From contig NZ_CP117267.1 in assembly GCF_007000325.2 (NCBI RefSeq), positions 2,991,001 through 3,055,000 of the forward strand: DNA of 64,000 nucleotides, given 5' to 3'. Position numbers and translations under genes: made by a program. A model generated the notes under the pieces. That model saw only the letters and a program-made list of their open reading frames with translations, did not search any database and was not told the origin of the DNA. This document shows, piece by piece, positions 1 through 64,000 of the stretch; the stretch's first letter is position 1; every line of letters starts with the position of its first letter. The DNA comes from Rhizobium rhododendri (GTDB lineage: Bacteria; Pseudomonadota; Alphaproteobacteria; Rhizobiales; Rhizobiaceae).

Positions 1-9
1 CTCGAGCAA

Positions 10-315
10 TCAACCGATACGGCCGGCCGCAGCCTTGTCCATCGCTTTCGCCATGCGAAAATCCTGCTCCGTCAATCCGCCGGCATCATGGGTGGTCAGC
101 GTCACCTCGACCTTCGAGTAGACGTTGAACCATTCGGGATGATGATCGAACTTTTCCGCCGCAAGCGCGCTTTCCGTCATGAAACCGAAGGCTTCGCGAA
201 AGTTGGCAAATTTGAAGCTTCTGGTGATCGATTTCGCGTCCCCCGCAAGCGTCCAGCCTTCTAGGCCGGTCATCTTTTCTTCTATGGCCGTCGCTTCAAG
301 TTTGTCGTATTTCAT
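10..315 (-). CDS. 4a-hydroxytetrahydrobiopterin (pterin-4a-carbinolamine) dehydratase
   Basis: The 101-residue protein has the normal full length for the PCD/DCoH family. It carries the HHPEW motif at residues 58-62, whose histidines form the active site, and the downstream TTHDAGGLT segment at 74-82. The enzyme dehydrates 4a-hydroxytetrahydrobiopterin during pterin cofactor recycling in the cytoplasm. It is transcribed away from the phosphatase gene at 351, leaving only 35 bp for the divergent start regions. No aromatic amino acid hydroxylase is visible nearby, so its physiological partner is unknown from this window. The family call is secure. Confidence 0.93.
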
Positions 316-350
316 GTCGGTGGCCCTCGTTTGAACAGTCGAAAGTTCGT

Positions 351-830
351 ATGCATCGCTTCAAGATCCTCTTCGTCTGCATGGGCAACATCTGTCGCTC
401 GCCGCTCGCCGAAGGAATTTTCAAACATATGGCAATAAACGCCGGACGCGCCGCAGAGTTCGATATCGACTCGGCCGGCACGGGCGGATGGCATCAGGGC
501 AACCCGCCCGATCCGCGCTCGATCGCTGTTGCCGCTGCGCACGGCATCGATATCGCGGCCCAGCGCGCACGCCGCATCGCAGCTGCCGACTTCGATCATT
601 TCGACCTGATCCTGGCGCTTGATCGTGACAATTTAAGGGTTCTCGAAAAGATGGCGAGTGGCGCAAACGCGGCCAAGCTGCATCTCTTCAATCGGTATGC
701 GCTGGAAACCGGCGAAGACATCCCGGATCCCTACTACGGCGGCCGGGATGATTTTGACCGTGCCTACAGCATGCTCTTGACCGGCTGCAAGGCCTTGCTG
801 GAAACCGCCGGGAAAGTTCGCACCTCGTGA
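351..830 (+). CDS. Low-molecular-weight protein-tyrosine-phosphatase
   Basis: The 159-residue protein starts with the CX5R phosphate-binding loop (Cys10 to Arg16, followed by SP) and has the acid-loop DPYY motif at about residues 126-129. Both are diagnostic of the LMW-PTP family, and the length is normal. It would hydrolyse phosphotyrosine (cysteine nucleophile, aspartate acid) in the cytoplasm. It is not next to exopolysaccharide or tyrosine kinase genes, so it is more likely a general phosphatase than an EPS regulator. Its 3' end overlaps the 3' end of the convergent thpR gene by 67 bp. Confidence 0.93.
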
Positions 831-1357
831 AGCGGAAAAATCTCTTCCGTCAGATACGGACCGCCGCCCACCGATTCCCGAGACGATAGCAGCACAAAGC
901 GTGACGCCGTGAACAGCGATGTCTGGAAATTGCCGCGGCCGGAGAGATAGTGCGCGACATCGTCCAGACGGGACGATTTCAACCGGGCCAGCGTAACGTG
1001 CGGCATGAATTTCCGGGGATCCGCCGACAGGCCGACCCGCTGGCAGATCCGCTCGATCTCGCCCTGCAGGGCATACATTTCGGGGTTGGGCGTGACCCCG
1101 GCCCAGACGGAATGCGGTTTCTTGGAGCCGAAGGCACCGATGCCATCTAGCTTGATCTGGAATTCGGGCCTTTCGATCCGGTCCAGGCGCTCGACGATTT
1201 CATCGGCGGTCCGGCCGTCGACGTCCCCGATAAAGCGCAAGGTGATGTGGTAGTTCTCTACGTCAATCCACCGGGCGCCCGGTAGACCACCGCGCAACAA
1301 CGACAGGCTCATCGCCGCGTTACGGGGAATTTCGAGGGCGGTAAACAGTCTCGGCAT
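764..1357 (-). CDS. thpR: RNA 2',3'-cyclic phosphodiesterase (ThpR, 2H family)
   Basis: The 197-residue protein has the two HxTL motifs that define 2H phosphoesterases (HITL at about residue 37, HVTL at about 120), spaced as in ThpR/LigT. The known activity is hydrolysis of 2',3'-cyclic phosphate RNA ends to 2'-phosphomonoesters, with reversible 2'-5' RNA ligation in vitro. The N-terminus MPRLFTALEIP matches the usual start of the family. The gene converges with the LMW phosphatase gene, and the last 67 bp of the two coding regions overlap tail to tail. Confidence 0.9.
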   Translation of the reverse strand: MPRLFTALEIPRNAAMSLSLLRGGLPGARWIDVENYHITLRFIGDVDGRTADEIVERLDRIERPEFQIKLDGIGAFGSKKPHSVWAGVTPNPEMYALQGEIERICQRVGLSADPRKFMPHVTLARLKSSRLDDVAHYLSGRGNFQTSLFTASRFVLLSSRESVGGGPYLTEEIFPLHEVRTFPAVSSKALQPVKSML

Positions 1358-1423
1358 GGCGAGATCCCCGAATCTTTTGCAGATACATGCAGCGAATCAC
1401 GCAATCAAATGCGGCGCAAGTGT

Positions 1424-2074
1424 CTATTTCTGCACCGCAGCGATCGTCCCAATGAAACTTGTCACCTGTGGCATAATCCGCTGTACCATGACATCGACCC
1501 CTTCAGGATTGGGATGCATGCCATCCTGCAGTTGCAACTTTGCCTGAGCGGCAACGCCGTCAAGGAAGAATGGGTACAACGGCAACTGGTACTTGTCGGC
1601 CAGCCGCTTGTAGATCGGGTTGAAACGGGCGGCGTAATCCCCACCCATATTCGGCGGCGCTAGCATGCCTGCCAGAAGAACGGGAATTTTGCGTTCCTTC
1701 AGCTTGGCGATGATCGCATCGAGGTTCTTCTCGCTCTCCTCCGGTGCAATGCCACGCAGCGCATCGTTGGCGCCGAGTTCGAGAATGACGCCATCGGTAC
1801 CGTCTGGCACCGACCAGTCTGTCCGCGCCAACCCGCCGGAGGTCGTGTCGCCGGACACACCGGCATCGGAAACCGCGACATCGAGCCCCTTGGCTTTCAA
1901 CGCGGCCTCGAGCTTTGCCGGAAAACCGTCGCCCGGTGGCAGCATGTAACCGGCCATCAGGCTGTCGCCGAGACCGACCAGCTGGATGGTTCTTGCGGCC
2001 GCCGGACCGCAGAGGCCGAACACAAGGGCAGCGGCAATGACGACGAATTGAAACCCGGCAACTTTAAAACGCAT
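1424..2074 (-). CDS. TesA-type arylesterase / lysophospholipase (GDSL, SGNH hydrolase)
   Basis: A signal peptide is visible at residues 1-27 (hydrophobic stretch ending in an Ala-rich cleavage site), so the protein is probably periplasmic. SGNH blocks are in order: GDSL with nucleophile Ser38, GAND with Asn103, and DGMHPN with Asp184 and His187. The length of 216 residues fits E. coli TesA. It is divergent from a YbbA/YbbP-type ABC system, which is the same arrangement as tesA-ybbA-ybbP in enterobacteria and strengthens the assignment. Substrate specificity (acyl-CoA, lysophospholipid or aryl ester) cannot be read from the sequence. Confidence 0.9.
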   Translation of the reverse strand: MRFKVAGFQFVVIAAALVFGLCGPAAARTIQLVGLGDSLMAGYMLPPGDGFPAKLEAALKAKGLDVAVSDAGVSGDTTSGGLARTDWSVPDGTDGVILELGANDALRGIAPEESEKNLDAIIAKLKERKIPVLLAGMLAPPNMGGDYAARFNPIYKRLADKYQLPLYPFFLDGVAAQAKLQLQDGMHPNPEGVDVMVQRIMPQVTSFIGTIAAVQK

Positions 2075-2146
2075 GATCGATTCCCTAGATTGCCTGCATT
2101 GGGCGCGCAGCAGCGGCCCGTCTTCGCTTATATAGGGCAGTTCTCA

Positions 2147-2857
2147 TTGGCTAAAACAATCATCGAGCTGAAGAAGGCGGATTTGACGCTGGGCAACGCC
2201 GCCGCGTCGGTGCATGTGCTGAAAGGCATCGACCTGACCATTTTCGAAGGCGAATCCGTCGGCATCGTCGGTCCTTCCGGATCAGGCAAATCGACGCTGC
2301 TGATGGTTCTGGCCGGGCTGGAGAGCCTCGACAGCGGCGAAATCATCATTCGCGACACCCCGCTGCATGCGCTCAGCGAAGACAAGGTCGCCGATTTTCG
2401 CGGCCGCAACATCGGCATTGTCTTTCAGTCCTTCCACCTGATCGCCAACATGACGGCGCTGGAAAATGTCGCGGTGCCGCTGGAACTGGCCAATGTGCGG
2501 GATGCCTTCGACATCGCCCGCCGGGAGCTCCAGTCCGTCGGGCTGGGCGAACGTCTCACCCATTATCCCGGCCAGCTCTCGGGCGGCGAACAGCAGCGGG
2601 TGGCGATTGCCCGCGCGCTTGCCCCCTCGCCGGCCCTGATCATCGCCGACGAACCGACCGGCAACCTCGACACCGATACCGGCCGGCAGATCGCCGACTT
2701 GTTGTTTGCAAAGAAGGCCGAGCGCGGCACGACCCTGTTGCTGGTCACCCACGACAACGCGCTGGCGGCCCGCTGCTCGCGCCAGATCCGCGTCCGCTCC
2801 GGCGCAATCGACAGCGACAACACGAAGACGTCCGACCAGCAGGCGATTTTCGCATGA
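2147..2857 (+). CDS. YbbA-type ABC transporter ATP-binding protein
   Basis: The MacB/LolD-type ATPase has Walker A GPSGSGKST at about residues 42-50, signature LSGGEQQ, and Walker B followed by DEPTGNLD. The reading frame is open upstream to 2048, but that start would lie inside the divergent esterase gene. TTG at 2147, preceded by GGGCAG, gives a 236-residue product beginning AKTIIELKK and is preferred. The stop overlaps the start of the permease in an ATGA junction at 2854-2857, so the two are translationally coupled. By analogy with ybbAP, the pair probably acts on an envelope lipid or lipoprotein substrate; that is inference. Confidence 0.9.
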   Translation: MAKTIIELKKADLTLGNAAASVHVLKGIDLTIFEGESVGIVGPSGSGKSTLLMVLAGLESLDSGEIIIRDTPLHALSEDKVADFRGRNIGIVFQSFHLIANMTALENVAVPLELANVRDAFDIARRELQSVGLGERLTHYPGQLSGGEQQRVAIARALAPSPALIIADEPTGNLDTDTGRQIADLLFAKKAERGTTLLLVTHDNALAARCSRQIRVRSGAIDSDNTKTSDQQAIFA

Positions 2858-5400
2858 CGCTCGGCGGCGCCCGCCTTTCACTCGCCTTCCGTCTGGCGCT
2901 GCGCGAACTGCGTGGCGGCTTGCGCGGGTTTTATATCTTCCTCGCCTGTATCGCGCTCGGCACCGGCGCCATCGCCGCCGTCAATTCCGTTTCGCGCTCG
3001 ATCACCGATGCTATCGCAACGCAGGGCCAGACGCTGCTGGCCGGCGACGTGCGCTTCGAAATCAACAATCGCGAGGCAACGCCAGAAGAGATGTCCTATC
3101 TCAAAGGCCTCGGCACGCTTTCTGCGTCGACCGGTGTGCGATCGATGGCGCGCCTGCCGGATGGTACCGACCAGTCACTGGTCGAGGTCAAGGCCGTCGA
3201 TCAGGCCTATCCGCTTTATGGCAAATTCGAAGCTGATCCGGATCAGCCGCTTTCGACGCTTCTGGCGGAAAAGGACGGCACCTATGGCGCGCTGGTAGCG
3301 CCCCTGCTGCTCGATCGCCTCAACCTGAAAATCGGCAGCGAACTGCTGCTGGGCAGCGCCAAGCTGCGAATTTCAGGCACGATCAAGAACGAACCCGACG
3401 CGATTTCCGAGGGCTTCGCCTTTGCGCCGAGATTGCTCACCAGCGCCGATGCCCTGACAGCCTCCGGCCTGGTGCAGAACGGCAGCCTCGTCGAGCATGG
3501 CTACAAGATCCGCATGGCAGACCCTGCCAATGGACTGAAAGGCATTGCAGACCGTGCCAACAAGGCCTTTCCGCAAGCCGGCTGGTCGATCCGCACCAGC
3601 GACAAGGCAGCACCGTCGCTGGCCGACAACATCACCCGCTTCTCGCAATTCCTCACCCTCGTCGGCCTGACGGCGCTGATCGTCGGCGGCGTCGGGGTGG
3701 CCAATGCCGTGCGCGCCTTTCTCGACAGCAAGCGCACGACCATCGCAACCTTCAAATGCCTCGGCGCTCCCGCCTCCGTCGTGGTGATGATCTATCTGAT
3801 CCAGATCGCCCTGATCGCGCTCGCCGGCATTCTTGTCGGCCTTGTGATCGGCGCGATAGCCCCGATTTTCGCGTCTCAGTTCATGGCGCAGTTCCTGCCG
3901 GTCTCGACAGCGCCGACCCTCTACCCGGGTGCGCTGACGCTGGCCGCGCTGTTCGGCCTCCTGACCACGCTCGCCTTCGCGATCCTGCCGCTCGGCCACG
4001 CCCGCGAAGTGCCGGCGACGGCGCTGTTCCGCGAGCAGGGCTTCGAGACCCGCAAGCTGCCGTCCTGGCCCTATCTCCTCGGCGCAGCGCTATTGCTCGC
4101 AGCCCTCTCCGCGCTTGCCGTCTTTACCGCCTATGACCGCTTTATCGCCATCGTCTTCATCGTGGCCATCGCGGTGGCCTTCGCAGTCCTGCGGCTGGTC
4201 GCCTGGGGCCTGGCATGGCTCGCAAAGCGCAGTCCGCGCGTCAATTCGCCGGCACTGCGGCTTGCTATCGGCAACATCCACCGGCCGGGCGCGCTGACCG
4301 CATCCGTCGTGTTGTCTCTCGGCCTCGGCCTGGCACTGCTGGTGACCTTGACGCTGATCGACAGCAACATGCGGCGCGAACTGACCGGCCACATGGCAGA
4401 CAGGGCGCCGAACTTCTTCTTCGTCGATATCCAGGGCAGCGAACTCGATGGCTTCAAGACGCTGGTCTCAGCGCAGGCGCCAAAGGGCAAACTGACCGAG
4501 GTGCCGATGCTGCGCGGCCGCATCACCGCCTTCAACGGCGAGGACGTTACCAAGCGGCAGGTCCCGCCGGCCGGCCAATGGGTGCTGCGCGGCGACCGAG
4601 GCATCACCTATGCCGAAACGCCGCCGGAAAATGCCGCCATCACCGAAGGCAAGTGGTGGGACAGGGGATATACCGGCGAACCGCTGGTGTCGTTCTCGCA
4701 GGAGGAAGGCAAGGCGCTGGGCTTGAAGCTCGGAGACAGCGTCACCGTCAATGTGCTCGGGCGCAACATGACGGCCAAGATCGCCAACTTCCGCAAGGTG
4801 GAATGGCAATCGCTGTCGATCAATTTCGTCATGATCTTCACCCCGAACACCTTCAAGGGCGCGCCACACGCCTGGCTGGCGACGCTGACAGACCCGTCCG
4901 CGACGGCCGAGCAGGAGGCGACGATCCTGCGAACCGTGACCAATGCCTATCCGACTATCACCAGCGTCCGCGTCAAGGATGCGCTCGACATGATCAACTC
5001 CCTCGTGGCCCAGCTGGCGACAGCCATCCGTGCCGCCGCCTCGATCGCGCTGATCGCCTCGGTGCTGGTGCTGGCCGGTGCGCTTGCCGCCGGCAACAGG
5101 GCCCGCACCCACGATGCCGTGGTGCTGAAGACGCTGGGGGCGACCCGCGCCATGCTGATCCGCGCCTTCACCTACGAATACCTCATCCTCGGCGTGGCAA
5201 CGGCGATCTTTGCGCTCGCTGCCGGCTCGGTCGCGGCGTGGTACATCGTCAGCCGGATCATGCATTTGCCGTCAAGCTTCCTGCCGGACGTCGCCTTTTC
5301 GACAATTGTCATCGCTCTGGTGCTGACGGTCGGCATCGGCCTCATCGGCACGTGGCGCATTCTAGGCCAGAAAGCAGCACCCGTGCTGCGCGAACTCTAG
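2854..5400 (+). CDS. YbbP/FtsX-family ABC transporter permease (large MacB-type)
   Basis: This 848-residue inner-membrane protein has one N-terminal transmembrane helix, a large periplasmic segment, a first FtsX helix bundle (about residues 260-380), further helices around 400-500, a second periplasmic region, and a C-terminal FtsX bundle (about 720-848). That duplicated topology is typical of YbbP. It pairs with the ATPase immediately upstream through an overlapping stop and start. Co-localisation with a TesA-like periplasmic esterase suggests a role in handling envelope lipids or esters, but the substrate is not known for the family. Confidence 0.9.
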   Translation: MTLGGARLSLAFRLALRELRGGLRGFYIFLACIALGTGAIAAVNSVSRSITDAIATQGQTLLAGDVRFEINNREATPEEMSYLKGLGTLSASTGVRSMARLPDGTDQSLVEVKAVDQAYPLYGKFEADPDQPLSTLLAEKDGTYGALVAPLLLDRLNLKIGSELLLGSAKLRISGTIKNEPDAISEGFAFAPRLLTSADALTASGLVQNGSLVEHGYKIRMADPANGLKGIADRANKAFPQAGWSIRTSDKAAPSLADNITRFSQFLTLVGLTALIVGGVGVANAVRAFLDSKRTTIATFKCLGAPASVVVMIYLIQIALIALAGILVGLVIGAIAPIFASQFMAQFLPVSTAPTLYPGALTLAALFGLLTTLAFAILPLGHAREVPATALFREQGFETRKLPSWPYLLGAALLLAALSALAVFTAYDRFIAIVFIVAIAVAFAVLRLVAWGLAWLAKRSPRVNSPALRLAIGNIHRPGALTASVVLSLGLGLALLVTLTLIDSNMRRELTGHMADRAPNFFFVDIQGSELDGFKTLVSAQAPKGKLTEVPMLRGRITAFNGEDVTKRQVPPAGQWVLRGDRGITYAETPPENAAITEGKWWDRGYTGEPLVSFSQEEGKALGLKLGDSVTVNVLGRNMTAKIANFRKVEWQSLSINFVMIFTPNTFKGAPHAWLATLTDPSATAEQEATILRTVTNAYPTITSVRVKDALDMINSLVAQLATAIRAAASIALIASVLVLAGALAAGNRARTHDAVVLKTLGATRAMLIRAFTYEYLILGVATAIFALAAGSVAAWYIVSRIMHLPSSFLPDVAFSTIVIALVLTVGIGLIGTWRILGQKAAPVLREL

Positions 5401-5516
5401 GGTCCGCCATTAACCCAGGCGGCCAAAAGCCCCGAGGTTACATCGATTTAACCCGATTGCAGATCGTTGGCTCTTGTACGCGCGCCTCGAAAGCCTCATA
5501 TTCTCGTCAGGCATGC

Positions 5517-5580
5517 TGGAGCTCCGCAGCGGCGCCCGGGACTGAAGTGCCCGACACCGTCATCCACTCGGAGCTTGAAA
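5517..5580 (+). ncRNA. Structured 5' leader, candidate ybhL-type leader RNA
   Basis: Upstream of the Bax-inhibitor gene, AGCTCCG (5520-5526) can pair with CGGAGCT (5569-5575). Inside this, CGGG (5537-5540) can pair with CCCG (5550-5553). The outer stem ends just before the ribosome binding site. Corbino and co-workers described a conserved RNA motif upstream of ybhL homologues in alphaproteobacteria, and this gene is a ybhL homologue. Whether this sequence matches that motif must be tested with the Rfam covariance model. The boundaries given are approximate. Confidence 0.4.
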
Positions 5581-5589
5581 GAGGAAAAC

Positions 5590-6360
5590 ATGGCTGACTT
5601 TCGTAATTTCCCCAACCGGGCAACCGGCGCGCAATCGGGCGCAGTGATCGACGAGGGCCTTCGCAGCTACATGCTGAAGGTCTATAACCTGATGGCACTG
5701 GGTCTGGTGCTGACGGGCGTCGCCGCCTACGCCCTGATCGCACTCACCACGACCACTGATCCGACACAGGCAGCGGCCAATTTCCACGGCGTCATGCTGA
5801 CCAGCGCCGGCGTTGCCGTCTACGGCTCGCCGCTGAAGTGGGTCATCATGCTGGCGCCCCTGGCTGCCGTGTTCTTCCTGAGCTTCCGCATCAACAACAT
5901 GAGCGTGTCCGCTGCTCGGACGACATTCATGGTCTATGCGGGCCTGGTCGGATTGTCGCTGTCGTCGATCTTCCTGGTCTATACGACTGGTAGCGTCGTC
6001 CAGACGTTCTTCATCACGGCTGCCGCCTTCGGTGCGCTTTCGCTCTACGGCTACACGACTAAGCGCAGCCTGTCGGCGATGGGTTCGTTCCTGATGATGG
6101 GCCTGTTCGGCATCATCATCGCCTCGGTCGTCAACATCTTCATGCAGTCCTCGGCCCTGCAGTTTGCCATCTCGGCAATCGGCGTCCTGGTCTTCGCCGG
6201 CCTCACGGCCTACGATACCCAGCGGATCAAGGAACTGTACTTCGAAGCAGACGACGACGTCGTTGCCGGCCGCAAGGCCATCATGGGCGCCCTGACCCTG
6301 TACCTCGACTTCATCAACCTGTTCATGTTCCTGCTGCAGTTCATGGGCAACCGGAAGTAA
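5590..6360 (+). CDS. Bax inhibitor-1/YccA family membrane protein (YbhL type)
   Basis: The start at 5590 is chosen because GAAAGAGGA lies about 6 bp upstream; the frame is open earlier but without a ribosome binding site. The 256-residue product has about seven hydrophobic segments and the C-terminal AYDTQRIKELYFE region typical of the BI-1 (UPF0005) family. Bacterial members are calcium-leak or stress-related inner-membrane proteins of poorly defined role. A hairpin with a T-rich tail at 6411-6440 ends the transcript. The upstream 190 bp holds a probable structured leader. Confidence 0.92.
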   Translation: MADFRNFPNRATGAQSGAVIDEGLRSYMLKVYNLMALGLVLTGVAAYALIALTTTTDPTQAAANFHGVMLTSAGVAVYGSPLKWVIMLAPLAAVFFLSFRINNMSVSAARTTFMVYAGLVGLSLSSIFLVYTTGSVVQTFFITAAAFGALSLYGYTTKRSLSAMGSFLMMGLFGIIIASVVNIFMQSSALQFAISAIGVLVFAGLTAYDTQRIKELYFEADDDVVAGRKAIMGALTLYLDFINLFMFLLQFMGNRK

Positions 6361-6410
6361 GGCTCAGGCGCCAGGCTCCGAGAAGTCTTTTGAGACGAGA
6401 AATCGACCAT

Positions 6411-6446
6411 ACGGGGGCATCGCTGCCCCCGTTTCTGTATTGTTTT
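6411..6446 (+). terminator. Rho-independent terminator of the Bax-inhibitor gene
   Basis: A perfect 9-bp stem ACGGGGGCA / TGCCCCCGT (6411-6419 with 6424-6432) with a 4-nt loop is followed by TTCTGTATTGTTTTT. It lies 50 bp after the stop codon. Confidence 0.85.
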
Positions 6447-6486
6447 TCAGTTCGATGACCGCTGAGATAGATCTTGCCAGCGGTCG

Positions 6487-7134
6487 TCACGCGGTGATGG
6501 TCATCACCAGCCAGTCTCGATCGGTGATCTCTGCCAGCATTGCCTGCGCATCGGCAAGGGCATGGCTCTCCTTTAAAAGTGACCACGCAGCCAGGGTCTG
6601 GTCGTCGGCGTGTGGCGGGATGCCTCTAGCCAAGTGATCGAGGCGTTTCTTCAGCGCCTGTCCGATGCGTCCCGGCGTCCAGCCACCGGTGTCGCGGTAG
6701 CCGCCTTGATCGAGCTTCACGGCCGGCGCAGCGTAGCTTTCCAGCATCGCTTCAACCGGATTTCCCCTGAGAAGGAAGCTGATGTCCTCCGACGACCAAC
6801 CCAGCAGGGGCAGCTGCGTCTCCAGCAGGTGATGGTTGGCATCGTTGCTGGCGCTAAGGCCGGGAATGGGAACGAAGGCACCGGCCAGTGTAGCTAGGGC
6901 AGCGAGCCCCGGGCTTATGAACTGTGGCTGCATCCACGACGAAACAACTCCCTCTTGATGGAGGCGGAACGCCGATCGCAGATCTTCGCGCTCTGCCAGC
7001 GAGCCATACGCGCCCAGCGCCAAGGTCGAAAGCTCTCGGTAGTCGCGCCGGCTCCACGCGGCCAGCAAAGTTGAAACCTTCTGGTCGAATTCGGCCGTAG
7101 CCGGGCAACGAAAGGCGTGATGAAGGATTGCCAT
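6487..7134 (-). CDS. Hypothetical protein, last gene of the RhiA-like cassette
   Basis: I do not recognise this 215-residue protein. It has no signal peptide, no obvious catalytic motif and a mixed alpha-helical composition with several Trp residues; it looks cytoplasmic. It is the fourth and last gene of a minus-strand run (9422 to 6487) and starts 87 bp after the stop of the secreted protein gene, so it is probably co-transcribed. By position it could correspond to an additional member of a rhi-like operon, but no sequence similarity could be checked. Confidence 0.6.
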   Translation of the reverse strand: MAILHHAFRCPATAEFDQKVSTLLAAWSRRDYRELSTLALGAYGSLAEREDLRSAFRLHQEGVVSSWMQPQFISPGLAALATLAGAFVPIPGLSASNDANHHLLETQLPLLGWSSEDISFLLRGNPVEAMLESYAAPAVKLDQGGYRDTGGWTPGRIGQALKKRLDHLARGIPPHADDQTLAAWSLLKESHALADAQAMLAEITDRDWLVMTITA

Positions 7135-7221
7135 GCGGGACTCCCATTGGGAAGCCGCCAGGCAAGGTTGCCCAGCGGCGAAACACTTTTACCGGAAGAA
7201 CTCAAATCTACCGGGAAACCT

Positions 7222-7776
7222 TCAGCGCACGCAATTTTGCTGCGAGCCGTTGATGACCGTTACGCCGAAATTATTGGCATTGAAGGCGAGATTATGAAAG
7301 CCCAAGGCCGCGACCCTGGAGGCTGTATTATTTGAGGGAGGAGGCTGTGGCACCATGTTTACCATTTCGCCCTTGCCGATGTTCCAATGGCCTGGCGGCA
7401 CATTGTCGAAAACAATTCTCCATGGAAAAGGCAGAGGATTGTTCGGACCGCCGATGGCAACGCTCACATCGCCGACGATATCCTGGGCATTTTGCAGCGG
7501 GTGAGCAACGGTATTGGCAAGATGGACTTTAACAAAGCATTCATATCGGGGCAAAAGTTGCTGCGCCTCCACGTCGCTAGCGGCGTAAAAAAACGACAGG
7601 TTCGGGTTGACGCCGCTGACACCGAAGCTCGCCAGGCTCCAGTCCACGGTGCCATTCGCGGCGGCATGTACCGTATGATAGACGTCATAGGCCTGGGCAT
7701 GGTTCGCGAGACCGATGGTGGTGAAAGAGGCAAGCATCGCTGCCAACAGGCTGTGACGCAGTTTGTCGATTTTCAT
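7222..7776 (-). CDS. Secreted protein of unknown function
   Basis: The 184-residue protein starts with a clear Sec signal peptide (basic MKIDKLRH, hydrophobic core, cleavage after HAQA at about residue 29). The mature part contains two cysteines (one near the middle, one four residues from the end) that could form a disulfide, and many Asn, Val and Pro residues, suggesting a beta-rich fold. I do not recognise the family. It lies downstream of the RhiA-like gene in the same direction. The R. leguminosarum rhiABC operon is also described as including an exported product, so a rhiC-like role is possible but unproven. Confidence 0.7.
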   Translation of the reverse strand: MKIDKLRHSLLAAMLASFTTIGLANHAQAYDVYHTVHAAANGTVDWSLASFGVSGVNPNLSFFYAASDVEAQQLLPRYECFVKVHLANTVAHPLQNAQDIVGDVSVAIGGPNNPLPFPWRIVFDNVPPGHWNIGKGEMVNMVPQPPPSNNTASRVAALGFHNLAFNANNFGVTVINGSQQNCVR

Positions 7777-8002
7777 TGGACTTTCCTTTTCACAATAAGG
7801 GAGTGGTCGCTCGTCGCACCATGCGCAGAGCGTTGCCGGAAATGCAGAAGCGGTGACGGGTCACCGCAATGTTTGGGGGGCTAGGCAGAGCGTGCTTGGG
7901 ACGCTCCGAAGTCTGTCAAAGAAGGCCGTTGCCATCTCAGGATCTGCGGCAGGTTGCCCGCAGAGGTCCAGCACGGCAGCAACAGGGCCGCCGTGCCGAA
8001 GA

Positions 8003-8611
8003 TCAGGCTGTGGTGATCAGGTTGTTCAGGCCGAGCGTGGCCGTCCGCGATGTCAGCGCGCCGCCGTACGTCACCTCGACCGCCGAGCTGATGTCCTCGA
8101 TGTCCATGACGTCGCCCGTCGTGTAGTTGCCGAAGATCACCCAGTAGTTTGGATGCGGCGTGAAGACGGCCGTCATGTTCGGAGCCGCCTGGACGGCGTG
8201 GGTCCCGGATCCCGCCATGCCGATGCCGACTGACGTGTAGTTGGGCTGGACGTTGGACAGCTGCTGGATCGTCAGGGAGCCGATTGCACCCGTACCGGCG
8301 GGATTGGCAAAGGTGGTGGCCCCGAAACCGTCTTGCGTCAGCTGCACGACGTTCTGCCCGTTCGGATCTGCTGCGACATTCTGTGTTGCGGCAAAGTTGA
8401 TGCCCGGCTGCAGCAGGCCAGTCTCCGACCAGACGAAGCTGTAGTCGAGACCCCAGGTAAAGGTGACTTTGCTGGACACGGCCGTTGGCCGGGCGAACCA
8501 GGCCAGCGAAAAGATGTTACCGGGAATGGTCATCGGTGGTGGCTTCTGGAAGACCGCAAAGCTGCCGGACATCTGCGAGTTATTGATGCATGTCAGAGAG
8601 TAAGTCGTCAT
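8003..8611 (-). CDS. RhiA-like protein
   Basis: The 202-residue protein has no signal peptide and is rich in Thr, Asn, Ser and aromatic residues, suggesting a beta-sandwich. Features I associate with proteins annotated as RhiA (rhizosphere-expressed, abundant, quorum-regulated in R. leguminosarum) are the LAWFA segment near residue 35, the FVWSETG segment near 60, the ADPNGQN stretch, SVGIGMAGSGTHAVQA near 130 and FTPHPNYW. This identification is from memory and needs a search. It is the second gene of the cassette. A long intercistronic hairpin lies upstream at 8654-8689. Confidence 0.55.
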   Translation of the reverse strand: MTTYSLTCINNSQMSGSFAVFQKPPPMTIPGNIFSLAWFARPTAVSSKVTFTWGLDYSFVWSETGLLQPGINFAATQNVAADPNGQNVVQLTQDGFGATTFANPAGTGAIGSLTIQQLSNVQPNYTSVGIGMAGSGTHAVQAAPNMTAVFTPHPNYWVIFGNYTTGDVMDIEDISSAVEVTYGGALTSRTATLGLNNLITTA

Positions 8612-8653
8612 TGTCGTCGCCTTTCGTTTCGGGAAGATCCCCTGTGATCAAGA

Positions 8654-8689
8654 GGCCGGCACCGCCCAGGGGAGGATGCGGTGCCGGCC
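8654..8689 (-). other. Intercistronic hairpin in the RhiA-like cassette
   Basis: GGCCGGCACCGC (8654-8665) and GCGGTGCCGGCC (8678-8689) form a perfect 12-bp stem with a 12-nt loop. There is no T-run on the minus-strand 3' side, so it looks like an mRNA-stabilising or processing hairpin between two genes and not a terminator. Confidence 0.6.
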
Positions 8690-8774
8690 CGCCTCGCCGC
8701 TCAAGTCGTGCGGAGCATGGAGACGGCGAGGATGCCCGGCTCGGTGGCGGAAGCCGGGCAATCGGAAATTGCAG

Positions 8775-9422
8775 CTAGCCGAGCTGGACGATCTCGTCGG
8801 TCACTCCGACAGAGATCTCTGCGGTTGCGAGCAGGCCGCTGCTCGATGTCCCCGGCTGGAACGTCACCTGCCTCGGCTGGCTGACATCGGAGACAGGCGG
8901 TGGCGGCAGCTGAAAGGCAGTACCGAACGACACCGTTGCAACGAGAGACATGTCAGGCGTCAGGGTGAGTACTGCTTGGCCCATCGCTGGCCGAACCAGA
9001 ATCGATCCTGGACCCACCACCAGGCCGAGCTTTGTGCCAGGCGGGACCTGGGCGGTGAACGACACCTGAATGCTGTCTGCTGGGCCGCCGGCTGCGGGGG
9101 TGATCGTGAAAGCGCCGGCCGCCCAGTCGACGACCACGGTGTCGCCCAGCGCAACTGCGGTGCTAGGCTCGGTGACGCGGCTAGCTCCGGCCGTGACGGC
9201 AAACAACGACAGCGCACCGTTACCGCCTTGCCATGTCATCGTTGTGGATTGCCCTTTGCTCGTCGCATCGGAGACCAGAGCGACAAGGGTCTGGGCTTTG
9301 GCGTCCAGATTTGTCAGTATCGGTGGATAGACGTTGAAATAATTCTGCCCCGGAAGGCTGGAGTCGTTGGTGGCCTTCAGCTCGAAGGTGGTGCCGGCGC
9401 CCGCTTGTGCATCGATCGACAT
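8775..9422 (-). CDS. Hypothetical beta-rich protein, first gene of the RhiA-like cassette
   Basis: The frame is open from 9557, but ATG at 9422 is preceded by AGGAAA eight bases upstream and gives a 215-residue protein starting MSIDAQAGAGTTFEL. No signal peptide is seen. The sequence is dominated by Thr, Val, Ala and Gly with a proline patch (PPPPV) near residue 160, consistent with Ig-like or lectin-like beta-sandwich domains. I do not recognise the family. It is the promoter-proximal gene of a four-gene minus-strand run; the 148 bp between it and the AraC-type regulator should hold the cassette promoter. Confidence 0.65.
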   Translation of the reverse strand: MSIDAQAGAGTTFELKATNDSSLPGQNYFNVYPPILTNLDAKAQTLVALVSDATSKGQSTTMTWQGGNGALSLFAVTAGASRVTEPSTAVALGDTVVVDWAAGAFTITPAAGGPADSIQVSFTAQVPPGTKLGLVVGPGSILVRPAMGQAVLTLTPDMSLVATVSFGTAFQLPPPPVSDVSQPRQVTFQPGTSSSGLLATAEISVGVTDEIVQLG

Positions 9423-9570
9423 TGTATCGTTTCCTGTCGCTATTCGTTTGAGAACAATTGAATTGCTTCGGCTTTCTCTTTTGTTGCTGTGGATACTAGC
9501 GATCCTCTCCTGGTTGTCCTTGGATGCCCGTCCCGCAAACTTGGACAGGCGTCCCAAATCACGGACCGCG

Positions 9571-10653
9571 TCAGCCCGTGCCGAGCATGAGAAGCCAATC
9601 GGAGAAGGAGGGGACGGGACCCGGCGGGAACTTCAGGCCCTTCAAACTGCTGTCGCCGGCGCGCGCCGCCGCCCTGATGTCGCGCGGCGATTGCCCGAAG
9701 GTCTGCCGAAACAGCCGGCTGAAATGCGCCTCGTCGGAAAAACCCATTTCGTAGGAGATGTCGGCGATCCTGGCATCTGCGCGTCGTGGGTCGGCAAGCG
9801 CCTGCAATGAGCGCCGTAATCGCCGGCCACGGATGTAGGTGTCGACACCGCCGCTCGCCTCGAACTGCCGATAGAGCTGACTGCGGGATACGCCGATCTC
9901 GCGCGCCAGCCGCGAGGCAGTCAGGTCTGCCCGGTCGATATTCTCCTCGATATGACGGCGCAGCCGCCGGCCGAGATCGCCTCTCGTTGTTACCGCTGAA
10001 ACCACGGGAACGGTCCCCAGGCACCAGCCGAGCAGGTCGGGAAAGCAGGCACCGAGGGCATTGACCTCAAGCGCGCTGAAATAAAGGGAGGCGTTGGAGA
10101 GGCTTTCGAGGATACCCCGCAGGAAAATAGCCATTGCGGTGTCGCCCTGGAAAACGCGGCATGGCATTGGCGAAAGGGACGCCACGGCACTGGGCAAACC
10201 GGCGCGCGGAACGATCAGATGCAGCGCGTCGGCCGCCACCATGGCAAAACGCATCGGCGAGGAAAGATCGACGACCGTAACGTCTCCCGGCCGCAACCGC
10301 CTCGCCTTGCCGCCGACAGCGATCCCTCCGCTCAACACCGAGGAGACAACGACATGGTCCAGATCGTCTGAACAGACCCGCTGATGGTCACGAAGAAAGC
10401 GCCCGCTGCCCGCAAAGCTGCGGCAAAGCAGGAACGTCCCGAAATGCTGGACAACAAGATCGGCCTTGAACCCGCTAGGGGTAATTTGCTGGGTCTGCGT
10501 GGCTTCGAACAACGTCGCGAGGACTGCACGCCAGGCGGCAAAGGGCGCATCGTTATCAGCCGTGGAAAAGCGAAAGCCGGCGACCTCACCTCGCCCTTGG
10601 GCATCGGACAGCGGTTCTGATGTTGGCGCCACGGCCTGATTCCAAGGGATCAT
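9571..10653 (-). CDS. AraC-family transcriptional regulator
   Basis: The 360-residue protein has an N-terminal AraC_binding_2-like cupin region (about residues 60-200) and a C-terminal AraC double helix-turn-helix (about 230-340) with the hallmark ARIADISYEMGF and SHFSRLFR-type segment (here AHFSRLFRQTFGQSP). The upstream half resembles regulators such as FeaR/NphR. It lies directly upstream of, and in the same direction as, the RhiA-like cassette, so it may control that cassette; the 148-bp gap suggests separate promoters. A perfect 8-bp palindrome sits 6 bp upstream of its start codon, suggesting autoregulation. Confidence 0.9.
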   Translation of the reverse strand: MIPWNQAVAPTSEPLSDAQGRGEVAGFRFSTADNDAPFAAWRAVLATLFEATQTQQITPSGFKADLVVQHFGTFLLCRSFAGSGRFLRDHQRVCSDDLDHVVVSSVLSGGIAVGGKARRLRPGDVTVVDLSSPMRFAMVAADALHLIVPRAGLPSAVASLSPMPCRVFQGDTAMAIFLRGILESLSNASLYFSALEVNALGACFPDLLGWCLGTVPVVSAVTTRGDLGRRLRRHIEENIDRADLTASRLAREIGVSRSQLYRQFEASGGVDTYIRGRRLRRSLQALADPRRADARIADISYEMGFSDEAHFSRLFRQTFGQSPRDIRAAARAGDSSLKGLKFPPGPVPSFSDWLLMLGTG

Positions 10654-10658
10654 AGATC

Positions 10659-10676
10659 GTAGGATTACAATCCTAC
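10659..10676. promoter_or_regulatory. Perfect palindrome at the AraC-family gene start
   Basis: GTAGGATT-AC-AATCCTAC is an 18-bp perfect inverted repeat located 6-23 bp upstream of the regulator's start codon. It would cover the ribosome binding site or promoter-proximal transcribed region and is a plausible operator. Confidence 0.55.
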
Positions 10677-11024
10677 TTGATGGATATCAAGGGTAGCATT
10701 TTAAATAAATGCAATTCAGGGTAATTGGCATAATACCGTCAACTGCTGAGGTGCCAGTCCGGGCTTCATTCCAGGGGAGCGCAACTTCTTCTAAAAAAAT
10801 ATAGATTCAGCATTGGTTCAGCGGATTGCGCCGAGCTCCGGACAACACTTCGACAAAAAATAGTTCAATCAGCGCGAACGAGCTCGAAAATAGGATTTAG
10901 ATCCTGCCATACGAATGATTGGCTCTCCGCCGGGAAAGCATGAAAAAAGACTGTGGCCGCCGAAACTCTTTGTCCTGCCCCGACGTACCCACACCTGCGG
11001 TAGAAACATCCACGGAGTTACGTA

Positions 11025-11108
11025 TTGAAAATAGGCATTTTCCTTTTGAGCATTTCCACGGTGATGTGTTGGGGACTGGCGTTTTACATGGTCTATCGCA
11101 CGCATTAG
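11025..11108 (+). CDS. Candidate 27-residue hydrophobic mini-protein
   Basis: A TTG codon at 11025 lies 7 bp after GGAG (11014-11017) and opens a 27-codon frame ending in TAG at 11106. The product is one uninterrupted hydrophobic segment starting KIGIFLLS and ending in basic residues YRTH, as in single-span small membrane proteins. It stands alone in a long gap. There is no known family I can name, and a 27-codon frame can occur by chance, so this is tentative. Confidence 0.3.
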   Translation: MKIGIFLLSISTVMCWGLAFYMVYRTH

Positions 11109-11210
11109 CTACGAAAAATTGGAGGGTATCCGGCAGAGTGCAGCAGCACCGCCGCACTGGCCCTTCGCTCCAGATCGCTACTACAGATAGCAGAACCCCC
11201 CTCGGAGCGA

Positions 11211-11612
11211 CTACTTCTCGACCAGTTTCAACGTCTTGTCGAAAATCTTCAGCACCTGGCGCAGATCGTGCCCGCGCTTCAAGATCATACCGTTTGTGTT
11301 GATGACGGCGTAGGCACCCTGCTTGGCGGCAAGCTTCGGGTCCTTCTCGATGCGAAACAGCGGCAACTCGCCGGAGCGTTTGAAAACCGAGAAGATCGCC
11401 TTTTCCTTGGTGTGGTCTATGGCATAGTCGCGCCACTCGTTCTCGCCCACCATTCGACCGTAGATCCACAGTATAGCATCCAGCTCCCGCCTGTGAAACG
11501 TCACTGGCAGGATATCCTTGCTCTGTTTATATTGAGTAATATCGACGACAACGGAAGAGTTGCTATCGACGCTGTTGCTTTGGCCGCGTCGCAAATCCGG
11601 CTGATCAGTCAT
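11211..11612 (-). CDS. DUF2794 family protein
   Basis: The start at 11612 (MTDQPDLRRG) is chosen because GAGGAA lies about 6 bp upstream; a longer frame begins at 11636. The 133-residue product matches the alphaproteobacterial DUF2794 family as I remember it: a variable N-terminus, then a conserved stretch PVTFHRRELDAILWIYGRMV and DWRDYAID-like residues, and a C-terminal RKVLKVF-like segment. It is cytoplasmic and has no known function. It lies downstream of, and in the same direction as, the DUF1223 gene. Confidence 0.85.
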   Translation of the reverse strand: MTDQPDLRRGQSNSVDSNSSVVVDITQYKQSKDILPVTFHRRELDAILWIYGRMVGENEWRDYAIDHTKEKAIFSVFKRSGELPLFRIEKDPKLAAKQGAYAVINTNGMILKRGHDLRQVLKIFDKTLKLVEK

Positions 11613-11766
11613 CAATTCCTCGAAGCCTCCGCCCATGACAGCAGGGTGACAGTGTCGCCCCGCCGCAATAAAATTGCAAGATGCCGCGCATCCGGATTTG
11701 CGCCGGTGCAGATTTCACCGGGCATCCAGCCTGGAAGACATTTGCGATAGCGAAGATTTGACGCCT

Positions 11767-12510
11767 CTAGTCGTCGGCACCCACAGTCATGACGGTGGCC
11801 CCGATGATGGCTGCCGGATCTCCCGTGGCCGTCGAAGACTGCAGCATGATGGCAAGCCCCTTGCGGCCGGCCTTGTCCATAACGTTCGCAGGCAATGTTA
11901 GGTGCATCGGCTTGCCCTCCCACATGCCCACAGTCTCGACGTCCGAAACGCTGTGCATGTAGGCGATCTGCTGGCCGGTATTTTCACCCTTGGTGACGTC
12001 GACGCGCTGTTCCCGGTCGAAATAGGCGACTACCACGTTGGCCTTGCCCATGCCTGCCGCGATGTCGATTTCCAGTTCGTCGCCCTTCATCGCGGCGCTG
12101 ACCGGAACGGTCAGTCCCTGTCCGGCACGCGAAAGATCATCCAGCTTGACGTTGATAGCCCCGAGATCGGCGCCGTTCAGATGATCCCGGCCATTCAGCA
12201 CGGCCTGCGGCGTGTAGACGCTGCTGCGGCCGAGTGTCCGCGCATAGGCATATTGCCGGGCGGTATTGTCCTTCGACGACATGGTGTCGTTCCAGCCGAG
12301 ATAGTTCCAGTAGTCGACGTGATAGGCCAGCGCCACGACATTGCCCTGCTCGATCAGTTGCTTGAGCGCGGCGTCCGCCGGCGGACAGGAGGCGCAGCCC
12401 TGCGAGGTGAAGAGCTCGACGACGCCCTTCAGCTTGCCCAAGTCCTGCGCATGCGCCGCGCCCGTCAACGCGACACCGGCCAGCAGGGATATCAGGAACC
12501 GAACGGACAT
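11767..12510 (-). CDS. DUF1223 family secreted thioredoxin-fold protein
   Basis: The 247-residue protein has a signal peptide (cleavage after AHAQ, about residue 22) followed by the family hallmark VELFTSQGCASCPPAD, with Cys39 and Cys42 forming a CxxC-like pair, and by HVDYWNYLGW. DUF1223 proteins have a thioredoxin-like N-terminal domain and are exported; their substrate is unknown. It follows aconitase in the same direction but is separated from it by a strong terminator at 12677-12702, so it has its own promoter. Confidence 0.9.
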   Translation of the reverse strand: MSVRFLISLLAGVALTGAAHAQDLGKLKGVVELFTSQGCASCPPADAALKQLIEQGNVVALAYHVDYWNYLGWNDTMSSKDNTARQYAYARTLGRSSVYTPQAVLNGRDHLNGADLGAINVKLDDLSRAGQGLTVPVSAAMKGDELEIDIAAGMGKANVVVAYFDREQRVDVTKGENTGQQIAYMHSVSDVETVGMWEGKPMHLTLPANVMDKAGRKGLAIMLQSSTATGDPAAIIGATVMTVGADD

Positions 12511-12664
12511 GGGGCAACACCTCTTTCAGACCTTGTTAGCCAAAATCCTCGGCCTGCATCAAGCCTGACAAATCTGAAGCAAGAGATAATGGCTCGCAGC
12601 AGCCGCGCAAAGTCACGAACGGGTGAGGCAACGCGGCAACAGCGGACAACGATACACTTCACCG

Positions 12665-12702
12665 TGAAAGAACAACGCCGCCGGAGATTTCTCTCCGGCG
12701 GC
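12665..12702 (-). terminator. Rho-independent terminator of acnA
   Basis: GCCGCCGGAGA (12677-12687) and TCTCCGGCGGC (12692-12702) form an 11-bp perfect stem with a TTTC/GAAA loop. Read on the minus strand, it is followed by a T-rich GTTGTTCTTTCA tail, 25 bp after the acnA stop. Confidence 0.85.
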
Positions 12703-12727
12703 GCCTGTCTGTGGCCTGTATTGTCTA

Positions 12728-15418
<2,691 letters not shown>

Positions 15419-15686
15419 GAGAGACCCCGTTTCTGATAGCCAACACAGTCGTGTGGACGCCTATGCACGTAATGCACATCAGGATGCGGGTACGGCCATT
15501 TCCGCTGTCCGCACGTGAGGTTGCCTTGAGACAACCGCAAGTTCGGCGCTAGGATGAAGTTCACGCCGACCGCTGGCGTGGTTGCAGGTCTTATAGATAA
15601 TTTCCAAAAAACTTGCCATAGCAGGCAAGCCCAAAATCGGACAATTTTTTGCACATGCGTCATGCCAACCGGGAAAGCCTCCGCCA

Positions 15687-16325
15687 ATGCATCTGAGTGC
15701 CGAAAACCTGGCTGCCAGGCGGGGCGAAGATCTGATTTTCGTTAACATTTCCTTTCACTTGCGAGCCGGCGAGGCCCTGATATTAACCGGCCCGAACGGC
15801 TCCGGAAAATCGACCCTCCTGGGTGTTGTCGCCGGTCTTCTGGCGGCCGAAAAGGGCAGGATCGTCTGCGTCGACGGGGCAGGAGAATCGGAGCGTCCGG
15901 TGGGCGAGGTCAGCCACTATTTCGGCCACCGCAACGCGATGAAAAACGAGCTTACCGTCGCCGAGAACCTGTCCTTCTGGCGCACGTTCCTCGGGTCTGA
16001 CGGCGGGGTGTCCGTGGAGGAAGCAGCCGAGGCCGTCGGCCTTGCCGCCATCCTGCACCTGCCCTTCGGCTACCTCTCCGCCGGCCAGCAGCGCCGGATG
16101 GCCTTCGCCAAGCTGCTCGTCGCCCACCGCCCGGTCTGGATCCTCGACGAACCCACGGCAGCCCTCGACGCCAACGCCGACCTCCTGTTTGCCGACCTGA
16201 TCACCAAGCACCAGCAGCGCGGCGGCATTGTCCTCGCAGCCACCCACCAGCCCCTCGGACTGGATAACACCCGCGAACTGGCGATGACCGGATTTGTCGG
16301 TGTGGATGAGGGAGTATGGGGTTGA
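15687..16325 (+). CDS. ccmA: Heme exporter ATP-binding protein CcmA
   Basis: The 212-residue ABC ATPase has Walker A GPNGSGKST (near residue 36), signature LSAGQQRR (near 131) and Walker B with DEPTAALD. With CcmB and CcmC it forms the complex that releases holo-CcmE during cytochrome c maturation. Length and motif order match CcmA/CycV. It is the first gene of the ccmABCDG group, but unusually a 1,021-bp gap full of repeats separates it from ccmB. Confidence 0.95.
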   Translation: MHLSAENLAARRGEDLIFVNISFHLRAGEALILTGPNGSGKSTLLGVVAGLLAAEKGRIVCVDGAGESERPVGEVSHYFGHRNAMKNELTVAENLSFWRTFLGSDGGVSVEEAAEAVGLAAILHLPFGYLSAGQQRRMAFAKLLVAHRPVWILDEPTAALDANADLLFADLITKHQQRGGIVLAATHQPLGLDNTRELAMTGFVGVDEGVWG

Positions 16326-16437
16326 TGGTTCCAAGTTTGCCGCTGCCAAGCCATCCCGATGTTCACGCGCCACCTCCACAACAAGAGCGGGGTCACCGGA
16401 CACGTACAAGTACCCCTGCCTTACCCTCTCCCCTCTT

Positions 16438-17288
16438 CCCTCATTCCTGTGCCCGTCACAGGAATCCAGCCACGGCGCGTCTGCGCCGTGAGACGACTCA
16501 CTGTTGCTCGGCAAAGAGGCTTTCGCCCAAGGACTTGGGCGACTGGATTCCTGTGACAAGCACAGGAATGAGGGAGGTGGATGCAGCGCCCTCCCGAAAC
16601 ACTGGTCGCAATACACAAGCCAATCGGACTGGGCATCGCATGCGGGCCGGCGATGACAGGTTTTGCGGCCTTCGACGAGGAGTCATGCGATTGATCGCCG
16701 GGATTCTGGTGCTCCCGACCGCCCTCCCTGACGGTGCGGCCTCTCCCCTACAAGGGCAGGCCCACAATATCTCCCTCATTCCCAACCCCCTCTTCCCTCA
16801 TTCCTGTGCTTGTCACAGGAATCCAGCTACGGCGCGTCTGCGCCGTGAGACGACTCACTGTTGCTCGGCAAAGAGGCTTTCGCCCAAGGACTTGGGCGAC
16901 TGGATTCCTGTGACAAGCACAGGAATGAGGGAGGTGGATGCAGCGCCCTCCCGAAACACTGGTCGCAATGCACAAGCCAATCGGGCTGGGCATCGCATGC
17001 GGTCCGGTGATGACAGGTTTTGCTGCTTCCGGAGAGGAGTCATGCGATTGATCGCTTGGCCCCTACCACTCCCAACCCCACACTCTGACCGTGCGACCTC
17101 TCTCCCACACGTGCAGGCCCACAATATGTCCCTCATTCCCAACCCCCTCTTCCCTCATTCCTGTGCTCGTCACAGGAATCCAGCCACGGCGCGTCTGCGC
17201 CGTGAGACGACTCACCGCTGTTCGGCAAAGAATTTTCCGCCCAAAGACTTGGGCGACGGGATTACTGTGACTAGCACAGGAATGAGGG
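16438..17288. repeat. Tandem array: three copies of a 137-bp palindromic element at 357-bp spacing
   Basis: Copies lie at 16438-16574, 16795-16931 and 17152-17288. Start-to-start spacing is exactly 357 bp both times, and the 220-bp spacers between copies are also similar, so the array is 2.4 copies of a 357-bp unit. Each element starts CCCTCATTCC and ends GGAATGAGGG. Its internal hairpins are ATTCCTGTG/CACAGGAAT at each end, CGGCGC/GCGCCG, and CGCCCAAG/CTTGGGCG. Copy 3 has the most substitutions. The array fills the ccmA-ccmB gap. Short open frames inside it are repeat translations, not genes. Confidence 0.95.
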
Positions 17289-17346
17289 AGGTGGATGCCT
17301 TGCCCTCCGAAGCTTGCAACTGCCCTCGCCATGTCGGAGGCAAACG

Positions 17347-18006
17347 ATGATTGCGCTCTTTCTTCGCGACCTCAAGCTTTCCGTTCGCTCTGGCGGCGGT
17401 GCGCTGATCGGGGTGCTGTTCTTTCTGACCGTCGTTGCCGTAATCCCCTTCGGTGTCGGGCCGGACCTGAAACTGCTTGCCCGCATCGGACCGGCCATCG
17501 TCTGGATCGGCGCGCTGCTGTCGGCGCTGCTCGGCCTCGACCGGTTGTTCCAGGCGGAGCGCGATGACGGCTCGCTCGATCTGCTGTTGATGCAGGAAAC
17601 GCCGCTGGTGCTGACCGTGCTCGTCAAATGCGCGGCCCACTGGACGGCCACCGGGCTGCCGCTGGTGATCGCCTCGCCGCTGCTGGGGCTGTTCATGAAC
17701 ATGAGCGAGACGGCGATCGGCGCCACCATGCTGACGTTACTGGTCGGCTCGCCGGCCATCACGCTGATCGGCGCGGTCGGGGCGGCCGTTGCCGTTGCCC
17801 TGCCGCGCGGCGGATTGCTGGTGTCGATCCTGATCCTGCCGCTGGCTATCCCGGTGCTGATCTTCGGTGTTTCGGCCACCTATGCCGCCGTCGAAGGCCC
17901 GGCGCCGTTCCTGCCGCCCTTCCTGATCCTCATCGCCCTGACGCTGTTCTTCGCAGTCCTCGGACCGGCCGCAGCAGCCCTGGCTCTCAGGAGCACGCCG
18001 GATTGA
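17347..18006 (+). CDS. ccmB: Heme exporter membrane subunit CcmB
   Basis: The start at 17347 follows GGAGG (17336-17340) at ideal spacing; an earlier in-frame ATG at 17314 has no such signal. The 219-residue product has six hydrophobic segments and the CcmB N-terminal FLRDLKL and LFQAERDDGSLDLL segments. It is the membrane partner of CcmA in cytochrome c maturation. The 58-bp gap to ccmC suggests one transcript. The repeat array directly upstream ends 58 bp before its start, so its transcript may have been uncoupled from that of ccmA. Confidence 0.95.
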   Translation: MIALFLRDLKLSVRSGGGALIGVLFFLTVVAVIPFGVGPDLKLLARIGPAIVWIGALLSALLGLDRLFQAERDDGSLDLLLMQETPLVLTVLVKCAAHWTATGLPLVIASPLLGLFMNMSETAIGATMLTLLVGSPAITLIGAVGAAVAVALPRGGLLVSILILPLAIPVLIFGVSATYAAVEGPAPFLPPFLILIALTLFFAVLGPAAAALALRSTPD

Positions 18007-18064
18007 TCGCCTTGCCAGCAGCGTTTGAATTGCAGGCTTCACAATATCGCGCTAAGGAAAATCG

Positions 18065-18826
18065 ATGAGCGAAGTCAGCCCGACACTGAGCCGGTTTTCC
18101 GATCTGGCCAACCCGACCCGGTTTCTGGCGCTGGCAAGCCGCGTCATTCCCTGGCTGGCTGCGCTGACGGCGATGCTCTCGGTCATCGGAATATACCTCT
18201 GTTTCTCGACGGATGCGGACTACCAGCAGGGCGACACCGTGCGCATCATGTACATCCACGTGCCGGCCGCCTGGCTGTCGATGATGTGCTATACGGTGAT
18301 GAGCGTGGCTGCCATCGGCACGCTGGTCTGGCGCCATCCGCTGGCCGATGTTGCTGCCAAGGCCGCAGCCCCGCTCGGTGCCGCCTTCACCCTGCTGGCG
18401 CTGGTGACCGGTTCGCTCTGGGGCAAGCCGATGTGGGGCACCTACTGGGTCTGGGATGCCCGCCTGACCTCCGTCTTCATCCTGTTCCTGATGTATCTCG
18501 GCCTGATCGCGCTCAATCGCGCCATCGACGATCCCTCGCGCGGTGCGCGGGTGAGCGCAGTGCTGATCCTCGTAGGCTTCGTCAACATCCCGATCATCAA
18601 GTTTTCTGTAGAATGGTGGAACACGCTGCACCAGTCGGAAAGCATCGTGCGGCTGGACGGCCCGACCATCGCGCCGGAATTTCTTTGGCCGCTGTTCGTC
18701 ATGGCGCTGGCCTTTACGCTACTATTCTTCACGCTGCACCTGATGGCGATCCGCAATGAGATCTGGCGCCGCCGCATAGCCGCCCAGCGCCGCCTTGCCG
18801 CCCGCATGGCAAGCCGGGAGGGCTGA
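18065..18826 (+). CDS. ccmC: Heme handling protein CcmC
   Basis: The 253-residue protein has six transmembrane segments, the tryptophan-rich motif [13 protein letters not shown] (about residues 119-131) and flanking periplasmic histidines in HVPAAW and WWNTLHQ. These are the heme- and CcmE-binding elements of CcmC. It loads heme onto CcmE in the periplasm during cytochrome c assembly. ccmD starts 5 bp downstream, indicating translational coupling. Confidence 0.97.
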
Positions 18827-18830
18827 GCCG

Positions 18831-19001
18831 ATGGACCACGCCTTCTACGTCTATGGCTCCTACGGCTTTGCCGCACTGACCGTGATCGCACTCATTGGCT
18901 GGACCTGGATCGACGGTCGCCTGCGTCGCCGCGAACTGGCGGCGCTGGAAGCCTCCGGCATCCGCCGGCGCTCGCAGCGCAACAAGGAAGTCACATCCTG
19001 A
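18831..19001 (+). CDS. ccmD: Heme exporter accessory protein CcmD
   Basis: The 56-residue protein has a single membrane span ([15 protein letters not shown]) followed by a basic, cytoplasmic, helix-forming tail, as in CcmD, which stabilises the CcmC-CcmE complex. The [15 protein letters not shown]-terminus is characteristic. It starts 5 bp after ccmC and its stop codon overlaps the ccmG start by one base (TGATG at 18999). Confidence 0.93.
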
Positions 19002-19609
19002 TGGCCGAAAGCACCGATCAGGACCCGGCGCCAAAGTCGCGCGGTATCGGCCGCTATGCCGCAGCCCTGCTGCCGCTGTTGGTGTTCGGGGTGATTGCCG
19101 GCACGGCTGGCAAAATGCTCTACGACCAGGATTTTCACGGCAAGGACATCGCCACGATTCCCTCGGCCCTGATTGGCCGGAAAGCGCCGTCGCTGGCGCT
19201 GCCGCCACTCGATGGCGCCAATCTGCCGGCGCTGACGGATGCGGCGATCAAGGGCAAGCTGACGCTGGTCAACGTCTTTGCATCCTGGTGCATTCCCTGC
19301 CGCGAGGAACATCCGCTGCTGAAGGAACTGGCGAAAGACGGGCGGCTGAATGTGGTTGCCATCAACTACAAGGACCAGCCGGAGAATGCCTTGCGCTTCC
19401 TCGGCGAACTCGGCAATCCGTTCAAGGCCATCGGCATCGATCCGAAGGGCGCAGCCGCAATCGACTGGGGCGTCTACGGCATCCCCGAATCCTATCTCGT
19501 CGCCCCCGACGGCACCATCGTCTACAAACGCGTCGGCCCGTTCGATACTCTCAGCCTCAGGGAAGGCCTGTACCCGGCGATCGACAAGGCCCTGGGACAC
19601 GGTTCGTAG
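19001..19609 (+). CDS. ccmG: Periplasmic thiol:disulfide oxidoreductase CcmG/CycY (DsbE)
   Basis: The 202-residue protein has an N-terminal membrane anchor (about residues 14-30) and a thioredoxin-like domain with the active site WCIPC (Cys97 and Cys100). The following acidic loop and GVYGIPES region are typical of DsbE/CcmG. It reduces apocytochrome c cysteines before heme ligation. It is the last gene of the ccm group; a 33-bp repeat-derived hairpin 88 bp downstream may act in ending the transcript. Confidence 0.95.
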   Translation: MAESTDQDPAPKSRGIGRYAAALLPLLVFGVIAGTAGKMLYDQDFHGKDIATIPSALIGRKAPSLALPPLDGANLPALTDAAIKGKLTLVNVFASWCIPCREEHPLLKELAKDGRLNVVAINYKDQPENALRFLGELGNPFKAIGIDPKGAAAIDWGVYGIPESYLVAPDGTIVYKRVGPFDTLSLREGLYPAIDKALGHGS

Positions 19610-19696
19610 CATCATACGCTTGCTATTGCCCGCACCGCGCGGCGGGCGACCAGTCGCACCTGGCTACCCCAAACGCGTCAGTCGCCGCCCTCTCCT

Positions 19697-19729
19697 CCCT
19701 CATCCCTGTACTTGTCACAGGAATGAGGG
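19697..19729. repeat. 33-bp solo derivative of the 137-bp element
   Basis: The sequence begins CCCTCATCCCTGT and ends CACAGGAATGAGGG. It equals the outer arms of the 137-bp element joined directly, with the 104 internal bases missing. It forms a hairpin between ccmG and the convergent DUF2585 gene and could serve as a transcription stop. Confidence 0.85.
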
Positions 19730-19779
19730 GCGTGGGGTAACCCTTTGAAAACGAGATTTTACAGCGCAGCCTGCCAGAC

Positions 19780-20367
19780 CTAAAGCGCCGCCTGCCAGGT
19801 CTTGACTGCGTCGACCGGCCAGACCAGCATCAGCACGTTCAGGGTGAGGTTGTCGCGGATCAGCCAGCCGGTGAGGAGTTCGAAGAAGATGGCGATTGCT
19901 ATCGTCAGCCAGACGGGCGCCCGCCAGGCAAAGACGAAGCCGACGGCCATGAACACGGTATCCATCGCCGAATTCAGGATGCTGTCGCCGACATAGGCGA
20001 GCGAGATCGTCGTCGCCCGGTAGCGGTCGATGATGATGGGCGAGTTCTCGAGGATCTCCCAGCCCGATTCGATCAGCATGGCAACGAAAAGCCGCATGGA
20101 CAGCGGCTTGGCCCGCATGATCAGATGCGTCAGGCCAAAAAACAGGAAGCCGTGAATGATGTGCGACGGCGTGTACCAGTCGGCGAGATGCTGCGAGTTG
20201 CCACTGGAATTGACCGCAGGCTCGAACAATTTGACATAGCCGCAGGTGCAGATGGCAACCCGGCCCATCAGGTGCTCGGCGAGGACCTGCACAAGAAGCA
20301 CGGCGAGGCATGCCACGAACCACGCGGTGTGGCGGTTTGCCCGGTACGTCTGGTCGACGACCGTCAT
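19780..20367 (-). CDS. DUF2585 (UPF0314) membrane protein
   Basis: The 195-residue protein has about five hydrophobic spans and the conserved stretch [14 protein letters not shown] with a CxC pair near residue 40, then [22 protein letters not shown] and [14 protein letters not shown]. These are the family signatures I recall for DUF2585. Its function is unknown. Its start codon overlaps the stop of the septation protein gene (ATGA at 20364-20367), so it is coupled to yciB at the end of the dapF-ftsY run. Confidence 0.88.
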
Positions 20368-21017
20368 TTCTCCGCGTCCGTGGCAGCAGGCGGCTGCACC
20401 GTGTGCTTCATGATCAGCGGCATCTGCGAAAGCGTGAACAGGATGGTGATCGGCATCGTCCCCCAGACCTTGAAAGCGACCCAGAAATCATCGGAGAAAT
20501 TCCGCCAGATGACTTCGTTGAGCACGGCAAGAAACAGGAAGAAGACGCCCCAGCGTACGCTCAGCTTGCGCCAGCCCTCGGCATCGAGCTGGAAGGCGGC
20601 ATTGAAGACATAGCCGAGCAGCGACTTGCCGAACAGCAGGCCACCGAGCAACGCACAGCCGAACAGCGCATTGATGATCGTCGGCTTCATCTTGATGAAG
20701 GTCTCGTCCTGCAGGTAGATCGACAGCGAGCCGAATACCAGCACGACGATGCCGGAGACGAACGGCATGATCGGCAGGTGGCCGAGCACGAACTTCGAGA
20801 CGATCAGCGACACGATCGTCGCGGCCATGAACAACCCGGTGGCGACAAACAGCGGACCGCCCAGCGCTGAAAGCGCCGGAAATTGCGCCACCAGCCAGGG
20901 GCCGCGCAGGTTGGCAAAGAAAAACACCATCAGCGGCCCGATCTCGAGCGCCATCTTCAACATCGGATTCTGACGATCCGCCGTGCTGGGTGTTACGTCG
21001 CTTTCGCTGCTCGTCAT
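20364..21017 (-). CDS. YciB/IspZ inner-membrane septation protein A
   Basis: The 217-residue protein has five to six membrane spans. It begins with a short Ser/Asp-rich tail and then the [17 protein letters not shown] segment, and has [29 protein letters not shown] near residue 165; both are hallmarks of the YciB (Intracellular septation protein A) family. The role in envelope integrity and septation is known mainly from enterobacteria and Shigella. It follows ftsY by 73 bp and overlaps the DUF2585 gene. Confidence 0.93.
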
Positions 21018-21090
21018 TATCCGTCCTGACCTTGGTCCAAATCCCGTTGCGCCATGATCGGCGTCGATGGCTTATCTATGGCGCCGGTTG

Positions 21091-22611
21091 CTATCCGTCG
21101 ATCCCCGCAATCGCCTGGGCGAACTCTTCCGCCTCGAACGGCTCCAGATCGTCCACCCCCTCGCCGACGCCGATGAAATAGACCGGCAGCTTGTGCTTGG
21201 CCGAGATGGCGACAAGAATGCCGCCGCGGGCGGTGCCGTCAAGCTTGGTCATGATAAGACCGTTAACGCCGGCAACATTGCGGAAGATCTCGACCTGGTT
21301 GAGCGCATTCTGGCCGGTCGTCGCATCCAGCGTCTGCAGCACGGTGTGCGGCGCCTCGGGATCAAGCTTGCCGAGCACGCGGACGATCTTTTCGAGCTCG
21401 TCCATCAGCTCCTTCTTGTTCTGCAGCCGGCCGGCAGTGTCGATGATCAAGACGTCGGTGCCATCGGCTTTCGCCTGCTGGAATGCGTCGAATGCGAGAC
21501 CGGAGGCATCGGCACCGATCTTGGTGCCGACAAAGGTCGACTTCGTCCGGTCGGCCCAGATCTTCAGCTGCTCGATGGCTGCGGCGCGGAACGTATCGCC
21601 GGCAGCAACCATCACCTTCAGGCCGGAGCCCGACAGTTTGGACGCCAGCTTGCCGATCGTCGTGGTCTTGCCGGTTCCGTTGACGCCGACCACTAGGATA
21701 ACATGCGGCTTATGGCTGAGGTCGAGCTGCAGGGGCTTGGCCACCGGCTTCAGCACCTTGACGATCTCGGCCGCCATGATGCGGCTGACATCCTCGCCGG
21801 ACACATCCTTGCCGTAGCGCTCCGAGGCCAGCGCATCGGTGATGCGCAAGGCCGTCTCGACGCCGAGATCGGCCTGGATCAGAAGGTCCTCGAGGTCCTG
21901 CAGCGTCTGGTCGTCGAGCTTACGCTTGGTAAACAGCGCCGTGATCTGGCCGGTGAGCTGCGACGAGGTCCGCGACAGGCCTGCACGCAGGCGCTGGAAC
22001 CAGGTGGTCTTCGGGGATTCGGGGACGGGCGCGACGATGGCGGGACCGGTGGAAAAGCCTTTGGGGAGAATGGGAGGGGACGGGATGGTTGGCTGCGACG
22101 CCAGTTCGCCCCCCTCTGCCAGCTTCGCCGACATCTCCCCCACGAGGGGGGATATTGGCGCCGGAGCGGCCTTGGATGTTAAATCAGCCAGGCTGTCGAC
22201 GATTGTCGTCGGAGCCGCGCCACTCTCCGTCTGATCTCCCCCCTTACGGGGGAGATGTCCCGCAGGGACAGAGGGGGGTGTCGCCCCACCCTCGGGAATC
22301 TCAGCCTCGGCTTCGAGCAACGCCAGTGGTGTGACGCCGAGATCGTCCAGCGCAGTGACGACAGGCAGGATCGGCGGCGTATCGTCCTCGGCATCGCCAA
22401 CGATCCCATCGGCCGCAGGCCCACCGGCTGTCTCCATTTCCGCCGGCAAGACCGGATCGGCAGCCTCGGGCAGGTGCTCCTCGCGGCTCTTCGGCTCCAG
22501 CTCTGCGGCAAGACCCTTGTCTTCGTCCGGCAGCAACTCGGCCGGAACCTCGTTGAAGCCCGGCTGGTCGTGGCGGAAGGTGAAGACTTTTTTGATGAAA
22601 CCGATCGCCAT
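21091..22611 (-). CDS. ftsY: Signal recognition particle receptor FtsY
   Basis: The 506-residue protein has an acidic N-terminal A domain and a C-terminal NG GTPase domain with G1 GVNGTGKTTT (near residue 308), DTAGR, TKLDG and GVGEGVDDLEPF. It docks SRP-ribosome complexes at the membrane. The A domain (about residues 112-168) is encoded by an inverted-repeat element like those seen in intergenic regions; it adds a Pro/Gly-rich stretch with SPLVGEMSAKLAEGG. The gene lies 14 bp after mtaB and is part of the dapF-mtaB-ftsY-yciB run. Confidence 0.96.
   Translation of the reverse strand: MAIGFIKKVFTFRHDQPGFNEVPAELLPDEDKGLAAELEPKSREEHLPEAADPVLPAEMETAGGPAADGIVGDAEDDTPPILPVVTALDDLGVTPLALLEAEAEIPEGGATPPSVPAGHLPRKGGDQTESGAAPTTIVDSLADLTSKAAPAPISPLVGEMSAKLAEGGELASQPTIPSPPILPKGFSTGPAIVAPVPESPKTTWFQRLRAGLSRTSSQLTGQITALFTKRKLDDQTLQDLEDLLIQADLGVETALRITDALASERYGKDVSGEDVSRIMAAEIVKVLKPVAKPLQLDLSHKPHVILVVGVNGTGKTTTIGKLASKLSGSGLKVMVAAGDTFRAAAIEQLKIWADRTKSTFVGTKIGADASGLAFDAFQQAKADGTDVLIIDTAGRLQNKKELMDELEKIVRVLGKLDPEAPHTVLQTLDATTGQNALNQVEIFRNVAGVNGLIMTKLDGTARGGILVAISAKHKLPVYFIGVGEGVDDLEPFEAEEFAQAIAGIDG
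22109..22278. repeat. Inverted-repeat (MITE-like) element embedded in the ftsY reading frame
   Basis: Both ends are inverted versions of one about 45-bp sequence. The left end runs CCCCCCTCTG (22109) through ACATCTCCCCC-acga-GGGGGGAT. The right end runs ATCTCCCCC (22234-22242), GGGGGAGAT (22248-22256), GTCCC-gca-GGGAC and AGAGGGGGG (22278). The roughly 80-bp centre has no strong repeat. The whole element is read through by the ftsY frame without a stop. From memory, sequences like these arms are common between genes in rhizobia. Confidence 0.85.
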
Positions 22612-22625
22612 GAAAATTCCGTCAG

Positions 22626-23900
22626 TCAGGCCGCGTTTGCGGCGTCAAGTTGTATATCGAGGCGCTTGCCGTCGTGGCCGGTGATGACGGCCGGGACTAG
22701 CGCACGAGGCGCAAGGCCCGGAGCCGCGACAAGCGTGAAGTTTTCCGTATGCGCCATACCGTTGTTTTCGACAAGCAGCCATTGCGTCGTGCCGACCATG
22801 CCATCCAGATGGGATTGCTGCAGCCGAAGACCAGTGGCACGCAGCCGGGCTGCCCGCTCCTTGACGACGGCCCGGTCGAGCTGTGGCATGCGCGCTGCCG
22901 GCGTCTCCGGCCGCGGACTATAAGGAAACACATGCAGATGGGCGATGCCGGCTTCTTCCGCCATACTCACCGCATTCTCGAACATTGCTTCTGTCTCGGT
23001 CGGGAAGCCGGCGATCATGTCGGCGCCGAGGCTGATACCCGGCCGCAACCGCCGGACCTCGGCGCAGAAGGCGAGCGCCTCGGCACGCGAATGGCGGCGT
23101 TTCATCCGCTTCAGGATCATGTCGTCGCCATGCTGCAGAGACAGGTGCAGATGCGGCATGAAGCGCGGCTCGTCGGCGATCAGGTCGATCAGGTGCCGGT
23201 CTGCCTCGATACTGTCGATCGACGACAGCCGCAGCCGGCGGATTTCGGGCACTTGGCGCAAAAGGGTCTTGGCCAGCATCCCCAGCGTCGGCCGGCCCGG
23301 CAGGTCGCCGCCATAGCTGGTGGCATCGACGCCCGTCAGCACGATCTCGACATAGCCTGACGCCACCAGCTGGCGCGCCTGCTCGACAACTGATCCCATC
23401 GGCACCGAGCGGGAATTGCCCCGTCCATACGGAATGATGCAGAAAGTGCAGCGGTGGTCGCAGCCGTTCTGCACCTGGATGAAGGCGCGCACATGCCCGT
23501 CGATGTGTTTGACCATCTGCGGCGCCGTGTGGCGGACGCTCATGATGTCGTTGACGCGCAGCTTTTCTTCCGCCGAAACGCCGAAATCAGGCAATGCCCG
23601 GTAAGAGGTTTGGGTCAGCTTTTCTTCGTTGCCGAGCACCATGTCGACCTCGGGCATCTCGGCAAATGTCTGCTTCTCGGTCTGGGCAGCACAACCTGAA
23701 ACGATGATGCGGGCATGCGGATTGTCGCGCCGCGCCCGCCGGATCGCCTGGCGCGCCTGGCGCACGGCCTCGCCGGTGACCGCGCAGGTGTTGACGAGGA
23801 TGGCATTGTTCAGCCCGGCCTTCTCAGCCTGGCCGCGCATCACTTCGGATTCGTAGGTATTGAGCCTGCAGCCGAAGGTAATGACCTCGACGCCGCTCAC
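22626..23900 (-). CDS. mtaB: tRNA t6A37 methylthiotransferase MtaB
   Basis: The frame is open far upstream through dapF, but the true start is GTG at 23900, overlapping the dapF stop (GTGA). This gives 424 residues beginning [13 protein letters not shown], a normal MtaB length. Cys residues for the auxiliary cluster are in FGCRLN, NTCAVT and SGCAAQ. The radical-SAM CxxxCxxC (CDHRCTFC) is near residue 146, and a TRAM-like domain is at the C-terminus. It converts t6A37 to ms2t6A37 in tRNAs reading ANN codons. Confidence 0.95.
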
Positions 23901-24802
23901 CGCACCGACGCCACTTCGGATTGTTCGTCGCGCGAAAACACGCCTGTCGCCGGATCGACCCTGCCCGACCACTCCCATTCGGCCGGACCCGTCATGACGA
24001 CGTGATCGTCGTCGCGCCACTCGATCTGAAGCTTGCCGCGCGGCACGCTGCTGGCAACGTCGATCTCGACGGTGCGACCGGTGCGGCCGGTGCGCGCAGC
24101 ACTGACGCCGGCGGCACAGGCGGCAGATCCGCAGGCAAGCGTCAGCCCGGCGCCGCGCTCCCAGGTGCGGGTGATCATAGACGACGGCGAGGTCACCTGC
24201 GCCAGTGTGATATTGGCCTTTTCGGGAAACATCGGATGGTTTTCGAGCATCGGTCCGAAACGGGCGAGATCGTAGGACATCACGTCGCGCTCGACCCAGA
24301 AGATCGCGTGCGGATTGCCCATCGACATCACGGCAGGCGAATGCAGGATCGGCGCGTCGATCGGGCCTATCTGCAGTTCGATGCGGCTGGTGTCGAAGAA
24401 CTCTTCCGACAGCGGGATCCTGTCCCATTCGAACACCGGCCTGCCCATGTCAACCGAGATCGTCCCATCATCGTGCTCGACTGCATTGAGGACGCCGGCG
24501 ACGGTCTGGAAGGTGAAAACCTTGCGGCCGGTCTCCGATGAAAGCGCCTGCACGACGCAGCGCGTACCATTGCCGCAGGCCTGAGCCTTGGTGCCATCGC
24601 AGTTGAGGATGTCGATCCAGGCGTCGGTGCCCTGGGCCTTCGGGTCGTGGATGGCCATGATCTGGTCGAATTGCGTGGCCGGATCGGCATTCAGCGCAAT
24701 CGCTGCCGCCGGCGTCACCTTGTCCTTGCGACCGCGCATGTCGACGACCAGAATCTTGTTGCCAAGCCCGTTCATGCGCGCAAATTCGACCGTGTCACCC
24801 AT
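23897..24802 (-). CDS. dapF: Diaminopimelate epimerase DapF
   Basis: The start at 24802 ([15 protein letters not shown]) gives 301 residues, the length I recall for Rhizobium DapF; an alternative ATG at 24814 would add MERL. Catalytic cysteines are in ACGNGTRC (near residue 79) and ACGSAAC (near 225). It converts LL- to meso-diaminopimelate for lysine and peptidoglycan synthesis. It is the first gene of a minus-strand run, and its stop overlaps the mtaB start. Confidence 0.95.
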
Positions 24803-24927
24803 CAGACGTTCCATTGTTGGAGCCTGTATATGGCGGAAATGGCCGCGAATTACCAGTCTTGGCGCAAGACAGGCCGCCTGCCTCGCCAAGCTTGACCAAT
24901 AGCAACCTAAGCGAGCACATTGAGCCT

Positions 24928-25212
24928 ATGACCGACTACACTTACATCGTCACGAACCACAAGCACGGCACCCTCTACATCGGAGTGACCTCGGACCTCG
25001 CACGCCGCATCCACGAACACCGCGAAGCCCTCACCCCCGGCTTCACCGCCACATACGGCTGCCGGCGACTGGCCTGGTACGAAGAGCACTTCAACATCCA
25101 GGACGCCATCCAGCGCGAAAAGTCCCTCAAGCGCTGGTATCGCCAATGGAAGATCGATCTGATCGAAAAAACCAACCCGGATTGGAGGGACCTGTATTAC
25201 GAGCTGTGGTGA
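24928..25212 (+). CDS. GIY-YIG nuclease-domain protein (YhbQ/UPF0213-like)
   Basis: The 94-residue protein is one GIY-YIG domain: YTYIVTN as the first motif, GTLYIGVTSDL as the second, the catalytic arginine region ARRIHEHR, then the glutamate-containing AIQREKSLKRW. This small single-domain type is common in rhizobia and often present in several copies. The in vivo role is unknown. It is divergent from dapF, and a MITE-like repeat begins within 10 bp of its stop codon. Confidence 0.9.
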   Translation: MTDYTYIVTNHKHGTLYIGVTSDLARRIHEHREALTPGFTATYGCRRLAWYEEHFNIQDAIQREKSLKRWYRQWKIDLIEKTNPDWRDLYYELW

Positions 25213-25218
25213 ACATGG

Positions 25219-25457
25219 TGGTCCTCGGGTCGAGCCCGAGGATGACGAATTGTGGGGGCTTGGCTTTGTCGATGCAAGGGCTGCGTTTGAGGCGCCAACT
25301 TCAGAATGACGGTCATCCGCTAAAGCCTGTCGACAAGCCCGCACCAACCACCCAGCACCACCGCCCCATACCGTCCACACGCACCACCTTCAAACGGCAA
25401 CCCCACCCACGGGGTTCGTCATCCTCGGGCTTGACCCGAGGATCCAAACGCAAGCCA
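25219..25457. repeat. MITE-like element, copy 1
   Basis: The left end holds CCTCGGGTCGAGCCCGAGG (25223-25241) followed by ATGACGAA. The right end holds the inverted form, TTCGTCAT then CCTCGGGCTTGACCCGAGG (25425-25443) then ATCCAAACGCAAG. The roughly 180-bp core is similar to that of copy 2. The outer part of the left end is degenerate. Confidence 0.8.
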
Positions 25458-25540
25458 CCGTAAGTATTTCAGGGGCCCCGGCTTAGCGGAAAACCGGGGT
25501 AGGCGGCATGCGTGCCATGCGTTCACCACGAATGCCGCAC

Positions 25541-25775
25541 CGCTTGCGCCTGGATCCTCGGGTCGAGCCCGAGGATGACGAAGTGCGGTGGGCTGGGCTT
25601 TGCCACAGCAAGGACTATGTTTGGGGGCGCCAATTACAGAATGACGGTCACCCGCTAAAGGCCGGCCGACAAGACCGACCACCCCGCACCACCCATCCCG
25701 CACCACCGCCACACGGCAGCCCCACCCCCGGGGCTCGTCATCCTCGGGCTTGACCCGAGGATCCAAACGCAAGCG
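25541..25775. repeat. MITE-like element, copy 2
   Basis: This 235-bp element is bounded by CGCTTGCG (25541-25548) and its inverse CGCAAGCG (25768-25775). Roughly 40-bp imperfect terminal inverted repeats contain CCTCGGGTCGAGCCCGAGG (25556-25574) and CCTCGGGCTTGACCCGAGG (25742-25760). It codes for no protein and sits 85 bp after copy 1, in the same orientation. Confidence 0.85.
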
Positions 25776-25881
25776 ACCGCCGGAGGATGACGAACCCCAA
25801 GGGCCGGGCTTTCCCAAAACAAGCACAGCCCCCCCGGAATTACCCATCCCCCGCTCGCGACCGGGCAATTTCCTCGCCGAT

Positions 25882-25910
25882 CTTGACTTTCCCGCCCAAT
25901 TGCTGTTTAC
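25882..25910 (+). promoter_or_regulatory. Candidate sigma-70 promoter upstream of ffh
   Basis: A consensus rhizobial -35 box CTTGAC (25882-25887) is followed, 17 bases later, by GTTTAC (25905-25910) as a moderate -10 box. It could drive the predicted small RNA, ffh or both. Confidence 0.45.
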
Positions 25911-25916
25911 CGCGCC

Positions 25917-26022
25917 CATCTGCGACGAGCTCAAGCCTCCTAGCCGCCGACCGGGACCCCGCAAGGGAATTGGATCCCGGAGGTCAACACCCGACAGCGC
26001 GATGCGCCCTCGGGTGCTTTTT
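25917..26022 (+). ncRNA. Candidate small RNA or ffh leader ending in a terminator
   Basis: Downstream of the promoter-like sequence comes CCTCCT (25936-25941), an anti-Shine-Dalgarno motif in a region with little pairing. A hairpin CCGGGA...TCCCGG (25951-25980) follows, then a terminator-type hairpin CACCCGA/TCGGGTG with inner GCGC/GCGC. The 5' end is inferred from the promoter. The product would be about 105 nt. No open frame fits the interval. The family is unknown to me. Confidence 0.45.
25988..26022 (+). terminator. Rho-independent terminator 110 bp upstream of ffh
   Basis: CACCCGA (25988-25994) pairs with TCGGGTG (26010-26016) around GCGC-GAT-GCGC, followed by CTTTTT. It is well formed, yet it lies on the coding strand just before ffh with no gene ending upstream of it on that strand within 780 bp. 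Confidence 0.75.
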
Positions 26023-26132
26023 GGCTTTGCGTCTTGTTTTCGTCAAGGAAAAGAACAAAGTTTCCGGCCGACGCCGCGCGATGCCCTGAGGCGATATGCG
26101 GTCAAAAAATCGGAAGCGAGAAGGAAGAGCTG

Positions 26133-27719
26133 ATGTTTGAAAACCTCCAGGACCGACTTGGCTCCATTCTGAATGGACTGACCGGCCGTGGCGCTTTGTC
26201 GGAAGCCGATGTTTCCGCAGCGCTGCGCGAGGTTCGCCGTGCTCTTCTCGAAGCCGACGTGGCGCTCGACGTCGTGCGTGGCTTTACCGATCGCGTCCGT
26301 GAAAAGGCCATCGGCGCCGAAGTCTTGAAGTCGATCAAGCCCGGCCAGATGGTCGTCAAGATCGTTCATGACGAGCTGATCGAGATGCTCGGTGCCGACA
26401 GCGTCGGCGTCGATTTGAATGCGCCGGCCCCCGTCGTCATCATGATGGTCGGCCTGCAGGGCTCGGGCAAGACCACGACATCGGCCAAGATTGCCCACCG
26501 GCTGACGACACGGGACCGCAAGAAGGTGCTGATGGCATCGCTCGATACGCGGCGCCCGGCCGCCCAGGAGCAGTTGCGCCAGCTCGGCGTGCAGGCCTCC
26601 ATCGACGTGCTGCCGATCATTGCCGGCCAGTCACCGACAGACATTGCCGCCCGCGCGGTGCAGGCTGCCCGCCTTGGCGGCCACGATGTCGTCATCCTCG
26701 ACACCGCCGGTCGCACCCATATCGACGAGCCGCTGATGGTCGAGATGGCCGAGATCAAGCGCAAGTCGAACCCGCACGAGATCCTGCTGGTCGCCGATAG
26801 CCTGACCGGCCAGGACGCGGTGAATCTTGCCCGGAATTTCGACGAGCGCGTCGGCATCACCGGTCTTGTGCTGACCCGCATGGACGGCGACGGCCGCGGC
26901 GGTGCGGCCCTTTCGATGCGCGCCGTCACCGGCAAGCCGATCAAGCTGATCGGTACCGGCGAAAAAATGGGCGAGCTGGAAGAGTTCCATCCGCGCCGCA
27001 TCGCCGACCGCATTCTCGGCATGGGCGACATCGTCTCGCTCGTCGAGCGTGCCGCCGAGAATATCGACGCCGAGAAGGCGTCCGCCATGGCCGCCAAGAT
27101 GGCCAAGGGCAAGTTTGACCTCAACGACCTCGCCGACCAGCTGCGCCAGATGCAGAAGATGGGCGGCATGGGCGGCATCATGGGAATGATGCCCGGCATG
27201 TCGGGCATGAAGGACAAGATGGCCGCCGCCGGCCTCGACGACAAGCTGTTTGGCCGCCAGATCGCCATCATCCAGTCGATGACCAAGGCCGAGCGCGCCA
27301 ATCCCGATATCCTCAAGCATTCCCGCAAGAAGCGCATCGCCGCCGGCTCCGGTACCGATTCCGCCGCTATCAACAAGCTCCTGAAGATGCACCGCCAGAT
27401 GGCCGACATGATGAAAGCCATGGGGGCTAAGGGCAAGGGCGGCATGATGAAGCAGATGATGGGTGGCCTTGCCGGCAAGATGGGCCTCGGCGGCATGGGC
27501 GGAATGGGCGGCATGCCCGATCTCTCCAGCCTCGATCCGAAGCAGCTGGAAGCCCTGCAGAAGCAGGCGGAGGCGGCTGGCCTCGGCCGTCCCGGCAGCA
27601 TGCCCGGGCTTGGTGGCATGGGCGGTGGAATGGGTGGCCTGCCGGGTCTCGGCGGCCCCAAGCTTCCCGGCCTTGGCGGTGGTTTTCCTGGCCTGCCCGG
27701 CCTGCCGAAGAAGAAGTAA
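26133..27719 (+). CDS. ffh: Signal recognition particle protein Ffh
   Basis: ATG at 26133 follows AAGGAAG and gives MFENLQDRLGSIL, the standard Ffh start; 528 residues. The N domain (1-90) is followed by the GTPase domain with GLQGSGKTTT (near residue 107), DTAGRTH, LTRMDGDGRGG, and then the methionine-rich M domain that binds 4.5S RNA and signal sequences. The C-terminal 70 residues are an unusual Gly/Met/Leu/Pro-rich tail, seen in rhizobial Ffh. It is the first gene of the ffh-rplS run. Confidence 0.97.
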   Translation: MFENLQDRLGSILNGLTGRGALSEADVSAALREVRRALLEADVALDVVRGFTDRVREKAIGAEVLKSIKPGQMVVKIVHDELIEMLGADSVGVDLNAPAPVVIMMVGLQGSGKTTTSAKIAHRLTTRDRKKVLMASLDTRRPAAQEQLRQLGVQASIDVLPIIAGQSPTDIAARAVQAARLGGHDVVILDTAGRTHIDEPLMVEMAEIKRKSNPHEILLVADSLTGQDAVNLARNFDERVGITGLVLTRMDGDGRGGAALSMRAVTGKPIKLIGTGEKMGELEEFHPRRIADRILGMGDIVSLVERAAENIDAEKASAMAAKMAKGKFDLNDLADQLRQMQKMGGMGGIMGMMPGMSGMKDKMAAAGLDDKLFGRQIAIIQSMTKAERANPDILKHSRKKRIAAGSGTDSAAINKLLKMHRQMADMMKAMGAKGKGGMMKQMMGGLAGKMGLGGMGGMGGMPDLSSLDPKQLEALQKQAEAAGLGRPGSMPGLGGMGGGMGGLPGLGGPKLPGLGGGFPGLPGLPKKK

Positions 27720-27731
27720 GGGAGCGCCCTA

Positions 27732-28034
27732 ATGACCGATAACGACGTCAAGACCCAGCTTTCCGGCTACCGTCAGTCGATCGACAACATCGACGCCGCG
27801 CTGGTCCACATGTTGGCCGAACGCTTCAGCTGCACCAAGGCAGTCGGCGTTCTCAAGGCAAAGTACAATTTGCCGCCGGCCGATCCGGCGCGCGAGGAAT
27901 ACCAGATCGAACGTCTGCGGCGGCTTGCCAAGGATGCCGATCTGGACCCGGATTTCGCCGAGAAGTTTCTGAACTTCGTCATTACCGAAGTCATCCGGCA
28001 CCACGAACAGATCGCCGCCGAATTCAAGGCATGA
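27732..28034 (+). CDS. Chorismate mutase (AroQ class)
   Basis: The 100-residue, all-helical protein has the AroQ pattern: SGYRQSIDNIDAALVHMLAERF, a central KAKYNLPPADPAREEYQIERLRRL and a C-terminal helix ending IRHHEQIAAEFKA. It converts chorismate to prephenate for Phe and Tyr synthesis. It lies 12 bp after ffh and 71 bp before rpsP; its place inside an SRP/ribosome run is conserved in Rhizobiales. Confidence 0.92.
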   Translation: MTDNDVKTQLSGYRQSIDNIDAALVHMLAERFSCTKAVGVLKAKYNLPPADPAREEYQIERLRRLAKDADLDPDFAEKFLNFVITEVIRHHEQIAAEFKA

Positions 28035-28105
28035 TCGACAAGAACTGAAAGACAAAAGGCCGCCCGCCAAGGCGTCCTGACAACACTCTGAAGGAGTATG
28101 ATACA

Positions 28106-28480
28106 ATGGCACTGAAAATTCGTCTCGCCCGCGGTGGCTCCAAGAAGCGCCCTTACTACCACGTCGTCGTTGCCGACGCCCGTTCGCCACGCGACGGCCG
28201 CTTCCTCGAAAAGGTCGGTTCGTGGAACCCGATGCTCGCCAAGGAAGATGCCAAGCGCGTCGAACTCGACACCGCCCGCATCCAGCATTGGATCGACCAG
28301 GGCGCCCAGCCGACCGACCGCGTCCTGCGCTTCCTGTCTGAAGCCGGCGTTGCCAAGCGCGATCCGCGCAGCAACCCGGAAAAGGCAAAGCCAGGCAAGA
28401 AGGCCGAAGAGCGTATCGCTGAACGCGCCCAGAAGGCTGCCGACATCGCCGCCGCTGCCGAGACTGCTGCTGCCGAATAA
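28106..28480 (+). CDS. rpsP: 30S ribosomal protein S16
   Basis: The 124-residue protein starts [26 protein letters not shown], the S16 signature, and carries a rhizobial C-terminal extension rich in Lys, Ala and Glu (about residues 85-124). A GAAGGAG ribosome binding site lies upstream. It is followed by a hairpin terminator-like structure at 28502-28535 before rimM, which may reduce read-through to the modification genes. Confidence 0.97.
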
Positions 28481-28501
28481 GCCGTCACAGGCAATCACCG
28501 G

Positions 28502-28538
28502 AGCGGGTGGCATGGAGACATGCCGCCCGCTTTTTATT
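28502..28538 (+). terminator. Terminator/attenuator between rpsP and rimM
   Basis: AGCGGGTGGCATG (28502-28514) and CATGCCGCCCGCT (28519-28531) form a 13-bp stem with one G-T-type mismatch and a GAGA loop, followed by TTTTATTT. Confidence 0.8.
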
Positions 28539-28604
28539 TGCCATCGTTCTCCGTTCCTCTATGAGAAGAACGATGTTCACCCTCATTCGATCTGCGGCAT
28601 AGTC

Positions 28605-29171
28605 ATGGCGAAACTCCAAAACCCCATTCTGATGGCCACACTTGGCGGCGCGCAGGGCCTGCGCGGCGAAGTCAGGGCGCGCTCCTACACGTCCGATCCG
28701 ATGGCGCTTGCCGAATACGGCAACCTGCACGCCGCCGATGGCCGCACGTTCGAGGTGCTGGACATCCGCGCCAGCAAGACTGTCGTCATCATCCGGTTTC
28801 GCGGCATCAACGACCGCGAGGCTGCCGAAGCGCTGAACGGCCTCGAGCTGTTCGTCGAACGCGAGGACTTGCCGGACGACGAACTCGACGACGACGAATT
28901 CTTCTACGCCGACCTCGAGGGTCTGGAAGTCGTCGATGCCAAGGGCGTCGGCTACGGCGTCGTCAGCGGCGTCTACGATTTTGGCGCCGGCGACCTGCTG
29001 GAACTGAAGGGACCGGGCAAGCGCCCCGTGCTGATCCCCTTTTCCGAAGCAGCCGTGCTGGAGATCGACCTCGAGAACCGCAAGGTGCTGATCGACCCGA
29101 TGGCTGCCGGCCTGATCGACGATCCGACCGACATCGGCCAGCCGCCAAAAACCGACCGCCCGAAGAAGTAG
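28605..29171 (+). CDS. rimM: Ribosome maturation factor RimM
   Basis: ATG at 28605 gives 188 residues starting [23 protein letters not shown], the usual RimM N-terminal domain, followed by a PRC-barrel domain ([11 protein letters not shown]...[17 protein letters not shown], about 95-170). It assists 16S rRNA maturation around the 30S head together with S19. The open frame extends upstream through rpsP, but only this start fits the family. trmD begins 5 bp downstream. Confidence 0.95.
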
Positions 29172-29176
29172 GTCCG

Positions 29177-29875
29177 ATGAGTTTCCGGGCGACCATCCTG
29201 ACGCTCTATCCCGAGATGTTTCCCGGCCACCTCGCGACATCTCTTGCAGGCAAGGCGTCGGCGCGCGGCCAGTGGTCGCTCGACACGCTGCAGATCCGCG
29301 ATTTTGCCACCGATCGCCACCGCACCGTCGACGACACGCCGGCCGGCGGAGGCGCCGGCATGGTGCTGAAGCCCGACGTGCTCGCCCGCGCCATCGACCA
29401 CGCCGGCTCTGACGACGGTCGCCCCCGCCTGCTGATGAGCCCGCGCGGAAGGCCGTTGACGCAGCAACGCGTCCGCCAACTGGCGGCGGGGCCGGGCGTC
29501 GTCATCGTCTGCGGCCGCTTCGAGGGCGTCGACCAGCGTGTGATCGATGCCCGCGACCTCGAGGAAATCTCGATTGGCGACTACATCCTCTCCGGCGGCG
29601 AACCGGCAGCGCTGGTGCTGCTGGATGCCATCATCCGCATCCTGCCCGGCGTCATGGGCAACGACCTCTCCGGTACGCACGAGAGCTTCGAAAACGGCAT
29701 GCTGGAGCACCCGCATTATACGCGCCCGCAGCAGTGGGAAGGCCGCGAGATCCCGGCTGTCCTGACATCGGGCAACCACGGCGCCATCGCCAGATGGCAG
29801 GCCGAGGAGGCCTTGAAGCTGACACGGGCGCGCCGGCCCGACCTGCTCGACGATGCCGACGTGTCAGGCCGCTGA
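29177..29875 (+). CDS. trmD: tRNA (guanine37-N1)-methyltransferase TrmD
   Basis: The 232-residue SPOUT methyltransferase has [11 protein letters not shown] (near residue 57), [21 protein letters not shown] (near 114) and [20 protein letters not shown], which form the knotted SAM site. The C-terminal [12 protein letters not shown] segment binds the tRNA. It makes m1G37 to prevent frameshifting. It is in the usual rpsP-rimM-trmD-rplS order, with 229 bp before rplS. Confidence 0.96.
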
Positions 29876-30104
29876 TATCGGCCCCATTGCCGACAGCCCG
29901 GATCGAGAAAAATACGGCGCGAGGGATGACAAACCCTGCATTTTGGTGTAACTGCCCACGCGGACATGGGGTCAACCCCGTCGACCAGCAAAGAAATAAT
30001 AGTGAATTCGCCCCCGTCCGAAAGGACAAGATCCCGCGGCATCGACCTACGGATACTGGCAGGGCGCTCTGGCTGTTTTAGAAGAACTCGAAAAGGTTAG
30101 ACCA

Positions 30105-30668
30105 ATGAACATCATTCAGGAACTGGAAGCCGAACAGGCTGCCAAGATCTTAGCCGTACGCAAGCTGCCGGAATTCTCCCCGGGCGATACGCTCCGCGTC
30201 AACGTCAAGGTAACCGAAGGTACGCGCACCCGCGTGCAGGCCTATGAAGGCGTCTGCATCGGCCGTTCTGGCGGCGGCATCCACGAGAACTTCACGGTTC
30301 GCAAGATTTCCTACGGCGAAGGCGTCGAGCGCGTATTCCCGATGTATTCGCCGATGATCGAAAGCGTCGACGTCGTCCGTCGCGGTAAGGTCCGTCGCGC
30401 CAAGCTGTACTACCTGCGCGATCGTCGCGGCAAGTCGGCTCGTATCGTTGAAGACACCGGTATCCGCGCCCGCAAGCTGAACGACGCCGAGCGCGCTGCG
30501 ATGGCCGAAGAGAAGGCCCGTATCGAAGCTGAGAAGGTCGCAGCAGCACAGGCACTGGCCGCCGAGAAGGCAGCAGCCGAAGCCGCTGAAGCAAAAGCTG
30601 CCGACGAAGCAGCAAAGGCGAAGGCCGCTGAAGAAGCCGCCGCTGCCGCCGAACCTGCTGCGGAATAA
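30105..30668 (+). CDS. rplS: 50S ribosomal protein L19 with long acidic-alanine tail
   Basis: Residues 1-120 are canonical L19 ([67 protein letters not shown]). L19 sits at the 30S-50S interface. The last 65 or so residues are a charged Ala/Glu/Lys repeat tail predicted to be helical; E. coli L19 lacks this. A 229-bp leader precedes the gene, and a terminator follows at 30702-30735. Confidence 0.96.
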
Positions 30669-30701
30669 GCCTTCAGGCTTTGACGCAAAAATAGTATCTG
30701 G

Positions 30702-30737
30702 AAAGGGCGGTCTTTGGGCCGCCTTTTCTGTTTTTAT
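30702..30737 (+). terminator. Rho-independent terminator after rplS
   Basis: AAAGGGCGG and GCCGCCTTTT form a G/C-rich hairpin (30702-30725) followed by CTGTTTTTATC, closing the ffh-rplS run. Confidence 0.8.
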
Positions 30738-30817
30738 CGTCCCGGCCATGCCATTGCCCTTGCCAGCGACTTTGCACCTGTGACAATTTCGCGATTGGCC
30801 ATTTGGGGAGATTTTCC

Positions 30818-31615
30818 ATGACGTTCCGCCGCTCGTTCCTGCTGGGTCTGACCGCCCTTGTCTTGTCGCCGCTCGCAGCCCTTGCCGCCGACCTTCCGGA
30901 TCTGAAAGGCAAGACGGTCGTCGTCGTCACCGAAAATGCCTATCCTCCGCTGCAGTTCGTCGAGCCGAAGACCGGCAAGGCGATCGGCTGGGAATACGAT
31001 GCGATGAACGAGATCGCCAAGCGGCTGAATTTCAAGGTCGAATACCAGAACACCAGCTGGGACGCGATGATCCAGGCGGTGTCAGACGGCCAGTACGCCA
31101 TCGGAATGACCGGCATCACCATCAAGGAAGACCGTAAGCAGAAGGTCGATTTCTCCAACCCGTACATGCGCTCACAGCAATTCATGCTGGTGCGCGGCGA
31201 CGAGAAGCGCTTCACCGACGCCAAGACGTTCGCCGCCTTCAAGGACGGCCTGGTCGGCGCCCAGCCGGGCACCACGCCCTTTTACACATCCGTCTACGAA
31301 GTGCTCGACGGCAACGAGCAGAACCCGCGCATCAAGCTGTTCGAAACCTTCGGCGCCACCGTCCAGGCCTTGAAGACCGGCGATGTCGATACCGTTCTGA
31401 CGGACGGCACAGCTGGCAAGGGCTATGTCGAAAGTTCTGGCGGCGCCCTGAAGCTGATCGGCGGCCCGCTTGGCGTCGAGGACTTCGGTTTCATCTTCCC
31501 GAAGGGATCCGACCTCGTGGCTCCCGTCAACGCCGCCATTGCTGCACTCAAGGCAGACGGCACCTTCGCGGCGCTCGATAAGAAATGGTTCGTCGACTAC
31601 AAGATGGGCGGCTGA
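30818..31615 (+). CDS. Polar amino-acid ABC transporter substrate-binding protein
   Basis: ATG at 30818 follows GGGGAG and gives 265 residues with a signal peptide (cleavage near ALAA, about residue 24). The mature protein shows the SBP_bac_3 pattern: GWEYDAMNEIAKRLNFKVEY, MIQAVSDGQYAIGMTGITI, RKQKVDFSNPYMRSQQFML and GVEDFGFIFPKGSDL. It binds an amino acid in the periplasm; ligand not predictable. The permease follows at once, but no ATPase gene is nearby. Confidence 0.93.
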   Translation: MTFRRSFLLGLTALVLSPLAALAADLPDLKGKTVVVVTENAYPPLQFVEPKTGKAIGWEYDAMNEIAKRLNFKVEYQNTSWDAMIQAVSDGQYAIGMTGITIKEDRKQKVDFSNPYMRSQQFMLVRGDEKRFTDAKTFAAFKDGLVGAQPGTTPFYTSVYEVLDGNEQNPRIKLFETFGATVQALKTGDVDTVLTDGTAGKGYVESSGGALKLIGGPLGVEDFGFIFPKGSDLVAPVNAAIAALKADGTFAALDKKWFVDYKMGG

Positions 31616-31631
31616 TGCTCGATACAGTGAA

Positions 31632-32462
31632 GTGCCGCCGGTGATTGCAGCCCAGCCCTCGCCGAGCGGCAAAGACAAGGGCGACTACCCCTGGTGGCTG
31701 GTCGCCCTGATCGTCATCTGCGTGGCGGTCGCCATCGTCATCGCCACCAGCGGCCTCTATACACAGGTCTTCCTCACCGTCGTGACCGGCGCAACGATCA
31801 CCGTCTTCGTGACTCTGGTCTCCTTCGTGCTGGCGACGCTGCTCGGCCTCGGCGTGATGCTTCTCGGGCGCGCCGACAACGTCGTCCTCAGGCAGGTCTC
31901 GCGCTTCTACATCGAGGTGATCCGCGGCATCCCGATGCTGGTGCTGCTGTTCTACGTCGCCTTCGTCGGCGCCCCCGCCATCGTCGCTGCCTATAACATG
32001 CTGACCGCGCCGCTGGTGGCTGCCGGATGGACCGAGCCGCTGATGGTGCGCGAGCTGTCGCTGATGTGGCGGGCGATCATTGCCTTGACGATCGGCTATG
32101 CCTCGTTCATCGCCGAGATCTTTCGCGCCGGCATCGAAGCGGTCGATCACGGCCAGATCGAGGCATCGAAGGCGCTCGGCCTCTCCCGCGTCCAGCGCTT
32201 CCGGCTCGTGGTCTTCCCGCAGGCGATCCGCGTCATCCTGCCGCCGCTGTCGAACGACTTCGTCTCGATGGTCAAGGACTCGTCGCTGGTCTCGGTGCTC
32301 GGCGTTGCCGACATCACCCAGATGGGCAAGGTCTACGCCTCGGGCTCCTTCCGGTTCTTTGAAACCTATTCGATTGTCACCTATATCTACCTGATACTGA
32401 CGGTTGGCCTGTCGCTGTTGCTGCGGCAGTTTGAGAAGCGGATGCGCCAGGTCAGGCGCTAG
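31632..32462 (+). CDS. Amino-acid ABC transporter permease
   Basis: The 276-residue protein has five membrane spans and the EAA loop EASKALGLSRVQRFRLVVFPQAIRVILPP (about residues 175-205) of the HisMQ family. The start is uncertain: no in-frame ATG precedes it, and GTG at 31632 or 31641 are the options. An ATG at 31615, overlapping the upstream stop, is in another frame and closes after nine codons. It pairs with the binding protein just upstream; the ATPase must be encoded elsewhere. Confidence 0.9.
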   Translation: MPPVIAAQPSPSGKDKGDYPWWLVALIVICVAVAIVIATSGLYTQVFLTVVTGATITVFVTLVSFVLATLLGLGVMLLGRADNVVLRQVSRFYIEVIRGIPMLVLLFYVAFVGAPAIVAAYNMLTAPLVAAGWTEPLMVRELSLMWRAIIALTIGYASFIAEIFRAGIEAVDHGQIEASKALGLSRVQRFRLVVFPQAIRVILPPLSNDFVSMVKDSSLVSVLGVADITQMGKVYASGSFRFFETYSIVTYIYLILTVGLSLLLRQFEKRMRQVRR

Positions 32463-32707
32463 AACCCCAATGATTCGAATTGCCGTGCGCCAGAAAAATT
32501 GGTAAAGCCAGCCCCATGGAATCGAAGTTTAGATGCATCGGCGGAGAGACTTTCGTGCTGCAGGACCACAAGCGTCTGCCAGCGCGTTTCTTTGCGATGA
32601 TTTCAGGCGCGCTCAACAGCCGGGTTTGCTGATCGAGCCTGCGGCCGGCGAGCCCCTCGCCGCCCCATCATTTTCCGCGATACCCACTCCAATATGGATC
32701 CGCCGCC

Positions 32708-34117
32708 ATGACAGCACCCCGCACGCTCTATGACAAAATCTGGGACGACCACGTCGTCGATACGCAAGACGATGGTACCTGTCTTCTCTACATCGACCGT
32801 CACCTCGTTCATGAAGTGACCTCGCCGCAGGCCTTCGAAGGCCTGCGCATGACGGGCCGGACCGTTCGCGCGCCGCAGAAGACGCTCGCTGTCGTCGACC
32901 ATAACGTGCCGACCTCGCCGGATCGCCACCTCGGCATCAAGAATGAGGAAAGCCGCATCCAGGTCGAGGCGCTGGCCACCAATGCCGCCGAATTCGGGGT
33001 CGAGTACTATTCCGCCAGCGATATCCGCCAGGGCATCGTCCACATCGTCGGCCCCGAGCAGGGCTTCACCCTGCCGGGCATGACCATCGTCTGCGGCGAC
33101 AGCCACACCTCGACGCATGGTGCCTTCGGCGCGCTGGCGCACGGCATCGGCACATCCGAGGTCGAGCATGTGCTGGCCACGCAGACGCTGATCCAGCAGA
33201 AGGCCAAGAACATGCTGGTGCGCGTCGACGGGAAGCTGCCCGACCACGTCACCGCTAAGGACATCATCCTTGCCATCATCGGCGAGATCGGCACCGCCGG
33301 CGGCACCGGCCACGTCATCGAATTTGCCGGCGAAGCCATCCGCGCCCTGTCGATGGAAGGCCGCATGACGGTCTGCAACATGACCATCGAGGGCGGCGCC
33401 CGCGCCGGCCTGATCGCCCCAGACGAGAAGACCTTCGAATACATCAAGGGCAAGCCACGCGCACCATCGGGCGAGAACCTGGAAAAGGCCATCGCCTACT
33501 GGAAGACCCTGCAGACCGACAAAGGCGCCCATTACGACAAGGTCGTCGTGCTCGATGCCGCCAACCTGCCGCCGATCGTCTCCTGGGGCTCTTCGCCGGA
33601 AGACGTCGTCTCCGTGCAGGGTGTCGTGCCTGATCCGGCCGAGATCGAGGACGAGAACAAGCGCACCTCGAAGCAGCGCGCCCTCGACTACATGGGCCTG
33701 ACCGCCGGCACGAAGATGACCGACATCAGCATCGACCGCGTCTTCATCGGCTCCTGCACCAACGGCCGCATCGAGGATTTGCGCGCCGTCGCCAAGGTTG
33801 TCGAAGGCCGCACGGTGGCGCCGACAGTCGACGCGATGATCGTGCCCGGCTCCGGCCTCGTCAAGGAACAGGCGGAAGCCGAAGGCCTCGACAAGATCTT
33901 CAAGGCCGCCGGCTTCGACTGGCGCGAGCCGGGCTGTTCCATGTGCCTGGCCATGAACGACGACCGGCTGAAGCCGGGCGAGCGCTGCGCCTCGACCTCG
34001 AACCGCAATTTCGAAGGCCGCCAGGGCCACAAGGGCCGCACCCATCTGGTCTCCCCGGCCATGGCCGCCGCCGCCGCCATCGCCGGCCACTTCGTCGATA
34101 TCCGCGAGTGGAAATAG
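32708..34117 (+). CDS. leuC: 3-isopropylmalate dehydratase large subunit
   Basis: The 469-residue protein starts [17 protein letters not shown] and carries the LeuC/aconitase signatures [26 protein letters not shown] (near residue 135) and the [4Fe-4S] ligands in GSCTNGR (near 349) and GCSMCLAMN (near 408). With LeuD it isomerises 2- to 3-isopropylmalate in leucine synthesis; leuD is not adjacent. The 245-bp upstream gap shows no leucine-rich leader peptide. A hairpin follows the stop. Confidence 0.97.
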
Positions 34118-34135
34118 GCATAAGCGTCTGAGTAA

Positions 34136-34164
34136 ACCGGAGGCCAACAAACCCGGCCTCCGGT
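34136..34164. terminator. Hairpin after leuC
   Basis: ACCGGAGGCC (34136-34145) and GGCCTCCGGT (34155-34164) form a perfect 10-bp stem with a 9-nt loop 19 bp after the leuC stop. There is no clear T-run, so termination may need Rho. Confidence 0.55.
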
Positions 34165-34287
34165 TCCAAGTCCAAGAGCTGGATTTGTAAGTTCGTCGTC
34201 GACGGGATTGACCATTCCCCTGAAAACGAAACGCGGTCGCAGAAGCCAAACTTTTCACCACGACATTACCCACGATTTCCCCAATTT

Positions 34288-34320
34288 CCCTCACTCCTGT
34301 GCCCATCACCGGAATGACGG
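34288..34320. repeat. 33-bp solo derivative of the 137-bp element (degenerate)
   Basis: It begins CCCTCACTCCTGTG and ends CACCGGAATGACGG. Same 33-bp length and layout as the copy at 19697, with several substitutions. Confidence 0.7.
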
Positions 34321-34452
34321 GAGGAAGTGGGGGCCTCTCTGAGCAAGGCCTTGTAAACTCAAGTCTATCGAGGCGCCCAACTCCGTGAAAAGGGATCAAT
34401 TGCTACCACGTATTCTAAGATCCAACTTCGCCTGGGATGCGCGCCCCCACTT

Positions 34453-34589
34453 CCCTCATTCCTGTGCTCGTCACAGGAATCCAGTCACGGCGCGTCTGCG
34501 CCGTGGGAGGACTCTCTGTTGGTGAGGAAAGTATCTATCGCCCAAAGACTTGGGCGGCTGGATTCCTGTGACAGGCACAGGAATGAGGG
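34453..34589. repeat. 137-bp palindromic element, dispersed copy
   Basis: It is exactly the same length as the three copies between ccmA and ccmB. It begins CCCTCATTCCTGTGC and ends GCACAGGAATGAGGG, with internal CGGCGCGTCTGCGCCG and CGCCCAAAGACTTGGGCG hairpins. The region between the two inner hairpins is the most diverged part. Confidence 0.92.
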
Positions 34590-34629
34590 AGGTCGGGGGT
34601 GGCTTTTTGGTTTTGTGATCTTTCTGACC

Positions 34630-34690
34630 TCACACGCACACACACTCTCTCTATCTCTCGCACTCTCTCCTCTCCCGCTTCCCTCCATCG
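34630..34690. repeat. CA/CT simple-sequence tract
   Basis: About 60 bp are almost purely alternating C/A then C/T (CACACGCACACACACTCTCTC and onward), with only a few G residues. Such low-complexity tracts are rare in this GC-rich genome. Confidence 0.7.
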
Positions 34691-35214
34691 CCCCTGCCCG
34701 CAGCACCTCATAGGGATAAACCGTTGGGATTTCCGTTTGGAAACAATGCCGGCATCATAATTTCATCCCCGTGCTTTCATCCCGATCTATAATCACCCCG
34801 TTCCACCATCGGATACACCGGTCTGCGTTACCGGCGAGGTGGGGCCGGGTCTTGGAGGGGTTGCTGTCTACGCAGGCGACTTCTTCAAGGGTCCGCAGAA
34901 GTGGATCCCTTCGGGCCCCTAGGCTCGGCGTGCCTGTGTGGCATAACTCCGGCAGCTTTTCCCTTAACGGGACCTGGGTCGGAAACAGAGGATCCGGAGT
35001 TGCGGATAAAAACTGTCGAACGGGGCACATCGCGTGTCACTTCACTAAAAATCATCAGGCACTCGGTGTGCCCCGGCCATCAGAATTGTCATGACACGGA
35101 CCGAACAGGCCGCGTGAACGGGGAAGCGTGGGGGTTGTTGTCGGGCCGGTGCAAAGCCCTCGGAATCGTCTTTCACAACCGCAAGTCGGGCGCTAAGGTG
35201 GGCCCACGCAACGA

Positions 35215-36510
35215 ATGGACCGAATGATGCTCAACGACCCGCGCTCCCATGGCCTATGGGAAAAGACCGCCCCGCCGCCGCCTGTGACGCAGCCGCTTGC
35301 CGGCGCGGTATCGGCCGATGTGGTGATCGTCGGCGGCGGTTATACGGGCCTGTCGTCGGCCCTGCATCTTGCCGAGGCCGGCACGCGGGTGGTGCTTCTC
35401 GAAGGCAACGAGATCGGCTTCGGTGGCGCCGGGCGCAATGTCGGGCTGATCAATGCCGGCATGTGGGTGATGCCCGACGACGTGCCGGGCGTGCTTGGCC
35501 CGCTCTACGGCGAGCGCCTGCTCGATACGCTCGGCAACGGCCCTGAACTGGTGAAGGCGCTGATCGACAAGCACAGCATTGCCTGCGAACTCGAGCGCAA
35601 CGGGACGCTGCACTGCGCCGTCGGCGCCGATGGGCTGAAGGAGATCGAGGCCCGCGCCCGCCAGTGGGCGAGTCGAGGGGCGCCCGTCACCGTGCTCGAT
35701 GCCGACGAGACGCGCCGCCGCATCGGCAGCGACGGCTATGCCGGCGCGCTGCTCGACATGAGGGCCGGGACGCTGCAGCCGCTTGCCTATGCGCGCGGGC
35801 TTGCCAAGGCGGCCATCCGTGCCGGCGCAACACTCCACACCGGCAGCCGCGTTACGGAGACCAGCCGCGAGGGCAGTCGCTGGGTGGTAAGGACAGCCGC
35901 CGGCAGCGTCACCGCCGACTGGATCGTCGTCTCCACCGATGCCTACAGCACCGGGCCGTTCGAACAGGTGCGCGGCGAGCAGGTTTTGCTGCCCTATTTC
36001 AATTTTGCCACCGTGCCGCTGGGAGACAATCTGCGCAAATCCATCCTGCCCGGCCGCGAAGGTGTCTGGGACACCAAGGAGGTGCTGTCTTCCTTCCGCA
36101 TGGACCAGGCCGGGCGCCTGGTGTTCGGCAGCGTCGGGGCACTGCGCAACACCGGTGCCGCGATCCACAAGGGCTGGGCCCGGCGGTCCCTGAAGCGGCT
36201 GTTCCCGCAGCTTGGCGACATCGAATTCGAATGCGAATGGTACGGCAAGATCGGCATGACCGACAATGCCCTCCCGAGGTTTCACAGGTTCGCCGAAAAC
36301 GTCGTCGGCTTCAGCGGCTATAACGGGCGCGGCATCGCGCCAGGCACGACATTCGGAAAGACCCTTGCAGCCCATATCCTCGGACGGATCGGCGAAAACG
36401 AACTGCCGCTGCCACCGACCGAGGTTGGCGCCCCCCGCTTCCGTGCCCTCAAGGAAATGTGGTACGAGGCCGGCGCCCAGATTGCCCATCTTGCCGAGTC
36501 CCGCTTCTAG
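35215..36510 (+). CDS. FAD-dependent DAO-family oxidase, probable L-pipecolate oxidase (AmaA-like)
   Basis: The 431-residue protein has a dinucleotide-binding VVIVGGGYTGLSSALHLAEAG (near residue 35) and the DAO-family C-terminal FSGYNGRGIAPGTTFGK (near 372). It resembles PuuB/OrdL-type oxidases. The next gene is an antiquitin-type dehydrogenase. The combination matches amaA-amaB of Pseudomonas putida, where AmaA oxidises L-pipecolate to piperideine-6-carboxylate. Other cyclic or primary amine substrates remain possible. The ribosome binding site is weak, and ATG codons at 35215, 35224 and 35227 are all usable. Confidence 0.85.
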   Translation: MDRMMLNDPRSHGLWEKTAPPPPVTQPLAGAVSADVVIVGGGYTGLSSALHLAEAGTRVVLLEGNEIGFGGAGRNVGLINAGMWVMPDDVPGVLGPLYGERLLDTLGNGPELVKALIDKHSIACELERNGTLHCAVGADGLKEIEARARQWASRGAPVTVLDADETRRRIGSDGYAGALLDMRAGTLQPLAYARGLAKAAIRAGATLHTGSRVTETSREGSRWVVRTAAGSVTADWIVVSTDAYSTGPFEQVRGEQVLLPYFNFATVPLGDNLRKSILPGREGVWDTKEVLSSFRMDQAGRLVFGSVGALRNTGAAIHKGWARRSLKRLFPQLGDIEFECEWYGKIGMTDNALPRFHRFAENVVGFSGYNGRGIAPGTTFGKTLAAHILGRIGENELPLPPTEVGAPRFRALKEMWYEAGAQIAHLAESRF

Positions 36511-36554
36511 CCGGCGCCAGGCCACCATCAGACCAACTCAAGGGACAGCCTCAC

Positions 36555-38087
36555 ATGACCGCTCTCGATCTTGCCCAGGAAACCAAAAAGATCTTAACCG
36601 ACCTCGGCGTCGCCACGGAACGCTTTACCGGCGGCACCCTGTCGGTAACATCGCCGATCACAGGCGGCGAAATCGGCCGCCTGCCGGAGCACTCCGTTGC
36701 AGAGGCCCGCGCGGCCATCGACGCGGCGCATGAAGCCTTCCTCACCTGGCGCACGGTTCCGGCGCCGAAACGCGGCGAACTGATCCGCCTGCTCGGCGAA
36801 GAGCTTCGCGCCGGCAAGGCGGCACTCGGCCGGCTGGTCTCCATCGAGGTCGGCAAGATCACCTCGGAAGGTCTCGGCGAAGTGCAGGAGATGATCGACA
36901 TCTGCGACTTCGCGGTCGGCCTGTCCCGCCAACTCTACGGACTGACGATCGCCACCGAGCGCTCCGAGCACCGGATGATGGAAAGCTGGCACCCGCTCGG
37001 CGTCACCGGCATCATCTCGGCCTTCAATTTCCCCGTTGCCGTCTGGTCGTGGAATGCGGCGCTGGCCATGGTCTGCGGCAATTCGACGGTGTGGAAGCCA
37101 TCGGAAAAGACGCCGCTGACGGCGCTCGCCACCCAGGCGCTGTTCGAAAAGGCGCTGAAGCGCTACGTCGCGGAAGGCGGTTCTGCGCCGGCTAATCTTT
37201 CGACACTGCTGATCGGCGGCCGCGATATCGGCGAAGCGCTGGTCGATCACGTCAAGGTGCCGCTGGTGTCTGCCACCGGCTCGACCGCCATGGGCCGCAC
37301 TGTCGGCCCGAAACTTGCCGCCCGCTTTGCCCGCGGCATTCTCGAACTCGGCGGCAACAACGCCGCCATCGTCTGCCCGACGGCCGATCTCGACCTGACG
37401 CTGCGCGGCGTCGCCTTTTCGGCGATGGGCACGGCCGGCCAGCGCTGCACCTCGCTGCGTCGCCTATTCGTCCACGAGAGCGTATACGACCAGCTGGTAC
37501 CGCGATTGCAGAAGGCCTATGGCTCGGTGAGCGTCGGTAATCCGATGGAAGACGGCGTGCTGGTCGGACCGCTGATCGACAGGCAGGCGTTCGACAAGAT
37601 GCAGGCGGCGCTGGCAGCAGCCAAGGCAGAGGGCGCAACCGTCACCGGCGGCGAGCGCGTTGAGGCCGATGGCGCGGATGCCTTCTACGTTCGGCCGGCG
37701 CTGGTGGAAATCCCAGCGCAGACCGGCCCGGTCGTCGAGGAAACCTTCGCGCCGATCCTCTACGTCATCAGGTACAGCGATTTCGATGCGGTTCTCGACC
37801 TGCACAATGCCGTGCCGCAGGGCCTTTCGTCGTCGATCTTCACCAACGACATAAGGGAAGCGGAGACCTTCCTGTCGTCACGCGGTTCGGATTGCGGCAT
37901 TGCCAATGTCAATATCGGCCCGTCCGGCGCCGAGATCGGCGGGGCTTTCGGCGGCGAGAAGGAAACCGGCGGCGGCCGCGAATCCGGCTCGGATGCCTGG
38001 CGCGCCTATATGCGTCGCGCCACCAACACCATCAATTACGGCCGCACGCTGCCGCTCGCCCAGGGCGTCAAGTTCGACGTCGAATAA
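36555..38087 (+). CDS. amaB: Aldehyde dehydrogenase, antiquitin type (L-aminoadipate-semialdehyde dehydrogenase, AmaB-like)
   Basis: The 510-residue protein (start MTALDLAQETKK) has catalytic Cys298 in GQRCTS and general-base Glu264 in LELGGNN. The C-terminal GAEIGGAFGGEKETGGGRESGSDAWRAYMRR is the hallmark of the ALDH7/antiquitin class that oxidises aminoadipate semialdehyde (piperideine-6-carboxylate) to 2-aminoadipate. It lies 44 bp after the DAO oxidase, so the two probably form the last steps of lysine/pipecolate breakdown. A GC-rich hairpin ends the unit. Confidence 0.92.
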   Translation: MTALDLAQETKKILTDLGVATERFTGGTLSVTSPITGGEIGRLPEHSVAEARAAIDAAHEAFLTWRTVPAPKRGELIRLLGEELRAGKAALGRLVSIEVGKITSEGLGEVQEMIDICDFAVGLSRQLYGLTIATERSEHRMMESWHPLGVTGIISAFNFPVAVWSWNAALAMVCGNSTVWKPSEKTPLTALATQALFEKALKRYVAEGGSAPANLSTLLIGGRDIGEALVDHVKVPLVSATGSTAMGRTVGPKLAARFARGILELGGNNAAIVCPTADLDLTLRGVAFSAMGTAGQRCTSLRRLFVHESVYDQLVPRLQKAYGSVSVGNPMEDGVLVGPLIDRQAFDKMQAALAAAKAEGATVTGGERVEADGADAFYVRPALVEIPAQTGPVVEETFAPILYVIRYSDFDAVLDLHNAVPQGLSSSIFTNDIREAETFLSSRGSDCGIANVNIGPSGAEIGGAFGGEKETGGGRESGSDAWRAYMRRATNTINYGRTLPLAQGVKFDVE

Positions 38088-38098
38088 GGGATGCCATA

Positions 38099-38130
38099 GA
38101 ATGCGCGGCGGCCGGGGCCGCCGCGCATTC
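38099..38130. terminator. Hairpin between convergent genes
   Basis: GAATGCGCGGCGGCC (38099-38113) and GGCCGCCGCGCATTC (38116-38130) form a 15-bp perfect stem, followed by CTTTG on the plus strand. It lies between the convergent amaB and glucoamylase-like genes. Confidence 0.65.
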
Positions 38131-38140
38131 CTTTGAAAAA

Positions 38141-39475
38141 TCAGGAGATGGCGTCAGGTTCGCCATCGAGCCAGCCGCCCTTGAAACCGGCCTTCTCGAG
38201 GCCCTTGCGCATGATCGGCGAGCCGCGCAGGAGCTTCCAGATCAATCCGGTGCGGTCGTTCTCGATCATGATCACCAGGAGACCCTGGTCGATGGCGACC
38301 GAGCGGTCATCGACCCAGCCGTCTGGTCCCTTGCCTTCGACGGTCGGGTTAAAGCCGCCGACGAAGCATCCGTCGAGCATGATGTTGGGATAGGCCGACA
38401 TCAGCGCCCGGGTACCGCTGAGGGCTGCCTTGCGGTCGAAGGGCAGGCAGGAGAGCGGCGCCCAGGGGGCGATGGTGCCGTCATCCGGGCCGAACGGTGC
38501 GCCACGGGCGGCATAGCCCAGCACTTTCGGTCTCCCGCGCCGGCTATGGCGGCCGCCTGTCGGGTTGGGTCCGTCGCAGGCGGTCAGGCCCCAGACCTCG
38601 CGGCTATAGCCGGCAAAATGGCCGGGGTTGCGGTCGGCATAGTCGCGCTGCGTATCGATGGCGATCTGGGTGTTGAGAAAATAGTCGCTGTCCTTCTCCG
38701 CCATGTACTTGTCGCGGATACCGCGAAAGTCGATCCAGGCGTGGGAGAACAGGTGGATGAAAAGCGGGCCGGCATAGAGGAACGGCTTGTTCTTGACCAT
38801 CATCCAGTTGTAGGTCGAGGCAAAGGCATCGTAGCATTTTGCCGGAATGGGATGGGTCGGCGACGCCATCGCCATGGCATAGAGCAGGATCGCCTCGTCG
38901 TAGCCCTGCCAGCGCCAGCGCAGGAAACCGCCGCCCGGCTTCCAGCCCATCGTCAGCGTGTCGCCCTTGTTCAGCGCCCAGCGCCAGTCGGCCCGCTCGT
39001 AGAGCATGGTCGCAAGCTCGCGGATCTCGGCATCGTCGGGCTCGTCGCGGTCGAAATAGGCGGCGACGGTGAGGACGCCCATGAACAGCAGGGCGGTGTC
39101 GATAAGCGACAGCTCGCTGTTCCAGGCGCGGTTGCCGGTCTTCATGTCGATGAAATGGTAATAGAAGCCGCGATGGCCGGTGGCCGCGCGTTCCTCGCCC
39201 TGGTCGCTGTCGGCAAAGAAATCCAGCGTCGTCAGGATGATTTCGGCTGCTTCCGTCCGGTCGATCCAGCCGCGCTCGATGGCGACGGGATAGCTCGAAA
39301 GCGCAAAGCCGACAGCCGCGATGCTGCAGTGGCTGCCCTTGATCGAGGTGTCCGCCACAAGCCCGTTTTCGCGGTTGGTGTGGCGCAGGAAATAGGTGAA
39401 GGCAGATTTCTGAAGGCGATCGACGAGGGCATCGTCGGTTTCCTCGCTGCGTTGAAGCATTGCAAATCCATCCAT
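38141..39475 (-). CDS. Glucoamylase-fold glycoside hydrolase (PF10091-like, GH144-type)
   Basis: ATG at 39475 is preceded by a strong GGAGGGGG and gives 444 residues; an earlier ATG lies at 39523. Hallmarks of the PF10091 glycoamylase family are DTSIKGSHCSIAAVGFALSSYP, RGFYYHFIDMKTG, NSELSLIDTALLFMGVLTVAAYF, GYDEAILLYAMAMASPTHPI and the late YGAARGAPFG-like stretch. The family includes endo-beta-1,2-glucanases and a domain of the rhizobial cyclic-glucan synthase. There is no signal peptide, suggesting a cytoplasmic beta-glucan hydrolase; substrate unproven. Confidence 0.85.
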   Translation of the reverse strand: MDGFAMLQRSEETDDALVDRLQKSAFTYFLRHTNRENGLVADTSIKGSHCSIAAVGFALSSYPVAIERGWIDRTEAAEIILTTLDFFADSDQGEERAATGHRGFYYHFIDMKTGNRAWNSELSLIDTALLFMGVLTVAAYFDRDEPDDAEIRELATMLYERADWRWALNKGDTLTMGWKPGGGFLRWRWQGYDEAILLYAMAMASPTHPIPAKCYDAFASTYNWMMVKNKPFLYAGPLFIHLFSHAWIDFRGIRDKYMAEKDSDYFLNTQIAIDTQRDYADRNPGHFAGYSREVWGLTACDGPNPTGGRHSRRGRPKVLGYAARGAPFGPDDGTIAPWAPLSCLPFDRKAALSGTRALMSAYPNIMLDGCFVGGFNPTVEGKGPDGWVDDRSVAIDQGLLVIMIENDRTGLIWKLLRGSPIMRKGLEKAGFKGGWLDGEPDAIS

Positions 39476-39761
39476 TGTCCGCCCCCTCCATGTGCTTTGC
39501 GGCATGCCAAACGTCAACTGCAAATCAATGTGATCGATGCTGCCACGCGTTCATCAACGATTGCTTAAGAAAGTGGCGTCTGCCCTATCCGCAGCCAAAA
39601 ATAGTTGCGAAAGACCGCCAGAATTCAACTCACGGGGGCGTCAAGAATTAAAGGTCGGTGTGAAAAGCGACAATCGAGGCGGCCGACAGCCCGGGAAATT
39701 ATCGGTGCTCCAGCGTCTCCTCGGTATGGGGGAAGTCGATTTCAATGGTCCGGAACCGAGC

Positions 39762-39786
39762 GGAACAATTGCTCGGAATGCAGGTT
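39762..39786 (+). promoter_or_regulatory. EcfG/RpoE2-type general stress promoter
   Basis: GGAAC (39762-39766), an 18-bp spacer, then TT (39785-39786) fits the GGAAC-N18/19-TT pattern known for alphaproteobacterial general stress sigma factors. It ends 34 bp before the ferritin-like gene. Confidence 0.65.
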
Positions 39787-39820
39787 GAGTCACCTGAAAG
39801 CCAACCCACAGGAGAACCTC

Positions 39821-40321
39821 ATGGCCGACAAAACACTCAACGACCTCTTCATCGACACGCTGAAAGATATCTATTTCGCCGAGCGCCAGATCGTGAAAGC
39901 GCTGCCGAAAATGGCTCGTGCTGCGCAGTCGCCGGAACTGAAAGCTGCCTTCAAGAAGCACCAGGAAGAAACCCAGGGCCAGATCGAACGCCTGCAGCAG
40001 GTTTTCGAACTGGTCGGCAAGCCCGCCCGCGGCAAGACCTGCGAAGCCATCCAGGGGATCATCGCCGAAGGTGAAGAGATCATCGAGGAATTCGCCGGGT
40101 CGCCAGCCCTTGATGCAGGTCTGATCTCGTCCGCTCAGGCGGTCGAACACTACGAGATCGCCCGCTACGGCACGCTGAAGAACTGGGCGACACAGCTCGG
40201 CATGAAGGAAGCCGCCGACCTGCTCGATGCAACGCTGCAGGAAGAAGGCGCAACTGACGAAGCGCTGACTCAGCTGGCCAACGCTTCGGTCAATGACAAG
40301 GGCAAGAAGAAGGTCGCCTGA
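39821..40321 (+). CDS. YciE/YciF-type ferritin-like stress protein (DUF892)
   Basis: ATG at 39821 follows GGAGAA and gives 166 residues. The sequence matches YciE/YciF: LNDLFIDTLKDIYFAERQIVKALPKMARAAQS, KHQEETQGQIERLQQVF, AVEHYEIARYGTL and a late LLDATLQEEGATDEALTQLA. These four helices carry the Glu/His ligands of a ferritin-like di-iron bundle. In enteric bacteria the homologues are stationary-phase and osmotic-stress induced; the EcfG-like promoter here fits. A strong terminator follows. Confidence 0.93.
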   Translation: MADKTLNDLFIDTLKDIYFAERQIVKALPKMARAAQSPELKAAFKKHQEETQGQIERLQQVFELVGKPARGKTCEAIQGIIAEGEEIIEEFAGSPALDAGLISSAQAVEHYEIARYGTLKNWATQLGMKEAADLLDATLQEEGATDEALTQLANASVNDKGKKKVA

Positions 40322-40345
40322 GGCACCTCTTCTCCATCTAGAAAG

Positions 40346-40376
40346 GCGGTCGTCCCCGGGGCGGCCGCTTTTTTTG
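40346..40376 (+). terminator. Rho-independent terminator after the ferritin-like gene
   Basis: A G/C-rich stem GCGGTCGTCC / GGGCGGCCGC (40346-40368) is followed by a run of seven T (40369-40375). Confidence 0.9.
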
Positions 40377-40520
40377 GCTTTCCACCCGCCTGAAGCTTGA
40401 TATCGGCGACATCAAACTCTGGCGCATCGCCCTTGTCGGACCGCTGCCTGAGGGCTTAATAGAAGGACATAGTTGACGTGATTTTCGCCCTGCCCTAGGT
40501 GGCGGCGAAGGGAGACTACG

Positions 40521-42563
40521 ATGACCTTCTTCTCCGCCTACGACCAGGGTTTCGTGCGTGTTGCCGCCTGCACTCCCGTCTGCGAGATAGCCGATCCCGC
40601 GACCAATGCTGCCGAGATCATGCGGCAGGCGACAATCGGCCATGCCGAGCATGTCGCCCTCATGCTGTTTCCGGAACTATCCGTCTCCGCCTACGCGATC
40701 GACGATCTGCTTGGCCAGAGCGTGCTGCTCGAGGGCGTAGAGAAGGCGCTGCTCGATATCGCGGCATTCACCCGCACGATCGCGCCGGTGCTGATCGTCG
40801 GTGCACCGCTGCACAAGGATGGCCGGCTTTATAATTGCGGCGTTGCCATCCATGACGGCAAAATCCTCGGCGTGGTGCCGAAATCCTATCCGCCGAACTA
40901 CCGCGAATTCTACGAGCGCCGCTGGTTCGCTTCCGGCCGGACCATTCGCGGCTCGTCCATCGCGGTTGGCGGCCAGACCGTCCCATTCGGCGTCGATCTG
41001 CTGTTCGAAGCGGAGAATCATCCCGATTTCGTCTTCCACATCGAAATCTGCGAGGATTTCTGGGTGCCGACGCCGCCGAGCGATTTCGGCGCACTAGCGG
41101 GGGCGACCATTCTCACGAACCTGTCGGCAAGCAATATCACAGTCGGAAAGTCCGAGACGCGCAAGCGCCTTTGCGCCACGCAGTCTTCGCGGGCTCTGGC
41201 GGCCTACGTCTATTCGGCAGCCGGTCCCGGCGAATCGACCACCGATCTCGCCTGGGACGGACAGGCCTGCGTCTACGAGCTCGGCGAGCTTCTGGCGGAG
41301 ACGGAGCGCTTTCCGGGCGGCTCGCAGATGTGCATCGCCGATATCGACGTCGAGCGTCTGAAGCAGGAACGCCTGCGTCAGGGAACGTTCGGGGAAGCTG
41401 CCCTCAATGTCGATCCGGACCGCGCGTTTCGCCGCGTCGGCTTCCGCACTGCGCGGCCGGAAGGTGATAGCGACCTGCGCCGCACTGTTGCCCGCTTTCC
41501 CTTCGTGCCCGCCGATCCGAGCCAGCTGGCGCAGGATTGCTACGAGACCTTTAATATACAGGTGCAGGGCCTGCAGAAGCGCCTCAAGGCAACCGGCATC
41601 AAGCGTTTGTGCATCGGCATTTCCGGCGGCCTCGATTCGACCCATGCGCTGCTGGTGGCGGCCCGCGCCTTCGACCAGCTGGGCTGGCCGCGTTCGGATA
41701 TCCTGGGCTTTACCATGCCGGGTTTTGCGACCGGTGACGAAACGCTGGCCAATGCCTGGGCACTGATGCGCAGCCTCCATATCACGGCCGACGAGATCGA
41801 CATCAAGCCGCTGGCGCTGCAATTACTGAAGGATCTCGGGCACCCCTTCGCAGGCGGCGAGCCGGTCTATGACGTGACGTTCGAGAATGTGCAGGCAGGC
41901 TTGCGCACCGACTTCCTGTTTCGCGCCGCCAACCAGCGCAACGCCTTCGTGCTCGGCACCGGCGACCTGTCGGAAATTGCGCTGGGCTGGTCGACCTACG
42001 GCGTCGGCGACCATATGAGCCACTACAACGTCAACGCCTCGGTTTCGAAGACGCTGATCCAGCATCTGGTGCGCTGGGTCATCCACTCGAACGACTTCGA
42101 CGCCGACACAAACGCCACGCTCGACCGGGTGCTGAACACCATCATTTCGCCGGAGCTTGTCCCGGCTGGTGCAGATGGCGCGATCCAGAGCACGGAGGAC
42201 CGGATCGGTCCTTATGCGCTGCACGACTTCGCGCTTTATTATATCAGCCGCTACGGGCTGAAGCCGTCGAAGGTGGCGTTCCTTGCCTATCACGCCTGGA
42301 AGGATGCCGAAGCCGGCGCCTGGCCGCCGAATTTTCCGGCCGATAAAAGGCAGGCCTATACGCTGCCGGAGATCAAGCACTGGCTGGAAAATTTCCTGTT
42401 CCGCTTTTTCACCATCAGCCAGTTCAAGCGCTCGGCCTCTCCGAACGGCCCGAAGGTTACCTCCGGCGGCTCGCTGTCGCCGCGCGGCGACTGGCGGGCA
42501 CCGTCCGATGGCAATGCCCGGCTTTGGCTTAAGGAACTGGCGGACAACGTGCCGGATGCGTGA
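40521..42563 (+). CDS. nadE: Glutamine-dependent NAD+ synthetase
   Basis: The 680-residue protein joins a nitrilase-type glutaminase domain (about 1-290; catalytic Glu52 in FPELS, a lysine near 120 in VPKSY, Cys177 in IEICEDFW) to an NAD synthetase domain with the PP-loop SGGLDST (near 367). It amidates nicotinic acid adenine dinucleotide, the last step of NAD synthesis. Length fits the large mycobacterial-type NadE. GGGAG lies just upstream of the start. It appears to be a single-gene unit. Confidence 0.97.
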   Translation: MTFFSAYDQGFVRVAACTPVCEIADPATNAAEIMRQATIGHAEHVALMLFPELSVSAYAIDDLLGQSVLLEGVEKALLDIAAFTRTIAPVLIVGAPLHKDGRLYNCGVAIHDGKILGVVPKSYPPNYREFYERRWFASGRTIRGSSIAVGGQTVPFGVDLLFEAENHPDFVFHIEICEDFWVPTPPSDFGALAGATILTNLSASNITVGKSETRKRLCATQSSRALAAYVYSAAGPGESTTDLAWDGQACVYELGELLAETERFPGGSQMCIADIDVERLKQERLRQGTFGEAALNVDPDRAFRRVGFRTARPEGDSDLRRTVARFPFVPADPSQLAQDCYETFNIQVQGLQKRLKATGIKRLCIGISGGLDSTHALLVAARAFDQLGWPRSDILGFTMPGFATGDETLANAWALMRSLHITADEIDIKPLALQLLKDLGHPFAGGEPVYDVTFENVQAGLRTDFLFRAANQRNAFVLGTGDLSEIALGWSTYGVGDHMSHYNVNASVSKTLIQHLVRWVIHSNDFDADTNATLDRVLNTIISPELVPAGADGAIQSTEDRIGPYALHDFALYYISRYGLKPSKVAFLAYHAWKDAEAGAWPPNFPADKRQAYTLPEIKHWLENFLFRFFTISQFKRSASPNGPKVTSGGSLSPRGDWRAPSDGNARLWLKELADNVPDA

Positions 42564-42612
42564 GGCAGTGACGTCGGGCAGCTACGGCTTGTGAACCCTC
42601 TATTCGTCGGGG

Positions 42613-43374
42613 TCAGCTGAGGATCCCGGCTAGTTCCCGGCTCGTCTGCTGGAGAGCGTCGAGATACTGTGCCACGACCGAGGGCATGGGCTCGTCCGAC
42701 ATGGGAAGGCCGGTGTTGAGCGCTGCGACGACCTGGCCACGGGCATTCTTCAGCGGCACGGCGATCGAGCGCAGCCCAATCTCGACTTCCTGGTCGACGG
42801 CGGCGTAACCCTGCGCCTTTATGCGTCCGAGCTCATCAAGGATGGCGTCCGGATCTGTCAGCGTAAACGAAGTCCTCGCCGTCAGCGGCGCGCTGGATAG
42901 CAGCGCGCGCGCCTGATCTTGCGGCAGCGTGGCGAGGAGAATGCGGCCCATCGAGGTGCAGTAGGCCGGTAGGCGCGATCCCGGCATCAGCGTGATCGAC
43001 ATCACCTTGCGCTCGGCGGCACGCGCCACGTAGACGATTTCGTGTTCGTCGAGGATCGCCACGGACGTACTTTGCCGGATCGTCTCGGACAGCCTGTCCA
43101 GAAAGGGCTGGACAATACGCGGTAGCGGCATCGACGCCAGGCAGCCGGTGCCGAGACGCAGCACCCTCGGGGTGACGGTGAAGTATTTTCCATCATAGGC
43201 ACAATAGCCGATATCGGCCAGCGTCAGCAGGCAGCGCCGCGTGGTGGCGCGATCGAGGCCCGCCATTGCGGCCGCCTCCGAAATGCTGAGGCGCGGTGTC
43301 TCGGCCGTAAACGCTTCGATGACGCGCAGCCCCTTGGCAAGACCGCCCATCATGTCACTCGGCTTCATGTCCAT
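42613..43374 (-). CDS. IclR-family transcriptional regulator (PcaR/PobR-like)
   Basis: The 253-residue protein has an N-terminal winged helix (LAKGLRVIEAFTAETPRLSISEAAAMAGLDRATTRRCLLTLADIGY) and an effector domain with STSVAILDEHEIVYVARA, SRLPAYCTSMGRILLA and GYAAVDQEVEIGLRSIAVPL. This resembles the PcaR/PcaU/PobR branch that senses aromatic acids. No catabolic genes lie next to it, so the target is unknown. A perfect 8-bp inverted repeat sits 13-45 bp upstream of its start. Confidence 0.92.
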   Translation of the reverse strand: MDMKPSDMMGGLAKGLRVIEAFTAETPRLSISEAAAMAGLDRATTRRCLLTLADIGYCAYDGKYFTVTPRVLRLGTGCLASMPLPRIVQPFLDRLSETIRQSTSVAILDEHEIVYVARAAERKVMSITLMPGSRLPAYCTSMGRILLATLPQDQARALLSSAPLTARTSFTLTDPDAILDELGRIKAQGYAAVDQEVEIGLRSIAVPLKNARGQVVAALNTGLPMSDEPMPSVVAQYLDALQQTSRELAGILS

Positions 43375-43386
43375 CAGAGGCCCTTC

Positions 43387-43419
43387 GTGCGATATGGCAA
43401 CAAAGTGCTTCTATCGCAC
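43387..43419. promoter_or_regulatory. Candidate IclR-family operator
   Basis: GTGCGATA (43387-43394) and TATCGCAC (43412-43419) are exact inverted repeats separated by 17 bp, immediately upstream of the IclR gene. The spacing places the half-sites 25 bp centre to centre. Confidence 0.55.
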
Positions 43420-43570
43420 AGGGTCATGATGGTCGAGATGCGGGATTTGTGATGAAGTCCAAGGCGTCAGAAATGCGCGAAGCGCGCACATCTGAGAATG
43501 ATTTGTATCTTTAGTACAGGAAGATTTTACTCATTTGCGTCCCGTCATCGACACATGTCGAGAGGGAAAT

Positions 43571-43645
43571 TGGAGCGGGTGAAGCGATTCGAACGCTCGA
43601 CCCCAACCTTGGCAAGGTTGTGCTCTACCCCTGAGCTACACCCGC
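43571..43645 (-). tRNA. tRNA-Gly (GCC anticodon)
   Basis: On the minus strand the 75-nt sequence forms a full cloverleaf: acceptor stem GCGGGTG/CACCCGC, D-arm AGCTCAGGGGTAGAGC, anticodon arm with GCC (43613-43611) flanked by ACCTT and AAGGT, T-arm GGGTCGAGCGTTCGAATCGC-like with TTCGA, and an encoded CCA end. The discriminator base is T. Confidence 0.97.
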
Positions 43646-43894
43646 TCATCCCACTGGTCCGGGGGTAGTCTGTGGACCGTGGCGCCACCTTGCGGCGACG
43701 GGCGCTATATGGCCCAACCGTTTTTCAAATGCAACAGGAAATCTTTCGGCTTCGAGAAAAATTTGTCACACAGTTCGGAGCGTATGCGAAAAACCGTTCA
43801 GCAGCAGGACTTTCGCCCCAAAAGATTGCCAAAAGGCAGGCAGGGACGTATCACCGCAGCGACCCATTCTGCAGACGTTGCCAAGTGAGATCCG

Positions 43895-44404
43895 ATGACC
43901 GAGCCGACCCCGAAAACCCGCGCCGATCTGTTCGCCTTTCTGGACGGGCTGGGCATCGCCCACACGACGCTCGATCATCCCGCCGTGTTTACCGTCGCCG
44001 AATCTGTATCGCTGCGCGACCAAATTCCCGGCGGCCATACCAAGAACCTTTTCGTAAAGGACAAGAAGGACAACTTCTTCCTTCTGACTGTCGAGGAAAA
44101 TGCTGCCGTCGATCTGAAGACGGTCCACACCCTCATCGGTGCGGCCAGCAAGGTGTCGTTTGGCAAGCCGGAGAAGCTGATGGAATATCTCGGCGTCATC
44201 CCTGGTGCCGTGACGGCATTCGGCGCGATCAACGATATCGGCCACCACGTCACCTTCGTGATCGACGAGGCGCTGATGGCGGACGACATCATCAATTGCC
44301 ACCCGCTGTCGAACGAGGCAACGACCTCGATCGCCACGCAGGATCTCGTGCGCTTCATGGAGGCGACAGGCCACACGCCGCTCGTCTTGAAAGTTGCGTC
44401 CTGA
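43895..44404 (+). CDS. ProX/YbaK-family aminoacyl-tRNA deacylase
   Basis: The 169-residue protein belongs to the YbaK/ProX (PrdX) editing-domain family: HPAVFTVAESVSL, the lysine-containing KNLFVKDKKDNFFLLTVE, and GVIPGAVTAFGAIND. Stand-alone members hydrolyse mischarged Ala-tRNA(Pro) or Cys-tRNA(Pro) in trans. It is located between tRNA-Gly and the CnoX-like gene, 57 bp before the latter. Confidence 0.92.
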   Translation: MTEPTPKTRADLFAFLDGLGIAHTTLDHPAVFTVAESVSLRDQIPGGHTKNLFVKDKKDNFFLLTVEENAAVDLKTVHTLIGAASKVSFGKPEKLMEYLGVIPGAVTAFGAINDIGHHVTFVIDEALMADDIINCHPLSNEATTSIATQDLVRFMEATGHTPLVLKVAS

Positions 44405-44461
44405 GATACGATTATAAACGCTATAATTTCGGTCCGGACACGCGGACAGACGGGAGACATC

Positions 44462-45430
44462 ATGAGCGGCACAGACAATCCCTATAACGCGGCTTCGCTG
44501 GGCGGACAGATGTCGGGCTCCGTCGCCATGGGAGCCCCTGCTGCAGGCGGCTCCCACATCAAGGATACGACGACGGCGACTTTCACGCGTGACGTGATCG
44601 ACGAATCCCGAAAGCAGCCGGTGCTGGTCGACTTCTGGGCGCCGTGGTGCGGTCCGTGCAAGCAGCTGACACCAGTGATCGAAAAGGTCGTCAACGAGGC
44701 TGGCGGACGCGTCAAGCTGGTGAAGATGAACATCGACGATCACCCGTCGGTCGCAGGCCAGCTCGGCATCCAGTCGATACCGGCCGTCATCGCTTTCGTC
44801 GATGGCAGGCCTGCCGATGGCTTCATGGGCGCCGTGCCGGAAAGCCAGGTGCGCGAATTCATCGACAAGATTGCCGGGCCTGCCGGCCCAGATGCAGAAG
44901 CTGCCGAAATCGCCGCCATTCTCGAGGAGGCAGCAGCCTTGCTCGCCTCGTCGGACATCCATGGTGCTGCCGAGCTCTTCGGCGCCGTCCTGCAGGCCGA
45001 CCCGGAGAACCCCAAGGCGCTTGCCGGCATGGCCGAATGCATGATCGCCGCCGGCCAGAGCGAGCGGGCCCGCCAGGCGCTCACCGATCTGCCGGAGACG
45101 CTGTCGAAGGATGCAGGCATCCAGGCGGTGGTGAAAAGGCTCGACCAGATCGAGGAGGCTGCCAAGCTCGGTGACCCCTCAGCGCTCGAACAGCAGCTGG
45201 CACTGCAGCCGGACGATCACGCGGCGCGCCTCAAGCTTGCCAAGATCCGCAATGTCGAGGGCGACCGGAATGCGGCTGCCGAACACCTGCTGACCATCAT
45301 GCGTCGCGACCGGACCTTCGAGGATGACGGCGCTCGCCGCGAGCTGCTGGCATTCTTCGATGTCTGGGGTCCGAAAGATCCTGCCACCATCGCTGCAAGA
45401 CGCCGACTGTCTTCAATCCTGTTTTCGTAG
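44462..45430 (+). CDS. CnoX/YbbN-like thioredoxin-TPR protein
   Basis: The 322-residue protein has a thioredoxin domain (about 35-145) with the complete active site WCGPC (Cys62, Cys65) and a C-terminal TPR-like region (about 165-322) as in E. coli CnoX/YbbN. CnoX is a chaperone working with GroEL and can also protect cysteines; E. coli's version lacks the full CxxC, whereas this one keeps it. A GGGAG site precedes the start. It is likely the first gene of a unit with the LON-domain and Trm112-like genes. Confidence 0.92.
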   Translation: MSGTDNPYNAASLGGQMSGSVAMGAPAAGGSHIKDTTTATFTRDVIDESRKQPVLVDFWAPWCGPCKQLTPVIEKVVNEAGGRVKLVKMNIDDHPSVAGQLGIQSIPAVIAFVDGRPADGFMGAVPESQVREFIDKIAGPAGPDAEAAEIAAILEEAAALLASSDIHGAAELFGAVLQADPENPKALAGMAECMIAAGQSERARQALTDLPETLSKDAGIQAVVKRLDQIEEAAKLGDPSALEQQLALQPDDHAARLKLAKIRNVEGDRNAAAEHLLTIMRRDRTFEDDGARRELLAFFDVWGPKDPATIAARRRLSSILFS

Positions 45431-45578
45431 GGCTTGCCCTGTTCTCTCAGGGCTTAGCCGATCCTCATAAAATCTGGCCCGTCACTTGCGTTTTCGGTGG
45501 CGGTTCCCACATCTTGACGAGACATCTGCTGCGCATAGGATGCATGGTGGACGCTGTAACCAGAACGGGAAACCTTTA

Positions 45579-46241
45579 ATGCAGGTGGGCAACGCCAGAT
45601 ATCTGAAGCCGAGCGATCTGCCCGAATCGGTCGCGATCTTTCCGCTGACCGGGGCGCTGCTTCTTCCGGGCGGGCAGTTGCCGCTGAATGTCTTCGAACC
45701 GCGCTATCTCGCGATGTTCGACGCTGCAATATCGGGCAACAGGCTGATCGGCATGATCCAGCCGGCGCTGGGCGACGCTGCGGATAGCGGCCAGCTTGCG
45801 CATGTCGGCTGTCTCGGACGCATCACGTCCTTTGCCGAGACCGGCGATGGGCGGTACATGGTATCGCTGACGGGGATTTGCCGTTTCCGGGTCATGGACG
45901 AGATTTCCGGTCATCACCCCTACCGGACATTCCGCATCGCGCCATTCTTCGCGGATCTGAAGGCGGAAGACGAGGAAAGCAGCGTCGATCGCGCCGGCCT
46001 CCTCTCCGCATTCAAGGCCTTCCTGGAAGCCAACAAGCTCGAGGCGGACTGGGATAGCGTGGAGCGGGCCGGCAACATGACGCTGGTCAATTCGCTGTCG
46101 ATGATGGCGCCGTTCGAACCTGCCGAAAAACAGGCGTTGCTCGAAGCCCCGGACCTCAAGACAAGGGCCGAGACGTTCGTCGCCATTACCGAAATCGTGC
46201 TGGCGCGCAGTTTCGGCGATTCCGACACCATCCTGCAATAG
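45579..46241 (+). CDS. LON substrate-binding-domain protein
   Basis: ATG at 45579 gives 220 residues covering only the N-terminal substrate-binding (LAN) domain of Lon: [31 protein letters not shown], then GCLGRITSF and a helical end. No ATPase or protease domain follows. Such stand-alone proteins are widespread in alphaproteobacteria; their role is not established. It lies 148 bp after the CnoX-like gene and 8 bp before the Trm112-like gene. Confidence 0.93.
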
Positions 46242-46249
46242 GTGCTGAG

Positions 46250-46438
46250 ATGGTCGATACCGTCAGCAAGGTCGATACCAAGCTCCTGGACCTGCTCGTC
46301 TGCCCGCTGACGAAATCGCGGCTGAGCTATGATCGCGAGCGTAATGAACTCGTCTCCGAAAAGGCTAGGCTCGCCTATCCCATCCGCGACGGCATCCCGA
46401 TTATGTTGACCTCGGAAGCCCGCCGCATCGAGGACTGA
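46250..46438 (+). CDS. Trm112-like (UPF0434) small protein
   Basis: The 62-residue protein has the Trm112/YcaR layout: [17 protein letters not shown], a middle strand, then [19 protein letters not shown]. In eukaryotes and archaea Trm112 activates methyltransferases; a bacterial role is not settled. Only one of the usual cysteine pairs is present (Cys in LVCP), so it probably does not bind zinc as the eukaryotic form does. It is translationally close to the LON-domain gene. Confidence 0.9.
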
Positions 46439-46445
46439 TCGGTCC

Positions 46446-47660
46446 TCAGATCGTCTCGCCTGCAAGCAGCCGGGGATTGTGAGCGGCGCTCGTGCCGGCA
46501 GCCTGGCCGATGAAATAGGATTTCAACGCCGGCAACCTGTCGACCAGGCCGAGGCCGAAATCGCGAGCGATACGCAGCGGCGCAACGTCGTTTGAAAACA
46601 GCCTGTTCAGCACATCGGTGGTGACGCCCATCCGGAAGGTGTCGAAGCGACGCCAGGTCTGGTAGCGCTCCAGCGTGTGGATCGAGCCGATATCGATACC
46701 TAGGCGGTCCGCCTCGACGATGGTTTCCGCCAGCGCCGCCACGTCCTTGAAGCCCAGATTGAGACCCTGGCCCGAGATCGGGTGGATACCGTGCGCGGCG
46801 TCGCCGGCGAGAGCGAGACGTGGTGCCACGAAAGCGCGGGCGAGCGTCAGGCCGAGCGGGAAGGCGCGTTTGCCGCCGACCACCTTCAGCGCGCCGAGCT
46901 TGCGGCCGAAACGACGTTCCAGTTCCTCCTCGAAGATCAGGTCGTCGGCAGCGACCAGCCGGTCGGCATCGGCCGTGCGCTCCGTCCAGACCAGCGAAGA
47001 GCGATTGTTTTTGAGTGGCAGTATGGCAAACGGGCCGGAGGGCAGGAAGTGCTCCTCGGCGCAGCCATTGTGCGGACGCTCATGCTCGATGGTAGTGACG
47101 ATGCCGGACTGGCCGTAATTCCAGCTGACGGTCTTGATGCCGGCCATCTCGCGCAGCTTCGATTTTACCCCGTCGCAGGCCACCAGCAGCTTGGCCTCCA
47201 GCATGCTGCCGTCGGAGAGGGTCAGAGACACGCTGCTGTCGGCAGTCTTGAAGTCGGTCGCGGAGAGGCCTTCGCGGATGGTGATGCCGAGCCTTTCGCA
47301 GGCTCCCCTGAGCGCGCCGACCATGGCGACGTTCGGCACCATGTGGGCAAAGGGTTCGCCTTCGACAACTGCACCCTCGAAGGTCAGGAAGACGGGGCGA
47401 ACGGGGTCGGCGGTGCGCGAATCGGTGACGATCATCTTGGTGATCGGTTCGGCCTCGGGAAGGATGTCGTCCCAGACGCCGAAGACGGAGAGCATGCGCG
47501 AGGCTGCGGTGATGATCGCCGAGGCGCGCTGATCCTTCTTCCAGCTACCCTCAGGCGCAGCCTCAATCACCATCACATCGAGATGCGGGGCCGCCTGCTT
47601 GACAGCCACCGCTGCGGAAAGGCCCACGTAACCGCCACCTACCACCAGCATGTCCAACAT
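46446..47660 (-). CDS. UbiH/UbiF/Coq6-family FAD hydroxylase (ubiquinone synthesis)
   Basis: ATG at 47660 follows AGGAGA and gives 404 residues starting MLDMLVVGGGYVGLSAAVAV, the FAD-binding GxGxxG region. Later motifs are the DGVKSKLR stretch and the second FAD segment RLALAGDAAHGIHPISGQGLNLGFKD (near residue 300), typical of UbiH-type hydroxylases. It adds a hydroxyl to the quinone ring in ubiquinone synthesis; which position cannot be read. It is divergent from tesB and converges on the Trm112-like gene with 7 bp between. Confidence 0.93.
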   Translation of the reverse strand: MLDMLVVGGGYVGLSAAVAVKQAAPHLDVMVIEAAPEGSWKKDQRASAIITAASRMLSVFGVWDDILPEAEPITKMIVTDSRTADPVRPVFLTFEGAVVEGEPFAHMVPNVAMVGALRGACERLGITIREGLSATDFKTADSSVSLTLSDGSMLEAKLLVACDGVKSKLREMAGIKTVSWNYGQSGIVTTIEHERPHNGCAEEHFLPSGPFAILPLKNNRSSLVWTERTADADRLVAADDLIFEEELERRFGRKLGALKVVGGKRAFPLGLTLARAFVAPRLALAGDAAHGIHPISGQGLNLGFKDVAALAETIVEADRLGIDIGSIHTLERYQTWRRFDTFRMGVTTDVLNRLFSNDVAPLRIARDFGLGLVDRLPALKSYFIGQAAGTSAAHNPRLLAGETI

Positions 47661-47743
47661 TGCGCTCTCCTGCTTCCCGTGATCCACTGCCCGTCTATAT
47701 AGATCAGCCTGACGTCCGTTCCTACTGCCGGAGAGCATCCATT

Positions 47744-48625
47744 ATGTCGCGCCACCCCCATTCCGCCGCCATGGAACAATTGCTCTCGACGCTGGATCTG
47801 GAGGCCATCGAGGTCAATCTTTTCCGTGGCGTCTCTCCTGATGTCGGCTGGCAGCGGGTGTTCGGCGGCCAGGTGGTCGGCCAGGCCGTCATGGCGGCGC
47901 AGCGCACGGTGGATGCCCACCGTCACATCCACTCCCTGCACGGCTACTTCATGCGACCCGGCGATCCCTCCGTGCCGATCCTCTACCAGGTCGAACGGCT
48001 GCGTGACGGCGGCAGCTTTGCCACCCGGCGCGTGCTTGCCATCCAGCACGGCCAGGCGATCTTCTCGATGTCGGCCTCGTTCCAGATCGATGAGCCCGGC
48101 TACGATCACCAGATTGCCATGCCCGCGCGACCGGCGCCGGAAGAACTCCTCGGGGAACAGGAGATCAAGGAGAAATATCTCGCCCAGGCGCCGGCCTCGA
48201 TCCGCAGGTACTGGGAACAACCGAGGCCGATCGAGATCCGGCCGGTGTCGCTGACGCATTATTTTTCCAACACCAAGCTCGATCCGCAGCAGGACGTGTG
48301 GGTGCGCGCGACCGGCCCGGTGCCGGACGACCGCCATTACCAGGCGGCCGTGCTGGCCTACCTGTCGGACATGACGCTTCTCGACGGCGCGCTGTTTGCG
48401 CACGGCACATCGATATTCGATCCCAGCCTCCAGGTGGCGAGCATCGATCACGCCATGTGGTTCCACCGTCCGTGCGCGCTGGACGATTGGCTTCTTTACA
48501 CTCAGGACAGTCCGAGCGCCTCCGGAGCGCGTGGACTGGCCAGGGGAAGCCTTTTTAACCGGTCAGGCGTGCTGATTGCCTCCGTCGCCCAGGAAGGCTT
48601 GATTCGGAAAAAGGCAAATGCCTAA
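47744..48625 (+). CDS. tesB: Acyl-CoA thioesterase II
   Basis: ATG at 47744 gives 293 residues, the normal TesB length, with a double hotdog fold. Signatures are RVFGGQVVGQAVMAAQRTV (near residue 40), LHGYFMRPGDPSVPILYQVERLRDG, LAYLSDMTLLDGAL (catalytic Asp, near 210) and SIDHAMWFHRPC. It hydrolyses medium- and long-chain acyl-CoA. It is divergent from the UbiH-like gene and upstream of glnK. An AAGGCAAAT/ATTTGCCTT inverted repeat (48611-48619 with 48645-48653) overlaps its 3' end. Confidence 0.95.
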   Translation: MSRHPHSAAMEQLLSTLDLEAIEVNLFRGVSPDVGWQRVFGGQVVGQAVMAAQRTVDAHRHIHSLHGYFMRPGDPSVPILYQVERLRDGGSFATRRVLAIQHGQAIFSMSASFQIDEPGYDHQIAMPARPAPEELLGEQEIKEKYLAQAPASIRRYWEQPRPIEIRPVSLTHYFSNTKLDPQQDVWVRATGPVPDDRHYQAAVLAYLSDMTLLDGALFAHGTSIFDPSLQVASIDHAMWFHRPCALDDWLLYTQDSPSASGARGLARGSLFNRSGVLIASVAQEGLIRKKANA

Positions 48626-48739
48626 TTAACGTGCAAAATCGTAAATTTGCCTTATATTTGCTCGCTTTCAGACGCCGAAATTGCCTCATTTTTGGGGATG
48701 TGTTTTTATCCCATTGATTTTCAACGGCTTAATGGCTGA

Positions 48740-49186
<447 letters not shown>

Positions 49187-49214
49187 GTCACGGCCGATCA
49201 GGGAGTTTTCCGCA

Positions 49215-50582
49215 ATGTCTCTTTCCAAGTTGTCTTCCACGCTGACAGGGCTGGGCGTCGCTTCTGCCGCTCTGCTCGCGCCGGTGATTGCGTTCGCGCA
49301 GACGGCGACCGATGCTGCCGCAACCGCGGTTGCCGCTGCCCCGGTGCCTGACAAGGGCGATACCGCCTTCATGTTCATCTCGACGATCCTCGTCCTGTTC
49401 ATGCTCGTTCCCGGCCTCGCACTTTTCTACGGCGGCCTCGTCCGCTCGAAGAACATGCTTTCCGTGCTGATGCAGTGCACCGTCATCGGCGCTACTGTCA
49501 TGTTGATCTGGGTTATCTACGGTTACTCCTTCGCCTTCGGCGGCGGCACCAGCCCTTACTGGGGCGGCACGGCTAAGATGTTCCTGTCGGGCGTCAACAC
49601 CACGACCACGGCGGCAACCTTCTCCAAGGGCGTCGTCATTCCTGAATTCATCTTCATGCTCTTCCAGATGACCTTCGCCGCCATCACGCCGGCGCTGATC
49701 ATCGGGGCCTATGCCGAACGCATCAAGTTCTCGGCCTCGGTGCTGTTCTGCGCATTGTGGGTTACCTTCGTCTACTTCCCGATCGCCCACATGGTCTGGG
49801 ACTCGAACGGCTTCCTGTTCAAGATGGGCGCCCTCGATTTCGCTGGCGGTACCGTCGTGCACATCAATGCCGGTGTTGCCGGTATCTGCGGCGCCCTGCT
49901 CATCGGCAAGCGCACAGGCTACGGCAAGGACATGATGGCTCCGCACTCCATGACATTGACCATGGTCGGCGCTTCCATGCTCTGGGTCGGCTGGTTCGGC
50001 TTCAATGCCGGCTCCAACCTTGAAGCTTCCGGCGGCGCAATGCTTGCTACCGTCAACACCTTCATCGCCACTGCCGCCGCCATCGTTTCTTGGTCGCTGG
50101 TCGAAACACTGACACGCGGCAAGGCTTCGATGCTCGGCGGCGCGTCCGGCATGGTTGCCGGTCTGGTTGCCGTTACACCGGCTGCCGGCATCGTCGGCCC
50201 GATGGGAGCCATCGTACTCGGCCTCATCGTCTCGCCGCTGTGCTACTTCTTCGTCTCTGTGGTGAAGAACAAGTTCGGCTACGACGACACGGCTGACGTG
50301 TTCGGCGTCCACTGCATCGGTGGTATCTTCGGCGCGCTGGCAACAGGCATCTTCGCCAGTGCATCGCTCGGCGGCGTCGGCTATGCCGAAGGCGTCACCA
50401 TGAGCAGCCAGCTTATGGTCCAGGCGACCGCTGTCCTGACCACCATCGTCTGGTGCGGCGTTGGCTCGCTCATCCTCTACAAGGTTGTCGATGTCATCGT
50501 TGGCCTGCGCGTCACGGTCGAAGCCGAGCGCGAAGGCCTCGACCTTGCCTCGCACGGCGAAGCCGCCTACCACGCATCGTAA
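49215..50582 (+). CDS. amtB: Ammonium transporter AmtB
   Basis: ATG at 49215 gives 455 residues with a cleavable signal sequence (ending IAFAQ, about residue 30) and 11 membrane spans. The family signature DFAGGTVVHINAGVAGICGALLIGKR (near residue 210) contains the first pore histidine, and GVHCIGGIFGALATGIFA (near 365) the second. It conducts ammonium and is gated by GlnK, encoded 28 bp upstream. A strong terminator follows at 50665-50692. Confidence 0.97.
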   Translation: MSLSKLSSTLTGLGVASAALLAPVIAFAQTATDAAATAVAAAPVPDKGDTAFMFISTILVLFMLVPGLALFYGGLVRSKNMLSVLMQCTVIGATVMLIWVIYGYSFAFGGGTSPYWGGTAKMFLSGVNTTTTAATFSKGVVIPEFIFMLFQMTFAAITPALIIGAYAERIKFSASVLFCALWVTFVYFPIAHMVWDSNGFLFKMGALDFAGGTVVHINAGVAGICGALLIGKRTGYGKDMMAPHSMTLTMVGASMLWVGWFGFNAGSNLEASGGAMLATVNTFIATAAAIVSWSLVETLTRGKASMLGGASGMVAGLVAVTPAAGIVGPMGAIVLGLIVSPLCYFFVSVVKNKFGYDDTADVFGVHCIGGIFGALATGIFASASLGGVGYAEGVTMSSQLMVQATAVLTTIVWCGVGSLILYKVVDVIVGLRVTVEAEREGLDLASHGEAAYHAS

Positions 50583-50664
50583 TCCGAGAGACCGTCCTGC
50601 CGAAGCTACGTCTTCGGCAAGGCTGATCCTCCCGTCGCGTCCGATCGAAAGATAGGTCGTCTTT

Positions 50665-50692
50665 GGCCCGAGCCTCCGGTTCGGGCCTTTTT
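50665..50692 (+). terminator. Rho-independent terminator of glnK-amtB
   Basis: GGCCCGA (50665-50671) pairs with TCGGGCC (50681-50687), followed by TTTTT. A second, weaker hairpin TGCCGAAG/CTTCGGCA lies at 50598-50619. Confidence 0.9.
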
Positions 50693-50825
50693 CGTGGAAT
50701 GAGCCAGCGCGTCAAGCATGGTTAACGCCGCTTTAACCCTCGTCTGGTTAGGTGGGGCTGACGTATTGAATGATCGGCATTGCGTCGATTCGTCCGATCA
50801 TCGCCAACAGACGGGCTTAAGCATT

Positions 50826-53489
50826 ATGGGCAGAAGCAATTCGCCAGCATTGGACGGTCGTCCCGTCCGCTTCACGCTCTCGACATTCGTGATCCGGCAG
50901 ATTACCGGGCTCGCCGGTTTCGTCTTGTTCTTCTTTCTGGCGCTGGCAGTTGCCGCGCTGGCGACCTGGAACGTGATGGACCCGAGCTATTCCTACGCCA
51001 CCAGCAATGCGCCCACCAATATCCTCGGTGCCTACGGCGCCATCTTCGCCGATGTCGTCATGCAGGCGCTGGGGCTCTCCAGCGTCATCGTCATGTTGCC
51101 GGTCGTCGCCTGGGCCCTTGCCCTCGTCTCCGGTCGCAAGCTTCACCGCCTGCCTGCCCGCCTAGCAGCCTGGGTCGGCGGTGCAGCACTTGCCGCCGCT
51201 GCCGTCGGCTGCCTGCCGGAGCCGCTCACCTGGCCGATCCCGAACGGCATCGGCGGCGTCATCGGAGACATGATCCTGCGCTTTCCGGCCTTGTTCGTCG
51301 GCGCCTATCCAAGCGGCGTGTTCGGCGCCGTCGTTGGCACCGTCTTTGCCGTGCCTGCCATTTGGTGCATGCTGTTTGCGGCAGGCCTGATCGGTAACAG
51401 CATCGACGATTTCGACTTCGAAGAGGACGAGGAAGACGATATCCCCAGCCGCATGCGCGCCGTCGGTGACGATGCGGAGGATGACGAGCCGCGGTTTCTT
51501 GCCTTCGGCGTCGTCATTCACATGTGGTACAATGCCAAGGCGCGCCTGCGCCGGCTGTTCGGCATGGGTCCCCGCCAGCGGCGCGACCACGCCTTCGACG
51601 CCCCTTACGATTTCAACGACGACGAATTCGGTCGCCTGAACGAGCCTGCCCGCGCCAAGACAGCAGCCAGCCGCAGCGAGCGGCTCGAGCCGTCCATGGA
51701 TGGCAGTCCGTCGCGCCGCGTCATCTCGGCACCCCCGATTTCCGTCGGCGACGCAGACCATGACGACGACGACAATGATGTACCGTTCGACGTCGATCCG
51801 CGCCGTCCTGCCGGCATTCTGCCCGATGACGACGACGTCATCCGCCCTATCGGCTCCCGAGCTTCGCCTTCCAACGCCGGCCACCGCGTCATTCCGCCGG
51901 CACCGCGCCCGAAACCCGGCATTCGCGCCGAGCGCGAGGCGCAGACCTCGTTCATACGTCCCCAGGGCTTCCAGCTGCCGGCCGTGCACCTGTTAGCCGA
52001 ACCGAAAGCCGTGGTGCGCGATTCGACGCTGTCGGCCGATGCGCTGGAACAGAACGCCCGCATGCTCGAAGGCGTGCTGGAAGATTTCGGCGTCAAAGGC
52101 GAAATCATCCATGTCCGCCCGGGTCCCGTCGTCACGCTCTACGAGCTGGAGCCGGCGCCCGGTATCAAGTCCTCGCGCGTCATCGGCCTTGCCGACGATA
52201 TCGCCCGCTCGATGAGCGCGATTGCTGCCCGTGTTGCCGTCGTCCCCGGCCGCAATGCCATCGGCATCGAATTGCCGAACAATATCCGCGAAACCGTCTA
52301 TCTGCGCGAGATGATCGCGTCGCGGGATTTCGAGACCTCCAAGGCGAAGCTCGCCATGGCACTCGGCAAGACCATCGGTGGCGAACCCGTCATTGCAGAC
52401 CTCGCCAAGATGCCGCATCTGCTGGTCGCCGGCACCACCGGCTCGGGCAAGTCGGTGGCGATCAACACGATGATCCTGTCGCTGCTCTACCGGATGACGC
52501 CGGAGCAGTGCCGCCTGATCATGATCGATCCGAAAATGCTCGAACTCTCCGTCTATGACGGCATCCCGCATCTGTTGTCGCCCGTCGTCACCGATCCAAA
52601 AAAGGCCGTCGTGGCGCTCAAGTGGACCGTCCGCGAGATGGAAGAGCGCTACAAGAAGATGTCGAAGATCGGCGTGCGCAATATCGACGGCTTCAATACC
52701 CGCGTCGAGCAGGCTGCTGCCAAGGGCGAGGCGATTTCGCGCACCGTGCAGACGGGCTTCGACCGGGCGACCGGCGAGGCTATGTACGAAACGGAAGAGT
52801 TCGACCTGAAGCCGCTTCCCTACATCGTCGTCATCATCGACGAGATGGCCGACCTGATGATGGTCGCCGGCAAAGATATCGAAGGCGCCGTGCAGCGCCT
52901 GGCGCAGATGGCGCGTGCCGCAGGTATCCACGTCATCATGGCAACGCAGCGTCCCTCCGTCGATGTCATCACCGGCACGATCAAGGCAAACTTCCCGACG
53001 CGCATTTCCTTCCAGGTGACTTCGAAGATCGACAGCCGCACCATCCTCGGCGAACAGGGTGCCGAACAGCTGCTCGGCATGGGCGACATGCTCTACATGG
53101 CCGGCGGCGGTCGCATACAGCGCGTTCACGGCCCCTTCGTTGCCGATGGCGAGGTCGAGGACATCGTCGCCTATCTGAAGACGCAGGGCTCGCCGCAATA
53201 TCTCGACGCCATCACCGCAGACAGCGATGAGGACGACGAGGATGGCGACGGTCCAGTCGGCACCGGTAACCTGTCGGATTCGGACGATCCCTACGACCAG
53301 GCCGTGGCTGTGGTACTGCGCGACGGCAAGGCCTCGACATCCTATGTCCAGCGCCGTCTCGGCATCGGCTATAACCGCGCCGCCTCGCTGATCGAGCGGA
53401 TGGAGCAGGAAGGCATCATCGGCCCGGCCAACCATGCCGGAAAGCGCGAGATCCTGGTGCCGACGGAAGCCGATATCCTCGACCGCTAG
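50826..53489 (+). CDS. ftsK: DNA translocase FtsK
   Basis: ATG at 50826 gives 887 residues. Four membrane spans occupy residues 20-195, then an acidic, low-complexity linker to about 400, then the RecA-like motor with Walker [10 protein letters not shown] (near 538) and Walker [13 protein letters not shown] (near 665). The C-terminal gamma domain ([37 protein letters not shown]) recognises KOPS sequences. It links chromosome segregation to division at the septum. Upstream, 243 bp hold the amtB terminator. Confidence 0.97.
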
Positions 53490-53622
53490 CAAGTATCGTC
53501 GGGTTGTCCGGCTGGGGCTACTAAGGCTCTCGGCAAATTGACCGTGCGCCCTATGTATGTCGCCGAAAAGGTCATGAAGCCGCCGGTTTTCAGCGCCATA
53601 GAGATCGGCAAAGGAGATTTTA

Positions 53623-54291
53623 ATGAAAAAGACTGAAGTCGGCGCCGTCGCACGCAGCCCGTTGCAGCTGACGCGCCGCCATTTCATCGGCGCCTGCGCT
53701 GTCGGACTCGTGGCTGCCGCCTTGCCGTTCAACGCCTTCGCCCAGGCAACCTCCAATGCGCCGCCGCCGGCGCTGGCCCAGGCCATTGCCGACCACTTCT
53801 CCGCAACCAAGACCATGCAGGGCTCGTTCGTGCAGTTCGGTCCGCGTGGCGACCAGACCGGCGGCCGGTTCTTTATCGAGCGGCCGGGCAAGATGCGCTT
53901 CAACTACGACGATCCATCGCCGATGCGGGTAATCTCCGACGGTTACAATGTCGTGGTCGGCAATTCGCAGCTGAAGACCTGGAACACCTATCCGCTGTCA
54001 AAGACGCCGTTGACGCTGCTGCTCGCCAGCAAGATCGACCTTTCGGCCGACATGGTGCGCAGCGTCAAGGTTGAACCGACGCTTACCACCATCGTGCTCG
54101 GCAGCCGGACGATCTTCGGCGATTCGACCATCACCATGATGTTCGATTCCAAGACCTACGATCTGCGCCAGTGGACGGTGACAGACAACCAGGGCAAGGA
54201 CACGTCGGTCGTTATCAGCAACGTCAAGACCAACGTTGCCTTCGACGAAAGCGTGTTCAAGATTCCGAGCGACACCAGCGCCCGCCACTGA
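53623..54291 (+). CDS. lolA: Outer-membrane lipoprotein carrier LolA with Tat-type signal
   Basis: The 222-residue protein has a long N-region, then TRRHFIGA (Arg18, Arg19), a hydrophobic stretch and an AFA-Q cleavage site at about residue 40, matching the twin-arginine pattern. The mature protein has the LolA layout: MQGSFVQFGPRGDQTGGRFFIERPGKMRFNYDDPSPMRVISDGYNVVV and LLLASKIDLS. LolA ferries lipoproteins from LolCDE to the outer membrane; in E. coli it uses Sec. It follows ftsK by 133 bp. Confidence 0.93.
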   Translation: MKKTEVGAVARSPLQLTRRHFIGACAVGLVAAALPFNAFAQATSNAPPPALAQAIADHFSATKTMQGSFVQFGPRGDQTGGRFFIERPGKMRFNYDDPSPMRVISDGYNVVVGNSQLKTWNTYPLSKTPLTLLLASKIDLSADMVRSVKVEPTLTTIVLGSRTIFGDSTITMMFDSKTYDLRQWTVTDNQGKDTSVVISNVKTNVAFDESVFKIPSDTSARH

Positions 54292-54415
54292 ACCTTTTCA
54301 TCTTCTCTGTCGGGGCGGTCGCGGCGAGCGGCCGCCCTTTGTTTTTCGCCGTTCTGGCAGTTTCCTTTCATTGCTGCTCGGTCTAAGCCATGGCCATCCA
54401 TTCAAGAGGCATGGC

Positions 54416-55219
54416 ATGAGCTTTTCGATCACCACGTGGAATATCAATTCGGTGCGGCTGCGCATGCCGATCATCGAAAAGCTGGTGATGCAGCAGCAGC
54501 CGGACATTCTTTGCCTTCAGGAAACCAAGGTCATCAACGATCTCTTCCCGTTGGCGCCGCTGCGCGCCATGGGCTACGAGCACATCATCATCCACGGCCA
54601 GAAGGGCTATCACGGCGTTGCCATCGCCTCGCGCATCCCGCTCGTCGAGGATCATCGCCAAGATTTCTGCGGCGTCGGCGATGCCCGGCATATCTCGGCG
54701 ATTTTCGAGCGTGGCGGCCGTCGGGTGCGGCTGCATAATTTCTACGTGCCGGCCGGCGGCGACGAGCCGGACCGGACGATCAACCCGAAATTCGGTCACA
54801 AGCTCGATTTCATCGAGGAGATGAAGCAGCTGCATGCCAATGCCGAGCCCGACACCTCTGCCATCCTCGTCGGCGATCTCAACATCGCGCCGCTCGAGAA
54901 CGATGTCTGGTCGCACAAGCAGCTGCTGAAGATCGTCAGCCATACGCCCGTCGAGACGGAAGGCCTGCTGGAGGTGATCAGGGGTGGAGCCTGGGTTGAT
55001 CTCATGCGCCAGACGGTGCCGGCCAGCGAAAAGCTCTACACCTGGTGGAGCTACCGCGCCAAGGACTGGGAGGAGGCCAATCGCGGTCGCCGCCTCGACC
55101 ATATCTGGGGATCGGCCGATCTCGGGCCCCTGCTACAGCGCATCGACATCCTCAAAGAGGCGCGCGGCTGGGACAGGCCATCCGATCACGTGCCGGTGAC
55201 GGCGCATTTCGATCTCTGA
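54416..55219 (+). CDS. xth: Exodeoxyribonuclease III (XthA family)
   Basis: ATG at 54416 (SFSITTWNINSVRLRM) gives 267 residues. Exonuclease III/APE family motifs appear in order: WNINSVR, LQETKV, GDLNIAP, RLDHIWGS and SDHVPV. The protein removes 3' blocks and cuts at abasic sites in base-excision repair. It has its own position 124 bp after lolA and converges on the cNMP-domain gene with 7 bp between the stop codons. Confidence 0.95.
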   Translation: MSFSITTWNINSVRLRMPIIEKLVMQQQPDILCLQETKVINDLFPLAPLRAMGYEHIIIHGQKGYHGVAIASRIPLVEDHRQDFCGVGDARHISAIFERGGRRVRLHNFYVPAGGDEPDRTINPKFGHKLDFIEEMKQLHANAEPDTSAILVGDLNIAPLENDVWSHKQLLKIVSHTPVETEGLLEVIRGGAWVDLMRQTVPASEKLYTWWSYRAKDWEEANRGRRLDHIWGSADLGPLLQRIDILKEARGWDRPSDHVPVTAHFDL

Positions 55220-55226
55220 GCCGTCC

Positions 55227-55682
55227 TTATGAAAAGCGGTCGAGCATCGCGACCGCCTGATTGACCATGATATTGAAATTGTCGCGCACCCGGCGTTCGA
55301 TAAGCTGCGCTGCCTCGGGATATTCCTCGATCAGCCGGTGAAACAGCGCCCGGGTGATGCGAACGACGGTCGAATCCTCAAGCGCGATGGCCGTGTATTT
55401 GCGCTCGACCAGCGTTACCAGCGCCAGCTCGGACAACAGCGTGCCCGCCTCTACGAGAGCTTCGACCCGCGATGCGCCTTTTCCATCCTGCGTCGTCAGT
55501 TCGAAACGGCCGCTGGCCACCACATAGGCGCATTCGGCCGGCGACCGCTCGCGAAACAGGGTCTGGCCGGCAGCGATGTGCCGCCGATCGGCCCCGAAGG
55601 CGATCAGCCGCAGTTGATCCTCGCCCATGCCCTGGAAAAGCGGCAGTTGCGAAAACAGCTGGATATCGTCACTGAGGGCCAT
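55227..55682 (-). CDS. Single-domain cyclic nucleotide-binding protein
   Basis: The 151-residue protein consists of one cNMP-binding domain (LFQGMGEDQLRLIAFGADRRHIAAGQTLFRERSPAECAYVVASGRFEL, then ALVEAGTLLSELALVT) with no DNA-binding domain. The phosphate-binding cassette usually reads GE.A......R; here it reads LLSELALVTLVERKYTA, so cNMP binding is doubtful. It follows the OmpR-type regulator gene by 10 bp in the same direction. This pairing is, from memory, conserved in Rhizobiales, including Brucella. Confidence 0.9.
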   Translation of the reverse strand: MALSDDIQLFSQLPLFQGMGEDQLRLIAFGADRRHIAAGQTLFRERSPAECAYVVASGRFELTTQDGKGASRVEALVEAGTLLSELALVTLVERKYTAIALEDSTVVRITRALFHRLIEEYPEAAQLIERRVRDNFNIMVNQAVAMLDRFS

Positions 55683-55692
55683 CGGAAACGCC

Positions 55693-56376
55693 TTACGGGA
55701 TGATCTTGTAGCCGCCGTTTTCCGTTACCAGAATTTCGGCATTCGATGGATCACGCTCGATCTTCTGGCGCAGGCGGTAGACGTGGGTTTCCAGCGTGTG
55801 GGTGGTGACGCCGGAATTGTAGCCCCAGACTTCTTCGAGCAGGATATCGCGGGTGACGACCTTCTGCTCGGCGCGGTAGAGATAGCGGATAATTGCCGCT
55901 TCCTTCTCGGTCAGGCGGATCTTCTGCCCGTCTTCCGTGGTCAGCAGCTTCTGGCTCGGCTTGAACAGATAGCGGCCGACGGTGAAGGTCGCATCTTCGC
56001 TCTGCTCGTGCTGGCGCAACTGCGCACGGACACGGGCGAGAAGCACGGCGAAGCGGAACGGCTTGGTAACGTAATCGTTGGCGCCGGCTTCTAGACCCAG
56101 GATCGTGTCCGAGTCCGTGTCGTGGCCGGTCAGCATGATGATCGGTGGCTTGAAGCCGCCCTTGCGCAGCAGCTTGACGGCCTCGCGGCCATCCATATCC
56201 GGCAAGCCGACATCCATGATCAGCAGGTCGATGGCTGTGGCGCGGGCTGTAGCTATGCCCTTGCCGGCATTGGCTTCCTGCAGGACAGTGAATTCCTCGT
56301 AAAGCGACAATTGTTCGACCAGCATCTCGCGCAGATCGGTGTCATCGTCCACCAGTAGAATGGTGCGTGCGGTCAT
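55693..56376 (-). CDS. OmpR-family response regulator (CenR/OtpR-like)
   Basis: The 227-residue protein has a receiver domain (phosphoacceptor Asp55 in IMDVGLPDMDG; Lys in TKPFRF near 105) and an OmpR winged helix (VWGYNSGVTTHTLETHVYRLRQKIE). No histidine kinase gene is adjacent. The sequence and the neighbouring cNMP-domain gene recall OtpR of Brucella, equated with CenR, a cell-envelope regulator that is essential in Caulobacter. That identity is from memory and needs a search. Confidence 0.93.
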   Translation of the reverse strand: MTARTILLVDDDTDLREMLVEQLSLYEEFTVLQEANAGKGIATARATAIDLLIMDVGLPDMDGREAVKLLRKGGFKPPIIMLTGHDTDSDTILGLEAGANDYVTKPFRFAVLLARVRAQLRQHEQSEDATFTVGRYLFKPSQKLLTTEDGQKIRLTEKEAAIIRYLYRAEQKVVTRDILLEEVWGYNSGVTTHTLETHVYRLRQKIERDPSNAEILVTENGGYKIIP

Positions 56377-56530
56377 ACGGCTCTCGTCCTTGTGTGGTTC
56401 GATCCGATTAAAGGCTTACGCCAAATTGCGTTTTTGGCAAGCGAAGGCACGCTTGCCGCTTGGTCGTCCCCTTGAAACTGCTAGAGTTTCATCAACAGAT
56501 CGACCGGGCGAGAGAGAACACTTGAGAAAG

Positions 56531-57079
56531 ATGGGTAAAGCAAGGCAGCAGCCAGCCACACGCAGCACGATCATCACCGTTCGCCCTGCGCCGGGAAACC
56601 GCAGCCGCGCGCTTGTCGCCTTCGACGGGGTCGTCGTGCCGGCCGCAATCGGACGAAACGGCAGGACCGTGCGCAAGCGCGAGGGTGATGGCGCAACGCC
56701 GATCGCGTCGATGCGACTTATCTCGGGCTTCGCGCGAGGCGACCGCGTCATGATGCCGGCGACGATGCTTGCCATGCGCCGTATCCGGCCAGGCATGCTG
56801 TGGTGCGACGATCCAGGCCACGCCAGCTACAACACGCTGGTCAAGGCACCCTTTCGCGCCGGTCACGAGGAGATGATGCGCGGTGACGGGGTGTATGACA
56901 TCTGCCTCGTGCTCGACTGGAATATTTCAGTGCGGCAGCGCAATCGCGGCTCGGCGATCTTCTTTCACCTGATCCGCCCGGGTTTCGAGCCGACAGCCGG
57001 CTGTATTGCCGTCAGCCTGCCACACATGCGCCGCTTGCTCTCCCATGTCGGCAAGGACAGCGTCGTGCGCGTGCTTTAG
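56531..57079 (+). CDS. L,D-transpeptidase family protein (YkuD domain)
   Basis: ATG at 56531 gives 182 residues (the frame continues upstream to a TTG at 56522). The catalytic motif is HLIRPGFEPTAGCIAVS (near residue 145-161), with His and Cys as in YkuD. There is no signal peptide, which is unusual for a cell-wall cross-linking enzyme but common for this small rhizobial subgroup with a basic N-terminus. It is divergent from the OmpR-type regulator, suggesting but not proving envelope-related control. Confidence 0.88.
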   Translation: MGKARQQPATRSTIITVRPAPGNRSRALVAFDGVVVPAAIGRNGRTVRKREGDGATPIASMRLISGFARGDRVMMPATMLAMRRIRPGMLWCDDPGHASYNTLVKAPFRAGHEEMMRGDGVYDICLVLDWNISVRQRNRGSAIFFHLIRPGFEPTAGCIAVSLPHMRRLLSHVGKDSVVRVL

Positions 57080-57224
57080 CCACCGCTCTCAGGGAGGGGT
57101 GATAAACGTCGGACGCGACCTATATGAAAGGCGTCGGCCTTTGAGCCGGCGGGGCTAGGCGCCGGACCGCAGTCGGTTCGCGCCGCCCCGCATTCCGATT
57201 GAACATCATTTCCGGAGAGACAGT

Positions 57225-58055
57225 GTGACCGATCAAACCAGCATCACGTTTAACGACGGCCGTTCCATTCCCCAGGTCGGGCTCGGCGTCTGGCAGACGC
57301 CGAACGAGACAGCCGCACCGGCCGTGCGCGCCGCGATCGAGGCCGGCTACCGTCATATCGACACCGCCGCCATCTATGGCAACGAAGAGGGCGTCGGCGA
57401 GGGCATCCGCTCCTCCGGTGTCGACCGCAAGGATATCTTCCTCACCACCAAGCTCTGGAACGACGCACAGGGCTTCGACAGCACGTTGAAGGCCTTCGAC
57501 GAGAGCCTGAAGCGCCTCGGCACCGACTATGTCGACCTCTACCTCATCCATTGGCCGGCACCATCCAAGGACCGGTATCTCGACACCTGGAAGGCGTTCG
57601 TCCAGCTGCACAGCGAAGGCCGGGCAAAGTCGATCGGCGTCTCCAACTTCGCTGCCGAACACCTGAACCGCATCATCGGCGAGACCGGTGTTACGCCTGT
57701 TCTCAACCAGATCGAACTGCATCCGGATTTCCAGCAGCGGGCGCTGCGCGAGACCCATGAGGCACTCGGCATCAAGACCCAGTCCTGGAGCCCGCTCGGC
57801 CAGGGCAAGCTGCTCGATAACGCCGTGATCGGAAAGATCGCCGGCAAGTACGGTCGCACGCCGGCGCAGGTGATCATCCGCTGGCACATCGACGCTGGCC
57901 TGATCGTCATTCCGAAGTCGGTCACCCCGAGCCGCATTGCCGAAAACTTCAAGGTATTCGACTTCAAGCTCGATGCCGATGACCTGAAGCAGATCGACAC
58001 GCTCGACACCCCCGGCGGCCGCATCGGTCCGGATCCAGTCACCGCGACGTTCTGA
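57225..58055 (+). CDS. Aldo/keto reductase (2,5-diketo-gluconate reductase type)
   Basis: The gene starts with GTG at 57225, preceded by CGGAGAG. The 276-residue TIM-barrel protein has GYRHIDTAAIYGNEEGVG (catalytic Asp and Tyr), TKLW (catalytic Lys) and LYLIHWP (catalytic His), then the NADPH-binding IPKSVTPSRIAENF. It resembles DkgA/DkgB. It reduces small aldehydes or ketones with NADPH. Substrate not predictable; it is a stand-alone gene. Confidence 0.94.
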   Translation: MTDQTSITFNDGRSIPQVGLGVWQTPNETAAPAVRAAIEAGYRHIDTAAIYGNEEGVGEGIRSSGVDRKDIFLTTKLWNDAQGFDSTLKAFDESLKRLGTDYVDLYLIHWPAPSKDRYLDTWKAFVQLHSEGRAKSIGVSNFAAEHLNRIIGETGVTPVLNQIELHPDFQQRALRETHEALGIKTQSWSPLGQGKLLDNAVIGKIAGKYGRTPAQVIIRWHIDAGLIVIPKSVTPSRIAENFKVFDFKLDADDLKQIDTLDTPGGRIGPDPVTATF

Positions 58056-58151
58056 TCTCGCCTTCGCGCAAAATTTCCCGCTCCCGTCTGGCCTGCCGGC
58101 CGGGAGTGGGATAGGCATCTGGCATCGAACCCGTGACCCCGAGGGCCGCCC

Positions 58152-58691
58152 TTGAGCTTCCTGCATGATGCCTGGTCGTCGATCCAGCCTTTCCTTCACG
58201 AATACGGCCTGCTGACGCTCTTCCTGATCATCTACTTCGAATCGCTCGGCGCACCGCTTCCCGGCGAGAGCGCCCTCGTCAGCGCTTCGCTGCTCGCATC
58301 CCGAGGCGAGTTGAACATCGTCAGCGTCTTTTTTGTCGTCTGGGTCGCGGCCGTCGCCGGCGATTTCACCGGCTACCTGATCGGCCATTATGGCGGAAGG
58401 CCGCTACTGGAAAAGTATGGCTGGATGGTGCGCCTGACACCGGAAAGGCTGCACAAGTTCGAGGAGATCTTTCGGGTTCGCGGTCCGATCATCGTCGTCA
58501 CCGCGCGTTTCTTCATTCTCCTGCGGCAGCTCAACGGCCTGATCGCTGGCTCGATGGGCATGCCATGGGCCCGCTTCCTCATTGCCAACATCATCGGCGC
58601 CGCACTCTGGACCGCCGTGTGGGGCCTCGGCCCATACTTCTTCGGCGACTTCGTAGGACGAGGATTTACAGCACTGCGCTCGCTGTTCTGA
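58152..58691 (+). CDS. DedA-family membrane protein
   Basis: The start is TTG at 58152 (SFLHDAWSSIQPFL). The 179-residue protein has the DedA/SNARE-associated fold: FESLGAPLPGESALVSASLLASRG (near residue 32), GDFTGYLIGHYGGRPLLEKYG and RFFILLRQLNGLIAGSMGMPWARFLIANIIGAALWT. DedA proteins are involved in membrane lipid flipping and proton-motive-force homeostasis. The C-terminus is short relative to E. coli members. Confidence 0.93.
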   Translation: MSFLHDAWSSIQPFLHEYGLLTLFLIIYFESLGAPLPGESALVSASLLASRGELNIVSVFFVVWVAAVAGDFTGYLIGHYGGRPLLEKYGWMVRLTPERLHKFEEIFRVRGPIIVVTARFFILLRQLNGLIAGSMGMPWARFLIANIIGAALWTAVWGLGPYFFGDFVGRGFTALRSLF

Positions 58692-58863
58692 TGGGGGTAC
58701 TCCTCTCACTCTGGCAATCAGGATGGGCCGGTCTCAGTCGGATCCAGCGTCCCTTATCCTTGCACCCGCGAAGGCTGAAGGATGCGGGTTTGCTTGATTG
58801 CGGCGGGTTACGCGGATATGCAGGCAGGCACATCGTTTGTCTCAAATGTGCCAGGATAGAGCC

Positions 58864-59100
58864 ATGAAGCCCATTTTCGTTCAGCTGCAATGCGCCCCCG
58901 GCAAGACCTACGAGGTCGCCGATGCCATCTACCAGACGGAGCTCGTTTCCGAGCTCTATTCGACCAGCGGCGACTACGACCTCCTGATGAAGGTCTATGT
59001 CGGCGAGGACCAGGACATCGGCAAATTCATCAACGACACCATCGCCAATATCCCGGGCATCGTCCGCTCGCTGACGACGCTGACCTTCCGGGCCTTCTGA
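58864..59100 (+). CDS. Stand-alone Lrp/AsnC effector-binding domain protein
   Basis: The 78-residue protein is only the RAM (AsnC_trans_reg) domain: VQLQCAPGKTYEVADAIYQTELVSELYSTSGDYDLLMKVYVGEDQDIGKFINDTIANIPGIVRSLTTLTF. There is no helix-turn-helix. Such SraM-type proteins bind small ligands or pair with full Lrp regulators; the role here is unknown. Confidence 0.9.
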   Translation: MKPIFVQLQCAPGKTYEVADAIYQTELVSELYSTSGDYDLLMKVYVGEDQDIGKFINDTIANIPGIVRSLTTLTFRAF

Positions 59101-59289
59101 CGACGCGCCGCCCACAATCCGGCCATACCAAGCATACCTTGCCTCAGGGTCGCATTAACCCTTTCCCGCCGTATCCGCCGGCGACCGAGGCAATTTAGCG
59201 CTTCCTTAACTGGCGCAATGATTTGCTGACCCGAGACAGACACGACGCGTGTCAAGCCGGAGATCGAACTTTGGCGCGAGGGTGGACCG

Positions 59290-60489
59290 ATGACATTGGC
59301 GCAGGCTCATGGCCGCGATTTCAAAATTCCGGACGAACGACGACCCCTGATCGTCCATGTGGTGCGCGAGTTGCTGCCTGACGGCGAGGGCACGGACGCC
59401 GTCGCCATGCTCTGCCGCCAGCTATCGCGCCGCTACCGTATCCGCGTCGTCACCTGCGAGAACCCGGCTTCCGGAATCGCCGGCAACCGGCCAGCGCGGG
59501 ACACGATAGACGGTCTCGAGATCGTGCGGATTACCGGTCCCGGCAACAGCGTCTATCCTGCGGCGCTCGAGGTCTTCAGGCATATCGCTGATGCCGACCT
59601 GGTCCATGTCCACGGGGTCGACTTCTGCTTCGATGCTCTGGCCTGGGGCAGGTTTCTACATCGGCGACCGCTTATCGCGACCATCAGCTGCAACGTCCGG
59701 CACGCAAGCCGACACGAAGAGATGAAGAAGCTGTGGTTCAGCCTCGTGACGCGCCGCTCCTGCAAGGCCTATAGTCGCATTGCCTGCAGCAGCGAGCCGG
59801 ACCACCGGCTTTTCGACACCATCGTTGGCAACCGCGCGACGTCGATCGGCAGCGGCGCCGACGTCGCGAAGTTCGCCAACTGCGCCGCTCTCGATGCCCG
59901 TCGCCGGATCGTCACCATCGGCGGGCTGTCGTCGGAAGCCCGGCTCGACCGGCTGCTCGATGTGATGCAGGTGCTCGCCCCGCGCCATCCAGACTGGCAT
60001 CTCGACATTATCGGCACGCCCTCCGGTCTTGATGGCCAGTCGCTCAACGCTGACATCCGGTCGCGTGGCCTGTCGCGGCATGTCTCGCTGCAAGCCTCGG
60101 ACGACCATTGTACCATCCGAAACACGATGGCCCGCGCCTCGCTTTTTGCATCGGCCTCGGATAGCGCCGGCTCGAGGCTTGCCGTCATCGAGGCCATGAG
60201 CGCCGGCCTGCTGCCCGTGCTCAACAGCAACGACACCTTCCGGGCGCTCGCCACAGCCCATCCGGTCCTGATGCTAACCGATTTTTCCGGGGCGCAACGG
60301 TCGGCAAAGGCCCTCGAAGCCGCCTTTGCGCGCCTTGTAGCGCAGGGAACAGGCATTCGCGAAGAACTGCTCGGCATCGCCCGCAGCTATGCCTGGGACA
60401 AGGTCGCCGAGCGCTATGGTGCGCTGTATGACAACGTGCTGCCAGACCTTGAACGTGTGCCGATATGCGTTTACGGCGAACTCGCCTGA
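59290..60489 (+). CDS. Family 4-like glycosyltransferase
   Basis: The 399-residue protein has a GT-B fold: N-terminal HVVRELLPDGEGTDAVAMLCRQL, a DLVHVHGVDFCFDAL segment, and the C-terminal donor domain (DWHLDIIGTP, HVSLQASDD, SRLAVIEAMSAGLLPVLN, with the first Glu of the EX7E motif). It is preceded by GAGGGTGG. It converges on the GH2-like gene with 33 bp between. No sugar-nucleotide genes are nearby, so its product is unknown; I would link it to the DUF1839 gene cluster. Confidence 0.85.
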   Translation: MTLAQAHGRDFKIPDERRPLIVHVVRELLPDGEGTDAVAMLCRQLSRRYRIRVVTCENPASGIAGNRPARDTIDGLEIVRITGPGNSVYPAALEVFRHIADADLVHVHGVDFCFDALAWGRFLHRRPLIATISCNVRHASRHEEMKKLWFSLVTRRSCKAYSRIACSSEPDHRLFDTIVGNRATSIGSGADVAKFANCAALDARRRIVTIGGLSSEARLDRLLDVMQVLAPRHPDWHLDIIGTPSGLDGQSLNADIRSRGLSRHVSLQASDDHCTIRNTMARASLFASASDSAGSRLAVIEAMSAGLLPVLNSNDTFRALATAHPVLMLTDFSGAQRSAKALEAAFARLVAQGTGIREELLGIARSYAWDKVAERYGALYDNVLPDLERVPICVYGELA

Positions 60490-60522
60490 CGCACGATAGC
60501 TACGCCGGCGCCGCTCTCTACG

Positions 60523-63018
60523 TCAGATCGAGACGATATGCCGGCTGCTGATCGTGCCGATCTGCACGGCCGGCGGTCTATCGACCACGCCGGCATCCCT
60601 CGGGATGAGCTTGACGCGACGTGGCGCCCCTGGCGCGAGGTGAAACCAGTCGTCCTCGGCCCTGAAACCCTCCGCCTCGATATGGACGGACTGGGCGAAC
60701 CGCTCGCATTCGAGATCGACGAACCATGCGCCATCCTCAAAGACAACCGCCGCAACGATACCGGGCGCGTGAAAGGCCCTAGCCCTGCCGAGCGGGAAGT
60801 GAAAGGCCTCCGCCTGGATCGCGCCTGGTATCTTCGGGTCCGATACCAGCGACCGCAGGCGGGCAACGGTGACATCGTGCGACGGCGGTCCGAAACGAAA
60901 GGCATAGGTGGTGTCGAAGAAGGCACCGAACAGATTGGTGCAGGCGATCTCCTGGCTGGAACGGGCATCGAGCGTCAACTCGCGCCGGCCGCTGACGACA
61001 ACCTGGCGGCCGTCGCGCAGGGCGGAAACCTCGAGTTCCAGCGCAAGCGGCGCAGCAGTCTCGTTGATGACATGCACGGTAAGCCCGTTGGTGCCCTCGT
61101 CGGTCATCAGCACCTGCACCGGCCGGAACGCACGGCGCATCGCATACCAGACCGGCTTTGGCTCGCCTGTCGCATCGATCACCCCCCAGCCGGGGCCGGG
61201 CAGGAGGTCCTGCAGCGTCCAGACCAGCGCGCCACTGCAGCTCGAGCCCGTGCGCCGCCACTCGCCATAGGTCGCCTCCACCACCTCGCCGGTGGTGGCG
61301 CGCGAAAGGTCGAGATAGAGATTGGGGTCCTCGCGGCGCAATCGGGCCGGATCGAAACCGTAGAGTTCCTGCAGATAGTGATCGCGGACATCCTCGAAAT
61401 CCCAGGAAGCGCTGCGGTCGCGCGGTACACGGGCCTTCCATTGCGGGCTGTGGACGGCGGGAGCGGGCAGATGCGCATCGAGCGTGCGTTGCTGCGGCAC
61501 ATTGGCGAAGGCGAGGCTTTCGGCTGCGAAACGGACATGGGCGCGACGGGCATCGTCGAGCGGCCTGAGATAGGCGCCGACGCCATAGTAATGGGTCACG
61601 CCTGTATCGGGCGAGAACGGCATGGCGCCACCGACGGGGGAGTTGGCGACATAGGGCACGTCCGGGCGCCTTGCCTCGGCGACGGCCGGCAGGATCTCCT
61701 CCGTTACCGGGTTCATCCAGAACCGCTGCGGCAGTCCCATCATCGCCGCCTGCTGGTACATTTCACTGCCGCCGCAGATGACGGCCAGCGACGGCGACAA
61801 GCTGATGGCGTCGAGAAATCCGGCGGCCTCCCTCTCGACATGCGCATGAAATGTCTTGTCGGTTTTCGGATAATCGAAATTGGCGAACATCATGTCCTGC
61901 CAGACAAGAATCCCGAGCTCGTCGCAAAGCCCGAAGAACTCCGGCGTCTCATAGACCATCGTGCCGCCGATCCGCACCATGTTCATGCCGGCCTCTGCCG
62001 CCAGCCGCAGCCACGGCTCATAGGCGGCACGGTCGCCGGGCAGCCGGACGATATCGGCGCTAGTCCAGACCGCACCCCGGCAAAAAATGCGCTCGCCATT
62101 GACGACGAGGGCGAAATCCCGGCCATCGGCACCGCGATCGACTTCGATGCGGCGAAATCCGGTGCGGCCGGCGGTGTGGACCACACCGTCGATGACGAGG
62201 GCCACATCGTGGAGATCAGGCCTCCCATGGCTATTCGGCCACCACGGACGGACGGCGGGGATCGTCAGCGTCGCCGCCCAATGGCCTTTGCCATCGCTTT
62301 CAAGGTTTTGCTCGGCCCCGGCGCAGGAAAGTACGATGGCGCTGACCTTACCCTCCACCGACAGGGAAACATGCAGCCGCCCCTCGCCGCTCTCGCTGAG
62401 TTCAGGTCGCAGGACGAGATCGCGGATAGCGACGGGCCCCGGCCGCAGCAGCGATATCGGCCGCCAGGGGCCGACGGCATGAATCTCGGGGCACCAGCCC
62501 GGCATATGGCCGAGCAGCGTCGTGCGGACCATGCGCAGCCCCTGCGGCACGATCATCTGTGGCCGCCAGCGGGCGCGTGGACCGGGCTCTGCAAGCCTTG
62601 GCGCCAGCGCCCGAAAACATAAGCCCAGCTCGTCGCCGCCGAGCAAGGTGACCGGCAGGTCATGGCTTTCGAACATGCTCTCGCTGGGCAGAAGCATGAC
62701 GCCGTTGAGGAAGACCTCGCAGAGTGTCGCAAGACCGGCAAGGCGTAGCACGGCATCGCCAGGCGCTGCGTCGACCAGCCGGCAGAAATACCAAGCATCA
62801 CGATCGTTCAGTGGTTCCGGATGCTCGCGGTCGAAGAGGCCCGCCTTCTCCAGCGCTTCTGCGACGGTGCCGGGCACCGTGGCCGGGATGAAGGCTGCAC
62901 CCAACGACACGTCGGCGGGCGTCTGCCATTCGCCGGGAGCGGTGAGGACAAGGGTCCAGCCCTCGCCCAGCAGCGTCTCCTCAGCGCCGATGCCTGCCAA
63001 ACGCCCCTCGATTGCCAT
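60523..63018 (-). CDS. Glycoside hydrolase family 2 (beta-mannosidase-like)
   Basis: ATG at 63018 gives 831 residues. Domains in order are a jelly-roll sugar-binding domain (1-190, WYFCRLVD, RWRPQMIVPQGLR), an Ig-like domain and a TIM barrel. The putative acid/base Glu is in ICGGSEMYQQ (family consensus GNNE, so Asn is replaced by Ser), and the nucleophile is probably in FAAESLAFANVP. The barrel ends with GALVWTLQDLLPGPGWGVID. It has no signal peptide. It begins 8 bp after the DUF1839 gene, so the two are coupled. Mannosidase activity is uncertain. Confidence 0.85.
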   Translation of the reverse strand: MAIEGRLAGIGAEETLLGEGWTLVLTAPGEWQTPADVSLGAAFIPATVPGTVAEALEKAGLFDREHPEPLNDRDAWYFCRLVDAAPGDAVLRLAGLATLCEVFLNGVMLLPSESMFESHDLPVTLLGGDELGLCFRALAPRLAEPGPRARWRPQMIVPQGLRMVRTTLLGHMPGWCPEIHAVGPWRPISLLRPGPVAIRDLVLRPELSESGEGRLHVSLSVEGKVSAIVLSCAGAEQNLESDGKGHWAATLTIPAVRPWWPNSHGRPDLHDVALVIDGVVHTAGRTGFRRIEVDRGADGRDFALVVNGERIFCRGAVWTSADIVRLPGDRAAYEPWLRLAAEAGMNMVRIGGTMVYETPEFFGLCDELGILVWQDMMFANFDYPKTDKTFHAHVEREAAGFLDAISLSPSLAVICGGSEMYQQAAMMGLPQRFWMNPVTEEILPAVAEARRPDVPYVANSPVGGAMPFSPDTGVTHYYGVGAYLRPLDDARRAHVRFAAESLAFANVPQQRTLDAHLPAPAVHSPQWKARVPRDRSASWDFEDVRDHYLQELYGFDPARLRREDPNLYLDLSRATTGEVVEATYGEWRRTGSSCSGALVWTLQDLLPGPGWGVIDATGEPKPVWYAMRRAFRPVQVLMTDEGTNGLTVHVINETAAPLALELEVSALRDGRQVVVSGRRELTLDARSSQEIACTNLFGAFFDTTYAFRFGPPSHDVTVARLRSLVSDPKIPGAIQAEAFHFPLGRARAFHAPGIVAAVVFEDGAWFVDLECERFAQSVHIEAEGFRAEDDWFHLAPGAPRRVKLIPRDAGVVDRPPAVQIGTISSRHIVSI

Positions 63019-63026
63019 TGCCCGTT

Positions 63027-63986
63027 TCAGACCTGTCGTTCCAGAAGCCCGACCATGGCATCCCATGCATCCGCCACCGGATCAAGCGCCGTCTGCAGCG
63101 GCTCGAATTTCCGCCGCGTCACCGCCCGGGCGATCTGGAACTGCACCGATTTTGCAGCCTCGGATAGCCGCCGGGCTTGCGCACTTGCAGCCGCGAATTC
63201 CGGCGACATCCAGTCGAGATGGCTGCCGCCGAGTTCGAAATTTGCGCCAACCTGACGCAGCGTGTTGAAAGCATATTTGTGGAACACGCCGAACGGCCTC
63301 TCGGAAATCGCCTCGACCTGGGCGGCAAACACCGTCGCAAAGGCGCGGATCGGGTTGTCGCGCGGGCGCCGGGCAAAATGGGCTCCCAGCAGGCGACGGG
63401 CCGTCCGGCGGATTTCAGCTTCGGCCGGCGGCTGCAGCGGCAATTTAGCGAATTCCGTATAGGGCAGGAACGGCGGCGCACCTTCCGGCAGGTGTCGCTG
63501 GAAAACGCCATAGAAGTCCTCGCCGGAGAGCCGGAAAAAGCCGCCATTGTGGAAATAATCGAGTTCGCGGGCAACCGGGTCTAGCCTGTTGATCGCCACC
63601 GTCGTCTTGCCGTGCTCGGTACGGTAGGCGACGCCTTGCGTATCCGGCATATAGAACGAATCCATCTCGACGAGGCAAAGCCGCCCGCGCGCGATCTGCA
63701 CCGCCAGATGCCGTTCGACGTCGTCGTAGATGGCAAGTTCGGTGCAGCGGATGCCATAGAGCGCCTCGAGGTCCTCCAGCGGCACCTTGAAGAAGGTGAA
63801 CTGGTCGCCCTCGAAATCCTGCCCCATGGTGAAGCCGAGCATCGCCTCTGGCGGCAGGCCGAGCGTGTTCAGCACCTCGATCCACAGATCGATATAGCAG
63901 TTGGTTTCCGGCCACATCCGTTCGCTGTCGTGCAGCCGGTGGCGGGAATAGCCGGCAGGATCGAGCCCGGGAAATACTGACGGCAT
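63027..63986 (-). CDS. DUF1839 family protein (start may lie beyond the window)
   Basis: The 319-residue protein shows DUF1839 features: SERMWPETNCYIDLWIEVLNTLGLPPEAMLGFTMGQDFEGDQFTFFKVP near the start and VEMDSFYMPDTQGVAYRTEHGKTTVAIN in the middle. ATG at 63986 is usable, but the frame stays open to the window edge, so the N-terminus could be longer. I recall this family next to the amino acid:carrier-protein ligase genes of rhizobia. Function unknown; it may be an acyl- or aminoacyl-transferase in the same pathway. Confidence 0.85.
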   Translation of the reverse strand: MPSVFPGLDPAGYSRHRLHDSERMWPETNCYIDLWIEVLNTLGLPPEAMLGFTMGQDFEGDQFTFFKVPLEDLEALYGIRCTELAIYDDVERHLAVQIARGRLCLVEMDSFYMPDTQGVAYRTEHGKTTVAINRLDPVARELDYFHNGGFFRLSGEDFYGVFQRHLPEGAPPFLPYTEFAKLPLQPPAEAEIRRTARRLLGAHFARRPRDNPIRAFATVFAAQVEAISERPFGVFHKYAFNTLRQVGANFELGGSHLDWMSPEFAAASAQARRLSEAAKSVQFQIARAVTRRKFEPLQTALDPVADAWDAMVGLLERQV

Positions 63987-64000
63987 CCCGGCGATCAGCC

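Follow-up and report, generated by a model that had tools for sequence, protein, structure and literature searches.

A palindromic repeat in frame within FtsY of Rhizobium, with arms that seem to be kept as nucleic acid

How does an inverted repeat come to lie in the open reading frame of an essential protein, FtsY, and is it the encoded peptide or the nucleic acid that has been kept? Both questions are raised by a segment of ftsY in Rhizobium rhododendri, which we analyzed within a stretch of 64,000 nucleotides of the chromosome (NZ_CP117267.1, positions 2,991,001 to 3,055,000), referred to here as the window. A first-pass annotation had described the segment as an inverted-repeat element with arms of about 45 bp and an uninterrupted frame, encoding residues ∼112 to 168 of the variable acidic domain, and had proposed mobile repeats as a possible source of new protein sequence.

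The element in FtsY and its distribution in Rhizobium

The element is bounded by the outer decamer CCCCCCTCTG at 22109-22118 on the plus strand and its inverted copy at 22269-22278, and further inward the motif GACATCTCCCCC at 22130-22141 (plus strand) recurs as an inverted copy at 22248-22259 (Table 1). Within the arms, 22130-22155 and 22234-22259 form an inverted pair of 26 nt each, 85% complementary and separated by 78 nt. The full arms have the size first described (∼45 bp) and are imperfect inverted copies of each other, each with a hairpin of the type ATCTCCCCC...GGGGGAGAT. As a single motif, CCCCCCTCTG is common by chance, with 3 matches at up to one mismatch in the window versus 5.6 expected; GACATCTCCCCC has 2 matches versus 0.55 expected, a count reached by 10 of 100 shuffles. 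The 177-nt segment folds as RNA of the ftsY strand at −101.9 kcal/mol against a mean of −73.2 kcal/mol (z −6.1), and as DNA of the plus strand with a z-score of −6.6, with 0 of 200 shuffles as good in either case. Taken with the 62 arm matches across this genome, these folding scores put the combined motifs far from chance.

The open reading frame that crosses the element without a stop runs from 22611 to 21091 on the minus strand and is FtsY according to Pfam (SRP54, 5.6e-71; SRP54_N, 1e-10), and residues 112 to 168 were assigned to the element from the coordinates. An FtsY that is 100% identical is found at the named locus of Rhizobium sp. L51/94. On sequence grounds, the segment is confirmed as a two-arm palindromic element that lies in frame in the variable acidic domain of FtsY, in agreement with the first description. 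The predicted FtsY structure is poor throughout (mean pLDDT of 46, from 20 sequences, with residues 1 to 205 under 50), so that it does no more than fail to contradict disorder. Rfam yields no match to the element, whether in the window at the gathering threshold or in seven loci at an E value of 0.1. Rfam matches elsewhere in the window are a ybhL leader (5508-5578), the ffh (SRP) RNA (25973-26024) and a tRNA (43574-43645).

Table 1. Positions of ftsY and of the parts of its palindromic element within the window.
Feature	Position	Strand	Evidence or remark
ftsY (host gene of the element), 506 aa	21091..22611	−	ORF, Pfam, orthologues in 148/148 Rhizobium genomes searched
Whole palindromic element (type A), FtsY residues 112-168	22109..22278		Outer inverted decamers, folding z-scores, arm matches in the genome
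Arm on the 5' side of the mRNA (FtsY left arm PPSVPAGHLPRKGGD)	22234..22278; hairpin 1, 22234-22256		
Spacer between the arms, sequence drifts	22156..22233		Codon-position differences in 101 orthologues
Arm on the 3' side of the mRNA (FtsY right arm ISPLVGEMSAKLAEGG)	22109..22155; hairpin 1, 22133-22155		
Right-arm hairpin 2	Between hairpin 1 and the outer decamer		Has locus- and clade-specific variants

The ftsY loci of 147 Rhizobium genomes were fetched (all but G075), of which 144 remained after three without the N-terminal anchor were set aside. From the start to the NG domain, the frame is open in 138 of these and broken in six (G007, G066, G073, G123, G151 and G162). At least three of these breaks (those of G007, G066 and G123) begin within the left arm's run of G. 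Given that five of the six genomes are few-contig assemblies or carry the second family described below, sequencing error, slippage and phase variation are indistinguishable here.

Two of the 138 open loci were dropped for N, and the remaining 136 sequences were aligned and assigned to states by an automatic pattern followed by inspection by eye (which placed 15 rows in type A and 17 in none). The type A element, eroded in some cases, is present in 101 sequences, a second palindrome family occupies the same place in 18 (including G017, G065 and G089), and 17 contain neither, showing that the element is not needed. Some of the latter, such as G110, G137 and G166, may be eroded copies. In 16 outgroup loci (L081 to L095 and L114), which include Agrobacterium vitis, Martelella, Peteryoungia and Ferirhizobium, we found neither the arm peptide nor the exact arm motif, so that either FtsY gained the element within the Rhizobium lineage or lineages outside it lost the element. 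The segment could in principle have been an ordinary part of all related FtsY proteins with normal synonymous and nonsynonymous variation, as the first-pass annotation had pointed out; these absences, together with the nearly frozen synonymous sites of the arms described below, speak against it. A recent capture in one strain was also considered and rejected, the element being genus-wide in FtsY and old. Type A and the second family change places at least 17 times on the NG gene tree (119 rows), which suggests allele exchange or repeated insertion. In FtsY of Pararhizobium capsulatum (P0109), the arm peptides occur in swapped order, with the right type first.

Copies elsewhere in the genome and in other proteins

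Had the arms occurred nowhere else, the idea of a repeat family would have fallen; instead, they have 62 matches in the genome of the window (G000), the ftsY segment included (from 47 first-look candidates, of which 40 were scored). Gene context was assigned by a gene finder that relies on codon usage, trained on 42 of the window's ORFs, which placed 13 of 15 loci between genes, the exceptions lying in cobN and uvrB. Three more intergenic places, one more in cobN, and ftsY itself bring the total examined to 20, with 16 intergenic and 4 genic places (ftsY, cobN twice and uvrB); three loci with a predicted gene start near or inside the arms (L119, L130 and L362) were left out of the genic count. 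Two-arm copies span 125 to 210 bp, and the build of the family comprises the outer decamers and two hairpins per arm, of which hairpin 1 is the larger and hairpin 2 is small. Another genome, G020, has 70 arm matches, and among its 19 complete copies the agreement per ten bases is.85 to 1.00 in the arms, except for one right-hand hairpin-2 window at.71, and.35 to.65 in the spacer. Arm matches also occur in 89 plasmid records, mostly of Rhizobium (36) and Sinorhizobium (26) but also of Shinella, Phyllobacterium, and others. A 43-base arm match lies on a plasmid of Deinococcus psychrotolerans (H40, NZ_CP034185.1), the only non-rhizobial genus among the matches listed. At L003:995-1323, just upstream of an intergenic element, there is a match to the cspA thermoregulator that scores 57.6 bits, short of the gathering threshold of 78 bits (E value of 1.7e-12).

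Two possible origins of the family were rejected. The cobN element has no match in 50,697 phage records, which argues against a phage origin. A REP driven by a RAYT is contradicted by the absence of a Y1 transposase in three of four genomes tested (G000, G015 and G009); G020 has one Y1_Tnp match, and no arms occur in the surrounding sequence fetched, 3354 bases in all. Y1_Tnp was the sole transposase type searched, and of 14 genomes used as controls the search was positive in 5. When occupied cobN sites were compared with empty ones, the flanks proved strongly diverged, some empty sites were deletions, and no target-site duplication was established.

CobN (cobaltochelatase) of the window's genome contains a complete element in frame. 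The protein was found in 80 of 80 Rhizobium genomes, and the query aligns through the insert unbroken in 45 of them and splits there in the rest. In the solved CobN structure 9uk9, the flanks of the insert align to residues 640 to 744 and 746 to 852 with nothing lost; since the flanks adjoin, the insert occupies a seamless site. From the 80 genomes, we took a close look at 70 cobN loci (the 30 best and 40 hand-picked), three of which (L208, L221 and L236) were left unparsed and viewed separately. Among the 67 parsed loci, 31 are of type A, 18 of type B, 2 of type C, 14 empty or short, and 2 remnants, counts that are no random sample because of the hand-picked loci. Types B and C are different palindromes, likewise with inverted arms, and at least three families therefore occupy this one site in different species, usually in frame. 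Several of the empty sites resemble deletions within the element (for example, L217 versus L154 and L207 versus L171), and split or interrupted cobN frames occur in at least 3 of the 80 loci (G016, G073 and G098). A second in-frame CobN site lies in the N-terminal part, after GIWWPG, with a full element in L357, L358, and L359; in the window's genome, what remains there is one arm (L370, near position 552).

The UvrB tail of the window's genome carries a single arm, and among 30 UvrB loci sorted by eye, 9 have type A arms, 8 B-like, 5 C-like, 4 other kinds and 4 none. The non-A kinds of UvrB and some of the cobN families were separated by peptide and by eye; for the second family of FtsY and for types B and C of cobN, the palindromic DNA itself was examined. 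A complete in-frame type A element is also present in RibD of two relatives (G070, L365:51-1367; G023, L366:396-1688), where it divides the RibD_C Pfam match into two. As far as sequence comparison can tell, these loci show that FtsY, two CobN sites, the UvrB tail, and RibD bear insertions of palindromic repeats in their putatively translated frames, and that the same protein sites are used by different palindrome families in different species.

Codon-position differences and hairpin structure of the arms

A selected peptide would differ most at third codon positions. In the FtsY left arm (101 genomes), differences at codon positions 1, 2 and 3 are.172,.167 and.130, versus.456,.459 and.594 in the spacer of the 101 orthologues,.309,.277 and.523 and.184,.156 and.396 in the two flanks, and.041,.014 and.297 in the NG domain. 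A subset of 36 related FtsY sequences gives.105,.089 and.061 in the arm versus.029,.004 and.240 in NG, with third positions elsewhere in the gene at.240 to.335 and in the spacer at.502. The same holds for nine CobN type A orthologues with alignable, homologous spacers, whose arms differ by.115,.073 and.103 and by.039,.026 and.088, against.308,.290 and.423 in the spacer and third-position values of.312 and.424 in the flanks. At third positions, the arms of CobN type B (n = 14) differ by.060 and.024, versus.297 and.403, and those of the second FtsY family (n = 18) by.026 and.052, versus.218 in NG and.322 and.441 in the flanks. Across these four data sets, from two genes and three families, arm third positions are thus about 2 to 17 times less different than those of the surrounding gene. 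Since they differ least or about equally, it is the nucleotides rather than the peptide that appear to be kept.

Four-fold sites point the same way. When rows are selected by protein only (94 of 136), third bases are identical at.917 and.827 in the two arms versus.655 in NG, an excess with bootstrap intervals of.233 to.293 and.150 to.197. Given that 16-codon NG windows all lie at or below.822, the right arm by itself comes close to the most that ordinary sequence shows, and the left arm exceeds it. A codon table of the left arm was drawn from 71 orthologues keeping at least three of four DNA submotifs; as choosing rows by DNA motif is biased, the conservation figures are based on protein-chosen or hand-curated rows. 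FtsY loops vary more than stems (0.317 and 0.235 versus 0.08 to 0.15), and in some lineages the arms are eroded. Altogether, what seems to be maintained in the arms is the nucleic acid and not the peptide, as spacer and flanks diverge. The earlier proposal of a mobile repeat supplying new protein sequence thus survives in part: the spacer supplies freely evolving sequence, but the arms are passive, and mobility finds no support in either a target-site duplication or a transposase link.

The two hairpins behave differently. Among 21 left arms of G020, hairpin 2 has A-U as its middle pair in 10, G-C in 6 and C-G in 5, paired in every arm, whereas hairpin 1 is nearly invariant. The covariation score of hairpin 2 and its number of cells changed on both sides beat all 500 shuffles; two of the five measures (pairs changed on both sides and further pair types) stay within the shuffles because just one pair varies much. 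Departures in FtsY hairpin 1 comprise 66 unpaired, 20 one-sided and 0 compensated in the right arm and 81, 20 and 12, respectively, in the left; being mostly unpaired, they indicate that pairing itself is not strictly kept there. Hairpin 1 therefore looks to be kept as sequence and hairpin 2 as structure. A T-A to C-G exchange in FtsY hairpin 2 divides 64 rows into 34 and 29, with 1 mixed, and corresponds to only two to three changes on the tree (sign test, p 0.5).

Individual loci have their own hairpin-2 variants, retained across whole clades. The CobN right-arm variant GTCAGCGAAGCTGACA, or a one-base version of it, is present in 7 of 9 orthologues of one clade, the pattern having missed the other two, and the FtsY variant TCCGACAGGAC in 23 of the 36 related sequences (11 have other variants and 2 were unmatched). 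Within G020, for which 30 loci were fetched, the CobN variant is confined to its own locus, and 0 of the 30 have the FtsY variant.

Explanations and relation to known repeats

We consider it probable that the ftsY segment is a rhizobial two-arm palindromic repeat in frame in a disordered acidic domain, with arms held by a DNA or RNA constraint and a passive peptide. Under this reading, palindromic copies would arrive by some non-autonomous route, and those that are out of frame or harmful in genes would be purged. Surviving genic copies would sit in disordered or inter-domain linkers, where their peptide would be tolerated and remain passive. A constraint on DNA or RNA would hold the arms, most simply if a host or element-related factor recognizes the arm sequence, and arms would occasionally be lost through deletions between them. 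A further proposal, to which we give rather less than even weight, is that the arms are active sequence- and structure-specific sites, selected as nucleic acid within conserved genes, and that a few permissive protein sites have served as landing places for several families across the genus.

Selection for arm recognition seems likelier to us than gene conversion. Under conversion, genic arms would be frozen by repeated overwriting from near-identical arms in the genome, and no function would be needed. Dozens of donor arms per genome (in both G000 and G020) and the close agreement of arms but not spacers among the 19 complete G020 copies fit such a process. We nevertheless think it unlikely, given that hairpin-2 variants stay with their locus over clades and are absent from the other fetched copies of the same genome, where whole-arm conversion would have mixed them; short tracts over hairpin 1 alone, or over hairpin 1 and the outer decamer, are possible. 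The arms could also look conserved merely because they are recent, through recurrent young insertions at the same sites, and both the sharing of the cobN, ftsY, and uvrB sites by different families and the repeated alternation of the two FtsY families agree with that. However, within the cobN and ftsY groups the spacers are homologous and have diverged at third positions about as much as their flanks, implying that those copies predate the splits, and the 17 FtsY changes could also come from recombination of ftsY alleles, which makes this explanation improbable.

Template-switch correction within palindromes is a mutational mechanism, and such a bias alone might keep arms self-complementary. 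It would account for a hairpin-2 middle pair that changes on both sides and for FtsY loops that are more variable than stems. Yet hairpin 1 keeps one sequence instead of swapping pairs, and in FtsY it is more often broken than compensated, so that we regard this bias as a very improbable sole cause. Least credible of all is selection on the peptide, in which FtsY would have gained a useful segment and the conservation would be that of a protein motif. The frame is indeed kept in 138 of 144 ftsY loci, but departures from the FtsY arm consensus are about equal over codon positions 1, 2 and 3 (159, 139 and 103), with the fewest at the third, the left arms of cobN and ftsY do not all share one reading frame, and other families at the same sites encode other peptides.

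If selection is the cause, the elements would function in DNA or RNA, which an arm-binding factor could reveal, and this would also help to explain what the intergenic repeats of rhizobia do, a long-standing question. In-frame palindromes are usually seen as selfish DNA that is tolerated and decays; here, the amino acids and the spacer drift while the arm nucleotides stay. If the arms are selected as nucleic acid, a stretch of FtsY, CobN, and UvrB would owe its sequence to a function in DNA or RNA instead of to the protein. Repeat families can reshape the linkers of conserved proteins across a whole genus, and a peptide of a disordered region can look conserved and yet be a by-product of a repeat, which calls for caution.

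The element may resemble RIME1, a member of the repeats defined by Osteras in 1995. In the accessible part of one source, RIME1 and RIME2 (Rhizobium-specific intergenic mosaic elements) are repeated, of conserved structure and unknown function, and described as intergenic (PMC2573895). They share with our element the character of a many-copy rhizobial palindromic repeat but, by their description, differ in that the latter is genic at 4 of 20 places. Rhizobial repeats are treated as intergenic in the portions of the literature available to us, and our searches of the open-access literature gave no report of translated palindromes in rhizobia.

The likeness to the in-frame palindromic elements of Rickettsia, first suggested from the ftsY sequence, is borne out by the joint occurrence of intergenic and in-frame genic copies. 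Palindromic elements of Rickettsia and Wolbachia, according to the parts of two papers available to us, are ∼150 bp long, occur outside as well as within genes, and extend the reading frames of proteins that are unrelated (PMC10969869, PMC3733652); in rhizobia, too, a repeated palindrome is both intergenic and in frame inside unrelated genes (FtsY, CobN and UvrB, and RibD in relatives). The Rickettsia elements belong to another bacterial order and presumably have other sequences. They are also reported, in the available part of a paper citing Claverie and Ogata 2003, to lose repeat identity over time (PMC6649704), opposite to the rhizobial genic arms with their nearly frozen third positions.

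Other repeats share single features. GTAG- and CGTC-tagged REPs with a RAYT are palindromes, some within genes, but the rhizobial elements are longer, have two arms, and occur with no Y1 transposase in most genomes tested, that of the window included. Two insertions inside uvrB of R. conorii, and different REPs near the same recB site in two Xanthomonas species, are mentioned in the accessible part of PMC3733652. The terminal inverted repeats, here the CCCCCCTCTG ends, recall MITEs. MITE-like repeats with open frames, fused to genes, are the enterobacterial RU-1, RU-2 and RU-3 (PMC2759123) and the Coxiella QMITEs (PMC5896051); the available parts of those papers describe neither the reuse of one site by several families nor arm conservation at synonymous sites. 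The element is of a known sort, a protein-coding palindromic repeat, in a new bacterial group; what distinguishes it from known in-frame palindromes is that several families reuse protein sites and that the arms seem to be kept as nucleic acid within genes.

In FtsY of G132, G145, and G074 and in the UvrB loci L182, L185, L193, and L194, the arms of other palindromes harbor an additional small palindrome, nested within them in frame.
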